Assembly: GCA_013824755.1 (NCBI GenBank)
Contig: PNOJ01000004.1
Span: 1 to 56,946, forward strand
Direction of reading: 5' to 3'
DNA: 56,946 bases
Origin: Gemmatimonas sp.
Lineage (GTDB): Bacteria > Krumholzibacteriota > Krumholzibacteriia > LZORAL124-64-63
Numbering within the stretch: position 1 is the stretch's first letter; each line of letters opens with the position of its first letter. Made by a program: the position numbers and the translations under genes. Of this stretch, positions 1 to 56,946 are shown piece after piece. The notes under the pieces were generated by a model, which was not told the origin of the DNA, did no database searches, and was given only the letters and a program-made list of their open reading frames with translations.

Positions 1-2681
<2,681 letters not shown>

Positions 2682-2733
2682 AAAGGCAAGAACGCATCCT
2701 CAGATGCACCTTCATTTGCTACCCTCTATATTC

Positions 2734-2747
2734 GGTTATCAAGGAAC
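2734..2747 (-). promoter_or_regulatory. boxA-like antitermination element before 23S
   Basis: The minus strand reads GTTCCTTGATAACC, close to the boxA consensus (TGCTCTTTAACA or GTTCTTTGAAAAC), 52 nt before the 23S 5' end and just after tRNA-Ala. Bacterial rRNA operons commonly have a second boxA in this spacer for the NusB/S10 antitermination complex. The match is partial, so this is a tentative call. Confidence 0.4.
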
Positions 2748-2766
2748 GTACCGTCGTGGACGGTGC

Positions 2767-2842
2767 TGGTGGAGATAGACGGGATCGAACCGTCGACCTC
2801 CGGCTTGCAAAGCCGGCGCTCTCCCAACTGAGCTATATCCCC
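2767..2842 (-). tRNA. tRNA-Ala (TGC)
   Basis: A 76-nt cloverleaf on the minus strand: acceptor GGGGATA, the D-arm motif TAGCTCAGTTGGGAGAGC, anticodon stem CCGGC/GCCGG around TTTGCAA (anticodon TGC), and T-arm GGTTCGATCC. The 3' CCA is encoded (TGG at 2767-2769 on the plus strand). It sits between tRNA-Ile and 23S, as in most Ile-Ala spacer operons. Confidence 0.97.
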
Positions 2843-2854
2843 GAAAGACAAGCG

Positions 2855-2931
<77 letters not shown>

Positions 2932-2966
2932 CCAGTCAACCACACGCCAAAAGGGGAAATCCCGGC

Positions 2967-3000
2967 TTTTGACAAGAGAATAGCGTACGAGACGGACGAT
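2967..3000 (-). repeat. 3' arm of the pre-16S processing stem
   Basis: AATAGCGTACGAGAC at 2979-2993 is the exact reverse complement of GTCTCGTACGCTATT at 4705-4719, in the 16S leader. The flanks TTTGACAA and ACGATT also find partners there. In the precursor RNA the arms would loop out the whole 16S, forming the double-stranded stem usually cut by RNase III. Confidence 0.85.
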
Positions 3001-3043
3001 TCCAAGCTTCACCATAAGACTTCCGGCACAGGGCCGGAGGCCT

Positions 3044-4608
<1,565 letters not shown>

Positions 4609-4691
4609 GTAAAAATATACAACAGGAATCGTTTCCTGTTTTTCGCAAGACAAGACGTGATGGATCCGAGGATCCGACACGTCCGACTCGG

Positions 4692-4732
4692 AATCGTCGG
4701 GAATGTCTCGTACGCTATTCCGTTGTCAAAGA
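4692..4732 (-). repeat. 5' arm of the pre-16S processing stem
   Basis: Partner of the arm at 2967-3000: 15 perfect pairs (4705-4719 with 2979-2993). Pairing continues through TTGTCAAA (with TTTTGACAA) and AATCGT (with ACGATT). The arm overlaps boxA, as in other rRNA leaders. Confidence 0.85.
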
Positions 4733-4734
4733 GC
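4723..4734 (-). promoter_or_regulatory. boxA antitermination element in the 16S leader
   Basis: The minus strand reads GCTCTTTGACAA, matching the boxA consensus TGCTCTTTAACA at 10 of 11 shared positions. It lies about 115 nt before the 16S 5' end and downstream of both promoters, the expected place for loading the NusB/NusE antitermination complex onto nascent rRNA. Confidence 0.75.
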
Positions 4735-4783
4735 CGACCCAGGCGCAAGGCGCTGGCCGTGCCCGTTTACGGGCCGACGGCAG

Positions 4784-4812
4784 AATGTATCCGAGTGCTG
4801 CGAAGTTGTCAA
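4784..4812 (-). promoter_or_regulatory. rRNA promoter P2 (sigma-70 type)
   Basis: On the minus strand TTGACA (4807-4812) and TACATT (4784-4789) are separated by exactly 17 bp. An A/T-rich run (AAAGTTTTTTACGAAAG) sits just upstream in the position of an UP element. It is the nearer of two promoters to 16S. Confidence 0.75.
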
Positions 4813-4921
4813 GTGTCTTTCGTAAAAAACTTTGACCGCTTCCGACCCGTTCTGCCAGACCCTCCGGAGGCACCCCCGGACCCGCACCTATCGGCTTGCG
4901 CCGCAATCGGTACGGGCGCGC

Positions 4922-4950
4922 AATCTAGCTTTGGCCCCTACCGTTGTCAA
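4922..4950 (-). promoter_or_regulatory. rRNA promoter P1 (sigma-70 type)
   Basis: On the minus strand TTGACA (4945-4950) and TAGATT (4922-4927) are separated by 17 bp, 138 bp upstream of P2. A/T-rich sequence (GTTATTTCGCAGTTTGCGGATTATT) lies upstream. The 4609-5054 interval holds only this promoter pair, the leader and the start region of the divergent PBP1A gene. Confidence 0.75.
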
Positions 4951-5054
4951 AGGAATAATCCGCAAACTGCGAAATAACAGCGAAATGCCGGCCAAGGCCC
5001 GCCAACCGCCTTCCCTGCTTGTTCCTGGGCGTCGACTGCGCTAGGGTTCGCACC

Positions 5055-7181
5055 ATGAAAAACCTCCTGGAAGGCTCCATCTCCCCGCGTCGCGTCCGCG
5101 TCTCGCTGTTCGCCGTGGCCGGACTGCTGCTGCTGGGCATGGGCGCGGGGCTCACCGCCGTGCGCCGCCTCTCGCGCGACCTGCCGTCGCCCGAGCGCAT
5201 CCTGACCATCGAGCCCGCGCGCAAGACGCTCGTGCTCGGGGCCGACGGCAGCATCATCCACGAGTTCTTCGTGGAGAACCGCACGATCGTGACGCTGGAC
5301 CGCATCCCCCGCCGCCTGCAGGAGGCGGTGGTCGCCATCGAGGACCGCCGCTTCTACACCCACTACGGCCTGGACATGAAGCGCTTCGTCAAGATCGTCT
5401 GGGTCAACCTGACCTCGTCGTCGAGCCCCGGCGCCAGCACCATCACGCAGCAGTTGGCCCGCAACCTCTTCCTGACGCTCGACAAGACGGTGACCCGCAA
5501 GGTCAAGGAGATGATCCTCGCCCTGCAGTTGGAGCAGACGTACAGCAAGGACGAGATCCTGGCGATGTACCTCAACCAGGTGAACTTCGGCAGCGGCGCC
5601 TACGGCGTGCAAGCGGCCGCGCGCACCTTCTTCGGCAAGGACGTCTGGGACCTCCAGGACGGCGAGTCCACGATGCTCGCCGGCATGATCCAGCTGCCGG
5701 AGGCCTACTCCCCCCTGCACAACCTGGAGCGCGCCTACCGCCGCCGCACGACGGTGCTGGAATCCATGGTCGCCACCGGCGCCCTGAGCCGCGACGAGGC
5801 GCGGAGCATCAACCAGGTGCGGGTCGTCGTCCGCGACGGCCGCCGCCGTTCGACCACGCCTTCCTTCGCGCCCCACTTCGTCGAGGAGATCCGCCAGCAC
5901 CTCGAAGCGCGCTACGGCTTCGAGGGTCTCTACACCGACGGGCTGCGCGTCACCACCACCCTGGTGCCGCGCTACCAGCACTGGCTGGAGGAAGCCGCCG
6001 CGAAGCACCTCGAGCGCTACGAGCAGGAGAGCCGCTACCCGATGACCAAGGCCCGCTACGACGCGCTCGCCGCCGTCGGCAAGCGGCCCGCGCGCGTGGA
6101 GTACCTGATGGGCGCCTGCGTGCTGCTGGACACGCGCACCGGCGCGGTGCTGGCCCTCCACGGCAGCCGCGACTACGACGACTACCAGTTCAACCTGGCC
6201 ATGCAGGCGCAGCGCCAGCCCGGCTCCATCTTCAAGCCCGTCGTCTACCTGACGGCGCTGACCCGCGGCTACACGCCGTGTTCGATCCTGATGGACACGC
6301 CGGTCGCCCTGAACACCGGGGCGGGCCTCTGGCAGCCGCACAACTTCGACAACAAGTACCTGGGCCCGATCACGCTGCGCTACGGCCTCAGCCACTCGCG
6401 CAACGTCGTCGCGGCCCGGCTCATCGACGACGTGGGGGTCGTGCCGGTGATCGAGACCGCCCGCCGGCTCGGCATCACCAGCGAGCTGCCGCCGGTGCTC
6501 TCGCTGTCGCTGGGCGCGGGCGAGATCAACCTCGTGGAGATGGTCTCGGCCTACGCCTCCTTCGGCAACCACGGGGTGCGCGTCGAGCCCTACCTGATCA
6601 CGCGCGTCGAGACCGCGGACGGCGAGGTCCTGGAGGAGGGCGGCGTGCGCCAGCGCGAGGTGCTGGACCCGGCCACGGCGTGGCTGATGGCCGACCTGAT
6701 GACCTCGACGCTGACCGAGGGCACGGCGCGCGCGGCCCCCCGCTACGGCTTCACCAAGACCGCGGCGGGCAAGACCGGCACCTACAACGAGTACACCGAC
6801 GCCTGGTTCGTGGGCTTCACGCCGAGCTTCGCCGCCGGCGTGTGGGTGGGCTTCGACACGAAGGTGAGCATGGGGCGGGCCGGCACCGGCGCGCACATGG
6901 CGCTGCCGATCTGGGCCGAGCTGATGGGGAAGGTGACGTCCGAGGGGCCGGACGAACCGTTCCCGCGCCCCGAGGGGATCGTCCAGAAGCGCGTCTGCCT
7001 GCTCACGGGGCTGCTGGCGACCACCGGCTGCGACTCGATGGCCGCGGAGTACTTCCTCGCCGACGGCTTCCCGCGGCGCGCCTGCGACCGCCACGGCGGG
7101 GCCCTGCTGGGCCCGGTCGAGGGCTGGGTCGAACCGGCGCCGCGGGAGCTGCGCGACGTCGAGCTGGAAGACGAGTTCTAG
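5055..7181 (+). CDS. Class A penicillin-binding protein 1A (transglycosylase/transpeptidase)
   Basis: A 708-residue bifunctional peptidoglycan synthase, anchored in the inner membrane and acting in the periplasm. One N-terminal membrane segment (about residues 18-33, LFAVAGLLLLGMGAGL) is followed by a GT51 transglycosylase domain with EDRRFY (catalytic Glu96), STITQQLARN and a KxxEM block. The transpeptidase domain has SIFK (Ser391-Lys394), SRN (448-450) and KTGT (573-576), so both active sites look intact. I chose ATG 5055; an in-frame TTG at 5019 is possible, but this ATG opens a typical basic N-terminus. A weak promoter-like pair, TTGTTC (5019-5024) and TAGGGT (5042-5047), would put the transcript start almost on the ATG. 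The gene diverges from the rRNA operon and its stop overlaps the stop of deoA by 3 bp (7178-7181 region). Confidence 0.95.
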   Translation: MKNLLEGSISPRRVRVSLFAVAGLLLLGMGAGLTAVRRLSRDLPSPERILTIEPARKTLVLGADGSIIHEFFVENRTIVTLDRIPRRLQEAVVAIEDRRFYTHYGLDMKRFVKIVWVNLTSSSSPGASTITQQLARNLFLTLDKTVTRKVKEMILALQLEQTYSKDEILAMYLNQVNFGSGAYGVQAAARTFFGKDVWDLQDGESTMLAGMIQLPEAYSPLHNLERAYRRRTTVLESMVATGALSRDEARSINQVRVVVRDGRRRSTTPSFAPHFVEEIRQHLEARYGFEGLYTDGLRVTTTLVPRYQHWLEEAAAKHLERYEQESRYPMTKARYDALAAVGKRPARVEYLMGACVLLDTRTGAVLALHGSRDYDDYQFNLAMQAQRQPGSIFKPVVYLTALTRGYTPCSILMDTPVALNTGAGLWQPHNFDNKYLGPITLRYGLSHSRNVVAARLIDDVGVVPVIETARRLGITSELPPVLSLSLGAGEINLVEMVSAYASFGNHGVRVEPYLITRVETADGEVLEEGGVRQREVLDPATAWLMADLMTSTLTEGTARAAPRYGFTKTAAGKTGTYNEYTDAWFVGFTPSFAAGVWVGFDTKVSMGRAGTGAHMALPIWAELMGKVTSEGPDEPFPRPEGIVQKRVCLLTGLLATTGCDSMAAEYFLADGFPRRACDRHGGALLGPVEGWVEPAPRELRDVELEDEF

Positions 7182-8521
7182 CCGCCGTCGACGCCCGGCG
7201 TCGCGGCTTCGATACGGCCCAGGACCAGGGGCGGCGCCGCGGTCGGCGCCGCCGCGATCGACAGGGCGTCGCGCACCCGCTGCGCCGCGCGCGCGGCCGC
7301 CGCGGCGTCGCGGGCCCGGATCCAGGCCAGGGGCTGGCCGCGCGCGACGCGCTCGCCACGCCGCACCAGGACGTCGATCCCCGCCTCGAGGTCCAGCGCG
7401 TCGGCCACCTGCCGCCGCGCGCCGCCGATCTCCGCCAACGCGTGGCCGAAGCCGCGGCAGTCCACCTCTCCGATCCAGCCGTCGCCCGCCGCCTCGACGG
7501 CGGTCAGTCGCGGCGCCAGCGCGAGCCCGAAGTCGGGTCGCGCGGGGTCGAGCCGGCCGCCCTGGGCGGCCACCCAGCGCAGCATCGCGTCGAAGGCCTC
7601 GCCGCCGTCCCAGGCCCGCCGCACCGCGGACAGGGCGGCGCCGCGGTCGCCGGCCAGACCGGCGGTCAGCAGCATCTGGGCGACGAGATCCTCGGTCAGC
7701 GCGACGAGGTCGGCCGGGGCGCGGCCGCGGCCGTCGGGCCGCAGGGCGTCGAAGGCCTCGATCGTCTCGCCGGCGTGCCCCACGGCCACGCCGAGCGGCT
7801 GGGACATGTCGGAGAAGACGACGGCCATGCGGCGGCCCCAGGCCTCGCCGATGCGCATCAGCGAGGCGGCCAACTCCTCGGCGGCCGCGCGGTCGGTCAT
7901 GAAGGCGCCGGAACCGACCTTCAGGTCGATGACGATGGTCCGCGGTCCCGCCGCCAGCTTCTTGCTCATGATGCTGGCGGTGATCAGCGGCACGCAGTCC
8001 ACCGTGCCGGTCACGTCGCGCAGCGCGTAGATGCGGCCGTCGGCCGGCGCGATCCGCGGCCCCTGGCCGACGATGGCGCAGCCGGTCTCGGCCACCACGC
8101 GCAGGAAGGCCGCGTTGTCCAGGCGGATGTCGTAGCCGGGGATCGCCTCGAGCTTGTCCAGCGTGCCGCCTGTGTGGCCGAGCCCGCGTCCCGAGAGCAT
8201 CGGCACGCACAGCCCGCAGGCGGCGGCCAGAGGCGCCAACAGCAGGCTGACCTTGTCGCCGACGCCGCCGGTGGAGTGCTTGTCCGCGGTGGGGGCCGGC
8301 AGGCCGGAGAGGTCCAGCTCCTCCCCCGAATGCAGCATGGCGCCGGTCAGCGCGGCGGTCTCGCGCGGCTCCATGCCGCGGCACCAGATCGCCATCAGCA
8401 ACGCCGACATCTGGTAGTCCGCGACGCTTCCCGAAGTGTAGCCCTCGACCGCGAACGCGATCTCCCGCTCGTCCAGGGCGCCGCCGCGCTTCTTGCGCTC
8501 GATGATCTCGACGATGTTCAC
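7178..8521 (-). CDS. deoA: Thymidine/pyrimidine-nucleoside phosphorylase
   Basis: A 447-residue enzyme that cleaves thymidine or other pyrimidine nucleosides with phosphate to a free base and (deoxy)ribose-1-phosphate, in the cytosol. The glycosyltransferase family 3 N-terminal helical domain is followed by the phosphate-binding KHSTGGVGDK motif (about residues 80-89), SGRGLGHTGGTLDKLE, and a C-terminal PYNP domain. Length matches the family (about 430-450). It is third in a deoB-cdd-deoA operon, 13 nt after cdd. Together the three convert cytidine or deoxycytidine to uridine forms, release the base and isomerise the sugar phosphate. Specificity between thymidine-only and broad pyrimidine use cannot be read from the sequence alone. 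Confidence 0.93.
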   Translation of the reverse strand: MNIVEIIERKKRGGALDEREIAFAVEGYTSGSVADYQMSALLMAIWCRGMEPRETAALTGAMLHSGEELDLSGLPAPTADKHSTGGVGDKVSLLLAPLAAACGLCVPMLSGRGLGHTGGTLDKLEAIPGYDIRLDNAAFLRVVAETGCAIVGQGPRIAPADGRIYALRDVTGTVDCVPLITASIMSKKLAAGPRTIVIDLKVGSGAFMTDRAAAEELAASLMRIGEAWGRRMAVVFSDMSQPLGVAVGHAGETIEAFDALRPDGRGRAPADLVALTEDLVAQMLLTAGLAGDRGAALSAVRRAWDGGEAFDAMLRWVAAQGGRLDPARPDFGLALAPRLTAVEAAGDGWIGEVDCRGFGHALAEIGGARRQVADALDLEAGIDVLVRRGERVARGQPLAWIRARDAAAAARAAQRVRDALSIAAAPTAAPPLVLGRIEAATPGVDGG

Positions 8522-8534
8522 GGGCCGTCTCCGT

Positions 8535-8945
8535 TCAGGGGGCTTCGCCGGGGGTGAAGTTGTCGAAGGGGCGGGGCAGCAGCTCGGACAGGCGGAAGGT
8601 CTCGACGTCGCCGCCGCGGCCGGCGAGGTGGATCACCAGGTCGGGGGCGAACTCCTGCAGCACCTGACGGCAGGCGCCGCAGGGCGGCGTCGGCCGGTCG
8701 GTGTCGGTGACCACCGCCGCCGCGACGAACCCGCGGCAGCCCTCGCTCACGGCCTTGAAGACCGCGACCCGCTCCGCGCAGATGCTCAGGCCGTAGCTGG
8801 CGTTCTCGACGTTGGTGCCCGCGTGCACGCGCCCGTCGGCGCCGAGCAGGGCGGCCCCCACCCGGAAGTGCGAGTAGGGCGAATGGCTGTGCGCCATCGC
8901 CTCGCGCGCGGCCGCCACCAGCCGCTGCCGGATCTCGATCGTCAC
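8535..8945 (-). CDS. cdd: Cytidine deaminase
   Basis: A 136-residue homotetrameric-type cytidine deaminase converting cytidine and deoxycytidine to uridine and deoxyuridine. The zinc site is complete: C-A-E in [12 protein letters not shown] (catalytic Glu) and [17 protein letters not shown], a substrate-binding motif, precedes it. The start is a GTG that overlaps the deoB stop as GTGA (8942-8945), which argues for translational coupling. Its length matches the short tetrameric class. Confidence 0.95.
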
Positions 8946-10135
8946 GTCCGCCTCCCCGCCGCGGCGCGGATCGCCGCCAGGAAACTGTGCCCGAGCCCGG
9001 GCGCCGGCAGGCCGAAGTACTCGGCCAGGGTCGCCCCGAGATCGCCGAAGGTGGGCCGCGTGCCGAGGTCGGCGCCGCCGCGGGCTCCGCCCAGCGTCGC
9101 CAGCAGCGGCACGTACTCCCGGGAATGGTCCGAGCTGGCCGTCGTCGGGTCGTTGCCGTGGTCGGCGGTGAGCAGCAGCAGGTCGTCGTCGCGCAGGCGC
9201 GGCAGGAAGTCGCCCAGCCAGCGGTCGAAGGCCTCGAGGTCGCGCGCCATGCCGACGGGGTCGTTGCGGTGGCCCCACAGCATGTCGAAGTCCACGAGGT
9301 TCAAGAGGACCAGCGACGGGCCGGCGCCGGCGTCGGCGTACAGCGTCGCCAGCGCCGCCATGCCCTCGGCGTTGGATTTCGAGACGACCTTCGCGGTCAC
9401 GCCCTTGTGGGCGTAGAGGTCGGAGATCTTGCCGATGGCGCTCACCGCGACGCCGGTCGCCGCCAGCCGCGGCAGCAGCAGCTCGTCCGGCGGCACGACC
9501 GAGTAGTCGTGCCGGTTCGGCGTGCGCCGGTAGTCGCCGACGGCGCCCAGGAAGGGGCGCGCGATCACCCGGCTGACCTCGTGGGGCGGCACGAGCAGGC
9601 GGCGGGCCACCTCGCAGACGCGGTAGAGCTCCGCCAGCGGCACGACGTCCTCGTGCGCCGCGATCTGGAAGACCGAGTCGGCCGAGGTGTAGACGATGAG
9701 CTTGCCCGTGGCGACGTGCTCGTCGCCCAGCTCCTTGATGATCTCGGTGCCGGACGCCGGCTTGTTGCCCAGGACGCCGTATCCCGTCGCGGCGGTGAAG
9801 GCCGCCAGCACGTCGGCGGGGAAGCCGTCGGGGTAGGTCGGGTAGGGCCGTGCGGTGACGACCCCCATCAGCTCCCAGTGGCCGGTGGTGCTGTCCTTGC
9901 CCTTGGACACCTCGGCCATGCGGCCCCAGCAGCCGCGGGGCGCCGCCGCCGGCGGCACGCCCGCGACGGCGTGCAGGTTGCCCAGGCCGAGCGAGCCGAG
10001 GGCCGGCAGGGCCAGCCCGCCCACGGCCAGGGCGGTGTGGCCGAGGGTGTCGTGGCCGACGTCGCCGTACTCGGCGGCGTCGGGCAGCGCGCCCACGCCG
10101 ACCCCGTCCAGGATGATCACGATGGCGATGCCCAC
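8942..10135 (-). CDS. deoB: Phosphopentomutase
   Basis: A 397-residue member of the alkaline phosphatase superfamily interconverting (deoxy)ribose-1-phosphate and -5-phosphate. The N-terminal metal site [15 protein letters not shown] is present, followed by the catalytic threonine region [14 protein letters not shown], and the C-terminal metal ligands [14 protein letters not shown] and [11 protein letters not shown]. The GTG start at 10135 has a strong AGGAGG (10145-10150) nine bases upstream. It is first in the salvage operon; the next gene starts inside its stop codon. The product links nucleoside breakdown to the pentose phosphate pathway. Confidence 0.95.
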
Positions 10136-10169
10136 GCGCGGCGGCCTCCTGTTGCGGGTGCGTCCGCGG

Positions 10170-10198
10170 ACGGTAGTCCCGCCCCGCGGCGAAGTCAA
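10170..10198 (-). promoter_or_regulatory. Candidate promoter of deoB-cdd-deoA
   Basis: On the minus strand TTGACT (10193-10198) and TACCGT (10170-10175) are 17 bp apart, ending about 34 bp before the deoB start. The -35 is good and the -10 weak (3 of 6). No operator is obvious in the 159-bp deoB-rarA interval. Confidence 0.4.
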
Positions 10199-10294
10199 TG
10201 CGTCAAGGTCGCACCGGCCGGCTCCGGCCGCACCCTCCCGCCGCCGCCGCCGCGCCCGCAGGTCCGGCTTGTGCGGGCGCCGAAACCGGGTAGT

Positions 10295-11711
10295 ATGAGC
10301 CGCATGGAAGATGAACTGTTCGGCGGCGGCACGAGGCGGGGGCGTTCCGACGGCGGCGGGCCGGCGGACGGGGCGGCGTCCGCACCGCCCGGTCGGCCGC
10401 TGGCCGACCGCATGCGCCCGCAGCGGCTCGAGGACATCGTCGGCCAGGACGAGCTGCTCGGCCCGGGCCGGCCGCTGCGCCGGCTCATCGACGGCGACGC
10501 GCTGCCGTCGCTGCTGCTGTGGGGACCGCCGGGCTGCGGCAAGACCTCGCTGGCCCGCGTCATCGCCGGCGTCACGGCCGCCAACTTCCTCGAGTACAGC
10601 GCCGTGCAGGTCGGCAGCCGCGAGCTCAAGCAGGTCATGGCCGAGGCGGCCAAGCTGCGGCGGTCGCTGCAGCGGCGCACCATCATCTTCCTGGACGAGA
10701 TCCACCGCTTCAACAAGGCCCAGCAGGACGCCCTGCTGCCCTGGGTGGAGAAGGGCGACGTGACGCTCATCGGCGCCACGACCGAGAACCCCTCCTTCGA
10801 GATCAACGCCGCGCTGCTGTCGCGCACGCGGCTGTTCGTGATGAAGCTGCTGGACGAGGCGGCCCTGACGGAGCTGCTGCGCCGCGCGCTGGCGGACCCC
10901 CGCGGCCTCCGCGGCGACCAGGGCGCGGCGGCGAGCTTCGCCGAGGACGCCCTGCGCTCCCTGGCCGTCGCGGCCGACGGCGACGGGCGCGTCGCGCTGA
11001 ACCTGCTGGAGATGGCGGCCGCGGCGGCGACGCCGGGCGAGGTCGTCGACGCCGCGGCGATCGCGCGCATGATCCGCGACCGCGCGATCCGCTTCGACAA
11101 GGCCGGCGAGGAGTTCTACAACCTGATCAGCGCGCTGCACAAGTCGCTGCGCAACAGCGACCCCGACGCCGCGCTGTACTACCTGGCCCGGATGCTCGAG
11201 GGCGGCGCCGACCCGCTGTACGTCGCCCGCCGCCTGACCCGCTGCGCCAGCGAGGACGTGGGCCTCGCCGACCCGCAGGCGCTGGCGCAGGCGCTGGCGG
11301 CGCGCGACGCCGCGCAGTTCCTCGGCATGCCCGAGGCGGCGCTGGCCCTGGCCCAGGCCTGCGTGTACCTGGCGCTCGCGCCCAAGAGCAACGCGGCCTA
11401 CGCCGCCTACGCGGCCGCCGCGGCCGAGGTCCGCCACGGCGTGAACCCGCCGGTGCCCCTGCACCTGCGCAACGCCCCGACGCGGCTGATGGCGACGCTG
11501 GGCTACGGCGGGCTACACGTACGCCCACGACGCGCCCGAGGGCGTCGCCGCCATGGACTGCCTGCCGGACTCCCTGCGCGAACGGCGCTTCTACGCGCCG
11601 ACGGCGCGGGGGTTCGAGGCCCGCCTCGGCGAGAGGCTCGCGAAGATCCGGGACTGGAAGCAGCAGCGCCGCGACGGCGCCGCACAACCGACGAAAGAAG
11701 AGGACGCATGA
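10295..11711 (+). CDS. rarA: Replication-associated recombination ATPase RarA (MgsA), frameshifted near the C-terminus
   Basis: An AAA+ ATPase of the RarA/Mgs1/WRNIP1 family acting at stalled replication forks. Walker A GPPGCGKT, Walker [11 protein letters not shown], sensor 1 [18 protein letters not shown] and the C-terminal helical domain ending [14 protein letters not shown] are all in one frame. At 11510-11512 a GGG run appears to hold one extra G. Reading one base fewer gives the expected family ending (GYTYAHD, then RERRFYAPT, about 66 residues), and it stops at TGA 11709-11711, overlapping the pfkA ATG as ATGA. As written, the frame instead runs on into pfkA. Start ATG 10295 or ATG 10304. 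This is either a sequence error or a real frameshift. Confidence 0.85.
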
Positions 11712-12667
11712 AGCGCATCGGTGTCTTGACGGGTGGCGGCGACTCCGCCGGCATGAACGCGGCCCTGAGGGCCGTCGTGAGGACGGCGCTGGGCCAGGGC
11801 GTCGAGGTGGTCGGCGTCCAGCGGGGCTGGCTGGGCCTGAGCGAGGGCGACGCGCGGCCGCTGAACTCGCGCGACGTCGCGGGCATCCTGCACGCCGGCG
11901 GCACGATCCTGCGCACCTTCCGCTACCCCGACTTCAAGCTCGAGACCGGGCAGGAGAAGGTCGGCCGCGCCCTGAAGAAGCTGAAGCTGGACGGCCTGGT
12001 GATCATCGGCGGCGACGGCAGCTTCCGCGGCGGCGCGGTGCTGGACAAGACCTTCGACCTGCCGGTGATGGGCGTGCCCGCGACGATCGACAACGACATC
12101 CCGGGCACCGACTTCTCCATCGGCTTCGACACGGCGCTGAACATCGCCGTGGACGCCGTGGACAAGATCCGCGACACGGCCTCGAGCCACGGGCGGATCT
12201 TCGTGATCGAGGTCATGGGCCGCTCCTGCGGGCTGCTGGCCATGCAGGCCGGCCTGAGCACCGGGGCCGAGGAAGTCATCGTGCCGGAGATCCCCTTCGA
12301 CCTGGACGCGATCTGCCGGCGCATCGAGGGCGGCTACGACCGCGGCAAGCAGCACGCGGTGATCCTGGTCGCCGAGGGCGCCGCCAAGGCGCCCTACATC
12401 GAGTACGAGCTGAAGAGCCGGCTGAAGCGCTCCATCCGCATGGTCGTGCTCGGCCACGTGCAGCGCGGCGGCTCCCCCTCGGCCGCGGACCGCATCCTGG
12501 CCACCCGCTTCGGCGTGGAGGCCACGCGGCTGCTCCTCGGCGGCGAGCGCGGCAAGATGGTGGGGATGGTCTCCGGCCGCCTCAAGACCGGCCCGCTGTC
12601 GTCGCGCAGCGACGTCGCCCGCAAGCAGGTGCTGGCCTACGAGCAGATGCTGCGGCTGCTGACCTGA
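11708..12667 (+). CDS. pfkA: 6-phosphofructokinase (ATP-dependent type)
   Basis: A 319-residue glycolytic kinase making fructose-1,6-bisphosphate from fructose-6-phosphate. It shows [11 protein letters not shown] (nucleotide), GGDGSFRGG and the catalytic [10 protein letters not shown] motif, [25 protein letters not shown]. The glycine in GGDGS, where PPi-dependent enzymes have Asp, favours ATP as donor. The residue before TIDND is Ala rather than the Lys of PPi enzymes. The ATG overlaps the restored rarA stop, and GAAGAGGA lies 3-10 nt upstream. A strong terminator follows 13 nt after the stop. Confidence 0.93.
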
Positions 12668-12679
12668 CGCCGCCCACCG

Positions 12680-12735
12680 CCGTCCGTCGCAAAAGCGCCC
12701 CCGCCGGCCGGCGGGGGCGCTTTCGCGACGGACGG
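12680..12735. terminator. Bidirectional intrinsic terminator between pfkA and the lipoprotein gene
   Basis: A near-perfect palindrome: CCGTCCGTCGC at 12680-12690 pairs with GCGACGGACGG at 12725-12735, and inside it AAAGCGCCCCCGCCGG pairs with its complement ending TTT at 12723. Genes converge on it from both sides, so it can serve both strands. Confidence 0.85.
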
Positions 12736-12747
12736 CTCGCGGGTGCG

Positions 12748-13638
12748 TCAGCTGCCGCGGATCGCCGTGTTGGCGACCTTGAACCAGTTGATGCGGATCG
12801 TGCCGCAGACGTTGCGCAGCGTGCCGTAGGACTTGGTGCGCTCGATGATCGAGTCGGACACGCTGATCAGCGAGAACGAACCGACCAGGGGCAGGTTCTT
12901 CTCCTTCAGCAGCTGCAGCATGAAGCCCGCGCCGGCGTCGAGGTCGACCACCTTCAGCGTCGCGTTGTCCAGCACGATGTACCAGCCGTAGTCGTTGGGG
13001 CCGGGGTTCGCGCGCTGCGACTCGCTCAGGTCGTGGCGGGGCACGTAGACGAAGTTGTCCACCATCGACTGCACCTCGGGCGCGCGGTCGCCGGCGTTCG
13101 CCGGCAGCAGGGGCTGGAAGGTGCTGAACAGGCGGGCGTTCATCTCGTTGAGGTTCGTGCCCGGGGTCTCGATCTGCTGCTTGGTCAGCTTGACGATCGA
13201 CGGCAGCGTGTAGTTCGCCACCGAGTCGACGCGCGCGATCGCGCCGCCCTGACGCACGCCCATCAGGAACAGGTGCGTGGTCGTGTTGCCGGTGGCGCGG
13301 TCGGTGAACCGCTTCTGCACGCCCAGGCGCTGGCCCTGGTACTTGCCGGCGTACTCGGTCTGGAGGGCGGGACCGACCAGGAAATGCATCTGGTTGCCCT
13401 GCTTGACGATCGCCACGTCGCCGCGCGCGAAGTAGAGCGGGGGGCCGTCGACCTCGAACAGGAAGTCCGCGCTGCGGACCGTGTCGGCGCCCGCCATCAC
13501 GGCGCCCAGGGAGGCGGACAGGTAGGGATCGACCACCTTCTCCTTGCTGCAGCCGGCGAGCCCGGCCAGGATCGCGATGAGGACCATCGCCGCGAGGAGA
13601 AGCGGAGCCCGTCGCAGCACGGACGTGGCAGCAAACAT
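12748..13638 (-). CDS. Predicted lipoprotein of unknown function
   Basis: A 296-residue protein I do not recognise. The N-terminus is a lipoprotein signal: two Arg, a hydrophobic stretch, and the lipobox LAGC with the lipidated Cys at residue 30, followed by Ser-Lys, which is compatible with outer-membrane sorting. The mature part is soluble-looking, with an HLFLMGV stretch and a C-terminal FKVANTAIRGS. A later region (ISVSDSIIERTKSYGTLRNV) hints at a helix, but no family motif is visible. Start ATG 13638 is preferred over an upstream codon because GGGAGG sits six bases before it. It is monocistronic and faces pfkA across a shared terminator. Confidence 0.8.
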   Translation of the reverse strand: MFAATSVLRRAPLLLAAMVLIAILAGLAGCSKEKVVDPYLSASLGAVMAGADTVRSADFLFEVDGPPLYFARGDVAIVKQGNQMHFLVGPALQTEYAGKYQGQRLGVQKRFTDRATGNTTTHLFLMGVRQGGAIARVDSVANYTLPSIVKLTKQQIETPGTNLNEMNARLFSTFQPLLPANAGDRAPEVQSMVDNFVYVPRHDLSESQRANPGPNDYGWYIVLDNATLKVVDLDAGAGFMLQLLKEKNLPLVGSFSLISVSDSIIERTKSYGTLRNVCGTIRINWFKVANTAIRGS

Positions 13639-13731
13639 GGACAACCTCCCTTGGGGGTATCGGATCGTGCCGGTCGTCGACGGCCGGCGTATCAACCTGG
13701 ACTGGCGCTCCCGCCGCAGGACCGCGGCAGC

Positions 13732-13761
13732 AGATTACCCGCCGCCGCCGGTCATCGTCAA
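13732..13761 (-). promoter_or_regulatory. Candidate promoter of the lipoprotein gene
   Basis: On the minus strand TTGACG (13756-13761) and TAATCT (13732-13737) are 18 bp apart, about 94 bp before the ATG. The -10 matches at only three positions. The remainder of 13639-13843 shows nothing else I can support. Confidence 0.35.
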
Positions 13762-13843
13762 CACCGGGGATCGAGCCGGCATCGACATGAAATTGGCGAA
13801 CCGGGGTCGAAAAAGCAAATGCATTCCCCGGGCACGTGCCGCC

Positions 13844-14500
13844 TCAGGCGCCCCGGCGGTCCAAGGGCGGTCGGTGGTCCAGGGGCGGCAGGCGCCCGGC
13901 CCTCCCGACGAGCCCCTCCTGGTCCGGGTCGTCCCAGTCCCACAGCTCGTGGAACAGCTCCCAGTGGAGCGGCAGCAGCACGCCCGCCGCGCCGAAGAGC
14001 CGCGCGAAGCGGCGGCGGCGCTCGGCGACCGGCAGGCCGGGCAGGAACCCGCGCCGCAGGCGGCCGTCGATCGTCACGTCCCAGGCTTCCTGGAACGCCT
14101 CGGCCAGCCCCGCCGGCACCGCGGACGGCACGATCCGGCCCGCCAACACGTCGGCCACGGCCAGGAAGTGGTGGTGCAGGAATCGTTCTCCCCGCGCGGG
14201 CGCGAACGGCGGCGGGTCGGCGGGCGCCGGGGGTTCGCGCAGGTCCCAGGGCAGGGACGGCAGCGAGCCGGCGAGTTCCGCGCCGCGCTCGGCGAGGAAG
14301 TGGCCGGGGTGCCCGTAGATCTCCAAGACGCCGGGCGCTGCGAGGCGCCACCAGGGCCGCTCGTCGGGCGCGAGGTCGTCCAGGACCAGCGCCAGCTCGT
14401 GCAAGCGGTCCGTCAGGCCGTGGCGGCTGGCCGCCCCGCGCGCCAGCTCCGCGACAGCCGCGGCGTGCTCCCAGTCATCGGGTTCCACGCGCAGCAGCAC
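13844..14500 (-). CDS. Hypothetical protein encoded after the tryptophanase-type gene
   Basis: A 218-residue protein without a family I can name. It starts at GTG 14500 with a perfect AAGGAGG five bases upstream, 13 nt after the stop of the PLP lyase, so it is surely translated and cotranscribed with it. The protein is acidic and rich in Trp and Leu. It holds an HHHF stretch (about residues 109-112), a WDVTID motif near 140 and a Trp/Glu/Asp-rich WELFHELWDWDDPDQEG near 185. No signal peptide or membrane segment is seen, so it is probably cytosolic. The close link suggests a role in the same amino acid or indole/phenol metabolism, but nothing in it shows a reaction. Confidence 0.7.
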   Translation of the reverse strand: MLLRVEPDDWEHAAAVAELARGAASRHGLTDRLHELALVLDDLAPDERPWWRLAAPGVLEIYGHPGHFLAERGAELAGSLPSLPWDLREPPAPADPPPFAPARGERFLHHHFLAVADVLAGRIVPSAVPAGLAEAFQEAWDVTIDGRLRRGFLPGLPVAERRRRFARLFGAAGVLLPLHWELFHELWDWDDPDQEGLVGRAGRLPPLDHRPPLDRRGA

Positions 14501-14513
14501 GGCCGCCTCCTTC

Positions 14514-15908
14514 CTAGTCGGCGATCAGGGACCCGCCGCCGAGCGGGCGCAGGCGGGCGGTGAAATGGCGCAGCACCGGCGCCTCCTCGACGATCTCCAG
14601 GCCGCGCAGCCGCTCGCCGCACTCGCGCAACCTCCCGCAGACCTCCGCCACGTAGGCCAGGTGCGTCTCGGTGTACACGCGCCGCGGCACGGCCAGCCGC
14701 ACCAGCTCCATCGCCGGGTGCACGGTCCGGCCCGTCTCGGGGTCGGCGTGGGCGAACATCAGGCTGCCGATCTCCACGCCGCGCACACCGCCCTCGAGGT
14801 AGAGGGCGCAGGTGAACGCCTGAGCCGGGAAGGCGCTCTGCGGCAGGTGCGGCAGCAGGCGCCGCGCGTCGACATAGACGGCGTGGCCGCCGACGGGCGT
14901 CAGGATCGGCACCCCGCGCGCCTGCATCTGCTCGCCCATCCGCCGGACCTGGCCGATGCGGTAGGTCAGGTAGTCGTCGTCGAGCACCTCGCGCAGGCCC
15001 TGGGCGACCGCGGCCAGGTCGCGGCCGGCCAGGCCGCCGTAGGTGCGGAAGCCCTCGATGAGGATCAGCAGGTTGGTGATGTCGCGGGCCCAGTCGTCGT
15101 CGTTCAGGCAGAGGAAGCCGCCCATGTTCACCAGGGCGTCCTTCTTGGCGCTCATCGTGCAGCCGTCGCCGAGGGCGAAGATCTCCCGCGCGATCTCCTT
15201 GATGCTGCGGTCGCCGTAGCCGGGCTCGCGCCGCTTGATGAACCAGGCATTCTCGGCGAAGCGGCAGGCGTCGAAGATCAGGGGCACGCCCCGGCCGTGG
15301 CAGAAGGCGGAGACCTCGCGGATGTTCGCCAGCGACACGGGCTGCCCGCCGCCGCTGTTGTTGGTGATGGTGATCATGACGAAGGGGATGCGGTCGCCGT
15401 AGCGGTCGAAGGCCTCGGCGAGCTTGGCCAGCGACATGTCGCCCTTGAAGGGGTGCTCGCCCGTCGGGTCGAGCCCCTCGTCGATGACGCAGTCGAGCGC
15501 CAGCGCGCCCTGGTGTTCGACGTTGGCGCGCGTGGTGTCGAAGTGGATGTTGTTGGGCACCACCGAGCGCTTGTCCAGGCGCGTGGTGAACAGCAGGTTC
15601 TCCGCCACGCGTCCCTGGTGCGTGGGGATGACGTGGCGGTAGCCGAAGATGTCGCGGATGGTCTCCTCGAAGTCGTAGTAGTTGCGGCTGCCCGCGTAGG
15701 CCTCGTCCCCCTGCACCAGCGCGCCCCACTGGGCGTCGCTCATCGCCGAGGTGCCGCTGTCGGTCAGCAGGTCGACGTAGATCGACGAGCTCGGCAGGCC
15801 GAAGACGTTGTAGCCGGCCTTGGCCAGCGCCGCGGCGCGTTCCTCGCGGCTCACGCGGCGGACCGGCTCGACGACCTTGATGCGGTAGGGGACGAACGGC
15901 AATTCCAT
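14514..15908 (-). CDS. tnaA: Tryptophanase / tyrosine phenol-lyase family enzyme, tryptophanase-type active site
   Basis: A 464-residue PLP-dependent beta-eliminating lyase. Family hallmarks: DLLTDSGTSAMS (48-57), GDEAYAGS, PTHQGR (95-100), NNSGGGQPVS, FDACRFAENA, and SAKKDA with the PLP lysine at 256. Much of the scaffold resembles tyrosine phenol-lyase (AGYNVF, DGCTM, NMGGFLCLNDD). However, the position of the TPL phenol-binding Arg (ME-R-G) is Ile380 (VEIGS), and the TPL FFTARF is HFTARL (His448), both as in tryptophanase. I therefore favour cleavage of tryptophan to indole, pyruvate and ammonia. Start ATG 15908 follows GAGGAGG by four to five bases. A hypothetical gene follows in the same operon. 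No TnaC-like leader is visible in the 131-bp upstream gap. Confidence 0.85.
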   Translation of the reverse strand: MELPFVPYRIKVVEPVRRVSREERAAALAKAGYNVFGLPSSSIYVDLLTDSGTSAMSDAQWGALVQGDEAYAGSRNYYDFEETIRDIFGYRHVIPTHQGRVAENLLFTTRLDKRSVVPNNIHFDTTRANVEHQGALALDCVIDEGLDPTGEHPFKGDMSLAKLAEAFDRYGDRIPFVMITITNNSGGGQPVSLANIREVSAFCHGRGVPLIFDACRFAENAWFIKRREPGYGDRSIKEIAREIFALGDGCTMSAKKDALVNMGGFLCLNDDDWARDITNLLILIEGFRTYGGLAGRDLAAVAQGLREVLDDDYLTYRIGQVRRMGEQMQARGVPILTPVGGHAVYVDARRLLPHLPQSAFPAQAFTCALYLEGGVRGVEIGSLMFAHADPETGRTVHPAMELVRLAVPRRVYTETHLAYVAEVCGRLRECGERLRGLEIVEEAPVLRHFTARLRPLGGGSLIAD

Positions 15909-16039
15909 GGGTCCTCCTCGACCAGGGAGACGGCGGCGGGAGACGGCGGAAGGCCTTGCCACGCGCGGCGCGGCGGGGCATCCTGCGGGGTCGAAGGTAG
16001 CAGCCGCCGTTACGGCGAACAAGGAAAGAGGGGGCGACG

Positions 16040-16525
16040 ATGGTCCTGCCGGACCGCTGGCGACAACGCCTGCGCGAAGCGTGGCGGGCGGCGGTGGGGC
16101 CGACGCGGGATCCGCGGGCCATCGCGCGCGGCGTCGCGGCGGGCCTGCTGGTGGCGCCGACGCCGGTGCTCGGGCTGCACACCTGGATGGCCCTGGGACT
16201 CGCGACGGCGCTGCGCGCGAACCGGGCGGCGGCGCTGCTCGCCTCGAACCTCTCGAACCCGGTGACCTTCCTGCCCCTGGCGCTGCTCGACGTGCGGCTG
16301 GGCACGTGGCTGCTCGGGCGCCCGCTGCCGGAGCTGGCCGTCGACGAGATCTCGCGGGCCAGGCTGGGCGAGGCGCTGCTGGCGGCCTGGCTCGGCGCGG
16401 CCGCGCTGGGTGTCGCGCTGGCCGCGGCAGGCTACCCGGCGGCGCTGGCGGCGGCCCGACGCCGGCTCGCCGACGACGACGCGGTTCAGCCCCCGTCCTC
16501 CCCCAGCGGCGAGCGGTCCTTGTAG
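16040..16525 (+). CDS. DUF2062 family membrane protein
   Basis: A 161-residue protein. The core (residues about 27-125) matches the DUF2062 pattern: a GVAAGLLVAPTPVLGLHTWMALGLA hydrophobic hairpin, NLSNPVTFLPL, then a second pair of hydrophobic helices. The family consists of small inner-membrane proteins without an agreed function, often near sugar transferases. ATG 16040 follows AAAGAGGGGG. Its last 40 bp overlap, tail to tail, the 3' end of the giant gene on the other strand. The C-terminus is a short hydrophilic tail. Confidence 0.8.
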   Translation: MVLPDRWRQRLREAWRAAVGPTRDPRAIARGVAAGLLVAPTPVLGLHTWMALGLATALRANRAAALLASNLSNPVTFLPLALLDVRLGTWLLGRPLPELAVDEISRARLGEALLAAWLGAAALGVALAAAGYPAALAAARRRLADDDAVQPPSSPSGERSL

Positions 16526-19500
16526 CACACCAGCAGCCGATCGCCCGCCGGCGCGATCGCCCGGTAGAGGTGGCGCGGCATCTCGTTGCCGAAGAAGAGA
16601 CAGGCCAGGTCGTGCGGCCGCCCCCCGACGCCGTCGTCCGGTGTCGTGAGCGCCAGCACCGGCGGCCCGTCCGTCGGCGCCCGCAGTCCCCCGATCCCGT
16701 CGGCCTCGATGCGCCAGGCGAGCAGGAGCGGCTCGCGGACCAGGTCCGCCAGCGTGGCGCCCCCGTGGATCGCGACGAGCTCCTTCAGTCGGCGCCGCGC
16801 CACCGGCCAGGCCAGCAGCGATTCCGACCAGCCGGTCCGGGCCGCCAGGGCGATCAGCTCCGAGAGCGTCGCGGTCGGCGGCGGGGCCGCCTCCCCCAGC
16901 CAGCGCCGGTACTCGCGGGCAGCCGCCGACGGCATCAGCCCGGCGGCGGCCGGCGCGGACGGCGACGACGGCGCGGCGACGCGACGCGGGGGCGCGACCG
17001 CACCGGCGGCGGCCACGTCCAGGGCCAGGGTCAGGATCTCGAACGGACCCGGCAGCAGCAGCGGGTCGAGGCGGTGGCGCTCCACCGGCAGCCAGCCCGC
17101 CAGCGAGGCGGTCTGCGCGAGCGTGACGAAGTCGCCGCGCACCGGCGCCACCAGGTTCCAGAGACGCCCGGCGCCGCCGCGCTGCAGATCGACGATGAGG
17201 TTGACGGCCTCCGGACCGTTGGTGGTGTAGGAGGACACGACCTCGCCGCGTTCGCGCCGCCGGGCGCGGACACGGGGGCGCTCGCCGGCGAAGCGCGCGA
17301 CCAGATCCAGGATCTCCTCGCACACCTGGCGCGACTGGTCGCGCTGGTCCCGCAGGGCGATCACCTGCTGCCGGGGCGGCACCACCAGGTAGAGGTGCTC
17401 GCGCGTCTCCTGGCAGAGCATCGGGTCCACCGTCCACAGCTGCCGGCCGGCCTGGAAGCGCTGGGCGGCGCGGAAGCGCAGCGTCGTGGAGAGGTCCTGG
17501 GCCTCGAGCAGCACCAGCACCTCCTCGGCGGGCTCGCCGCGGAGGATCCCGTCGCCGGGCGGGTCGCCCAGTTCCAGGTTGTCCTGCTCCAGGATCACGT
17601 TCAGCGGCGGCAGGCCGGACCGGACGCGACGCCAGGCCAGATGGAACCTGGCCGCGGCGGCCGTGCCGGGCGCGATCACCACGATCTGCCGGTGGTCGGT
17701 CCCCGCGTCCAGCAACGACACGAGCAGGCGGGCGGCCGCTTCGGGCGCGCCGGTGCCCGTCATGCCCTCCAGGACCAGGGGCGGCGCACCGGGCGACGGC
17801 CAGTCGGCGACCGGTTCCGCATCGTCGTCGCGCCCGGCCCGTCGCGCGGCGACGGGCTTCACGTCGGGCAGGCAGCCGTCGCGCCAGGCTTCGAGCAGTT
17901 GCTCCCGCCACGCGTCGTCCTCGCGGGCCAGGGCGGCCAACAGCTCGGCCGCGGGCGTCGGGTCGGTCCCGGCGGCGAGCACGGCGGCGAACTCGTCCAG
18001 CGCGATCTCACCGTGCGACGCCGCGCCGTCGACGCACCACAGGCCGAGCATGACGCCCGCGGCGTGCACGTCGTCGTCCGACGCCGGGAACGGGACCTCC
18101 CCCGCCTCGTGACCGGACAGCTGGCGCGCCCGCTCGCGCACGGCCGCCAGGCGTCCGGAAACGAGCGAGGCCAGCGTCGCGGCGTCCCCGCGCACGCCGC
18201 AGCGGCGTCGCGGCGCGTGGAGCGCCCCGCCCGCCGCGGCGTAGACCAGCAGGGTCCGGCCGGCCGGCGCGCGCAGCGGCGAGATGGCCAGCAGCAGACG
18301 GTCCCACCAGCCGCGTTCGGTCGGGTCGAGCCACGGCCAGAGACGGAGCGGATCGGTCAGCAGGGGCGAACCCTCCAGCGCGGTCGCGGCGCCCAGCGAC
18401 GCGACGACGCGCGGCAGCAGCGCCTGGAGCCGTTCGAGCCGGTATTCGGCCTCCACCAGGGCCACCGCGGGCCGCACGCGGCGCGGCCGCGGCGTCGGTT
18501 CCCGCGCGACGCTGCGGCCGCCGACCGCCGCCGTCCAGGCGGCGACACCCAGGGCCCGGCGCACGTCCGCGGCGGGCAGGCCGCAGAGCGCTTCCACGCA
18601 GCGGGGCGGCAACGCGCCGTCCCCGCCGGGGCCGACCTCGGCGCCGGGCGGCGCCGACGCCACGCTGAACAGTCGCCGGAAGTCCCCGCCGGTCGCGCGG
18701 CGTTCGTCGCCGGCCAGCGCGCCGCACGCGGGATCCAGTTCGAGCGCGTGGTACCAGAGGCTCGTTTCGCCGCGGGCGCGCAGACGGAACCGCCGCAGCT
18801 CCTGCTCGCCGGGAGGCGGGTCCAGCAGGGCGTGGCGGCATTCGGCCGGCGGCTCCTCGGCGCGGCCCAGGCAGCAGACGAGCCATTCGTCCGGGGCGGG
18901 CGAAGCCGTCAGTTGTCGGGTGGGCTGCAGGCGCCAGCGACGACCCGCCTCGTCCAGCAGGGACGTCAGCAGTTCCTGGTGCTCGGGCGCCGTCCACACG
19001 CAAAGCGGTTCGGGTCGTGGCGCCGCCGTGCGCTCGGCCAGGGCCCGGAGCTTCTCGCGCCACAGGTGCCGCAGCAGGGCGGTGCGGTCCGCGGGCGAAG
19101 CCCAACGCTCCAGCGCCGAACCGCAGGCGGGGCAGCCCTGTGACCAGCGGAGCCAGGCCGACACCGTGGCGCAGCTCGGGCACGGCCATTGCGGGTCCGG
19201 GATGCGGCCGATCACGACCGCGGGCAGGTCCGCCAGGTCCGACATCGTCGCCTCGTCCAGGGTGTCGAGGACCAGGCCACCGGCATGTTCGAACAGACCG
19301 GACAGGTATCGGCGCCAGGAACCCGGCAGGTCCGTCGCCTGCAGGGTCATCGGCGCCTCGACCAGGTGCAGCAACGCGTGCAGGCAGGGCGCGCAGCGAC
19401 CGCCGTCGGTCGCGCCCGACGGCAGCCAGCCACCCAGATCCCCGGCCCAGATCTCCGTCGGCGGGTCCAGGGCGAGTCGCCGGACCAGCTCGGGGTCGGC

Positions 19501-22500
19501 GAGGTCGGACGGCCGGGCCCAGGTGACGGCATGCCAGCCGCCGCCAGGCGGCGAGCCGTCTGCGGCGAGCAGCGAGGGTCGTGGCGACAGCACGGCGTCG
19601 CGCAGGACCACCGCTTCGGCCGGCGGCGAATCGCTCACCACCAGCAGCCAGGCGCCGTGGTCGCCGTCTTCGCGGGCCGCGGTCACCGCGTCCGCGCAGT
19701 GGAGCCAGGCGGCCGCCGGATCGCCCAGCACGAGGCGGCGCCGGGCCGTCGGCCAGGCTTCCGGCAGACCGGTGCGTTCGCGGTCCAGGAATCCCGGCGG
19801 CAGGCCCCGCCCTTCGGCGTCGGTCCAACCCTGGATCTGCAGCCAGCCCACGACCGACTTGCGCAACGGGTCGGCGGCGCGACCGCGTCGCACCGGCGGC
19901 CGCACCGGTTCACCGTCCAGGTCGAAGACGCCGGCGCCCCACGCGCCCGCCAGGGCGGCAGCGCCGGCGGCGTCCAGCGACGAGCTGCCGTCCGCACCGA
20001 GCGGGAACGTGCGCCACCAGCGCGTGTCCCCGACCATGACGGCGCCCGCGCCCCTACCCCGCAGCGCGTGCAGTTCCAGCGCCAGCAGGGCGCGACGCTG
20101 CGCGGCGACCGCGGCGGCCTCGACGTCGCGGCGCCGCCAGGAACCGTCATCCGCGGCGTCGGCGGCGCCGTCGCCGGCGGCGGGGTCCAGGCTCGCCAAC
20201 TGGGGAACGTAGACGACGCCCCCCGCGCACCGCCTCGCGGTGTCCGCGTCGTCCCAGAAACCGTCCTGCGTCTCGACGCCGAGATCCGTGACGGGCAGGG
20301 CGGCGATCCCGCCGCGCGCCAGGGCGTGGAGGCAGGCGCCCAGCGGACCCGTCGTCGGCAGCAGCAGCCGCGCGCCGGCCGTCCCGGACAGCTGCGCGAG
20401 GCGGCGGGCGTGGGCCGCCGCGGCGGCGCCCAGGCGCACCCGCGCGTCCGGAGGCGGGCCGCCGACGGCCAGCGACAGCGGCGTCGCCGCGTCCCCGCCG
20501 CGCACGAAGACCCGGCAGGCGCCGTGGAGCGAGAGCCAGCCCCCGAGGATGGCGGCGAGGTCGCCGTCGAGGATCGGGGCGGGCGAGAGCAGCGACAGCT
20601 GGCCGGCGCCCTCGCCGGCCAGGGCGCGATGACGGGCGGCGGGTTCGTCGGCGCCGCGGCGGCGCCAGCTCCAGTTGATCACGGCGGCGTCGGCGAAGAC
20701 CCAGGCGACGGCCCGCCCGCCCAGCCCCCAGAGCCGGGCACGCGCCGCGCCGTCGCTCGGCAGATCGCCGGCCAGCCCCACGACCGCGGCGTCGCCGGCC
20801 ACGCGCTGGGCCAGTTCTGCGGCCCAACCGGACGGCCCCGTCGCCGCTTCACGGCGCGTCTGCAGGTCCAGCCAAGCGTCGTAGCGGTCGATCCAGGGAC
20901 AGGCGCCGCGCTCGCGCGGGCGCAACCGGCGGTGGTCGGCCAGGTCGCCGTTGTGGGTCGCGGCGAGTCGGCAGGCGTGGATCAGCGGCAGCAGGCCCAG
21001 GTTCGGCGTCGAGGCCATCTCCGACAGCTGGGACAGGGCCGCCTCGCGGTCGTGGAACTCGCCGCCCGCCGGCACGAGGGTCCAGGCGCCCGGTTGCCGC
21101 GACAGCGGGCCGGCGAATTCCGCCAAGCGATCGGCGCCGTCCAGGACGACGCGCCAGGCGGCGCGACGCTGACCCCAGGCTTCCAGCGCCGACGCCCGGT
21201 CGGCGGCGTGCACCAGCGCCGAGGCCGCCGCGGCCAGTTCAGGGTCGCGCGGCTCGACATGGCGGCGACCGCCCTCCGTCGTCGCGGCGGCGAAGACGCG
21301 CGGCGACGGCCGGTCCTGCAGCGGGGTCAGGGGCCAACCCTGGGGCCGCACGAGATCCGGTGGCAGGAACGACGCCACCAGCCGTGCCGCGGCGTCCCCG
21401 CGGCGGGCCAGTTCGCGGATCATGCCGCGCTGCCCGGGCTCCGCGGCCGACAGGCGCGACGAGACGCCCAGCCAGACCCGTCCCGCGCGCAGAGCGCCCG
21501 CGATCGCGACGGAAAGAGGCTCCCCGGACTCCATGGCGAAGAGCGGGTGCGGCGCCGGCGCTTCGCAGCGCTGTGCGGACAGGGAGTCCAGCACGCCGTC
21601 GTCCACGCCTCGTGACGGCAGTTCCGGCTCCAGCAGCGCTTCCACCAAACCCCGCAACTCCCAGCCGGAAAGATCGTTGCCGATGTCACCGAGCACCAGC
21701 ACACGATCGCGCGCCTCGCCCAGGTACGCGGCCACCGCCGCGGCGGATGGCCCGTCGTGCCAGCACAGCACGTCGAGAGGGCGGCTCCGGCGCCACACCA
21801 CCAGGTGACCGACGCCGCGGGCGTCGAGGGCCGCCGTGGCCCAGACCCCGTCTCGGGTCCCGATCCTTCGCTCCTGCAGCACGACCAGGGCCGCGCGACG
21901 GCGACGCTCGACCGCCGCGTCGGCGGCGACGGCTTCGAGCAGGACCAGGGCCTCGTCGTAGCGCGGGACCGGCAACGCGAAGCGGTCCAGGTTGGCGAGC
22001 AGGGAGGCGGCGGCGAGACGGGCGAGGTCGCGGCGTTCGGCGGGCGTGCCCTCCTCCCGCGCGCAGGCGGCGTAGAGGGCGGCGGCCCGCGGCGCGTCGT
22101 CCAGCGGTCCTTCGGCCAGCTGGGCGGCGAGCCAGAGCCGCTCGGCCTCCTGGACGGGACCGACCATGTGTTCGGGAGCGAGCAGGGCGTCGGCGTCGCG
22201 GGCGAGAGCGCGAACGGCGGCGTCCGCCTGCCCCCGGCGCGCGAATTCCAGGACGCGCGCGGCCAGCCGCAGGCGGACGTCGGCGGCCAGGGGCAGCGAC
22301 ACGGCCAGCAGGCCTTCCGGCGGCGGGCAGCCCGCATCGCAGGCGGCGACCAGCGCGGCCTCGAGGAAGGGCGAGGGATCGATCCGGCGCAGGTCGGCCA
22401 GTTCGCTGACGGCGGTGAGGTAGGCGGCACCGGCCGCCAGGCCCAGACGTTCGCGGGGCGGGAAGGTGCCGGGCGCCGCGACCGAGGCGCGCGCCCGGTC

Positions 22501-22770
22501 CAACAGGCCGCGCGCCTGGTCACGGAAATCCGCCGTGAATCCGGCCCGTTCCCGCTCCCAGCGGCCGGCCTCGCCCCCCTCGGCGGCGCCGGCGCCGCGC
22601 AGGCGGGTCAGGGCGCGCTTGGCCGCGCCGCCCATCTTCTCGCTCAGGAACACGCGCACGGGCGATCGTTCGCGGCTGTACCCCGCTTCGGCGAAGCGGG
22701 ATTCCGCCCCGCGCAGGTCGCCTGCTTCGAGCCGGGTGCGGGCCTCGGCCAGCAGATCCCAGTAATTCAT
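16486..22770 (-). CDS. Giant protein (2,094 aa) with zinc ribbon and degenerate UvrD-like SF1 helicase domain
   Basis: A 2,094-residue protein of no family I recognise. Residues 1-60 hold a TPR-like helix pair (RLEAGDLRGAESRFAEAG). A four-cysteine zinc ribbon, CPSC-X12-CPAC, lies at 1197-1216. From about 1660 to the end the order of SF1A helicase motifs can be traced but with catalytic residues missing: GMTGTGAP (1669-1676) where Walker A GxxGxGKT belongs, LEAQDLS (1755-1761) for DEAQDLS, VDPMLCQ (1781-1787) for GDxxQ, GGRPHDLACLFFG for the AKGLEFD motif, and LYRAIAPAGDRLLV (2068-2081) for YVAxTRAxxxL. Between these parts there are long Ala/Arg-rich regions with no visible motif and no membrane segment. 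It starts 23 nt after leuS, so the two are likely cotranscribed. I infer a scaffold or pseudo-ATPase; the true role is unknown. Confidence 0.8.
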   Translation of the reverse strand: MNYWDLLAEARTRLEAGDLRGAESRFAEAGYSRERSPVRVFLSEKMGGAAKRALTRLRGAGAAEGGEAGRWERERAGFTADFRDQARGLLDRARASVAAPGTFPPRERLGLAAGAAYLTAVSELADLRRIDPSPFLEAALVAACDAGCPPPEGLLAVSLPLAADVRLRLAARVLEFARRGQADAAVRALARDADALLAPEHMVGPVQEAERLWLAAQLAEGPLDDAPRAAALYAACAREEGTPAERRDLARLAAASLLANLDRFALPVPRYDEALVLLEAVAADAAVERRRRAALVVLQERRIGTRDGVWATAALDARGVGHLVVWRRSRPLDVLCWHDGPSAAAVAAYLGEARDRVLVLGDIGNDLSGWELRGLVEALLEPELPSRGVDDGVLDSLSAQRCEAPAPHPLFAMESGEPLSVAIAGALRAGRVWLGVSSRLSAAEPGQRGMIRELARRGDAAARLVASFLPPDLVRPQGWPLTPLQDRPSPRVFAAATTEGGRRHVEPRDPELAAAASALVHAADRASALEAWGQRRAAWRVVLDGADRLAEFAGPLSRQPGAWTLVPAGGEFHDREAALSQLSEMASTPNLGLLPLIHACRLAATHNGDLADHRRLRPRERGACPWIDRYDAWLDLQTRREAATGPSGWAAELAQRVAGDAAVVGLAGDLPSDGAARARLWGLGGRAVAWVFADAAVINWSWRRRGADEPAARHRALAGEGAGQLSLLSPAPILDGDLAAILGGWLSLHGACRVFVRGGDAATPLSLAVGGPPPDARVRLGAAAAAHARRLAQLSGTAGARLLLPTTGPLGACLHALARGGIAALPVTDLGVETQDGFWDDADTARRCAGGVVYVPQLASLDPAAGDGAADAADDGSWRRRDVEAAAVAAQRRALLALELHALRGRGAGAVMVGDTRWWRTFPLGADGSSSLDAAGAAALAGAWGAGVFDLDGEPVRPPVRRGRAADPLRKSVVGWLQIQGWTDAEGRGLPPGFLDRERTGLPEAWPTARRRLVLGDPAAAWLHCADAVTAAREDGDHGAWLLVVSDSPPAEAVVLRDAVLSPRPSLLAADGSPPGGGWHAVTWARPSDLADPELVRRLALDPPTEIWAGDLGGWLPSGATDGGRCAPCLHALLHLVEAPMTLQATDLPGSWRRYLSGLFEHAGGLVLDTLDEATMSDLADLPAVVIGRIPDPQWPCPSCATVSAWLRWSQGCPACGSALERWASPADRTALLRHLWREKLRALAERTAAPRPEPLCVWTAPEHQELLTSLLDEAGRRWRLQPTRQLTASPAPDEWLVCCLGRAEEPPAECRHALLDPPPGEQELRRFRLRARGETSLWYHALELDPACGALAGDERRATGGDFRRLFSVASAPPGAEVGPGGDGALPPRCVEALCGLPAADVRRALGVAAWTAAVGGRSVAREPTPRPRRVRPAVALVEAEYRLERLQALLPRVVASLGAATALEGSPLLTDPLRLWPWLDPTERGWWDRLLLAISPLRAPAGRTLLVYAAAGGALHAPRRRCGVRGDAATLASLVSGRLAAVRERARQLSGHEAGEVPFPASDDDVHAAGVMLGLWCVDGAASHGEIALDEFAAVLAAGTDPTPAAELLAALAREDDAWREQLLEAWRDGCLPDVKPVAARRAGRDDDAEPVADWPSPGAPPLVLEGMTGTGAPEAAARLLVSLLDAGTDHRQIVVIAPGTAAAARFHLAWRRVRSGLPPLNVILEQDNLELGDPPGDGILRGEPAEEVLVLLEAQDLSTTLRFRAAQRFQAGRQLWTVDPMLCQETREHLYLVVPPRQQVIALRDQRDQSRQVCEEILDLVARFAGERPRVRARRRERGEVVSSYTTNGPEAVNLIVDLQRGGAGRLWNLVAPVRGDFVTLAQTASLAGWLPVERHRLDPLLLPGPFEILTLALDVAAAGAVAPPRRVAAPSSPSAPAAAGLMPSAAAREYRRWLGEAAPPPTATLSELIALAARTGWSESLLAWPVARRRLKELVAIHGGATLADLVREPLLLAWRIEADGIGGLRAPTDGPPVLALTTPDDGVGGRPHDLACLFFGNEMPRHLYRAIAPAGDRLLVCYKDRSPLGEDGG

Positions 22771-22793
22771 GGCCGTCCCCTGTCCGACCCCGA

Positions 22794-25325
<2,532 letters not shown>

Positions 25326-25499
25326 GATCCGTCGATCCTCCGGCCGGCGACGCGGCGTCGCCGGGGATGGCTGGGCTGTGGGCGTTGGGACGGCGCGGAT
25401 CCGCGCGCCTCGGTCGCGCAACTCTAACCGCACGGCTCCCGCCGCGCCACCCCCAATCGGCGGCGCCCGGCGTGTCGCCGTGCGTCGACGCGCGCGGGA

Positions 25500-25871
25500 T
25501 CAGAGGACACCCGCGGTCACCTCCAGCCGCAGCCCGTCCCCGCCCGGCGCGAAGCGCACCGCGGCGACGTCGAAGCGGAACTCCGCCACGTCGCGCGCCG
25601 GGTTCGCCGCGAGCCAGGCCCGGGCGGCCAGCCGCAGCCGCCGCAGCTTGCGCGCGTCGACCGCCGCGGCCGGCGAACCCCAGCCGTCCCCGCGGCGGGC
25701 CTTGACCTCGACGAACACGAGCAGGGGTCCGCGCCGCGCGACGAGGTCCACCTCGCCGCGGGCGGCACGGAAACGTCGAGCCAGGATCGAGAAGCCCTCG
25801 GCGGCGTACCACAGCGCCGCGATCTCCTCGCCGCAGCGGCCGAGCGCCGCGGCCCCGTCGTGCTGGTTCAT
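25500..25871 (-). CDS. yraN: YraN family nuclease-like protein (UPF0102)
   Basis: A 123-residue protein with the endonuclease-like fold signature of UPF0102: G-x-x-GE near the N-terminus (LGRCGEEIAA), RGEVDLVAR, VFVEVKAR and FDVAAV, which give the Asp/Glu/Lys PD-ExK-type set. The family's cellular role is not settled. Start ATG 25871 is preferred over GTG 25877 because GGGAGG lies five bases before it. It ends the rpsP-rplS-rnhB operon, 32 bp after rnhB, the usual position of yraN. Confidence 0.88.
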   Translation of the reverse strand: MNQHDGAAALGRCGEEIAALWYAAEGFSILARRFRAARGEVDLVARRGPLLVFVEVKARRGDGWGSPAAAVDARKLRRLRLAARAWLAANPARDVAEFRFDVAAVRFAPGGDGLRLEVTAGVL

Positions 25872-25903
25872 GGCCACCTCCCGCCGTCGCGGCAGCAGGA
25901 AGC

Positions 25904-26551
25904 CTACCAGAGGGAGCCCTGCCGCAGCAGGGCGACCGGAGCGAAGGTCCGGCGGTGCAGGGGGCAGGGGCCCAGCCGCTGCAGGGCCGCGAGGTGGGAG
26001 GCGGCGCCGTAGCCCTTGTGGCCGGCGAAGCCGTAGCCGGGATGGCGGACGTCCAGGTCGATCATCAGCCCGTCGCGCACGACCTTCGCGACGATCGAGG
26101 CGGCGGCCACCGCGGCGCTGAGGCCGTCGCCGCCCACCAGGCAGTCGGCGGGGCAGTCCAGCGGCGGCGCCTGGTTGCCGTCGACCAGCACCAGGTCGGG
26201 CCGGACGCGCAGACGCGCCACGGCGGTCGCCATGGCGCGCAGGCTGGAGCGCAGGATGTCGGTGTGTTCGATCTCGCGGGGCCAGGCGGCCTCCGCCTGC
26301 CAGTCCAGCGCCTCGCGGACGATGTCCCGGTACAGGGCCTCGCGACGGCGGGCCGTCAGGCGCTTGGAATCGTCCAGCGCCTCGGGCGCCCAGCCCGGCG
26401 GCAGCACCACCGCCGCGGCCACCACGGGGCCGGCCAGGCAGCCGCGCCCCGCCTCGTCCGTGCCGGCGAGCACCAGGGTCCCGCCCGCCCGCGAGGGATC
26501 GGCGGCGCGTTCGCGGTCGAAGGCGGCCAGGCGGGCGCCGCAGCCGCTCAC
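25904..26551 (-). CDS. rnhB: Ribonuclease HII
   Basis: A 215-residue enzyme that nicks RNA in RNA/DNA hybrids and at single ribonucleotides in DNA. The metal-binding carboxylates sit in GTDEAGRG (Asp-Glu) and LVDGNQ. LDDSKRLTARRRE and ASIVAKVVRD are the other family blocks, with HKGYG near the end. The GTG start overlaps the L19 stop as GTGA (26548-26551). The rplS-rnhB-yraN order is widely conserved. Confidence 0.95.
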   Translation of the reverse strand: MSGCGARLAAFDRERAADPSRAGGTLVLAGTDEAGRGCLAGPVVAAAVVLPPGWAPEALDDSKRLTARRREALYRDIVREALDWQAEAAWPREIEHTDILRSSLRAMATAVARLRVRPDLVLVDGNQAPPLDCPADCLVGGDGLSAAVAAASIVAKVVRDGLMIDLDVRHPGYGFAGHKGYGAASHLAALQRLGPCPLHRRTFAPVALLRQGSLW

Positions 26552-26904
26552 TTCCGGCCGAACTGCTTCTCGCGGATGCGGGCCTTCTTGCCGGTCAGCT
26601 CGCGCAGGTAATAGAGCTTGCTGCGGCGGATCCGGCCGCGGCGCACCAGCTCGATCCCGGCGAGGTTCGGGCTCTCGATCGGCAGCACGCGCTCGACGGC
26701 CACGCCGTTGGAGATCTTGCGCACGGTGATCGAGGCTTCGTTCGCAGAACCCTGGCGGGCGATGACGACACCCTCGTAGTTCTGGATGCGGGTCTTGCCG
26801 CCCTCGGTGATGTTCATCCGGCAGCGGATGGTGTCGCCGATGCTGAACACCGGCAGGTCCGTGCGCAGCTTCTCGGTGCGGATCGTGTCGACGATGTTGC
26901 TCAT
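26548..26904 (-). CDS. rplS: 50S ribosomal protein L19
   Basis: A 118-residue L19, at the 30S-50S interface. The core GDTIRCRMNITEGGKTRIQNYEG, VRKISNGVAVERVLPIESPN, IELVRRGRIRRSKLYYLR and the basic end GKKARIREKQF match the family through its length. ATG 26904 has AGGAGG five bases upstream. In the 118-bp gap before it a short GGGGTCC/GGACCCC hairpin (26946-26961) lies in the leader; I cannot show it is regulatory. Confidence 0.96.
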   Translation of the reverse strand: MSNIVDTIRTEKLRTDLPVFSIGDTIRCRMNITEGGKTRIQNYEGVVIARQGSANEASITVRKISNGVAVERVLPIESPNLAGIELVRRGRIRRSKLYYLRELTGKKARIREKQFGRK

Positions 26905-27022
26905 CGCAGCCTCCTGGTCGTACCCGCCGGCGTCGGGCCGGGGGGCGGGGTCCGTGGACCCCGTCGTGTCTCGCCGTCTTCCCGTGCGGGGCGACGGCGT
27001 CGTTCCCATCGCGTGTCGTCCG

Positions 27023-27766
27023 TCATTCTCCGGCGCCGCCGTCGCGGTCCCGCGGCGGGCGCCTCCGTCCCGCGGCCAGGTCGGGACGACGCTCCCGCGT
27101 GCGCTCCCGCGACCTCTCCGCGCGCCAACGCTCGATGTTGGCGTGGTGCCCCGAGATCAGGATCTCGGGCACCGCCAGCCCGCGGTACTCCGGCGGCCGG
27201 GTGTACCAGGGGCCTTCGAGTCCGCCGTCGAGCGCGGCGGTGAAGCTGTCGTTCTCGGCCGACTCGCTGTTGCCCAGCACCCCGGGCAGCCGCCGCACCA
27301 GGGCGTCGATCACCACGAGCGCGGGCAGTTCCCCGCCGGTCAGCACGTAGTCCCCGATGGAGACCTCGCGCGGCCGCAGCAGGTCCAGCACCCGCTGGTC
27401 GACGCCCTTGTAGTGCCCGCAGACCAGCACCAATTCGCCGGCGGCCGCGGCCTGCGCGGCCAGCTCCAGCACCAGGTCCTCGTCCAGCCGCTCCCCCTGC
27501 GCCGACATCAGCAGCACGGGCGTCGCGTCGCCGCTGCGGGCGGCCTCGACGGTCTCGACCACCGGCGGGGCCATCAGGACCATCCCCGCGCCCCCCCCGT
27601 AGGGTGCGTCGTCGACCGTCCCGTGGCGGTCCACCGCGCGGTCGCGGATGTCCAGGACCTCGTAGGTCACCTGCCCCTGCCGCTCGGCCCGTCCCAGGAT
27701 GCTGGTGGACAGGACCTCCCGGATCATCTCCGGGAACAGGGTGACGACCTTAATCGCCAGCGACAT
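27023..27766 (-). CDS. trmD: tRNA (guanine37-N1)-methyltransferase
   Basis: A 247-residue SPOUT-class enzyme making m1G37 in tRNAs for Leu, Pro and Arg codons, which prevents +1 frameshifting. Motifs: VVTLFPEM, DAPYGGGAGMVL, LVCGHYKGVDQRVLD and the knotted SAM site GDYVLTGGELPALVVIDA. It overlaps the end of rimM by 17 bp. The C-terminal 30 residues are Arg-rich, slightly more so than in typical homologues. Confidence 0.96.
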   Translation of the reverse strand: MSLAIKVVTLFPEMIREVLSTSILGRAERQGQVTYEVLDIRDRAVDRHGTVDDAPYGGGAGMVLMAPPVVETVEAARSGDATPVLLMSAQGERLDEDLVLELAAQAAAAGELVLVCGHYKGVDQRVLDLLRPREVSIGDYVLTGGELPALVVIDALVRRLPGVLGNSESAENDSFTAALDGGLEGPWYTRPPEYRGLAVPEILISGHHANIERWRAERSRERTRERRPDLAAGRRRPPRDRDGGAGE

Positions 27767-28283
27767 CGAGCAATCCCTCCGGCGGGTCGATCACGAGCGG
27801 CCCCTGCAACCCGTCCTCGGGCCGCAGGATGGGCGCCACGGCCGGGATCAGGCACTCGCGGCCGCCCCGCGGGACGACCAGCATGAACCCGGCGCCGTAG
27901 GTGCGCACGTCGTCGACCTCGCCGACCGCCTCGCCCGTCGCGGTCACGACCGGGCGTCCGAGCCAGCGGAACGGCAGTCCGCCGCGTGGACGCGGGAAAT
28001 CCGGGTCGGCGTAGCGGCTCCGGAGGAAGCCGACCATCCTGCCCACGGCGCCCTCGGCGCCTTCCCGCGTCCCGATCCCCGGCACGGCCACCACGTAGCA
28101 GGTCCCCTGGGACCGCCAGGATTCGGGCGCGAACGGCGCGCCGTCGTCCCAGAACAGGTCGCCGGAGTCCAGCAGGGGCTCGTGCCAGTCGATCAGCGGG
28201 TAGAGCTTCAACTCGCCCCGCAGACCCACCGCCTTGACCACGTCGGCGACGGGCACGAACTCGTCGGCCGGGAATCCCGTCAT
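27750..28283 (-). CDS. rimM: Ribosome maturation factor RimM
   Basis: A 177-residue 30S assembly factor that acts on the 16S head domain with S19. The N-terminal domain carries VADVVKAVGLRGELKLYPL, and the C-terminal PRC-barrel has VGEVDDVRTYGAGFMLVV and LIPAVAPIL. ATG 28283 begins 3 nt after the khpA stop. It overlaps trmD by 17 bp, the standard rimM-trmD arrangement. Confidence 0.93.
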   Translation of the reverse strand: MTGFPADEFVPVADVVKAVGLRGELKLYPLIDWHEPLLDSGDLFWDDGAPFAPESWRSQGTCYVVAVPGIGTREGAEGAVGRMVGFLRSRYADPDFPRPRGGLPFRWLGRPVVTATGEAVGEVDDVRTYGAGFMLVVPRGGRECLIPAVAPILRPEDGLQGPLVIDPPEGLLDVAGD

Positions 28284-28286
28284 GCG

Positions 28287-28532
28287 CTACTGCTCGTTCG
28301 CGATCTCGAAACCGAAGCGCCGGTCGACCCGCAGGCCCACGGCCTGCAGCAGGCCGCGCACCGCCTTCACGGTCGCGCCCCCCTTGCCGATGATCTGGCC
28401 CACGTCGTCCGGATGCACCTGCACCAGGAAGACCTCCTCGCCGTTGCGCTCCAGGGACTGGATGCGCACGTCCTCGGGATGGTCGACCAGGTTCACCGCG
28501 ATGTACGAGACCAGTTCCATGGCCTTGCTCAT
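28287..28532 (-). CDS. khpA: KH-domain RNA-binding protein KhpA
   Basis: An 81-residue single KH domain: the GxxG loop is IGKGG (residues 48-52), in GQIIGKGGATVKAVRGLL. Length and position between rpsP and rimM are typical of KhpA/YlqC, which binds RNA with KhpB in several bacteria. The ATG lies 5 nt after the rpsP stop, with the ribosome site inside the rpsP end. Confidence 0.93.
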   Translation of the reverse strand: MSKAMELVSYIAVNLVDHPEDVRIQSLERNGEEVFLVQVHPDDVGQIIGKGGATVKAVRGLLQAVGLRVDRRFGFEIANEQ

Positions 28533-28537
28533 GGCGG

Positions 28538-29092
28538 TCAGCTCTCTTCCGCGGGTGCGTCGCTCTGCGCTGTCGCGTCGCCCTCGGCGGGCGTCTCGAC
28601 GGCGGCGGCTTCGGCCTCGGCGGCGGCCGCGGCTTCCGCGGCGGCCTGCTTGGCCGCGGCGGCTTCGGCGGCGGCGGCGGCCTCGTCGGCGGCCTTCTTG
28701 GCGGCGACGGCTTCGGCCTTCGCCTTGCGCTCCTGCTCGGCCTTGGCCTGGACCTTGGCGCCGAGACGGCCGTCGAGGTCGCTCTTCCAGGCCGACACGC
28801 GGGTCTCGACCTCGTCGACGGACAGGCCCTGGCGCAGCAGCTCCCACCGCAGCAGGACGCCCTCGCGGCGCATCAGGGAGCGGGCGGTCTCGCTGACCGT
28901 GGCGCCCTTGCGCAGCCAGGCGATGATCTCCTGCTCGTGCAGCTTCACTTCCAGCGGCTCGGCGAAGGGGTTGTAGTAGCCCAGGTTCGCCAGGTAGGCG
29001 CCGTCGCGCCGGTTGCGGCTGTCGGTGACGATCAGCCGGTAGAAGGGCCTCTGCTTGCGACCCATGCGGGTCAGACGGATCGTGGTCGACAC
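28538..29092 (-). CDS. rpsP: 30S ribosomal protein S16 with long C-terminal extension
   Basis: A 184-residue S16. Residues 1-80 are the normal protein (IRLTRMGRKQRPFYRLIV, LGYYNP, WLRKGA). The rest, about 100 residues, is a low-complexity helix rich in Ala, Glu and Lys that ends in an acidic tail (DAPAEES). Such tails are known in S16 of Bacteroidota and relatives and absent from the 80-90-residue form of most bacteria. The GTG start at 29092 has CGGAGG six bases upstream, and the conserved N-terminus begins right there. It heads the seven-gene operon. Confidence 0.94.
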   Translation of the reverse strand: MSTTIRLTRMGRKQRPFYRLIVTDSRNRRDGAYLANLGYYNPFAEPLEVKLHEQEIIAWLRKGATVSETARSLMRREGVLLRWELLRQGLSVDEVETRVSAWKSDLDGRLGAKVQAKAEQERKAKAEAVAAKKAADEAAAAAEAAAAKQAAAEAAAAAEAEAAAVETPAEGDATAQSDAPAEES

Positions 29093-29156
29093 TGAGTACC
29101 TCCGGGTTCGTGTCGGTGTGTTGCCCCGCACCCGCCGTTCAGGCGCGAAGCGATCC

Positions 29157-29185
29157 AATATAGGTCCCCGGACGGCCGGATCCAA
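29157..29185 (-). promoter_or_regulatory. Candidate promoter of the rpsP operon
   Basis: On the minus strand TTGGAT (29180-29185) and TATATT (29157-29162) are 17 bp apart, 65 bp before the rpsP start. The -10 matches consensus at five of six positions. It lies in the ffh-rpsP gap (29093-29209). Confidence 0.5.
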
Positions 29186-29209
29186 GCCGCCCGGACCGCG
29201 GGACGGGGC

Positions 29210-30547
<1,338 letters not shown>

Positions 30548-30637
30548 CCTCGGGATCCTCTCGCAGGTACAAGACGGCGCGCACAACGACAACGGACGGA
30601 CGCTCCAGGCGCCCAGCCCCCCTTGCCGCGACCGCCC

Positions 30638-30666
30638 AGTATCGTCGAAAGCGACCGCGAAATCAA
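30638..30666 (-). promoter_or_regulatory. Candidate promoter of ffh
   Basis: On the minus strand TTGATT (30661-30666) and GATACT (30638-30643) are 17 bp apart, four matches each, in the 153-bp rpe-ffh gap and 91 bp upstream of the ffh start. Confidence 0.45.
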
Positions 30667-30700
30667 GGGTATAATGGGTTTCCGGGCGGTCCGGCGCCGG

Positions 30701-31372
30701 TCAGCGCAGGGAGGAAATCGCGGCGGCGGGGTCGGCGGCGCCGAACAGGTAGGATCCGGCGACCAGGATGTCGGCGCCGGCGTCCCGGCAGGCCGGGGCC
30801 GTCCCGGCGTTGACGCCCCCATCGATGGAGATGGCGAACCCGAGCCCGGAGGCGGCCCGCCGCGCGGCCAGGGCCCGCAGCTTGTCCAGGGCCGCCGGCT
30901 GGAAGCTCTGCCCCCCGGCCCCCGGCTGGACGGACATCACCAGCACCAGGTCGACCCGATCCAGCCAGGGCAGCACCGCTGCGATCGGGGTGCCGGGATT
31001 CAGGCTGAGGCCGCGGCGCTTCCCGAGCGCCCCGATCGCGTCGAGGGCCGCGCCGGGCGCGGGGACGGCCTCGATGTGGATCGTGATCGCGTCGGCGCCG
31101 GCGCCGGCGAAGGCCGCGAGGTGGCGCTCCGGCTCCGCGACCATCAGGTGCGCGTCCAGCGGCAGGGCCGTGCGCCGCCTGACGGCGGCCACGACCGGGG
31201 GGCCGAAGGTGAGGGTGGGGACGAAACGGCCGTCCATGACGTCGAGGTGGATCAGGTCCGCACCCGCGGACTCCATCCTCGCGACCTCCCGCCCCAGGTC
31301 GGCGAAGTCGGCCGACAGCAGGGACGGGGCCACCGCCGTGCCGTGTTCAGCGCGTCGCGACCACCAGTTCAA
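30701..31372 (-). CDS. rpe: Ribulose-phosphate 3-epimerase
   Basis: A 223-residue TIM barrel epimerase that interconverts ribulose-5-phosphate and xylulose-5-phosphate. Motifs: APSLLSADF, HLDVMDGRFVP (metal/catalytic Asp), DAHLMV, SVQPGAGGQSF (Gln where most have Asn) and ISIDGGVN. Two starts are possible: TTG 31372, backed by GGGGAGAG at a proper distance but adding 13 odd residues, or GTG 31333, which has no clear ribosome site. It is the last gene of the yebC-ruv-tgt-def chain; the TTG start would overlap the PASTA gene by 26 bp. Confidence 0.9.
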   Translation of the reverse strand: MNWWSRRAEHGTAVAPSLLSADFADLGREVARMESAGADLIHLDVMDGRFVPTLTFGPPVVAAVRRRTALPLDAHLMVAEPERHLAAFAGAGADAITIHIEAVPAPGAALDAIGALGKRRGLSLNPGTPIAAVLPWLDRVDLVLVMSVQPGAGGQSFQPAALDKLRALAARRAASGLGFAISIDGGVNAGTAPACRDAGADILVAGSYLFGAADPAAAISSLR

Positions 31373-32072
31373 CGATCTCTCCCCTGAGGATGCGCGTCCC
31401 CGGTTCCGGTTTCTGGCGCAGGATGGTCTGCGGCGGCGTGCCCGCGTCGCGGGCGTGGCGCAGCGGCGCGAGGATGCAGCCGGACTCGTCGACGGCGCTG
31501 CGGGCCGCCGACAGCGTCCGGCCCTTGAGGTCGGGCATCAGGAAGGCGGGCGCTTCCGCCTGGTCGACCATCACCACGTCCACGGTCACGCCCTTGCGGC
31601 TCCCGGTGCCCGCTTCGGGGTACTGCAGCGCCACGGTCGACGGCGCGCCCTCGAGCCCGCGCGCGCGCAGGGTGCGGCCGGCCCGGAAGCCGCTGCGCTG
31701 GAGGGTGGCCGCAGCCTGTTGCGCGTTGAGACCGTCGAGGACGGGCACCGCGCCGGTGGGCGGGCCGCTGCTGAGCACCAGGCCCACCGCCCTCCCCTTG
31801 CGCACCGGCTGTCCGGGGGCCGGGTGCTGGTCGACGACGTTGCCGACCGGCTGCCGGGCGTGCGCCTCGCTGCGCACGACCTGGACCTCGAGGTCGGCGC
31901 CGGCGGCGGTGCGGCGCGCCTGCGCCAGGGTCTGCTCGCGCAGGTCGGGCACGCGCACTTCGGCGCGGCGATGGATCAGCTGCGGGACGATGAGGTAGTT
32001 GCTCAAGGCGAGGCCGACGGCGCCGGCGAGACCGAGGCCGGCGAGCAGCAGCAGGAATTGCCAGAACTTCAC
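31347..32072 (-). CDS. Membrane-anchored triple PASTA-domain protein
   Basis: A 241-residue protein: one N-terminal membrane helix (about residues 5-27, FLLLLAGLGLAGAVGLAL) and three PASTA repeats, beginning near VPDLREQTL, PVLDGLNAQQ and MPDLKGRTL, each ending in a PG-x-x-V/K-G pattern. PASTA domains are found on PBPs and Ser/Thr kinases and are linked to muropeptide binding. Here there is no kinase or transpeptidase domain. The GTG start overlaps the rsmB stop as GTGA (32069-32072), with GGAGGG seven bases upstream. Probably a periplasmic wall-binding accessory. Confidence 0.9.
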   Translation of the reverse strand: MKFWQFLLLLAGLGLAGAVGLALSNYLIVPQLIHRRAEVRVPDLREQTLAQARRTAAGADLEVQVVRSEAHARQPVGNVVDQHPAPGQPVRKGRAVGLVLSSGPPTGAVPVLDGLNAQQAAATLQRSGFRAGRTLRARGLEGAPSTVALQYPEAGTGSRKGVTVDVVMVDQAEAPAFLMPDLKGRTLSAARSAVDESGCILAPLRHARDAGTPPQTILRQKPEPGTRILRGEIVELVVATR

Positions 32073-33430
32073 GATGCATCCCTCCGCCGCGACAGTCGGG
32101 CCGCGAAGAAGCCGTCCGCGCCCTCGCGCTGGGGCAGCCAGGTCCGCGCCCACTCCCCGTCCGCGCGCCACGGGCAGGGCGCCAGCGACGGTTCCGCCGC
32201 CAGGACCGCCTCCAGAACGCCCTCGTTCTCCTCGGGTTCCAGGGAGCACGTGGCGTAGAGCAGGCGGCCGCCCGGCGCCAGCAGCAGGGACGCCCGCCGC
32301 GCCAGTTCCGTCAGCCGGGTCGCCGAGGCGACGATCGCCTCCGGGCCGAGGCGCCACTTCCCTTCGGGGTGCCGCCGCAGCACGCCGGTCCCGGTGCAGG
32401 GCCCGTCCAGCAGCACGGTCGCGAAGGAACCGGGCCGGAAGGGCGCCGCCCTGCCGTCAGCAGATACCACGAGGTCCGGCCCCGCGTCGATCCTTTTCGC
32501 CGTCGCCTGCAGCTTGCGCAGGCGCGAGGCGCTGAGGTCGGCGGCCACCAGCAGCGCCGGCGACCCGTCGTCCCCCGCCGCCAGGGCCGCGCGCAGCCGG
32601 GCGGTCTTGCCGCCCGGCGCCGCGCAGAGGTCCAGGGCGGGGCCCGCCACGCCGTCCAGCAGGAGGTCGCACGCCGCCTGGACCGCCTCGTCCTGGACGA
32701 TCAGTTCCGGACGCGTCCGCAGCAGGGCCGCCAGGTCGGCGCGCTCCTCGCTCGCGAGCAGCAGGGCGCGCGGGCTCAGGTCCCCGGGGCGGGCGGAACG
32801 GCCGGCGGCGGCCAGGCCTGCGGCGACGGCCGCGGGGTCGGCGGGCGCCAGCACGTGCACGGCCAGCGGCGGGGACAGGTTGTTGCAGCGGCAGAGTTCG
32901 GCGGTCGCCGCGAGCCCGTAGCGCGCGCGCCACCGCGCGACCAGCCAGCGCGGGTGGCTCCACCAGGTCGACAGCCAGCCGTCGGGGTCGCGCGCGGGAT
33001 CGGGGAACAGCGCGTGCAGGGCCTCCTCGCGCTGCGGCGCCCCGTCGAGCGTCCGCCGCACCGACTGCAGCAGTCCGTTGACGAAGGGGGCGGGCCAGGG
33101 ACCCGCGACGTCGCGGGCCAGGGCCACGCTCTGGTGGACCGCCGCGTGGTCCGGCACGCGGTCCATGCCCAGCAGCTGGTGCAGGCCCAGGCGCAGCACG
33201 TCGGCGATCTGCGGCGGCGTCGCGGCGTCGTGGCGCGAGAACCGCCGCACGAGGTGGTCGTAACGGCCGCGCCAGCGCAGCGCGCCCTTGACCAACTCCG
33301 CCAGGAAGCGGCGGTCGCGCTCGTCCGGCAGGCGGGCCAAGGCGTCGTCGAGGGCCGCATCGAGGTTCTCGTCGCGTTCGGCGCGTTGCAGCACGTCCCA
33401 GGCGAGGCGGCGCACGGGGTCGAGGCTCAT
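32069..33430 (-). CDS. rsmB: 16S rRNA (cytosine967-C5)-methyltransferase
   Basis: A 453-residue enzyme. The N-terminal NusB-like helical domain (DPVRRLAWDVLQRAERDENLD) is followed by a SAM methyltransferase domain with LDLCAAPGGKTARL, DLSASRLRKL, LLDGPCTGTGVLRRHPEGKW (catalytic PC) and LLYATCSLEPEENE (TC). ATG 33430 overlaps the fmt stop as ATGA. The fmt-rsmB pair is conserved across bacteria. Confidence 0.95.
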   Translation of the reverse strand: MSLDPVRRLAWDVLQRAERDENLDAALDDALARLPDERDRRFLAELVKGALRWRGRYDHLVRRFSRHDAATPPQIADVLRLGLHQLLGMDRVPDHAAVHQSVALARDVAGPWPAPFVNGLLQSVRRTLDGAPQREEALHALFPDPARDPDGWLSTWWSHPRWLVARWRARYGLAATAELCRCNNLSPPLAVHVLAPADPAAVAAGLAAAGRSARPGDLSPRALLLASEERADLAALLRTRPELIVQDEAVQAACDLLLDGVAGPALDLCAAPGGKTARLRAALAAGDDGSPALLVAADLSASRLRKLQATAKRIDAGPDLVVSADGRAAPFRPGSFATVLLDGPCTGTGVLRRHPEGKWRLGPEAIVASATRLTELARRASLLLAPGGRLLYATCSLEPEENEGVLEAVLAAEPSLAPCPWRADGEWARTWLPQREGADGFFAARLSRRRDAS

Positions 33431-34362
33431 GAGCGCAGTCGGGTGCCGGCGGGGATCGGGCAGCCGCGCAGGAATTCGGCGGCGGTCATCGGCTTCTTGC
33501 CGGGGTTCTGCAGGCCCGTCACCAGCAGGACGCCCTCGCCGCAGGCCACGCACAGGCCCTCGTCCACCAACGCGAGCACGGTGCCCGGCTCGGCGCCGGA
33601 GGTGTGGAAGGACCAGGGCCGGGCCTCGGTGATCTTGATCTGGTGGTCGGCGAGGAACGTCGTGGCGCCGGGCCACGGCTGCAGTCCCCGCACCTGGTTG
33701 TGGACCTTCACCGCGGAACGCTCCCAGCGCAGGGGCGACAGCGAGCGGTTGAGCTTCGGGGCGTAGACGGCGCCCGTCTCGTTCTGCGGCGTCGGCGGCG
33801 CGCCGCCCGAATCGAGGCCGCGCAGGGTGCGGACCATCAGGTCGGCGCCCAGACCGGCGAGGCGGACCAGCAGGTCGCCGGCGGTCTCTTCGGGGTCGAT
33901 GGCCACCGCACGCTGGGCCAGGACCGGCCCGGTGTCCACGCCCGCGTCCATGCGCATGATGCTCACGCCGCTCCAGGCGTCGCCGTGCAGGATCGCGTAG
34001 TGGACGGGCGCGACGCCGCGCCAGCGCGGCAGCAGCGAGGCGTGCAGGTTGATGCAGCCGAGACGGGGCAGGTCGAGCAGGGACTGCCGCAGGATGTGGC
34101 CGAACGCGGTCACCACCACGGCGTCGGGCGCCGCGTCCGCCACCAGCTGCGTGACGCGGGCGGCGTCGCCCGGGCCCCACTCGACCACGGGCAGCCCGTG
34201 CCCGCGGGCGGCGTCCTTGACCGCGGTCGCCTCGAGCTGGCGGCCGCGCCCGGCGCGGCGGTCGGGTTGGGTGACGACCAGGGGGATCTCGGCGCGGCTC
34301 TCGACCAGGGCGTCGAGCGTCGGCACCGCGAAGTCCGGCGAGCCCATGAACACGATCCTCAC
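33427..34362 (-). CDS. fmt: Methionyl-tRNA formyltransferase
   Basis: A 311-residue enzyme formylating Met-tRNA for initiation using 10-formyl-THF. N-terminal Rossmann part with RIVFMGSPDFAVPTLDAL, then CINLHASLLPRWRGVAPVHYAI (catalytic Asn-His) and GVSIMRMDAGVDTGPVL, and a C-terminal OB-like domain. The GTG start overlaps the def stop as GTGA (34359-34362), with GGGAGGT before it. Confidence 0.95.
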   Translation of the reverse strand: MRIVFMGSPDFAVPTLDALVESRAEIPLVVTQPDRRAGRGRQLEATAVKDAARGHGLPVVEWGPGDAARVTQLVADAAPDAVVVTAFGHILRQSLLDLPRLGCINLHASLLPRWRGVAPVHYAILHGDAWSGVSIMRMDAGVDTGPVLAQRAVAIDPEETAGDLLVRLAGLGADLMVRTLRGLDSGGAPPTPQNETGAVYAPKLNRSLSPLRWERSAVKVHNQVRGLQPWPGATTFLADHQIKITEARPWSFHTSGAEPGTVLALVDEGLCVACGEGVLLVTGLQNPGKKPMTAAEFLRGCPIPAGTRLRS

Positions 34363-34889
34363 GCGCGACCTCCCGCAGGGCGCAGTCGCCGCAGACCCAG
34401 CCGCAGTTCCACGCCGAAACGCCGCCAGGGACCGAGGTGGTCCACCATCAGGATCCCGTCCAGATGATCCAGTTCGTGCAGCGCGATGCGCGCGGCCAGG
34501 CCGTCGTCGCGCAGCAGGCGGGCCGCGCCGTCGGGATCGCGGTAGCGCAGCACCGCGGCGCGCGGCCGCGCGATCCGCCGGTAGATGCCGGGGAAGGACA
34601 GGCACCCTTCCTCGAACACGGTCGACGGGCCGCCCGTCTCCTCCAGCACGGGGTCGAGCAACACCAGCGGCGGCCGCTTCCCGGCGAGGTCCGGCTGCAC
34701 CACGATCACGCGCCGGTCGTCCCCCACCTGGGGCGCGGCCAGCCCGACGCCGCGGTGGCGCCGCATGAGCGCGAGCATGTCCTGGACGAGCGCGTCCAGC
34801 CCCGGTTCGCCGGGCTCCGGGCTGCGGCAGACCAGGCGCAGGCGCCGGTCGCCGTACAGCACCAGGCGGCGCGGCGCGGCGGCGGTCAC
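34359..34889 (-). CDS. def: Peptide deformylase
   Basis: A 176-residue metalloprotease that removes the N-formyl group from new proteins. All three motifs are exact: GVGLAAPQVG, EGCLSFPG (metal Cys) and HELDHLDGIL (metal His pair and catalytic Glu). I place the start at GTG 34889, two bases after the yajC stop. The ribosome site is poor, so reading probably depends on coupling. It pairs functionally with fmt just downstream. Confidence 0.93.
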   Translation of the reverse strand: MTAAAPRRLVLYGDRRLRLVCRSPEPGEPGLDALVQDMLALMRRHRGVGLAAPQVGDDRRVIVVQPDLAGKRPPLVLLDPVLEETGGPSTVFEEGCLSFPGIYRRIARPRAAVLRYRDPDGAARLLRDDGLAARIALHELDHLDGILMVDHLGPWRRFGVELRLGLRRLRPAGGRA

Positions 34890-34891
34890 GA

Positions 34892-35218
34892 TCAGGACGG
34901 CAGGACCGTGGCGACCGCGCTGCGGGCGATCTCCACCTTGACGCCGTCGCCGATGGTGCAGACCAGGCGGTCGTCCTTGACGCTCTGCACGGTCGCGAAC
35001 AGGCCGCCGGTGGTGACGATCTGGTCGCCCTTCTTGAGGCTCTCGAGCATCAGGCGGTGCTTCTTCTGCCGCTGGGCGTTCGGGCGCCAGATCAGCAGGT
35101 AGAACACCAGCACCATCATGCCGATGAAGACGAAGTTCATGAGGATGGCGCCCTGCCCGGGCGCGGCCTGCCCCTGCTGGGGCGCGGGGCTCATGGCGAG
35201 GAAGTTGACCAGCGACAT
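34892..35218 (-). CDS. yajC: Preprotein translocase subunit YajC
   Basis: A 108-residue inner-membrane accessory of SecDF. One membrane helix (about residues 26-46, LMNFVFIGMMVLVFYLLIW) is followed by RPNAQRQKKHRLMLESLKKGDQIVTTGGL, the family signature. ATG 35218 follows AAGGAGAC. It lies 101 bp after tgt, the common tgt-yajC pairing, although secDF does not follow here. Confidence 0.95.
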   Translation of the reverse strand: MSLVNFLAMSPAPQQGQAAPGQGAILMNFVFIGMMVLVFYLLIWRPNAQRQKKHRLMLESLKKGDQIVTTGGLFATVQSVKDDRLVCTIGDGVKVEIARSAVATVLPS

Positions 35219-35319
35219 CTCGTCTCCTTGTCGTCGTTCGTGCTCGGCGCCGCTCCAAGATGGCACAGCGGGGGGCCGCGGGCAAACCCGGAGTCGCGGG
35301 ATGGGCATTGCGGGCCGGC

Positions 35320-36516
35320 TCAGGGGCGGTCGGCGTCGCCGGCCAGGCGCCGGCGTTCACCCTCTTCCCAGCGGGCGAGGAAGTCCGCGGCGAAGACCGT
35401 CAGGCGGCCCGCCGCGATGGCTTCGCGCAGGCCGCGCATCAGCGCCTGGTAGAACCAGACGTTGTGGGTGGTGGCCAAGGTCAGGCCGAGGATCTCGCCG
35501 CAGGACAGCAGGTGCCGCACGTAGGCGCGGCTGTGGCGCGCGCAGACCGGGCAGCCGCAGTCGGGGTCGAGCGGCCGCTCGTCGCGGGCGTAGGCGCCGT
35601 TCTTGACCACCAGCCGCCCGTCGTGCGTCAGCACGGTGCCGGTGCGGCCCATGCGCGTCGGCAGCACGCAGTCGAACATGTCCACGCCGGCGAGCACGCC
35701 GTGGACGATGTCGTCGGGGAAGCCCACCCCCATCAGGTAGCGCGGCCGGTCCGCCGGCAGCAGCGACGCCGTGGCGGCGACCATCTCCCTCATCAGCGGC
35801 ACGGGCTCGCCGACCGACAGGCCGCCGATGGCCGTCCCGGGCAGGTCGAGCGCGGCGACCAGGTCGGCCGAGCGCCGCCGCTGCTGCGGGTCGAAACCGC
35901 CCTGCACGATGCCGAACAGCACGCGCTCGTACCCGTCCTTCACGCGTCGTCCCCCGGGGCCGAAGGCGTCGCGGCAGCGGCGCAGCCAGCGGTCGGTGCG
36001 GTCGACGGCCGCCGCGACGGCGGGCGCGTCGGCGCCGTGGGGCAGGCAGTGGTCGAAGGCCATGACGATGTCCGCGCCCAGCGCCAGCTGGATCGCCATC
36101 GACAACTCGGGCGTGAAGCGGTGGCTGCTGCCGTCCAGGTGCGAACGGAAGGCCACGCCGTCCTCGTCGACCTTGTTCAGCGCGGACAGCGAGAAGACCT
36201 GGAAGCCGGCGCTGTCGGTGAGCATCGCCCCGTCCCAGCCCTCGAAGCGGTGCAGCCCGCCGAGCGCCTCGATCACCCCGTGGCCCGGGCGCAGGTACAG
36301 GTGGTACGTGTTGCCGAGGATCAGCCGCGACCCCGACGCGGCCACCTGCTCGAAGGTCATGGCTTTGATCGAGCCGTGCGTGCCGACCGGCATGAACACC
36401 GGCGTCTCGACCTCGGCGTGGGGCGTGCGCAGGAGGCCGCGGCGCGCCGCGCCGTCGCGGGCCGTCACCGCGAAGCCGAAGGGCCGATCGAAAGCGGCGT
36501 TGGCTGGCGGGTTCAT
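35320..36516 (-). CDS. tgt: tRNA-guanine transglycosylase
   Basis: A 398-residue TIM-barrel enzyme inserting preQ1 at tRNA position 34. MLTDSAGFQVFSL (Ala in place of the usual second Gly), FDHCLPHG, GVDMFDCVLPTR (nucleophile Asp) and the zinc site CGCPVC with a following His are present. Its ATG sits in the last copy of a 17-bp repeat in which every copy carries ATGA, so tgt translation may follow a series of stop/start events from queA. Confidence 0.95.
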   Translation of the reverse strand: MNPPANAAFDRPFGFAVTARDGAARRGLLRTPHAEVETPVFMPVGTHGSIKAMTFEQVAASGSRLILGNTYHLYLRPGHGVIEALGGLHRFEGWDGAMLTDSAGFQVFSLSALNKVDEDGVAFRSHLDGSSHRFTPELSMAIQLALGADIVMAFDHCLPHGADAPAVAAAVDRTDRWLRRCRDAFGPGGRRVKDGYERVLFGIVQGGFDPQQRRRSADLVAALDLPGTAIGGLSVGEPVPLMREMVAATASLLPADRPRYLMGVGFPDDIVHGVLAGVDMFDCVLPTRMGRTGTVLTHDGRLVVKNGAYARDERPLDPDCGCPVCARHSRAYVRHLLSCGEILGLTLATTHNVWFYQALMRGLREAIAAGRLTVFAADFLARWEEGERRRLAGDADRP

Positions 36517-36594
36517 CGTCCGTCCCCGTTCATCGTCCGTCCCAGTTCATCGTCCGTCCCCGTTCATCGTCCGTCCCCGTTCATCGTCCGTCCC
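36511..36594 (-). repeat. Five-copy 17-bp tandem repeat forming a stop/start ladder between queA and tgt
   Basis: Five units, 36579-36594 (16 bp), then 36562-36578, 36545-36561, 36528-36544 and 36511-36527. On the minus strand each unit reads GGGGACGGACGATGAAC (the 36528-36544 unit begins with T; the queA-proximal unit lacks the first G). Each unit holds ATGA. The queA TGA lies in the first unit and the tgt ATG in the last. Between them each ATG opens a six-codon frame (MNGDGR, once MNWDGR) that stops in the TGA of the next unit. GGGGA lies at Shine-Dalgarno distance from each ATG. Confidence 0.95.
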
Positions 36595-37801
36595 GAGGCG
36601 CCGCGACCGCGTCCGGCAGGACGAGCATCGCGTCGCCGTAGCTGTAGAAGCGCCAGTCCCCGTCCACCGCGCGCGCGTAGGCGGGCCGCCAGCGATCGGC
36701 CCCGCCGAGGAAGGCCGCCAGCAGCATCAGCAGCGACGAGCCCGGCAGGTGGAAGTTGGTGATCAGGCCGTCGGCCGCCGCGATGGCGTCCGGCGGGGCC
36801 GCGAAGAGGCGCGTCAGGCCGGACACGCGCCAACCCTCGCCCTCGCGGGCGGCCTCGCCCTCGAATGCCGCCGGCACGATTCCGGTGGCGGGCTCCGCCC
36901 GGCGACGGTCCGGGCCGTCGCGGTCCAGCCCCAGCCGGCGGACCGTCTCGAGCACCCGCAGCGACGTCGTGCCGACCGCGACGACGCGGCCGCCCTCGCG
37001 GCGGCAGCGCCGCACGGCGGCGTCGGTCGCCGCCGGCAGCGTGAAACGCTCGGCGTGCAGCCGGCGGTGCGCCAGGTCGTCGGCGTCGGGCGCGCGGAAG
37101 GTGCCGGAGCCGACGTGCAGGGTGACGGTCGCCCAGCCCACGCCGGCCTCGCGCAGCCGGGCGAGCAGCGCCGCGTCGAAGTGCAGGCCGGCGGTCGGCG
37201 CCGCGACCGAGCCGCGCGCCGCCGCGTACACCGTCTGGTAGCGCTCGCGGTCGAGCGCCGCCAGCTCGGGCGCGGTGTCGGGGCCGCGCCGGATGTAGGG
37301 CGGCAGGGGCGTCTCGCCGCGCCGTTGCGCCAGGTCGGCGAGGTCGCCGCCGCACGCGCGCACGACGAGGCCGCCGCCCGCGTCGCGGCCCACGACCTCG
37401 ATCTCCCCTGCCGGGTCGGCGCCGTCGCCGTCCTCGGGCCGGAGCCGCTCCCCGTCCTTCAACCGGCGCATCGGCTGGGCCAGGGCCAGCCACCGCCCGT
37501 CGCCCAGCGGGCGTTCCAGCAGCAGCTCGACACGGCCGCCGCTGGCCCGTCGCAGCCGCAGCCGCGCGGGCAGGACGCGCGTGTCGTTGGCCACCAGCAG
37601 GTCGCCCGCGCGCAGGTGCGACGGCAGGTCCGCGAAGATCCCTTCCCCCCGCACGCTCCCGTCGCGCGCCACCAGCATCAATCGCGAGCCGGTGCGCCGG
37701 GGGGCCGGCGACTGCGCGACGAGCCGGGCCGGCAGGTCGTAGTGGAAGGCGGGGGCCGACGCCGGCGGCTCAGAGCAGGTCACGCTGGGCGTCCTGGGCA
37801 T
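36581..37801 (-). CDS. queA: S-adenosylmethionine:tRNA ribosyltransferase-isomerase
   Basis: A 406-residue enzyme converting preQ1 in tRNA to epoxyqueuosine with SAM as ribosyl donor, acting right after Tgt. FHYDLPARLVAQ, LVANDTRVLPARL, PPYIRR, YQTVYA, GSVAAPTAGLHF and ITNFHLPGSSLLML are family blocks. ATG 37801 overlaps ruvB by 32 bp; a GTG at 37783 with AGGA upstream is an equal candidate. The family's own first conserved residues begin near position 17. It ends with DGR-stop inside the repeat ladder. Confidence 0.93.
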   Translation of the reverse strand: MPRTPSVTCSEPPASAPAFHYDLPARLVAQSPAPRRTGSRLMLVARDGSVRGEGIFADLPSHLRAGDLLVANDTRVLPARLRLRRASGGRVELLLERPLGDGRWLALAQPMRRLKDGERLRPEDGDGADPAGEIEVVGRDAGGGLVVRACGGDLADLAQRRGETPLPPYIRRGPDTAPELAALDRERYQTVYAAARGSVAAPTAGLHFDAALLARLREAGVGWATVTLHVGSGTFRAPDADDLAHRRLHAERFTLPAATDAAVRRCRREGGRVVAVGTTSLRVLETVRRLGLDRDGPDRRRAEPATGIVPAAFEGEAAREGEGWRVSGLTRLFAAPPDAIAAADGLITNFHLPGSSLLMLLAAFLGGADRWRPAYARAVDGDWRFYSYGDAMLVLPDAVAAPRDGR

Positions 37802-38810
37802 CCCGGCTGCGGCGGGGCGGGGCGATCCCCAGGTGGGCGCAGGCCCGCTCGGTCGTCTCGCGCCCGCGCGGGGTGCGCTTGAGCAGGCCGGACTGGATCA
37901 GGAAGGGCTCCACGACGTCCTCGAGCGTGTCCTGCTCCTCGCCCAGCGACACCGCGAGGTTCTGCAGGCCGACGGGCCCGCCGGCGAAGTGCTCCACGAT
38001 CAGGCGCAGGTAGCGCCGGTCCAGCGGCTCCAGGCCGAGCCGGTCGACGCCCAGGCGCGTCAGCCCGTCGTCGGCGGTCTCGCGGTCGATCACCTGGCGG
38101 CCCGCGATCTGGGCGTAGTCGCGGACGCGCCGCAGCAGGCGGTTGGCCGCCCGCGGCGTGCCGCGCGAGCGCCGCGCCAGCTCCAGCGCGCCGTCGGGGT
38201 CCAACCCGATGCCCAGGATGCCCGCCGAGCGGCCCAGGATGATCTGCAGCTCCTCGGGCGGGTAGAAGTCGAGGTGGCAGACGATGCCGAAGCGGGAGCG
38301 CAGCGCGGCGGTGATCATGCCGGCGCGGGTGGTCGCGCCCAGCAGGGTGAAGGGCGCGAGGTCCAACTGGAAATGCCGCGCGTGGGGCCCCTTGTCCACC
38401 ACGATCTCGATGCGCCGGTCCTCCATGGCCGGATAGAGGTACTCCTCGACCGTGCGGTTGAGGCGGTGGATCTCGTCGATGAACACGGCCGAGGGCCCTT
38501 CGTGCTGCGTCAGCAGACCGACCAGCTCGGCGCTGTTCTGGAAGGCGGGGCCGCTGCTCTGGCGCAGCTCCAGCTCCATCTCGGCGGCGATGATGCCGGC
38601 CAGGGTGGTCTTGCCCAGGCCCGGCGGCCCGTACAGCAGGACGTGGTCGAGCACCTCGCCGCGCGCGCGCGCGGCGGCGATGAAGACCCGCAGGTTCTCC
38701 TTGACCGCGGCCTGCCCGACGAACTCGTCGAGGCGCCGGGGGCGCAGGCCCGGCTCGGCGACGTCCTCGCGGGGGCGCAGGTTGGGATCGGTCCAGCGGG
38801 AATCGGTCAC
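37770..38810 (-). CDS. ruvB: Holliday junction branch migration helicase RuvB
   Basis: A 346-residue AAA+ hexameric motor that, with RuvA, drives branch migration. Walker A GPPGLGKTTLA, Walker B VFIDEIHR, GATTRAGM (sensor 1), arginine finger region LRSRFGI, and a winged-helix C-terminus ending GRETTERACAHLGI. The start is GTG 38810 with GGAAGGT upstream. It follows ruvA by 36 bp and overlaps queA. Confidence 0.97.
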   Translation of the reverse strand: MTDSRWTDPNLRPREDVAEPGLRPRRLDEFVGQAAVKENLRVFIAAARARGEVLDHVLLYGPPGLGKTTLAGIIAAEMELELRQSSGPAFQNSAELVGLLTQHEGPSAVFIDEIHRLNRTVEEYLYPAMEDRRIEIVVDKGPHARHFQLDLAPFTLLGATTRAGMITAALRSRFGIVCHLDFYPPEELQIILGRSAGILGIGLDPDGALELARRSRGTPRAANRLLRRVRDYAQIAGRQVIDRETADDGLTRLGVDRLGLEPLDRRYLRLIVEHFAGGPVGLQNLAVSLGEEQDTLEDVVEPFLIQSGLLKRTPRGRETTERACAHLGIAPPRRSRDAQDAQRDLL

Positions 38811-38846
38811 GGTCGACCTTCCTTGCGGTGTCGGGGTCGGCGGCGG

Positions 38847-39461
38847 TCAGCCCAGGCGGCGCAGTGCGGCCCGCACCCAGAGAACCGGGTCATCGCCCAG
38901 CGCCGCGTCGTCGCGCAGGGCCTCGCGCAGGAGCTGGTCGGCGCGCGCGGCCGGCAGCCCCATGGCGCCGAGCAGATCGCGCGCCACCGGCTCGTTCGGG
39001 TGCAGGACGGCGCCGGCGTCCGCGGACGCGGCCGGCGGCGGGGCGCCCGCCGCCAGCAGCGCCGGCGGCACGCGCGAGCCCAGCTCGACCACCAGGCGCG
39101 CCGCGCTCTTGCGCCCGATGCCCGGCAGCGTCGCCAGCGTCTTCTCGTCGCCGGCGTGCAGGGCGTGGGCGATGGTCGTCGCCGGCGCGCCGGACAGGAT
39201 GCCCAGGGCCAGCTTGGGCCCGACGCCGGTGACCGAGATCAGCAGCCGGAACAGCGCGAGCTCGTCCTGGTCCAGGAAGCCGTACAGCGTCCAGGCGTCC
39301 TCGCGCACCGCGAGGTGCGTCCACAGCCGGACCCGCTCGCCGACCGCCGGCAGCGCGGCCGCGCACCCGGCGGGCACCGTGACCGCCAGGCCCAGCCCGC
39401 CGACCTCGACCAGGCAGTCGAGGCCGCGGCGCACGAGCAGTCCCTCCAGGGTGGCGATCAT
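38847..39461 (-). CDS. ruvA: Holliday junction DNA-binding protein RuvA
   Basis: A 204-residue protein. The N-terminal OB fold begins MIATLEGLL. Helix-hairpin-helix motifs VTGVGPKLALGIL and LPGIGRKSAARLVVEL bind the junction, and a C-terminal three-helix domain contacts RuvB. The ATG overlaps the ruvC stop as ATGA (39458-39461). Confidence 0.96.
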   Translation of the reverse strand: MIATLEGLLVRRGLDCLVEVGGLGLAVTVPAGCAAALPAVGERVRLWTHLAVREDAWTLYGFLDQDELALFRLLISVTGVGPKLALGILSGAPATTIAHALHAGDEKTLATLPGIGRKSAARLVVELGSRVPPALLAAGAPPPAASADAGAVLHPNEPVARDLLGAMGLPAARADQLLREALRDDAALGDDPVLWVRAALRRLG

Positions 39462-39967
39462 CGGGCTCCTCCGCGCCGCGGCAGCGCTTCCCGCGGCGCC
39501 GTGCGCCGCTGGGCGTGGCAGATGGCGATCGCCAGGGCGTCGCTCGCGTCCAGCGAGGCGGGGGGCCGCGGCAGGGCCAGCAGGCGCTGCACCATGAAGC
39601 GCACCTGCTCCTTGCCGGCGGCGCCGTGGCCGGTCACGGCGAGTTTTACCTCGCGGGGGGCGTATTCGACAACGGGAATGTCACGCAGCGACGCGGCGAG
39701 CAGGGCGACCCCGCGGGCGTGCCCCAGCACCAGGGCGCTGTGGGCGTTGCGGGCGGCGAAGACGCTCTCGACGGCCATCTCGCCCGGGTTCCCCTGCGCG
39801 AGCAGCTCCGTCAGCGCGTCGTGGATCAGGCGCAGGCGCGCCGGCAGGGCGTCGCCGCGGCCGGTGCGGATGGCGCCGGCGTCCAGCAGGCGCAGCCGTC
39901 CGCCGTCCTGCTCGATCAGGCCGTAGCCCGTGACGTTGCTGCCGGGGTCGATGCCCAGGATGATCAC
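39458..39967 (-). CDS. ruvC: Holliday junction resolvase RuvC
   Basis: A 169-residue RNase H-fold endonuclease that cuts four-way junctions. The four acidic residues are in place: GIDPGSNVTGYG, MAVESVF, and SLDASDALAIAICH (two Asp). The GTG start at 39967 has GGAGG four bases upstream. The gene follows yebC by 68 bp, the widespread yebC-ruvC-ruvA-ruvB order. Confidence 0.96.
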   Translation of the reverse strand: MIILGIDPGSNVTGYGLIEQDGGRLRLLDAGAIRTGRGDALPARLRLIHDALTELLAQGNPGEMAVESVFAARNAHSALVLGHARGVALLAASLRDIPVVEYAPREVKLAVTGHGAAGKEQVRFMVQRLLALPRPPASLDASDALAIAICHAQRRTAPREALPRRGGAR

Positions 39968-40035
39968 GGCGCCTCCGCCGGACGCGCGAAGGGGGCGGCA
40001 CCGCGGCCGCCCCCCGTCCGCGGAACCGGCATCTG

Positions 40036-40791
40036 CTAGAGGTTCTCCATGATGGAGGCCATCTCGTCGTCGTCGATGGCGAAGTTGGACGAGACCCGCG
40101 ACACGTCGTCGAGGTCGTCCATCGCCTCGATCAGCTTCATGAGCGTCTCGGCGTCCTTGCCGGTGACGCGCACGGTGGTGGTCGCCTCCTGGACGATCTC
40201 CGACTCGGTCACCGGCAGGCCCTTCTCCTGGAGCGCCAGCAGGACCTGGTTGTAGTCGGCGAACGCGGTCGTGACCTCGAGGGCGCCGCCGTCGGCCGAC
40301 ACGTCCTCGGCGCCGGCTTCGATGGCCGCCTCCATGAGGGTGTCGAGGTCGACGCGGGCGGGGTCGAGGCTGATCGAGCCCTTGCGCTCGAACAGGTAGG
40401 ACACGCAGCCGTTGGTGCCGAGGTTGCCGTTGTACCGGGTGAAGATGTGGCGGATCTCGGAGGTCGTCCGGTTGCGGTTGTCGGTCTGCGTCTCGACCAG
40501 GACCGCCACGCCGCCGGGCCCGTAGCCCTCGAAGCTCAGCTCCTCGTAGACGGCGCCCTCGATCTCGCCGGTGCCGCGCTTGATCGCGCGCTCGATGTTG
40601 ATGTTGGGCATGTTCTGCGCCTTGGCGGCCAGGACCGCGCTGCGCAGGCGGGCGTTCCCCTCGACGTCGCCCCCCCCCTGGCGGGCGGCGACGATGACCT
40701 CGCGTGCGAGGCGCGACCAGATCTTGCTGCGGGCCGCGTCCTTGGCGCCCTTCTTGCGCTTGATCGTGCTCCACTTGGAGTGCCCGGACAT
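40036..40791 (-). CDS. yebC: YebC/PmpR family protein
   Basis: A 251-residue member: MSGHSKWSTIKRKKGAKDAAR at the start, MPNINIERAIKRGTG, EGYGPGGVAVLVE, RTTSEIRHIFTRYNGNLG and a C-terminal acidic end. Members were described as transcription regulators and, more recently, as factors easing translation of polyproline and similar stalls. It lies between the EF-G paralogue and ruvC, so a translation role would fit the neighbour upstream. Confidence 0.94.
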   Translation of the reverse strand: MSGHSKWSTIKRKKGAKDAARSKIWSRLAREVIVAARQGGGDVEGNARLRSAVLAAKAQNMPNINIERAIKRGTGEIEGAVYEELSFEGYGPGGVAVLVETQTDNRNRTTSEIRHIFTRYNGNLGTNGCVSYLFERKGSISLDPARVDLDTLMEAAIEAGAEDVSADGGALEVTTAFADYNQVLLALQEKGLPVTESEIVQEATTTVRVTGKDAETLMKLIEAMDDLDDVSRVSSNFAIDDDEMASIMENL

Positions 40792-40859
40792 CTGCCACGC
40801 TCCTTGTTCGCGGTCGCGCCGCGGAATCCGCGGGCGGCCCCTCCCCGGTTCGGCGATCC

Positions 40860-42941
40860 CTAGTCGGCGTCCTCGGTGCGGCTCTTCTGGTACGCGTCGA
40901 TCAGCTGGCGGGCCACGTCGCCCGGCACCTCGGCGTAGTGGCTGAACGTCATCGCGAACTCGCCGGTGCCCTGGGTCATGGCGCGCAGCGAGGTGGAGTA
41001 CTGGTACATCTCGTCCTGCGGGACCAGGGCCTTGATCACCTGGATGGGACCCTCGGCCTCCATGCCCTGCGGCTGGCCGCGGCGCGACGAGATGTCGCCC
41101 ATGATGTCGCCCAGGTAGGACTCCGGCACGCGGATGGTGACCTGCATGATCGGCTCCAGCAGCGCCGGTTTCGCGTCGGGCACGCCCTTCTGCAGGGCGA
41201 TGCGGGCCGCGGCCTTGAAGCTGTTCTCGCTGGAATCCACGTTGTGGTAGGAACCGAAGAAGAGCGTGACGCGCATGTCGACCATCTCGTAGCCGGCCAT
41301 GACGCCGCGCTTCATGGTCTCCCGGACGCCCTTCTCGACCGCCGGGATGAACTTGCCGGGCACCACGCCGCCGACGATCCCGTCCACGAACTCGAAGTTC
41401 TCGCCGCGGGGCAGCGGCTCGAGGCGCAGGTGCACGTCGCCGAACTGGCCGCGGCCGCCGGTCTGCTTCTTGTAGCGGCCCTGGACCTCGACGGTACCCT
41501 TGATCGTCTCCTTGAAGGCGACCTTGGGCCGCTTGCGCAGGACCTCGACGCCGAACTGCTTCCGCAGACGTTCGAGGATGACCGCGAGGTGCATCTCGCC
41601 CTGGCCCACCATCAGGGTCTGGCTCAGCTCGCCCTCGTGGCGGACCTGGAAGGAGGGGTCCTCCTCCATGAGCTTGTTCAGGCCGACGCCCATCTTGTCC
41701 TCGTCGCCGGCGTTGGCCGAGGTGATGGCCTCGGCGCTGGTGGGCGCCGGCAGGGCCGGGGCCGGCAGCTGGATCTCGACGCCCGACGCGCAGAGCGTGG
41801 CGCCGATGCGGCTGTTCTTGAGCTTGGCGGCGAGCACGATGTCGCCTGCGGCCACGCTGTCCACCTTCTCGCGGCCCTTGCCCACGGCGAAGCTGAGCTG
41901 GCCGATGCGCTCGCCGTCGCCGGCGTGAGTGGTCAGGTTGTCGCTGGAAGACAGGGTGCCGCTCCAGACGCGCAGCCAGGTCTGGTCGCCGCCCTGGGCC
42001 TCCCGCTGGTACTTGAAGGCGTAGGCGAGCGTCGGCTTGTCGGGACCGATCGCGACGGTGTGCGGCTCGGCGGTGCCGGGGCGCAGGCCGGTCAGCCCGG
42101 TGCGCGCGGCGGGGCTCGGCATCAGCTGGGCGACCGCTTCCAGGAGCGTGACGACGCCGATCTCGCTGTCGGCCGCCGTCACGTACACCGGGAAGACCTG
42201 GCCGGAGGCGACGCCCGCGGACAGGCCGCGGACCAGGTCCTCGTCCGAGAGGGTGCCCTCCTCGAGGAACTTCTCGATGAGGGCCTCGTCCGTCTCGGCG
42301 GCGGCGTTCATCAGCTCCTCGCGGGCGATCGCGGCCTCGTCGGCCAGGTCGGCGGGGATCGCCACCGCCTGGGCCTTGCCGTCGGCGAAGGTGTAGGCCT
42401 TGTTGGCCACCAGGTCGACGACGCCCCGGAAGGCCTCGCCCTCCCCGATGGGCAGCTGGGCGGCGACCACCGTCCCGTCGAGGTGGTCGGCGAACTCCTT
42501 CATCGCCTTCTGGAAGTCGGCGTGCTCCTTGTTCATGCGGGTCACGACCAGGAACATCGGCGTGCTGCGCTGCCGCAGCGTGCGCCAGAGCGCGTCGCTG
42601 GACACCTCCAGGCCGCCGTCGGCCTTCACCCCGAACAGCACGCCCTCGACGACCTCCAGCGCGCCGTACATGTCGCAGCGGAAGTCGGCGACGCCGGGCG
42701 TGTCGATGATGTTGATCTTGACGCCGCCGACCTCGGTCCAGGCCATGCTGGCGGTCATCGTCTGCTTCTTGTCCAGCTCCTCGTCCAGGTAGTCGAACAC
42801 GGAAGACTTGTCGTCGACGCTGCCGCGTCGCCCGACCTTGCCGGTGACGTGCAGCATGGCGTCGGCCAGGCTCGTCTTGCCCACGCCGTGGGGGGCGACG
42901 AGGGCGATGTTGCGGATCTTGTCGGTGGCGAAGGTCTTCAA
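40860..42941 (-). CDS. Elongation factor G-like paralogue with degenerate GTPase motifs
   Basis: A 693-residue protein with EF-G domain order: G domain, domain II, then III-V (TIKGTVEVQGRYKKQTGGRGQFGDV, YHNVDSSENSFKAAARIALQKG). G1 is APHGVGKTS (16-24). G3 is DTPGVADF (80-87), with Val84 in the position of the catalytic His of EF-G (DTPGHVDF). G4 aligns as TRMN (134-137), where NKMD is expected. The switch I region is shortened. This places it among EF-G-like (FusA2/EF-G2) proteins, not the main translocase. The start is TTG 42941 with GGGAGG six bases upstream. It is first in a long operon behind a consensus-like promoter. Confidence 0.88.
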   Translation of the reverse strand: MKTFATDKIRNIALVAPHGVGKTSLADAMLHVTGKVGRRGSVDDKSSVFDYLDEELDKKQTMTASMAWTEVGGVKINIIDTPGVADFRCDMYGALEVVEGVLFGVKADGGLEVSSDALWRTLRQRSTPMFLVVTRMNKEHADFQKAMKEFADHLDGTVVAAQLPIGEGEAFRGVVDLVANKAYTFADGKAQAVAIPADLADEAAIAREELMNAAAETDEALIEKFLEEGTLSDEDLVRGLSAGVASGQVFPVYVTAADSEIGVVTLLEAVAQLMPSPAARTGLTGLRPGTAEPHTVAIGPDKPTLAYAFKYQREAQGGDQTWLRVWSGTLSSSDNLTTHAGDGERIGQLSFAVGKGREKVDSVAAGDIVLAAKLKNSRIGATLCASGVEIQLPAPALPAPTSAEAITSANAGDEDKMGVGLNKLMEEDPSFQVRHEGELSQTLMVGQGEMHLAVILERLRKQFGVEVLRKRPKVAFKETIKGTVEVQGRYKKQTGGRGQFGDVHLRLEPLPRGENFEFVDGIVGGVVPGKFIPAVEKGVRETMKRGVMAGYEMVDMRVTLFFGSYHNVDSSENSFKAAARIALQKGVPDAKPALLEPIMQVTIRVPESYLGDIMGDISSRRGQPQGMEAEGPIQVIKALVPQDEMYQYSTSLRAMTQGTGEFAMTFSHYAEVPGDVARQLIDAYQKSRTEDAD

Positions 42942-43043
42942 CGTGATCCTCCCGTCCGGACGGCGAGTAAGCGATGGCGGCGGCCCCGATCGCGGGCCGG
43001 AACCGAAACTTCCAGCAGACGCTCAGGATGGCGGCGAACGCGA

Positions 43044-43072
43044 ATGATAACCGCCGCTCACAGGTGTGTCAA
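43044..43072 (-). promoter_or_regulatory. Strong sigma-70-type promoter of the EF-G-like/yebC/ruv operon
   Basis: On the minus strand TTGACA (43067-43072) and TATCAT (43044-43049) are separated by 17 bp, about 103 bp before the TTG start. The rest of 42942-43301 holds the divergent promoter candidate for the plus-strand gene and no coding sequence I can support. Confidence 0.7.
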
Positions 43073-43084
43073 TCCCGCCACCTC

Positions 43085-43113
43085 TTGTCCTGACAGGGAG
43101 TTTCCCCTATGTT
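43085..43113 (+). promoter_or_regulatory. Candidate promoter of the outer-membrane-type gene
   Basis: TTGTCC (43085-43090) and TATGTT (43108-43113) are 17 bp apart. It is back to back with the minus-strand promoter and would give a leader of about 180 nt. Confidence 0.35.
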
Positions 43114-43301
43114 CAGAGGTGTTCAGGGGCGCGAAAGACCTTGCCGCCGGCTGCCGGGGAGATTACCGTAGACCCGCCGCGACGGCCGAGATCAGGTCGC
43201 CGTGCGTGTTTGTGGGGACACTCCCCGCCACGGGCGCCCAGCGGTGTCCGCGGGCGGGTCCGACCCGCCGGACGCCTTCCGCCAGAACGTCGAGGTGTGG
43301 C

Positions 43302-44141
43302 ATGAGATTGATTCCGAAGTGGCTGCTGCCGGGATTCCTCCTCGCGCTCGTCCCCCTGGCCGCCGTCGCCCAGGAGGACGCGGGCGCGGCCGCGAGCCCG
43401 GAGCCCGAGAGCGCCATCAAGAAGATCGCGATCTCCGTCGGCGGCGGCTACTATTCCGGCACGACCTTCTTCGAGCTGCCGACCCTCGACCAGCGGGCCC
43501 AGGTCGCGCCCGGCTCCAACACCGTGACGCTGTTCAGCGGCCAGGAGCTCGACCTCGGCATCCAGCGCCGTCCGAACTGCCTCGACGCCCCCATCAAGAA
43601 GATCTTGCCCGGCCAGGCGTTCAACCTCAGGCTGGGGTTCTACATCTCCGAAGACTTCCACATGGACCTCTTCGGCTCCTACGCCAAGAGCAAGGCGGAG
43701 CTCTCCCTGTTGCGCTACGAGGACAGCGAGGTCGTCGGCCGGGTCGAGGCCGACGAGCTGCAGCACTGGACCGACGAGCTGTACCAGAGCCAGGGCATCG
43801 AGGGCGGCTTCCGCGACGAGGACTTCCGCTCCTTCACCGGCGGCGCCAACCTGGTCTACGACGCCCGCGCCGTCCGGATGCTCGGGATCACGCCCCAGTT
43901 CGGCACCGGCTTCGGCGGCATCATCAACCGCTTCACCACGCTCGAGGACAAGACCGCCCTCTACTTCCAGCTCTTCGGCGGACTGTTGCTGCCGCTCGGC
44001 GACAGCCTCCGCATCGACCTGCGCGGGACCGCGACCACCTTCTCGTTCGCGACCGAGGAGGTCACCTACACCCAGCAGGTGACCACGTTCGTCGGCAGCG
44101 TCGGCGTGACCTGGCTTTTCGACGTGCGCCCCGTCCACTGA
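43302..44141 (+). CDS. Predicted outer-membrane beta-barrel protein
   Basis: A 279-residue protein with a Sec signal (MRLIPKWLLPGFLLALVPLAAVAQ, likely cleaved after AVA near residue 23). The mature part has alternating polar/hydrophobic strands (KKIAISVGGGYYSGTTFF, FNLRLGFYISEDFHMDLFGSYAKS, LFGGLLLPLGDSLRIDLRGTAT, FVGSVGVTWLFDV), as in small eight- to ten-strand barrels. It has two cysteines at most. I cannot name a family beyond porin-like OMPs. ATG 43302 is chosen because the signal peptide begins there, with GAGGTG just upstream. A hairpin terminator follows the stop. Confidence 0.8.
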   Translation: MRLIPKWLLPGFLLALVPLAAVAQEDAGAAASPEPESAIKKIAISVGGGYYSGTTFFELPTLDQRAQVAPGSNTVTLFSGQELDLGIQRRPNCLDAPIKKILPGQAFNLRLGFYISEDFHMDLFGSYAKSKAELSLLRYEDSEVVGRVEADELQHWTDELYQSQGIEGGFRDEDFRSFTGGANLVYDARAVRMLGITPQFGTGFGGIINRFTTLEDKTALYFQLFGGLLLPLGDSLRIDLRGTATTFSFATEEVTYTQQVTTFVGSVGVTWLFDVRPVH

Positions 44142-44201
44142 CGGCACCGATCCGGCATCCCCATGCCGGGCAATCGGTTGCGAGAACCTCCCGACTGAAA
44201 T

Positions 44202-44235
44202 AAGGACCGCCGCACCCGAGGGTGCGGCGGTCCTT
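44202..44235. terminator. Bidirectional intrinsic terminator
   Basis: AAGGACCGCCGCACCC (44202-44217) pairs perfectly with its complement at 44220-44235, leaving GA at the tip; TTCTCTT follows on the plus strand. It lies between the convergent outer-membrane and H1-like genes. Confidence 0.85.
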
Positions 44236-44268
44236 CTCTTCCCCAGCGCCGTTGCGCCAGGGCATCCG

Positions 44269-44508
44269 CTACATGGTCGGCTTCGCGGTCGTCTTCTTGG
44301 GAGCCGCCTTCTTGGCGACCTTCTTCTTGGCGACCTTCTTCTTCGCGACCTTCTTCTTCGCGACCTTCTTCTTGGCGACCTTCTTCTTGGCCACCTTCTT
44401 CTTCGCGACCTTCTTCTTCGCGACCTTCTTGGCGACCTTCTTCTTCGCGACCTTCTTCTTGGCCGCCTTCTTCTTGGTCGCTGCCGCCAGCTTCAGACTC
44501 TCCTCCAT
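44269..44508 (-). CDS. Histone H1-like Lys/Ala-rich protein with KKKVA repeats
   Basis: A 79-residue, extremely basic protein. After a short head ([11 protein letters not shown]) comes KKKAA, nine KKKVA units, one shortened KKVA, then [14 protein letters not shown]. This is the composition of the histone H1 C-terminal tail and of bacterial H1-like proteins such as those of Chlamydia and Bordetella, which bind and condense DNA without fixed sequence preference. ATG 44508 has GAGG six bases upstream; an upstream GTG at 44553 is less likely. It is monocistronic, with its own strong promoter and a shared terminator. The repeat region may vary in unit number between strains. Confidence 0.88.
44306..44470 (-). 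repeat. 15-bp tandem repeat inside the H1-like gene
   Basis: About eleven near-identical units of AAGAAGAAGGTCGCC (or CGCGAAG variants) encode KKKVA; one unit has lost a codon (KKVA). Synonymous differences are few, mostly GTCGCC versus GTCGCG, which suggests recent expansion by slippage. Confidence 0.85.
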
Positions 44509-44699
44509 AACTGACCTCGCTTGCTGACTCCATCCCTTGGTCGCCAGGCGCACCCTGAAGCGACCTACGAATTGTCCGACCTGGCTCCGTCCACGTCACC
44601 CATCACTTGACCGTCCTCGTCCGCTCCACCTTGCGATGTCGTCGTCCGGTTCCCGTCCCGTGGTCGACGTCGTGGACAATTCGTGAACCAGTCGGGGAC

Positions 44700-44729
44700 A
44701 TTATTGAGATGGCTAAAAACTACTGTCAA
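44700..44729 (-). promoter_or_regulatory. Promoter of the H1-like gene
   Basis: On the minus strand TTGACA (44724-44729) and AATAAT (44700-44705) are 18 bp apart. The -35 begins directly after the T-run of the tRNA-Leu terminator. The leader to the ATG would be near 185 nt; 44509-44699 otherwise shows nothing I can identify. Confidence 0.65.
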
Positions 44730-44730
44730 C

Positions 44731-44765
44731 GAAAAAAATGGAGGATCGACGAAAGTCGATCCTCC
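44731..44765 (-). terminator. Intrinsic terminator after tRNA-Leu
   Basis: On the minus strand GGAGGATCGAC pairs with GTCGATCCTCC around a TTTC loop, followed by ATTTTTTTC. This is a textbook rho-independent terminator, eight bases after the tRNA 3' end, closing the radC-to-tRNA-Leu transcript. Confidence 0.93.
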
Positions 44766-44772
44766 GGGATGC

Positions 44773-44858
44773 TGGTGCTCGGGGCGGGACTCGAACCCGC
44801 ACGGCTTGTGGCCACTACCCCCTCAAGATAGCGTGTCTACCAATTCCACCACCCGAGC
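44773..44858 (-). tRNA. tRNA-Leu (GAG)
   Basis: An 86-nt class II tRNA: acceptor GCTCGGG/CCCGAGC, D-arm TGGTGGAATTGGTAGACACG, anticodon stem CTATC/GGTAG around TTGAGGG (anticodon GAG), a long variable arm, T-arm GGTTCGAGTCC, discriminator A and encoded CCA. It lies right after secG, a common arrangement. Confidence 0.96.
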
Positions 44859-44875
44859 GACGCGCGGCGAGGAGC

Positions 44876-45199
44876 TCACTGGCCGTCGGTGATGGGAGCG
44901 CCACCGCCGACGGGACCGCTCGACTGTTCGCTGACCGGGGCGCCACCGGCGCGCTTCGCGGTGCGGTCGGCCGTCAGGCCGAAGAGCACCGCCGACGTCA
45001 GGAAAAAGCCCGCGGCGAGGTAGATCGTCATCTTGCTCAGCGCCGTGGTCATCGCGCGCGTGCCGAACATCTGCTGGGGCAGACCGCCGCCGCCGCCGAA
45101 GGCGCCGGCCAGGCCGCCGCTCTTGCCGGACTGCAGCAGGACCACGACGCAGAGCAGCAGGCTGACGATCACGTGCAGGACCATGAAGAAGGCGTACAT
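44876..45199 (-). CDS. secG: Protein-export membrane protein SecG
   Basis: A 107-residue SecYEG subunit with two membrane helices (about 2-22 and 55-75) and between them the loop LLQSGKSGGLAGAFGGGG, then FGTRAMTTALSKMT, the family signature. The C-terminal tail is Gly/Ser-rich. ATG 45199 follows GGGAGA. It lies 106 bp after pgk and just before tRNA-Leu. Confidence 0.95.
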   Translation of the reverse strand: MYAFFMVLHVIVSLLLCVVVLLQSGKSGGLAGAFGGGGGLPQQMFGTRAMTTALSKMTIYLAAGFFLTSAVLFGLTADRTAKRAGGAPVSEQSSGPVGGGAPITDGQ

Positions 45200-45305
45200 G
45201 TCGTATCTCCCGCGGGTCGTTGCGAACAAAGAAATGCCACCGGACCGCCGGCGGCTCGTAGGAAATTAGCATCCCCGGGGGCGGATGTCAACCCGGCGGG
45301 CGGGT

Positions 45306-46502
45306 TCAAGCGCCGGTGAGCGCCTCCACGCCGGGCAGCCGGCAACCGGCCATGAACTCCAGCGAAGCGCCGCCGCCGGTCGAGATGTGGGTGATCCGGT
45401 CGGCCAGTCCCAGCTGGTTGACCGCCGACACCGAGTCCCCTCCCCCGACCACCGAGTGGGCGCCCCGGTCGGTGGCCGCGGCCACCGCTTCGCCGATCGC
45501 CCGGGTGCCGCCGGCGAAGGCCGGGATCTCGAACACGCCCACGGGACCGTTCCAGAACACGGCGCGGCTCGCGTCGATGGTGTCGCGGAAGCGGACGATC
45601 GTCCGCGGCCCGATGTCCAGCCCCTGCCAGCCGTCGGGGATGTCGGTCACCAGCACCTCGCGCCGCGCCGCTTCGCCGCTGAAGTCGTCGGCGATCACGA
45701 CGTCCTGGGGCAGCACGAGCTTCGCGCGGGAGGTCTCGGCCTTGGCGAGGATCCGCTCCGCCACCTCCAGGCTCTCGAGGTCGACCAGGCTGTCGCCGAC
45801 GCCGAGGCCGTGGACCTTGAAGAAGGTGAAGATCATCCCGCCGCCCAGCAGCAGCGTGTCGACGGTGTCCAGCAGGTGCTCGATGACCTCGACCTTGCCC
45901 TGCACCTTGGCCCCGCCGAGGATCGCCGTGAAGGGGCGGGGCGGGGCCTGCAGCAGCAGCCCCAGGTTGTGCAGTTCGGTCTCCATCAGCAGGCCGGCGC
46001 AGGCCGGCGCGAGGAACGAGGCCACCCCGACGGTCGAGGCGTGGGCGCGGTGCGCGGTGCCGAACGCGTCGTTGACGTAGACGTCGCCGAAGGCGGCCAG
46101 CTCGCGGGAGAAGACCGGGTCGTTGTCCGTCTCGGCCTTGGCGAAGCGCAGGTTTTCCAGCAGCAGCGTCTCGCCGGGCTTCTGCCGCGACGCCTGGGAC
46201 CGCGCCGACTCGCCCACGGTGTCGTCGGCGAACCGGACGGGCGACGGCAGGAGCTCGGCGAGGCGGTCCGCCACGGGGCGCAGCGACATCTCGGGCACGA
46301 CCTTGCCCTTGGGACGCCCGAGGTGGCTCATCAGCACCAGGCGCGCGCCGGCGTCCAGGACGTGGCGGATCGAGGGCAGCGAGGCGCGGATGCGCGTGTC
46401 GTCGGCGATCGCGCCGTCCTTGTCCAGGGGCACGTTGAAATCGACCCGCATCAGGACGCGCTTGCCGGCCAGATCGAGGTCCCGCAGTCCCATCTTGCGC
46501 AT
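45306..46502 (-). CDS. pgk: Phosphoglycerate kinase
   Basis: A 398-residue glycolytic kinase. VLMRVDFNVPLD, LVLMSHLGRPKGK, LLLENLRF, VNDAFGTAHRAHAS (substrate half), ILGGAKVQGK, FWNGPVGVFE and VVGGGDSVSAV (nucleotide half) are all intact. Serine takes the place of the usual Thr in GGGDS, a minor variant. The start is ATG 46502, sharing one base with the comF stop (TGATG); a GTG three bases upstream is equally possible. Confidence 0.96.
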   Translation of the reverse strand: MRKMGLRDLDLAGKRVLMRVDFNVPLDKDGAIADDTRIRASLPSIRHVLDAGARLVLMSHLGRPKGKVVPEMSLRPVADRLAELLPSPVRFADDTVGESARSQASRQKPGETLLLENLRFAKAETDNDPVFSRELAAFGDVYVNDAFGTAHRAHASTVGVASFLAPACAGLLMETELHNLGLLLQAPPRPFTAILGGAKVQGKVEVIEHLLDTVDTLLLGGGMIFTFFKVHGLGVGDSLVDLESLEVAERILAKAETSRAKLVLPQDVVIADDFSGEAARREVLVTDIPDGWQGLDIGPRTIVRFRDTIDASRAVFWNGPVGVFEIPAFAGGTRAIGEAVAAATDRGAHSVVGGGDSVSAVNQLGLADRITHISTGGGASLEFMAGCRLPGVEALTGA

Positions 46503-47341
46503 CACCGTCCGCCTTCCGTTGTGCCGCCGCCGTCAGTCCACGCGGCAGGGATGGTAGGAGCCGCGTCCGGAGGTGTCAAGAGCACCGCCCCGGGAGCCGC
46601 CGGCGCGGCGCCCGCCGCCGCCGACCAGACGACGGTCCAGCCGGCGGCGCGCAGGGCCGCGGCGGCCGCGGCCAGCGTGGCGCCGCTGGTGACCAGGTCG
46701 TCGATGAGGGCCGCCCGCGCCCGGCCCTCCCACGTCCGACCGTCCAGCGGCGGCCGCGCCGCGAAGGCGTCGGCGACGTTGCGCCGGCGGCGCGGATCGT
46801 CCCCCGCGAAGTGGGCCTGCTGGGACGTCGCGCGCCGGCGCCGCAGCAGCTCCGGCCGGACGGGCAGGTCCAGTGCCGCACCGACCGCACGCGCCAGGAC
46901 TTCGGCCTGGTTGAAGCCGCGTTCGCGGTGGCGACGCGGGTGCAGCGGCACCGGCACCAGAACGTCGGCGCCGCCGGCGGCCGCGAGCGCCGCCGCCGCG
47001 CCGGCGACGGCCAGCCGGCCCAGGGGCGCGGCCAGCCCGCGCCGTCCCCGGTACTTCCAGACGCCGACGAGTTCCGCCAGCGCGGGGTGGTTGACCGAAC
47101 CGGCGCCCACCACCAACGGCGGCGGGACGCCGTCGTGGCGCAGCACGACCGGCGCCGCGGGCAACCTGTCCTCGCAGGACGTGCACAGGGCCGTGGGATC
47201 GCACCAGCGGATCCCCGCGCGCCGTCGGGTCGCGGCGGGGAGGTCGCCCACCGCGATCCCGCAGAGCGCGCAGCGCGACGGCCAGAGCGCTTCGAGGATC
47301 GCCCGCGCGCCGACGCCGGGCAGGTCGGCCGGCGCGATCAC
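46502..47341 (-). CDS. comF: ComF/GntX family phosphoribosyltransferase-like protein
   Basis: A 279-residue protein: a double-zinc-ribbon start (CALCG and CTSCE), the conserved VWKYRGRRGLA segment, VPVPLHPRRHRERGFNQAEVLA and the PRPP-binding motif LIDDLVTSGATL. In naturally competent bacteria ComF aids uptake of single-stranded DNA; elsewhere its role is unclear, and no other competence gene is seen here. The GTG start overlaps aroE's stop as GTGA (47338-47341). Confidence 0.9.
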   Translation of the reverse strand: MIAPADLPGVGARAILEALWPSRCALCGIAVGDLPAATRRRAGIRWCDPTALCTSCEDRLPAAPVVLRHDGVPPPLVVGAGSVNHPALAELVGVWKYRGRRGLAAPLGRLAVAGAAAALAAAGGADVLVPVPLHPRRHRERGFNQAEVLARAVGAALDLPVRPELLRRRRATSQQAHFAGDDPRRRRNVADAFAARPPLDGRTWEGRARAALIDDLVTSGATLAAAAAALRAAGWTVVWSAAAGAAPAAPGAVLLTPPDAAPTIPAAWTDGGGTTEGGR

Positions 47342-48264
47342 CGGGGCAGCTCCAGCGCGGCGGCCATCGCGGCGCGGTCGGGCGCCCGCCCGAACCACCA
47401 GGCGAAGGCCAACGCGCCCTGCTCGAGCAGCACGCGCCGCCCGTCCAACCGCCGCGCGACGTCGATCCCCGCGCCGGCGGCGGCCGCCGCCGCGCCCGGT
47501 TCCGGGTCGCCCCGTCCGTAGTTGAGGTCGAGCCACAGCCCGAGCGGCACGGCGGGCGGCGGGGTCAGGACGCCGGCGAGATCGGCGCCGGGCGGCGTCG
47601 CGTCCACCACGACCGCATCGGGGAGCAGGTCCAGCGAGGAGAGCGGCCGTCCGGGCGGCGGCACTTCGGTCCGATCCGCCGCGGCCGTCGGCAACGACTC
47701 CCGCCAGCGCCGCAGGCCCGCGGCGGTCCTCGCCGACCGCGTCATGATCCGCACCCGTCGGGCGCCGGCCCGCAGACAAGCCAACGCCGCCGCCCGGCCC
47801 GCTCCGCCGGCGCCGATGACGACCGCGTCCCGGACCGGGAAGCCGAGACCGGTCAGCACGGCCGCGATGCCGCCGAGGTCGGTGTTGTGACCCTCCCAGC
47901 CGCCGGCGCGCCAGCGCACGGTGTTCACGGCGGCGACGGCGGCGGCGTCGGCGGTCAGTCGGGCGCACAGCGCCGCCGCCGCCGCCTTGTGCGGCGTCGT
48001 CACGTTCCAGCCCCGCAGGCCGAGGTCGCGGCCCCGCTCGTGGAGCGCGGCCAGCTCGCGCGGACCGGCTTCGACGGCCAGGTAGTCGAAGGCGAGGCCG
48101 GCGGCCCGCAGCGCCGCTCCCTGGAAGCGGGGCGAGAGGGAATGTCCGACCGGATCGCCCACCACCGCGTAGAAGGGCCGCGACGGCGCCCAGGGACGGC
48201 CGTCGCGCCGCCACGAGGCGCCGTCGGGCGCGAGCCGCAGGACCCCGCCCTCAGTCCCGTCCAC
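47338..48264 (-). CDS. aroE: Shikimate dehydrogenase
   Basis: A 308-residue NADPH enzyme reducing 3-dehydroshikimate to shikimate. VGDPVGHSLSP (substrate), WNVTTPHK (catalytic Lys), GHNTDLGGI (Asp) and the NADP loop VIGAGGAGRAA are visible. A 30-residue N-terminal stretch precedes the conserved start; GTG 48264 overlaps lgt by 14 bp, and a later start inside this stretch cannot be excluded. Confidence 0.92.
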   Translation of the reverse strand: MDGTEGGVLRLAPDGASWRRDGRPWAPSRPFYAVVGDPVGHSLSPRFQGAALRAAGLAFDYLAVEAGPRELAALHERGRDLGLRGWNVTTPHKAAAAALCARLTADAAAVAAVNTVRWRAGGWEGHNTDLGGIAAVLTGLGFPVRDAVVIGAGGAGRAAALACLRAGARRVRIMTRSARTAAGLRRWRESLPTAAADRTEVPPPGRPLSSLDLLPDAVVVDATPPGADLAGVLTPPPAVPLGLWLDLNYGRGDPEPGAAAAAAGAGIDVARRLDGRRVLLEQGALAFAWWFGRAPDRAAMAAALELPR

Positions 48265-49012
48265 GACGCCCGCCCCGACTCACCCGGACCAGCAGCGCCA
48301 GGCCCGCCGCCGCCAGCGCGGTGCTGATGACCTGGCTCACGGTCACCCCGGCGACGACGGCGCCGGGCTCGTAGGCGCGCAGGAGGTCCTCGAGAGCGCG
48401 CGCGATCCCGTACAGCAGCAGGAAGCGGGCGAACACGACGCCGTCGCGGAAGGGGCGGCGGTCGCCGAGCACGAGCAGGCCCCAGACGAGGAAGCCGGCC
48501 GCCGAGGCGTACAGCTGCGTGGGGTGCAGCGGCGCGCCGTGCGAGACGGCGCCGGCCTCGCAGGTCGGCGGGAAGACGACCCCCAGCGCCGAGTCCGTGG
48601 CCCGCCCGTAGCAGCAGCCGTTCAGGAAGCAGCCGATGCGCGTCAGGCCGATGCCCAGGGCGACCTGGGGGGCCAGGGCGTCCGCGACCCGCAGGAACGG
48701 CAGCCGGCGGCGCCGGCAGCTCCACAGGATCGCGGCGGTCGCCAGCAGGATGCCGCCGTAGAGGGTCAGGCCGCCCTCCCAGATGAAGAACACGCGGTAC
48801 CAGGGGCGGAAATCGCCGAGGTGGGTCAGGACGAAGAACAGCCGCACGCCCACCAGCGACGAGATCATCACCGTGAAGCACAGGTCCATGACCGTGTCGC
48901 GGTCGAAGCCGCGCGCGCGTCCGCGCCGCACGCTCAGCCAGATGCCGACCAGGAAGCTGAACGCCAGCAGCAGGCCGTAGCTCTTGACGATGCCGAACAG
49001 ATGCGGGTGCAT
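48251..49012 (-). CDS. lgt: Prolipoprotein diacylglyceryl transferase
   Basis: A 253-residue integral inner-membrane enzyme with about seven helices that adds diacylglycerol to the lipobox Cys. The signature region reads LTRIGCFLNGCCYGRATD, with the essential Arg and Asn kept. HPTQLY is also present. Its substrates in this window include the lipoprotein at 12748-13638. It lies 12 bp after rodA. Confidence 0.93.
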   Translation of the reverse strand: MHPHLFGIVKSYGLLLAFSFLVGIWLSVRRGRARGFDRDTVMDLCFTVMISSLVGVRLFFVLTHLGDFRPWYRVFFIWEGGLTLYGGILLATAAILWSCRRRRLPFLRVADALAPQVALGIGLTRIGCFLNGCCYGRATDSALGVVFPPTCEAGAVSHGAPLHPTQLYASAAGFLVWGLLVLGDRRPFRDGVVFARFLLLYGIARALEDLLRAYEPGAVVAGVTVSQVISTALAAAGLALLVRVSRGGRRGRD

Positions 49013-49024
49013 GCGTACCGTCCT

Positions 49025-50299
49025 CTAGGTTTCGAAGCTGCGGGAACCGACGTTGGTCAGCAGGCCCAGCATGATCGCCGACGTCAGCATGTTCGAGCCC
49101 CCGTAGCTCATCACCGGCAGGGGCAGGCCGGTGACCGGCATCAGGCCCGTGGTGATGCAGATGTTGACCGCGACGTGGAACGTGAAGTAGGTGACCACGC
49201 CGACCGCCAGCAGCGAGGAGAAGGGCCGCCGCGCCTCCAGCGCGATCTGCAGTCCCCGCAGGATGATCACGAGGTACAGCCCCACCAGCAGCATCGCGCC
49301 GATGAAGCCCAGCTCCTCGCCCACCACCGAGAAGATGAAGTCGGTGTGCCGCTCCGGCAGGAAGGCCAGGCCCTTCTGCGTGCCCTGCAGGTAGGACGTG
49401 CCGAACAGGCCGCCCGAGCCGATGGCCACCTTCGACTGGATCGCCTGGTAGCCGGAGCCGAACTGGTCCCGCGCCGGGTCGAAGAAGGTGAGGATGCGCT
49501 CCTGCTGGTAGGTGTGCAGGCCCTCCCAGAAGAACGACGTGACCAGGCCGGTGACGATGTTGGCCGCCATCAGTCCCAGGTTCTCCAGGAGCCGGAAGCG
49601 GGCCCTGGTCAGGGCCGCCAGCAGCACGAGCAGGTAGAGGCCCCACGGCCACGGCGAGCCCGCCACCGTCTCGGCGTAGAAGCTGAACACGGCGCTGAGC
49701 AGCGGCGAGGCCAGACTCAGCAGCAGGACCCAGGACAGGCCGTACCAGAACACCGCCACGATCCAGATCGCGGCGAACACGAGGCTGGTGCCCAGGTCGG
49801 GCTCGCGCATGACCAGCAGCAGCGGCAGCCCCGTCAGCAGCAGGGACAGCAGCACCGGCACCAGGCGTTTCTCCTGGGCGTGGAAGGCGGCCAGCAGCCT
49901 CGCCAGGATCAGGATGACGGCGATCTTCGCCGGCTCCGACGGCTGCAGCCGCATGGGCCCCAGGTCGAACCAGCGCCGCGCGCCCTGGACCACGGGCGCC
50001 GCCACCAGCACGATCGCCAGCAGCAACACGCAGAGCAGGTAGAAGACGGGCGTCCCCTGCTCGATCCAGGGCAGCGGCAGGTTGCGCACCGTCAGCAGCA
50101 CGCTCCAGCCGATGACCACCCAGACCACCTGCCTCCAGAAGATCGACTTCGGCACGCCGGGGTCCATGATCTCGTAGGGGCCGTGGATGCCCTCGGTCAC
50201 GCTCCAGAGCGTGGCCAGGCTGAACAGGCAGAGGCCCGCGTAGGCCGCGGGGATGACCCAGCCGCCTTCGCCTGGATTACGGGGCCACGCGAGCTTCAC
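49025..50299 (-). CDS. rodA: Rod shape-determining protein RodA (SEDS glycosyltransferase)
   Basis: A 424-residue polytopic SEDS protein that polymerises lipid II together with PBP2. Marker segments: GARRWFDLGPMRLQPSEPAKIAVI, MREPDLGTSLVF, SGYQAIQSKVAIGSGGLFG, LPERHTDFIFSVVGEELGFIG and LPVMSYGGSNML. The catalytic Asp of the SEDS family in W-x-D-LG is retained. The GTG start at 50299 overlaps the PBP2 stop as GTGA. Confidence 0.95.
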   Translation of the reverse strand: MKLAWPRNPGEGGWVIPAAYAGLCLFSLATLWSVTEGIHGPYEIMDPGVPKSIFWRQVVWVVIGWSVLLTVRNLPLPWIEQGTPVFYLLCVLLLAIVLVAAPVVQGARRWFDLGPMRLQPSEPAKIAVILILARLLAAFHAQEKRLVPVLLSLLLTGLPLLLVMREPDLGTSLVFAAIWIVAVFWYGLSWVLLLSLASPLLSAVFSFYAETVAGSPWPWGLYLLVLLAALTRARFRLLENLGLMAANIVTGLVTSFFWEGLHTYQQERILTFFDPARDQFGSGYQAIQSKVAIGSGGLFGTSYLQGTQKGLAFLPERHTDFIFSVVGEELGFIGAMLLVGLYLVIILRGLQIALEARRPFSSLLAVGVVTYFTFHVAVNICITTGLMPVTGLPLPVMSYGGSNMLTSAIMLGLLTNVGSRSFET

Positions 50300-52059
50300 G
50301 GCGCAACCACCTCCGGGGACTCCTTTTGCGCGAAGTAGGCGTTCAGCCAGCGGCCGGCCACCGGCGCGGCGACGGCACCGCCGTGCCCGCCGTTCTCCAG
50401 GATGACCACCACCGCGACCTCCGGCAGGATCGCCGGCGCGAAGCAGACGAACCAGGCGTGGTCCTCGCCGTGGGGGTTCTCGGCCGTGCCGGTCTTGCCC
50501 GCGACCTCGATCGACCGGACGCGGGCGCGCGTGCCGGTCCCCATGTCCACCACCTGCCGCATCGTGCGGCGGACCCAGTCCAGGTGCGCCGCGCCGAACG
50601 GCAACGCGCGCTGCCCGGGCGACGACGTCGGCGCGGGATCCCGCACGAAGACCGGGCTCAGGTCGGCCAGGCCGGTCGCGACGCGGCCCGTCAGCACGGC
50701 CATCTGCAGGGGCGTGACCAGCAGTTCGCCCTGCCCGATGGCGTTGTTCAGCATCACGCCGCGCGACCAGCCCTGCGACCCGAACTTCCTGTCGTACCAC
50801 GCCGTGTCGGGGACGTTCCCGGCGGCTTCGCCCCGGAAGGGGCTGCCGGTCGAAGCGCCGAGGCCCAGCAGGCGGGCGGTGACGGCCAGCTGGTCGAGGT
50901 TCAGGCGCAGGCCGAGCTGGTAGTAGAAGACGTCGCAGGAGTGGATCAGGGCCGAAGTGTGGTCGACCCCGCCGTGGCCCTCGCGCTTCCAGCAGCGGAA
51001 CGAGCGGTTGCCCAACTGGTAGGACCCGCCGCAGGGCGCGAACGCCGTCGCGGGGTTGGCCACCCCGTTCTGCAGGGCCGTGAGCGAGGTGACGATCTTG
51101 TAGGGGGAGCCGGGCGGGTACGTCGCCTGCGTCAGCCGGTTCAGGAAGGGGTGGCCCGGGTCGGACTGCAGGGCCTGCCAGTCCTTGGTCGAGATGCGGG
51201 CGGTGAACACGTTCGGGTCGTAGCTGGGCGCGCTGACCGCCGCCAGCACCTCCCCGCTCGGCAGCGCCAGCGCCACGGCGCAGCCGCGGTTCTCCCCCAT
51301 GGCCGCGCCGAGCGTGTCCTGGAGCGCCTGGGAGAGCGTCAGCACGACGTCCTGGCCGGAGCGCACCGGCCGCAGCTCCACATCGCGGCGGCCGACGACG
51401 CGCCCCACCGCGTTGACCTCCTGCAGCGTGTAGCCGGCCTGGCCGCGCAGGCGCTCCTCGTGCACGGCCTCGATCCCGTCGCGGCCGATCCAGTCGCCGG
51501 GCTTGTAGCCGTCGGGGTCGTCCTCCGCGCCGATCTCGCCCGGCAGGGTCTCGCCCACGTAGCCGATGACGTGCCCGAACAGGGGACCGTCGAGGTAACG
51601 CCGCCGCGACCGCGTCACCACCTTGACCCCGGGCAGTTCGCGACCGCGCTCCTCGATGACGGCGATCTGCGGCATGGCCGCGTTGGCGACCAGCGTCAGG
51701 CGGGGCCGGCCGGCGGCCTGCTCGCCGGCGAGGCGGTCGAGCGTCTCGTACCGCGGCAGGCGGAGCCAGGTCAGCAGCTTGTCCAGCGTCGAGTCGGGCC
51801 CGGCCTGGCCGAGGCAGCGGTTGGGGACGGTGATGTCGGCGATGTAGACGTTGTCGGCGAGCAGGCGGCCGTCGCGGTCGAGGATCCGGCCGCGGGGCGC
51901 CAGGATGCGCTGGCGCAGCTGGCGGTTCTCCAGGGACTGGCTCTCGTACTCGTCGTGCTTGACGACCTGCATGACCAGCAGGTTGACGACGATCACGCCG
52001 AACAGCAGCAGGATCGCGGCGCGGAGGATGCGGGCTTGGAGGGCGCGCGTGTGCGGCAT
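50296..52059 (-). CDS. mrdA: Penicillin-binding protein 2 (elongasome transpeptidase)
   Basis: A 587-residue class B PBP. One membrane helix (about 12-31), a dimerisation/pedestal domain with RGRILDRDGRLLA, then the transpeptidase: SPYK (318-321), SCD (374-376) and KTGT (522-525). Start ATG 52059 is preferred to ATG 52062 because GGGAGG ends only one base before the latter. It follows mreD by 21 bp and is coupled to rodA, its polymerase partner. Confidence 0.95.
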   Translation of the reverse strand: MPHTRALQARILRAAILLLFGVIVVNLLVMQVVKHDEYESQSLENRQLRQRILAPRGRILDRDGRLLADNVYIADITVPNRCLGQAGPDSTLDKLLTWLRLPRYETLDRLAGEQAAGRPRLTLVANAAMPQIAVIEERGRELPGVKVVTRSRRRYLDGPLFGHVIGYVGETLPGEIGAEDDPDGYKPGDWIGRDGIEAVHEERLRGQAGYTLQEVNAVGRVVGRRDVELRPVRSGQDVVLTLSQALQDTLGAAMGENRGCAVALALPSGEVLAAVSAPSYDPNVFTARISTKDWQALQSDPGHPFLNRLTQATYPPGSPYKIVTSLTALQNGVANPATAFAPCGGSYQLGNRSFRCWKREGHGGVDHTSALIHSCDVFYYQLGLRLNLDQLAVTARLLGLGASTGSPFRGEAAGNVPDTAWYDRKFGSQGWSRGVMLNNAIGQGELLVTPLQMAVLTGRVATGLADLSPVFVRDPAPTSSPGQRALPFGAAHLDWVRRTMRQVVDMGTGTRARVRSIEVAGKTGTAENPHGEDHAWFVCFAPAILPEVAVVVILENGGHGGAVAAPVAGRWLNAYFAQKESPEVVAP

Positions 52060-52080
52060 CATGCCTCCCGGTCCGCGGGT

Positions 52081-52572
52081 TCAGTCGTCCCGGTTGAGCA
52101 GACCCAGCAGGTCCGCCGCCCGGATCAGGGGGATCGCGACCAGCCCGGTGTACAGGGCCGAGGGCAGCGCGGCGGTGAACAGCGGCTCGAGGAAGGCGCC
52201 GCGCCCCGTCCAGCTCAGCACCAGCAGGTGCAGGGCGTCGTGCCCCAGGGCGAGGACCGCCACGGTGGTGCCCTCGACCGCCGGGATGCCGAAGTTGAAA
52301 CGGGCCCGGGCGCGGCCGGCGGCGAACCCGGCGAGGGACTTGGAGAGCGAACTCAGGCCGAGCCGGTCCGGCGAGGCGGTGTCGATCACCAGACCCATCA
52401 CGAACCCGCCCACCGTCCCGGCGAAGGCGCCCTCGGCCAGGGCCAGGATCGCCACGGCGATCAGCGAGAAATCCGGACCGATGTGCCCGAAGGTCAGCAG
52501 GGGCGCCAGCAGCGTGTCCCCCAGCAGGGCCAGCAATCCCAGCAGGGACGTGGTGCGCAGGAAGCGGTTCAC
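52081..52572 (-). CDS. mreD: Rod shape-determining protein MreD
   Basis: A 163-residue integral membrane protein with about five hydrophobic segments (for example FSLIAVAILALAEG, GTVGGFVMGLVID). LGLSSLSKSLAGF is the best family block. The GTG start overlaps the mreC stop as GTGA (52569-52572). It forms the MreBCD core of the elongasome. Confidence 0.92.
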   Translation of the reverse strand: MNRFLRTTSLLGLLALLGDTLLAPLLTFGHIGPDFSLIAVAILALAEGAFAGTVGGFVMGLVIDTASPDRLGLSSLSKSLAGFAAGRARARFNFGIPAVEGTTVAVLALGHDALHLLVLSWTGRGAFLEPLFTAALPSALYTGLVAIPLIRAADLLGLLNRDD

Positions 52573-53492
52573 GGCCGCACCCCCGCCGCCGCGGTGTCGG
52601 GGAACGCCGTGTCGGGAGACGCCGCGCCCGCCGCCGCGGAGTCGGGCCTCGCGCCGACGGTGGTCAGCCAGTCGCCCCGGCCGACGACGGCGAAGACCAC
52701 GTCCAGCCGGCTGAACGACGCCAGCGACTTGACGCGGATCTCCTTGAACAGCTGCTCGGGCGGCGACTCGACGGCGACGACCACGCCGACGGGCAGGCCC
52801 CGCGGCAGCGCGTCCTGCGGCACCGCCGCCTCGCCCTGCAACAGCCCGACGTCCGAGGTGACCACCCGGTCGCCGATCTCGACGTCCTCGTCGCGCCCCA
52901 CCAGCGCCAGTTCGAACTCGTCGCCCTCCCGCGGGTGCAGGATGCCCGGCAGCCCCGTGCGGACCAGCTGGCAGCTGACGCCGACGCCCGGGGAGTTCAG
53001 CAGCTCGACCCAGGCCGTGCTGGGGCCGGCCGGCGTGTGGACGCGGCCGACGAGGCCCTCGACGGTGATCACGGGCTGGTAGCGCTCCCAGGCGACCGCC
53101 TCGACGGACCGCACCAGGATCAGCGACGCCGAGGCGGCGACGCGGCGGCGCTGCACCTCGCAGGGCACGAGGTCGGCGGGCGCGGCGTCGAGCAGCCCGA
53201 GCGCCTGCCGCAGCTCGTCACGCTCGCGGCGCAGTCGCTCGGCGGCTTCGCGGTCGACGCTCAGGGCCGCCACCTCGGCGCGCAGCGACGCGTTGTCGCG
53301 GCGCACCCGGCCGACGTCGGCCACGAAGGCCGCGAAGCGGTCGTAGGGGCCGGTCAGCACGGTGCCCAGGACGCCGGCGACGCGGATCCGGTCGGCCGAC
53401 GGCAGCGCGAGCAGGCCGATCGAGAGCGCGGCGCAGACGGCCACGGCCAGGTTTTCGTTGCGGCGGGTGTGGGTTGCCAGGTTGAGGCCCAT
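52569..53492 (-). CDS. mreC: Rod shape-determining protein MreC
   Basis: A 307-residue periplasmic protein with an N-terminal membrane helix (about 15-32), a coiled coil (RVRRDNASLRAEVAALSVDREAAERLRRERDELRQ, about 62-96) and the beta-rich domain with GLVGRVHTPAG and SDVGLLQGEAAVPQDALPRGLPVGVV. The last 35 residues, Ala/Asp/Pro-rich, are a low-complexity tail. It follows mreB by 13 bp. Confidence 0.94.
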   Translation of the reverse strand: MGLNLATHTRRNENLAVAVCAALSIGLLALPSADRIRVAGVLGTVLTGPYDRFAAFVADVGRVRRDNASLRAEVAALSVDREAAERLRRERDELRQALGLLDAAPADLVPCEVQRRRVAASASLILVRSVEAVAWERYQPVITVEGLVGRVHTPAGPSTAWVELLNSPGVGVSCQLVRTGLPGILHPREGDEFELALVGRDEDVEIGDRVVTSDVGLLQGEAAVPQDALPRGLPVGVVVAVESPPEQLFKEIRVKSLASFSRLDVVFAVVGRGDWLTTVGARPDSAAAGAASPDTAFPDTAAAGVRP

Positions 53493-53505
53493 CGACCGTT
53501 CCCGC

Positions 53506-54549
53506 TCAGTCCCGCGTGCTCTTCATCACGACCGCGCGGTAGCGCTCGAAGTCGTCGAGGATCTTGCCGGTGCCCAGCACCACGCAGTAGAGGGGGTCGT
53601 CCATCAGGTTGATCGGCAGGTCGGTGTGCTCGCGCAGCAGGTCGGGCAGGCCGCGCAGCATGGCGCCGCCGCCGGTCATGACGATGCCGCGGTCCTTGAT
53701 GTCGGCCGCCAGCTCGGGCGGCGTCTGCTCGAGCGCGTGCTTCAGGGCGTCGACGATGGCCTGGATCGGCTCCTGCAGCGCCTCGCGGATCTCCAGCGTG
53801 GAGATCTTCTGGATCTTGGGGATGCCCGTGACCTGGTCGAGCCCCTTGACCTCCATCTCCTCCTCCTGGCGGAGCTTGAAGGCGGAGCCGACGTTCTTCT
53901 TGATGTGCTCGGCGGTCTGGTCGCCGATGAGCAGGTTGTGGTTCTTCTTGATGTAGGTGACGATCGCCTCGTCCATCTCGTCGCCGCCCACGCGGATCGA
54001 GGTGTCGCAGACGATGCCGTTGAGCGCGATGACGGCGATCTCGGTGGTGCCGCCGCCGATGTCGATGATCATGTTGCCGCTGGGCTGCTCGACGGGCAGG
54101 CCGACGCCGATGGCGGCGGCGATGGGCTCGGCCACCAGGAAGACCTCGCGGGCGCCGGCGTGCTTGGCCGAGTCGCGCACGGCGCGCTTCTCCACCTCGG
54201 TGATGCCCGAGGGCACGCAGATCACGATGCGCGGCGCGATGAAGTGGCGCTTCTTCTGGGCCTGGCGGATGAACTCGCGCAGCATGTACTCGGTGACCTC
54301 GAAGTCGGCGATCACGCCGTCCTTCATGGGCCGGATGGCCTGGATGTTGTCCGGGGTCTTGCCGAGCATGGCCTTGGCCTCGCTGCCCACCGCGTAGACC
54401 TTGCCCGTGGACTTCTCCAGCGCCACCACCGAGGGCTGGTTCAGCACGATGCCCTTGCCCTTGATGTAGACCAGGGTGTTGGCCGTGCCCAGGTCGATGG
54501 CGATGTCGTTGTTCAGAAAGTTGCCCCAGTTCCCGAACATGGCGTTCAT
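53506..54549 (-). CDS. mreB: Actin-like rod shape protein MreB
   Basis: A 347-residue actin homologue. IDLGTANTLVY (phosphate 1), GSEAKAMLGKTP, EPIAAAIG, IIDIGGGTTEIAVI (phosphate 2) and VMTGGGAMLRGL (adenosine) match MreB along its full length. ATG 54549 overlaps the radC stop as ATGA; the second ATG, three codons later, is an alternative because GGAGGAG lies very close to the first. Confidence 0.97.
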   Translation of the reverse strand: MNAMFGNWGNFLNNDIAIDLGTANTLVYIKGKGIVLNQPSVVALEKSTGKVYAVGSEAKAMLGKTPDNIQAIRPMKDGVIADFEVTEYMLREFIRQAQKKRHFIAPRIVICVPSGITEVEKRAVRDSAKHAGAREVFLVAEPIAAAIGVGLPVEQPSGNMIIDIGGGTTEIAVIALNGIVCDTSIRVGGDEMDEAIVTYIKKNHNLLIGDQTAEHIKKNVGSAFKLRQEEEMEVKGLDQVTGIPKIQKISTLEIREALQEPIQAIVDALKHALEQTPPELAADIKDRGIVMTGGGAMLRGLPDLLREHTDLPINLMDDPLYCVVLGTGKILDDFERYRAVVMKSTRD

Positions 54550-55313
54550 CTCCTCCGCGCCGCCGCCGGCGGCGCGTTGTGCCGGTCTTCGGTCGGCCAC
54601 CCGTGCTCGCGGAGGCTGGTGTGCTCCCCGCGACCCATCACGATGTGGTCCAGCAGTTCGATTCCCAGCAGCCGGCCGCAGGCGGCCAGCCGCGACGTCA
54701 GTTCCAGGTCGTCGCGGCTCGGCTCGGCGCAGCCCGACGGGTGGTTGTGCGCGACGATCAGCGCCGCGGCGCCCCGCTCGACGGCGCCGCGGAAGACCTC
54801 CCGCGGGTGCACCAGCGAAGCGTCGAGGCAGCCCACGGACACCGTCTCGACCCGCGTCACGCGGTGGCGCGCGTCCAGGTGCAGCGCCAGGAAGTGCTCG
54901 CGGTCGCAGCCGCGGAACGACTCCTCGAGCAGGGGCACCAGGTCCGCGGGCCCGCGCACCAGCGGTCCGGTGTCGCGCACCTCCGCGCCGGCGCGCGCGC
55001 CCAGTTCGAAGGCCGCGGCCAGGCGCACCGCCCGCGCCGGCCCCACGCCGCGCTCGCGGCACAGCAGGGCGGCGTCGAGGCGCGCGAGCGCGCCGAGACC
55101 GCCGTGCCGGTCCAGCAGCACCGCCGCCGTCGCGGCCGGCGCCGCGGCGCCGCCGGGTCCCATCACGAGGCTCAGGATCTCGCCGGGCGAGAGCGCCTTC
55201 GGACCGAGGCGCAGCAGCCGGCCGTGCGGACTGGAGACGTCCGTGGGCCCGACGGGGCGTGCAGGCGACGTCCTGTCGAGGGGCGATATCCGTATCTCTT
55301 TTGATTTGAACAC
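54546..55313 (-). CDS. radC: RadC family JAB1/MPN+ domain protein
   Basis: A 255-residue protein. An N-terminal helix-hairpin-helix part ([24 protein letters not shown]) precedes the UPF0758 JAMM metalloprotease-like domain with the metal motif [14 protein letters not shown]. The original link to DNA repair has been withdrawn for E. coli, so the role is unknown. GTG 55313 with GGGGGT four bases upstream is preferred over a 40-codon extension. It heads the mre operon and its stop overlaps the mreB start. Confidence 0.88.
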
Positions 55314-55339
55314 TCTACCCCCACACGGGAGGTGGCGCC

Positions 55340-55368
55340 AATCTAGCACGGCCCCGGGAGGCGGGCAA
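55340..55368 (-). promoter_or_regulatory. Promoter of the radC-mreBCD operon
   Basis: On the minus strand TTGCCC (55363-55368) and TAGATT (55340-55345) are 17 bp apart. The -10 is the same hexamer as rRNA P1. The leader would be about 20 nt. Confidence 0.6.
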
Positions 55369-55400
55369 CCCTTTTTCGGCGTGCGCGCGGCCGTTTTCGC

Positions 55401-55429
55401 TTGTTCCGACCGGAATCGCGGCCTATCCT
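55401..55429 (+). promoter_or_regulatory. Promoter of the aspartate kinase gene
   Basis: TTGTTC (55401-55406) and TATCCT (55424-55429) are 17 bp apart, 36 bp before the ATG. It is divergent from the radC promoter within the same 152-bp gap. Confidence 0.5.
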
Positions 55430-55465
55430 GCACGCGGTCCGCAGCCTCACCCGCAGGAGACCCGC

Positions 55466-56728
55466 ATGCCCGCGTCCGCCGCCCCGCTCCCCATCCTCGT
55501 GCGCAAGTACGGCGGCTCCTCGCTGGCCTCGGTGGACCGCATCGGCGCCGTGGCCCGCGACCTGGCCGCCAAGCGCGCCGGGGGCTGCCGGTTGGTCGTG
55601 GTGGTCAGCGCGATGGGCCGCCACACCGACGAGCTGGAGCACCTCGCCCGGCAGGTCAGCCCGCAGCCGCCGCGCCGCGAGCTGGACATGCTGCTGTCGG
55701 TGGGCGAGCGCGTCTCGATGTCCCTGCTCTCGATGGCGCTGGAGGTCTGCGGCGTGCCCGCGATCTCCCTGACCGGCAGCCAGTGCGGCGTGATCACCGA
55801 CGAGAGCCACACCGAGGCCCGCATCCTCGAAGTGCGCGCCGACCGCGTGCGCGAGGCCCTGGACCGCGGCCTGGTCGTGGTGGTCGCCGGCTTCCAGGGC
55901 GTGAGTCGCCAGAAGGAGATCACCACCCTGGGCCGCGGCGGCAGCGACGCCACCGCCGTGGCGCTGGCCGCGGCCCTCGGCGCCGAGCGCTGCGAGATCC
56001 TCAAGGACGTCGACGGCGTCTTCACCGCCGACCCCCACCTCATCGAGGGCGCCCGCCGCCACGATGCGCTCACGTACGACGAGATGGCGGCCGTGGCCGA
56101 GGCCGGCTGCGAGGTCGTCCACCCGCGGGCCGTGGCCTACGCCCGCGAGCACGGCGTGCCGCTGTTCGTGGGCTCGAGCTTCCACGACAGCCCCGGCACG
56201 CTGATCATCCCCGCCGCCCGCACGGACGACCGCGACGCCCCCGTCAACCCGCCCTCCCGCCTGCGGCCCCTGTCCCTGGTGGCGACCGACGACGTGGCGC
56301 TGCTCGACCTGGCCACCGACGACCCGGCGCGCTTCGCCGGCTGGCGCGACGCCGCCGCGGCCGCCTGCCGCGGCGACCTGTTCCTCGGCGAGTGGCTCGA
56401 GCAGGGCCCCGGGCGCTGCCGCTGGCGGGTGCTGCACCGCGCCGAGCCGCTGGCCCGCGTGCGCGACCGCCTCGCCCCCGACGTCGGCGGGCCCGGCGAC
56501 GCCGTGCGTTTCCGACGCGGCCTGACCTGCCTGGCCCTGGCCGGGCGCCCGCCCGCCAACTGGGTGACCGTGGCCTGCCAGGTCGAGGCGCTGCTGGCCG
56601 ACCATGCCGTCGCGGAGTCCGAGATCCTCGCCGACGGCGCCGTCCTGCGGCTGCTCGTGCGGCCCGAGGACGCCTCCCGCCTGCTGCAGCCGCTGCACGA
56701 CGCGTACCTCGCCGCAGAAACCCGCTGA
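55466..56728 (+). CDS. lysC: Aspartate kinase with divergent regulatory domain
   Basis: A 420-residue enzyme phosphorylating aspartate, the first step toward Lys, Thr and Met. Kinase motifs: [10 protein letters not shown] (residues 12-21), [40 protein letters not shown] and [17 protein letters not shown]. The C-terminal 160 residues are where two ACT domains belong. The second (GLTCLALAG to LHDAYL) can be traced, but the effector-loop NI-x-x-IS-x-S pattern is missing, so feedback control may differ. ATG 55466 has AGGAGA six to eleven bases upstream. A terminator follows. Confidence 0.93.
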
Positions 56729-56747
56729 ACGCAGCCTGAAGCGGGCA

Positions 56748-56778
56748 GGGCGGGCCCTTCGGCCCGCCCCGCCTTCTT
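56748..56778 (+). terminator. Intrinsic terminator after the aspartate kinase gene
   Basis: GGGCGGGCC (56748-56756) pairs with GGCCCGCCC (56761-56769) around CTTC, and CGCCTTCTTCGTCCTT follows. The T-run is interrupted, so it is weaker than the other terminators. Confidence 0.65.
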
Positions 56779-56835
56779 CGTCCTTCCGTGTCGCCGCGTC
56801 GCCGTACGGCGACCGTGGCGCGCCAGCCGTCGCGT

Positions 56836-56946
56836 CTAGAAGACGACCTGCAGGGTGATCTTCGACCAGAGCGCGTCGCCGCCGCTGGAGCCGGTCAGCA
56901 GGTTACCCGCCCTGAACGGCGCACTGTCGGTGATCAGCAGATCGGC
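56836..56946 (-). CDS. Outer-membrane protein, C-terminal fragment cut by window edge
   Basis: Reading inward from the right edge, 36 codons run without a break to TAG at 56836-56838. The end, ALWSKITLQVVF, alternates polar and hydrophobic residues and finishes in Phe, the signal recognised by the BAM complex on barrel proteins. The preceding residues (TGSSGGD) look like a loop. The rest of the gene lies outside, so the type of barrel cannot be named. Confidence 0.7.
   Translation of the reverse strand, partial: ADLLITDSAPFRAGNLLTGSSGGDALWSKITLQVVF

Follow-up and report, generated by a model that had tools for sequence, protein, structure and literature searches.

What a bacterium does with a protein of more than 2,000 residues that looks like a helicase but lacks the residues of an active one is the question raised by the locus described here. 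The protein, labelled P0001, is encoded in a stretch of 56,946 nucleotides (contig PNOJ01000004.1, hereafter the window) from a 2.46-Mb draft genome of Candidatus Krumholzibacteriota that is 84% complete. In what follows, ‘own family’ denotes the uncultured family of this source genome and ‘second family’ another family of the same class. Helicase folds that have outlived their enzymatic activity are known: AddB and RecC recognize single-stranded DNA through an inactivated SF1 fold (PMC4824097, PMC1185551), the PriA protein of Deinococcus radiodurans has lost its ATPase while DNA binding and the interaction with DnaB persist (PMC4504706), and Utp25 is a pseudohelicase of the SSU processome that serves ribosome assembly (PMC9539457). 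Whilst pseudohelicases are familiar, the presence of up to three inactivated helicases in a single protein would be new, and no multi-helicase pseudohelicase was found in a full-text literature search for pseudohelicase, which yielded only three papers and the coverage of which was incomplete. P0001 appears to have been built from up to three different helicases whose active sites have been lost and whose folds have been maintained by selection. The reading preferred here, with a probability of about 0.6, is that it is a housekeeping, non-enzymatic pseudohelicase scaffold, for which nucleic-acid binding, scaffolding and the pathway served are all inferred.

Locus, conservation and selection

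The initial annotation had placed the gene at the correct coordinates, and the gene lies on the minus strand: this strand is uninterrupted from 16486 to 22770 and has coding-like GC contents at the three codon positions (0.82/0.58/0.91), and a plus-strand reading of the same interval was rejected because of internal stops. The features of the gene and its product are collected in Table 1.

Table 1. Coordinates in the window of the P0001 gene, the adjoining leuS gene and the segments and motifs assigned to the protein
Feature	Position	Strand	Basis or remark
P0001, whole gene, 2,094 aa	16486..22770	-	Single open frame; complete homologues 1,972-2,096 aa; family search
leuS	22794..25433	-	23 bp upstream of P0001 gene; Pfam, synteny
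All-helical TPR-like solenoid, residues 1-301	21868..22770	-	AlphaFold secondary structure; TPR proteins KLC1 and LGN listed by Foldseek
Alpha/beta domain, residues 305-505, identity unsettled	21256..21858	-	AlphaFold secondary structure
DinG/XPD-like (SF2, Fe-S type) pseudohelicase, residues 507-1000	19771..21252	-	Foldseek; hhalign of second family with DinG
Suggested RecQ-like SF2 remnant with inserted zinc ribbon, residues 1005-1480	18331..19758	-	hhalign; SF2 proteins among fold matches
Zinc ribbon CxxC-x12-CxxC (Cys 1197, 1200, 1213, 1216)	19123..19182	-	Sequence
UvrD-type (SF1A) pseudohelicase, residues 1655-2094, two RecA-like lobes, no 1B	16489..17808	-	AlphaFold, Foldseek, hhalign
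Degenerate motif I GMTGTGAP (residue 1669)	17743..17766	-	Own-family form GxxGSGRHEAL, Lys to Arg
Degenerate motif II LEAQDLS (residue 1755)	17488..17508	-	Own-family form CEAQRF, without the Asp but with Glu and Gln
Degenerate motif III VDPMLCQ (residue 1781)	17410..17430	-	Sequence; alignment of relatives
Degenerate motif VI IAPAGD (residue 2072)	16540..16557	-	Arg kept in most relatives, e.g. LGRVTD

The gene belongs to a core translation operon (ffh, trmD, rplS, rnhB, yraN and leuS), and the gene order around it is conserved among relatives, with a tnaA-like gene downstream. leuS lies immediately upstream in the source genome, in some members of the own family and in two of the four genomes of the second family; other own-family members have a different gene in its position, which in the single case checked was a subtilase (1,285 aa with an FlgD-Ig-like end, L070:6055-9912, from another own-family genus). 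Directly downstream in the window is a Beta_elim_lyase gene (tryptophanase/tyrosine phenol-lyase-like; 14514-16022, minus strand), whose position is kept in all own-family relatives for which the data include the contig on that side. A 315-aa ORF without a Pfam match (12748-13695, minus strand) is syntenic across the own family and has a weak counterpart downstream of the P0001 relatives in the second family. At the window edge, positions 1-4610 of the minus strand hold the end of an rRNA operon (16S rRNA, tRNA-Ile, tRNA-Ala and most of the 23S rRNA), which accounts for the low-GC start of the window.

Relatives that match P0001 in length and layout were found by protein search in 34 of the 38 own-family genomes, which are also every genome sampled from that order, and C-terminal fragments were recovered by profile search from two further own-family genomes (36/38). 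The second family has relatives in all four of its genomes, in one of which (G044) the gene is divided between contigs L092 and L163, probably through an assembly break; no match was obtained in the remaining six families of the class. An assembly chimera was rejected, as the identical architecture is present in more than 20 separate genomes. In five close pairs dN/dS was 0.09-0.21, with the N-terminal, middle and C-terminal segments all within this range; the pair that includes P0001 itself gave 0.31 (N-terminal part only), and one distant pair gave 0.58-0.79 and was not relied on owing to its divergence. The gene is real and old and, because it is conserved and under purifying selection, a reading as a pseudogene was rejected.

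Sequence searches did not assign the protein to a family. Comparison of P0001 with Pfam, NCBIfam and PADLOC gave nothing above cut-offs, only noise at the level of the zinc ribbon, and a PDB sequence-profile search with the P0001 families gave no significant match, an AspRS match of the second family being judged due to chance. Matches of 680 aa from a profile search looked like PriA by eye and were discarded, since only a P-loop stretch was held in common. An origin in anti-phage defence or a mobile element was also rejected, there being no PADLOC, phage or plasmid match and the locus being a core one.

The C-terminal module

An AlphaFold model of residues 900-2094 (25 sequences, pLDDT 76, pTM 0.66) contains two RecA-like lobes, with the P-loop between the end of a strand (residue 1669) and the beginning of a helix (residue 1675), and motif II at a strand that begins at residue 1751. 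When this model was compared with the PDB using Foldseek, the top twelve matches were all UvrD/PcrA (E 2.5e-7 to 1.1e-5, probability 1.00), followed by AdnB, with AddB, AddA and RecD2 lower in the list; query-normalised TM-scores are low in the fold comparisons of P0001 (0.19-0.32), since each model comprises several domains and was compared as a unit. The initial annotation had inferred an inactivated UvrD-type helicase in this third of the protein, and the predicted fold bears it out. Profile-profile comparison by hhalign does so too, by way of the second family, whose C-termini bridge to UvrD from 1B through to motif VI (415 columns, score 46.9, E 1.2e-4), against maxima of 27.0 for 61 column-permuted or reversed profiles and 24.2 for eight unrelated decoy families, and which align with the own-family C-termini at E 1.3e-18 over 272 columns. 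Compared directly, the own family matches UvrD only at motif I-Ia in a restricted comparison (E 6.7e-4) and is borderline in an unrestricted one (score 27.9, where two null sets peaked at 27.7 and 22.5). Its PDB profile search returned a single weak match (E 0.95), which lies at motif I and is to HelD, an SF1 helicase, and neither PF00580 nor PF13361 of Pfam matches P0001.

The degenerate motifs GMTGTGAP, LEAQDLS, VDPMLCQ and APA (the last within IAPAGD) are found where the initial annotation had put them, and corresponding substitutions occupy the same columns in the homologues. Both checks proposed in the initial annotation, on the predicted fold and on the homologues, were thus passed. None of the 23 sequences spanning the motifs retains the Walker A Lys, which has been replaced by Arg in 21 and by Ala in two, P0001 being one of the latter; the Asp of motif II is likewise kept in none, Glu and Gln being retained in most; and GDxxQ has become xDPxx at the corresponding column. 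The Arg of motif VI is lost in P0001 and retained in most relatives, and at motifs I and VI P0001 is more eroded than they are. The claim that every catalytic residue had been replaced goes slightly too far, as P0001 still has Glu1756 and Gln1758 of motif II and the motif VI Arg persists in most of its relatives. The motif order is that of UvrD but the spacing is not that of a full UvrD, with 86 residues from motif I to motif II because subdomain 1B, still there in the second family, is missing from the own family. As Arg stands at the Walker Lys position in two of the three second-family sequences covering motif I, the Lys was probably lost before the two families split. The protein ends about 20 residues past motif VI, with no PDDEXK match. 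Both the UvrD fold of this module and its inactivation are well supported; it is not, however, the sole inactivated helicase of the protein, and the DinG-like and RecQ-like modules, as well as the loss of 1B, had been overlooked.

The N-terminal half and the middle of the protein

The TPR-like start that had been proposed from the sequence is also helical and TPR-like in an AlphaFold model of residues 1-1000 (26 sequences, pLDDT 84.8, pTM 0.76), in which the helices run through to about residue 301. The alpha/beta domain that follows is modelled with strands at 309-315, 321-327 and 330-337 and a helix at 343-355; its position suggests, without establishing, a degenerate counterpart of the DEDD-exonuclease-like domain of Firmicute DinG, and full-length S. 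aureus DinG (8zef) is among the top fold matches of the model. A reading of residues 300-500 as a CHAT protease, made by eye, was abandoned when the fold search returned DinG. The ten best Foldseek matches of the model include S. aureus DinG, three CasDinG proteins and XPD (E 2e-3 to 6e-2, probability 0.96-1.00); DinG and CasDinG make up four of the top five PDB matches (probability 0.99-1.00), with senataxin ahead of them (E 9.7e-4), and the comparison of the whole multi-domain model again keeps the TM-scores low. An hhalign comparison of the second family with 29 DinG sequences gave a score of 33.1 (E 0.006) for an alignment of 112 columns that takes in the Fe-S domain and the DEAH box, the maximum of 60 nulls being 24.9. 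All four proteins of the second family have the four Fe-S cysteines without variation, whereas the DEAH box is not retained there. The N-terminal halves of the two families are homologous (E 2.7e-6); residues 507-1000 of the own family have no Walker A motif and have lost the Fe-S cysteines, P0001 included. A DinG/XPD-like module at about 507-1000 is well supported.

The RecQ-like module at about 1005-1480 is the least certain and is suggested rather than established. It is only the second family that aligns with RecQ, weakly and in the stretch from motif Ib to motif III (score 27.5, E 0.014), although none of 60 nulls reached this score (maximum 23.6); the own and second families align with each other in this region at E 8.8e-10 over 151 columns. 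The putative module has no Walker A motif, and no Pfam match to RQC or HRDC domains was obtained in P0001. The central zinc ribbon reported in the initial annotation was confirmed at residues 1197-1216: its four Cys, spaced as in P0001, are invariant in the second family, and it is missing from most other own-family members.

Proposed role and alternative explanations

It is proposed that P0001 originated as a multi-helicase fusion, which was probably inactivated prior to the split of the two families because the Arg in place of the Walker A Lys of the UvrD-like part is common to both. The TPR-like N-terminus would dock partners, an inferred function, and so recruit an active enzyme; behind it would follow in series the DinG/XPD-like module, the RecQ-like module with its zinc ribbon and the UvrD-like module, all predicted to be without the residues for ATP binding and hydrolysis and to have retained their folds. 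The likeliest mechanism is that the former helicase grooves, motors no more, grip RNA or single-stranded DNA or fasten onto partner proteins, in the manner of the pseudohelicase domains of AddB/RecC and of D. radiodurans PriA. Whether the ligand is DNA or RNA is undecided, the ancestry of the modules pointing to DNA and the operon to translation, although the translation-gene partners fit a role with RNA or the ribosome as well as one with DNA.

Intact helicases are encoded elsewhere in the class (of 58 genomes, 45 have DinG, 21 RecQ above the curated cut-off and all 58 UvrD), and AddA and AddB with PDDEXK domains are present separately in the clade genomes examined, so P0001 looks like an addition rather than a replacement. 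No active ancestor was found downstream of leuS in other families of the class, and a search of a viral fold library gave weak matches only; phyla outside the search may contain multi-helicase fusions that are active. A RecQ-scoring core (G043, L229:1885-5988), encoded in a frame of 1,368 aa whose long N-terminus is unassigned, contains DEAD and Helicase_C only and was rejected as a P0001-like fusion because it is without a UvrD domain.

The operon, conserved from ffh to leuS, would also suit a scaffold of ribosome or RNA biogenesis that acts on rRNA or tRNA as a bacterial analogue of Utp25, a pseudohelicase with a precedent in small-subunit assembly in which the fold is kept, the motifs are dispensable and the role is in assembly (PMC9539457). 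Utp25 is, however, eukaryotic, of the DEAD-box type and a single module, the presumed ancestors UvrD, DinG and RecQ are DNA enzymes, and operon membership alone is weak evidence, some members having another gene at the leuS position; this reading is unlikely, if conceivable.

The structural role ‘as in RecC’ that had been suggested for P0001 remains an inference. Taken literally, P0001 would be a RecC/AddB-like subunit whose pseudo-UvrD module scans single-stranded DNA in a resection complex with an AddA/RecB-type motor. AddB and RecC have the same kind of SF1A-type inactivated helicase domain, UvrD-like in fold and with the catalytic motifs lost (PMC4824097, PMC1185551), and AddA and AddB structures are among the Foldseek matches of the C-terminal model. 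Against this, P0001 has no nuclease or nuclease-like domain behind its helicase fold and the clade has its own, separate AddA and AddB, on which two grounds orthology with AddB or RecC was rejected; moreover, the gene lies in the leuS operon with leuS and the tnaA-like gene as conserved neighbours, not beside addA (which addB adjoins elsewhere in a clade genome), and nothing in RecC/AddB corresponds to the DinG- and RecQ-like modules. Such a subunit is improbable.

That P0001 retains ATPase or helicase activity through divergent motifs, with Arg serving for the Walker Lys, might be argued from the retained Glu and Gln of motif II and from the motif VI Arg of most relatives, but as the Walker Lys and the motif II Asp are missing from 23/23 sequences and the DinG- and RecQ-like Walker A motifs are likewise absent, it is very improbable. 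A one-time multi-helicase fusion now decaying would explain the vanished catalytic motifs, the loss of the zinc ribbon in most own-family members and the greater erosion of P0001, but is scarcely credible in view of open frames of about 2,000 aa across the family, near-universal presence at a fixed locus and low dN/dS in all parts of the close pairs.

Relation to known systems

The housekeeping scaffold preferred here is set apart from each of the enzymes that it resembles. With UvrD and PcrA it shares two RecA-like lobes, the motif order and an end at motifs V/VI (and, in second-family relatives, 1B), and it differs in the missing Walker A Lys and motif II Asp, in the absence of 1B from the own family and in its fusion behind other helicase-like modules. 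The predicted fold of about 507-1000 resembles DinG and XPD, as do the four Fe-S cysteines of the second family, but Walker A and DEAH are lost and the own family is without the cysteines. In RecQ the zinc subdomain comes after lobe 2, whereas the zinc ribbon of P0001 precedes the putative lobe 2. The PriA of D. radiodurans is likewise a bacterial DNA helicase retained after loss of its ATPase (PMC4504706), but it is one module from a known ortholog group, whereas P0001 has several modules and no curated family. It is possible, at slightly less than even odds, that P0001 represents an undescribed class of poly-pseudohelicase, a vertically inherited core scaffold combining TPR with inactivated DinG, RecQ and UvrD that would work without ATP, clamping nucleic acids and serving as a hub for assembly, in either genome maintenance or the metabolism of RNA. 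If this is true, helicase folds would be reusable wholesale as passive scaffolds. The two families would form a natural series, in which the second has 1B and the four Fe-S cysteines and the own family has neither, so that the order of loss would be traceable.
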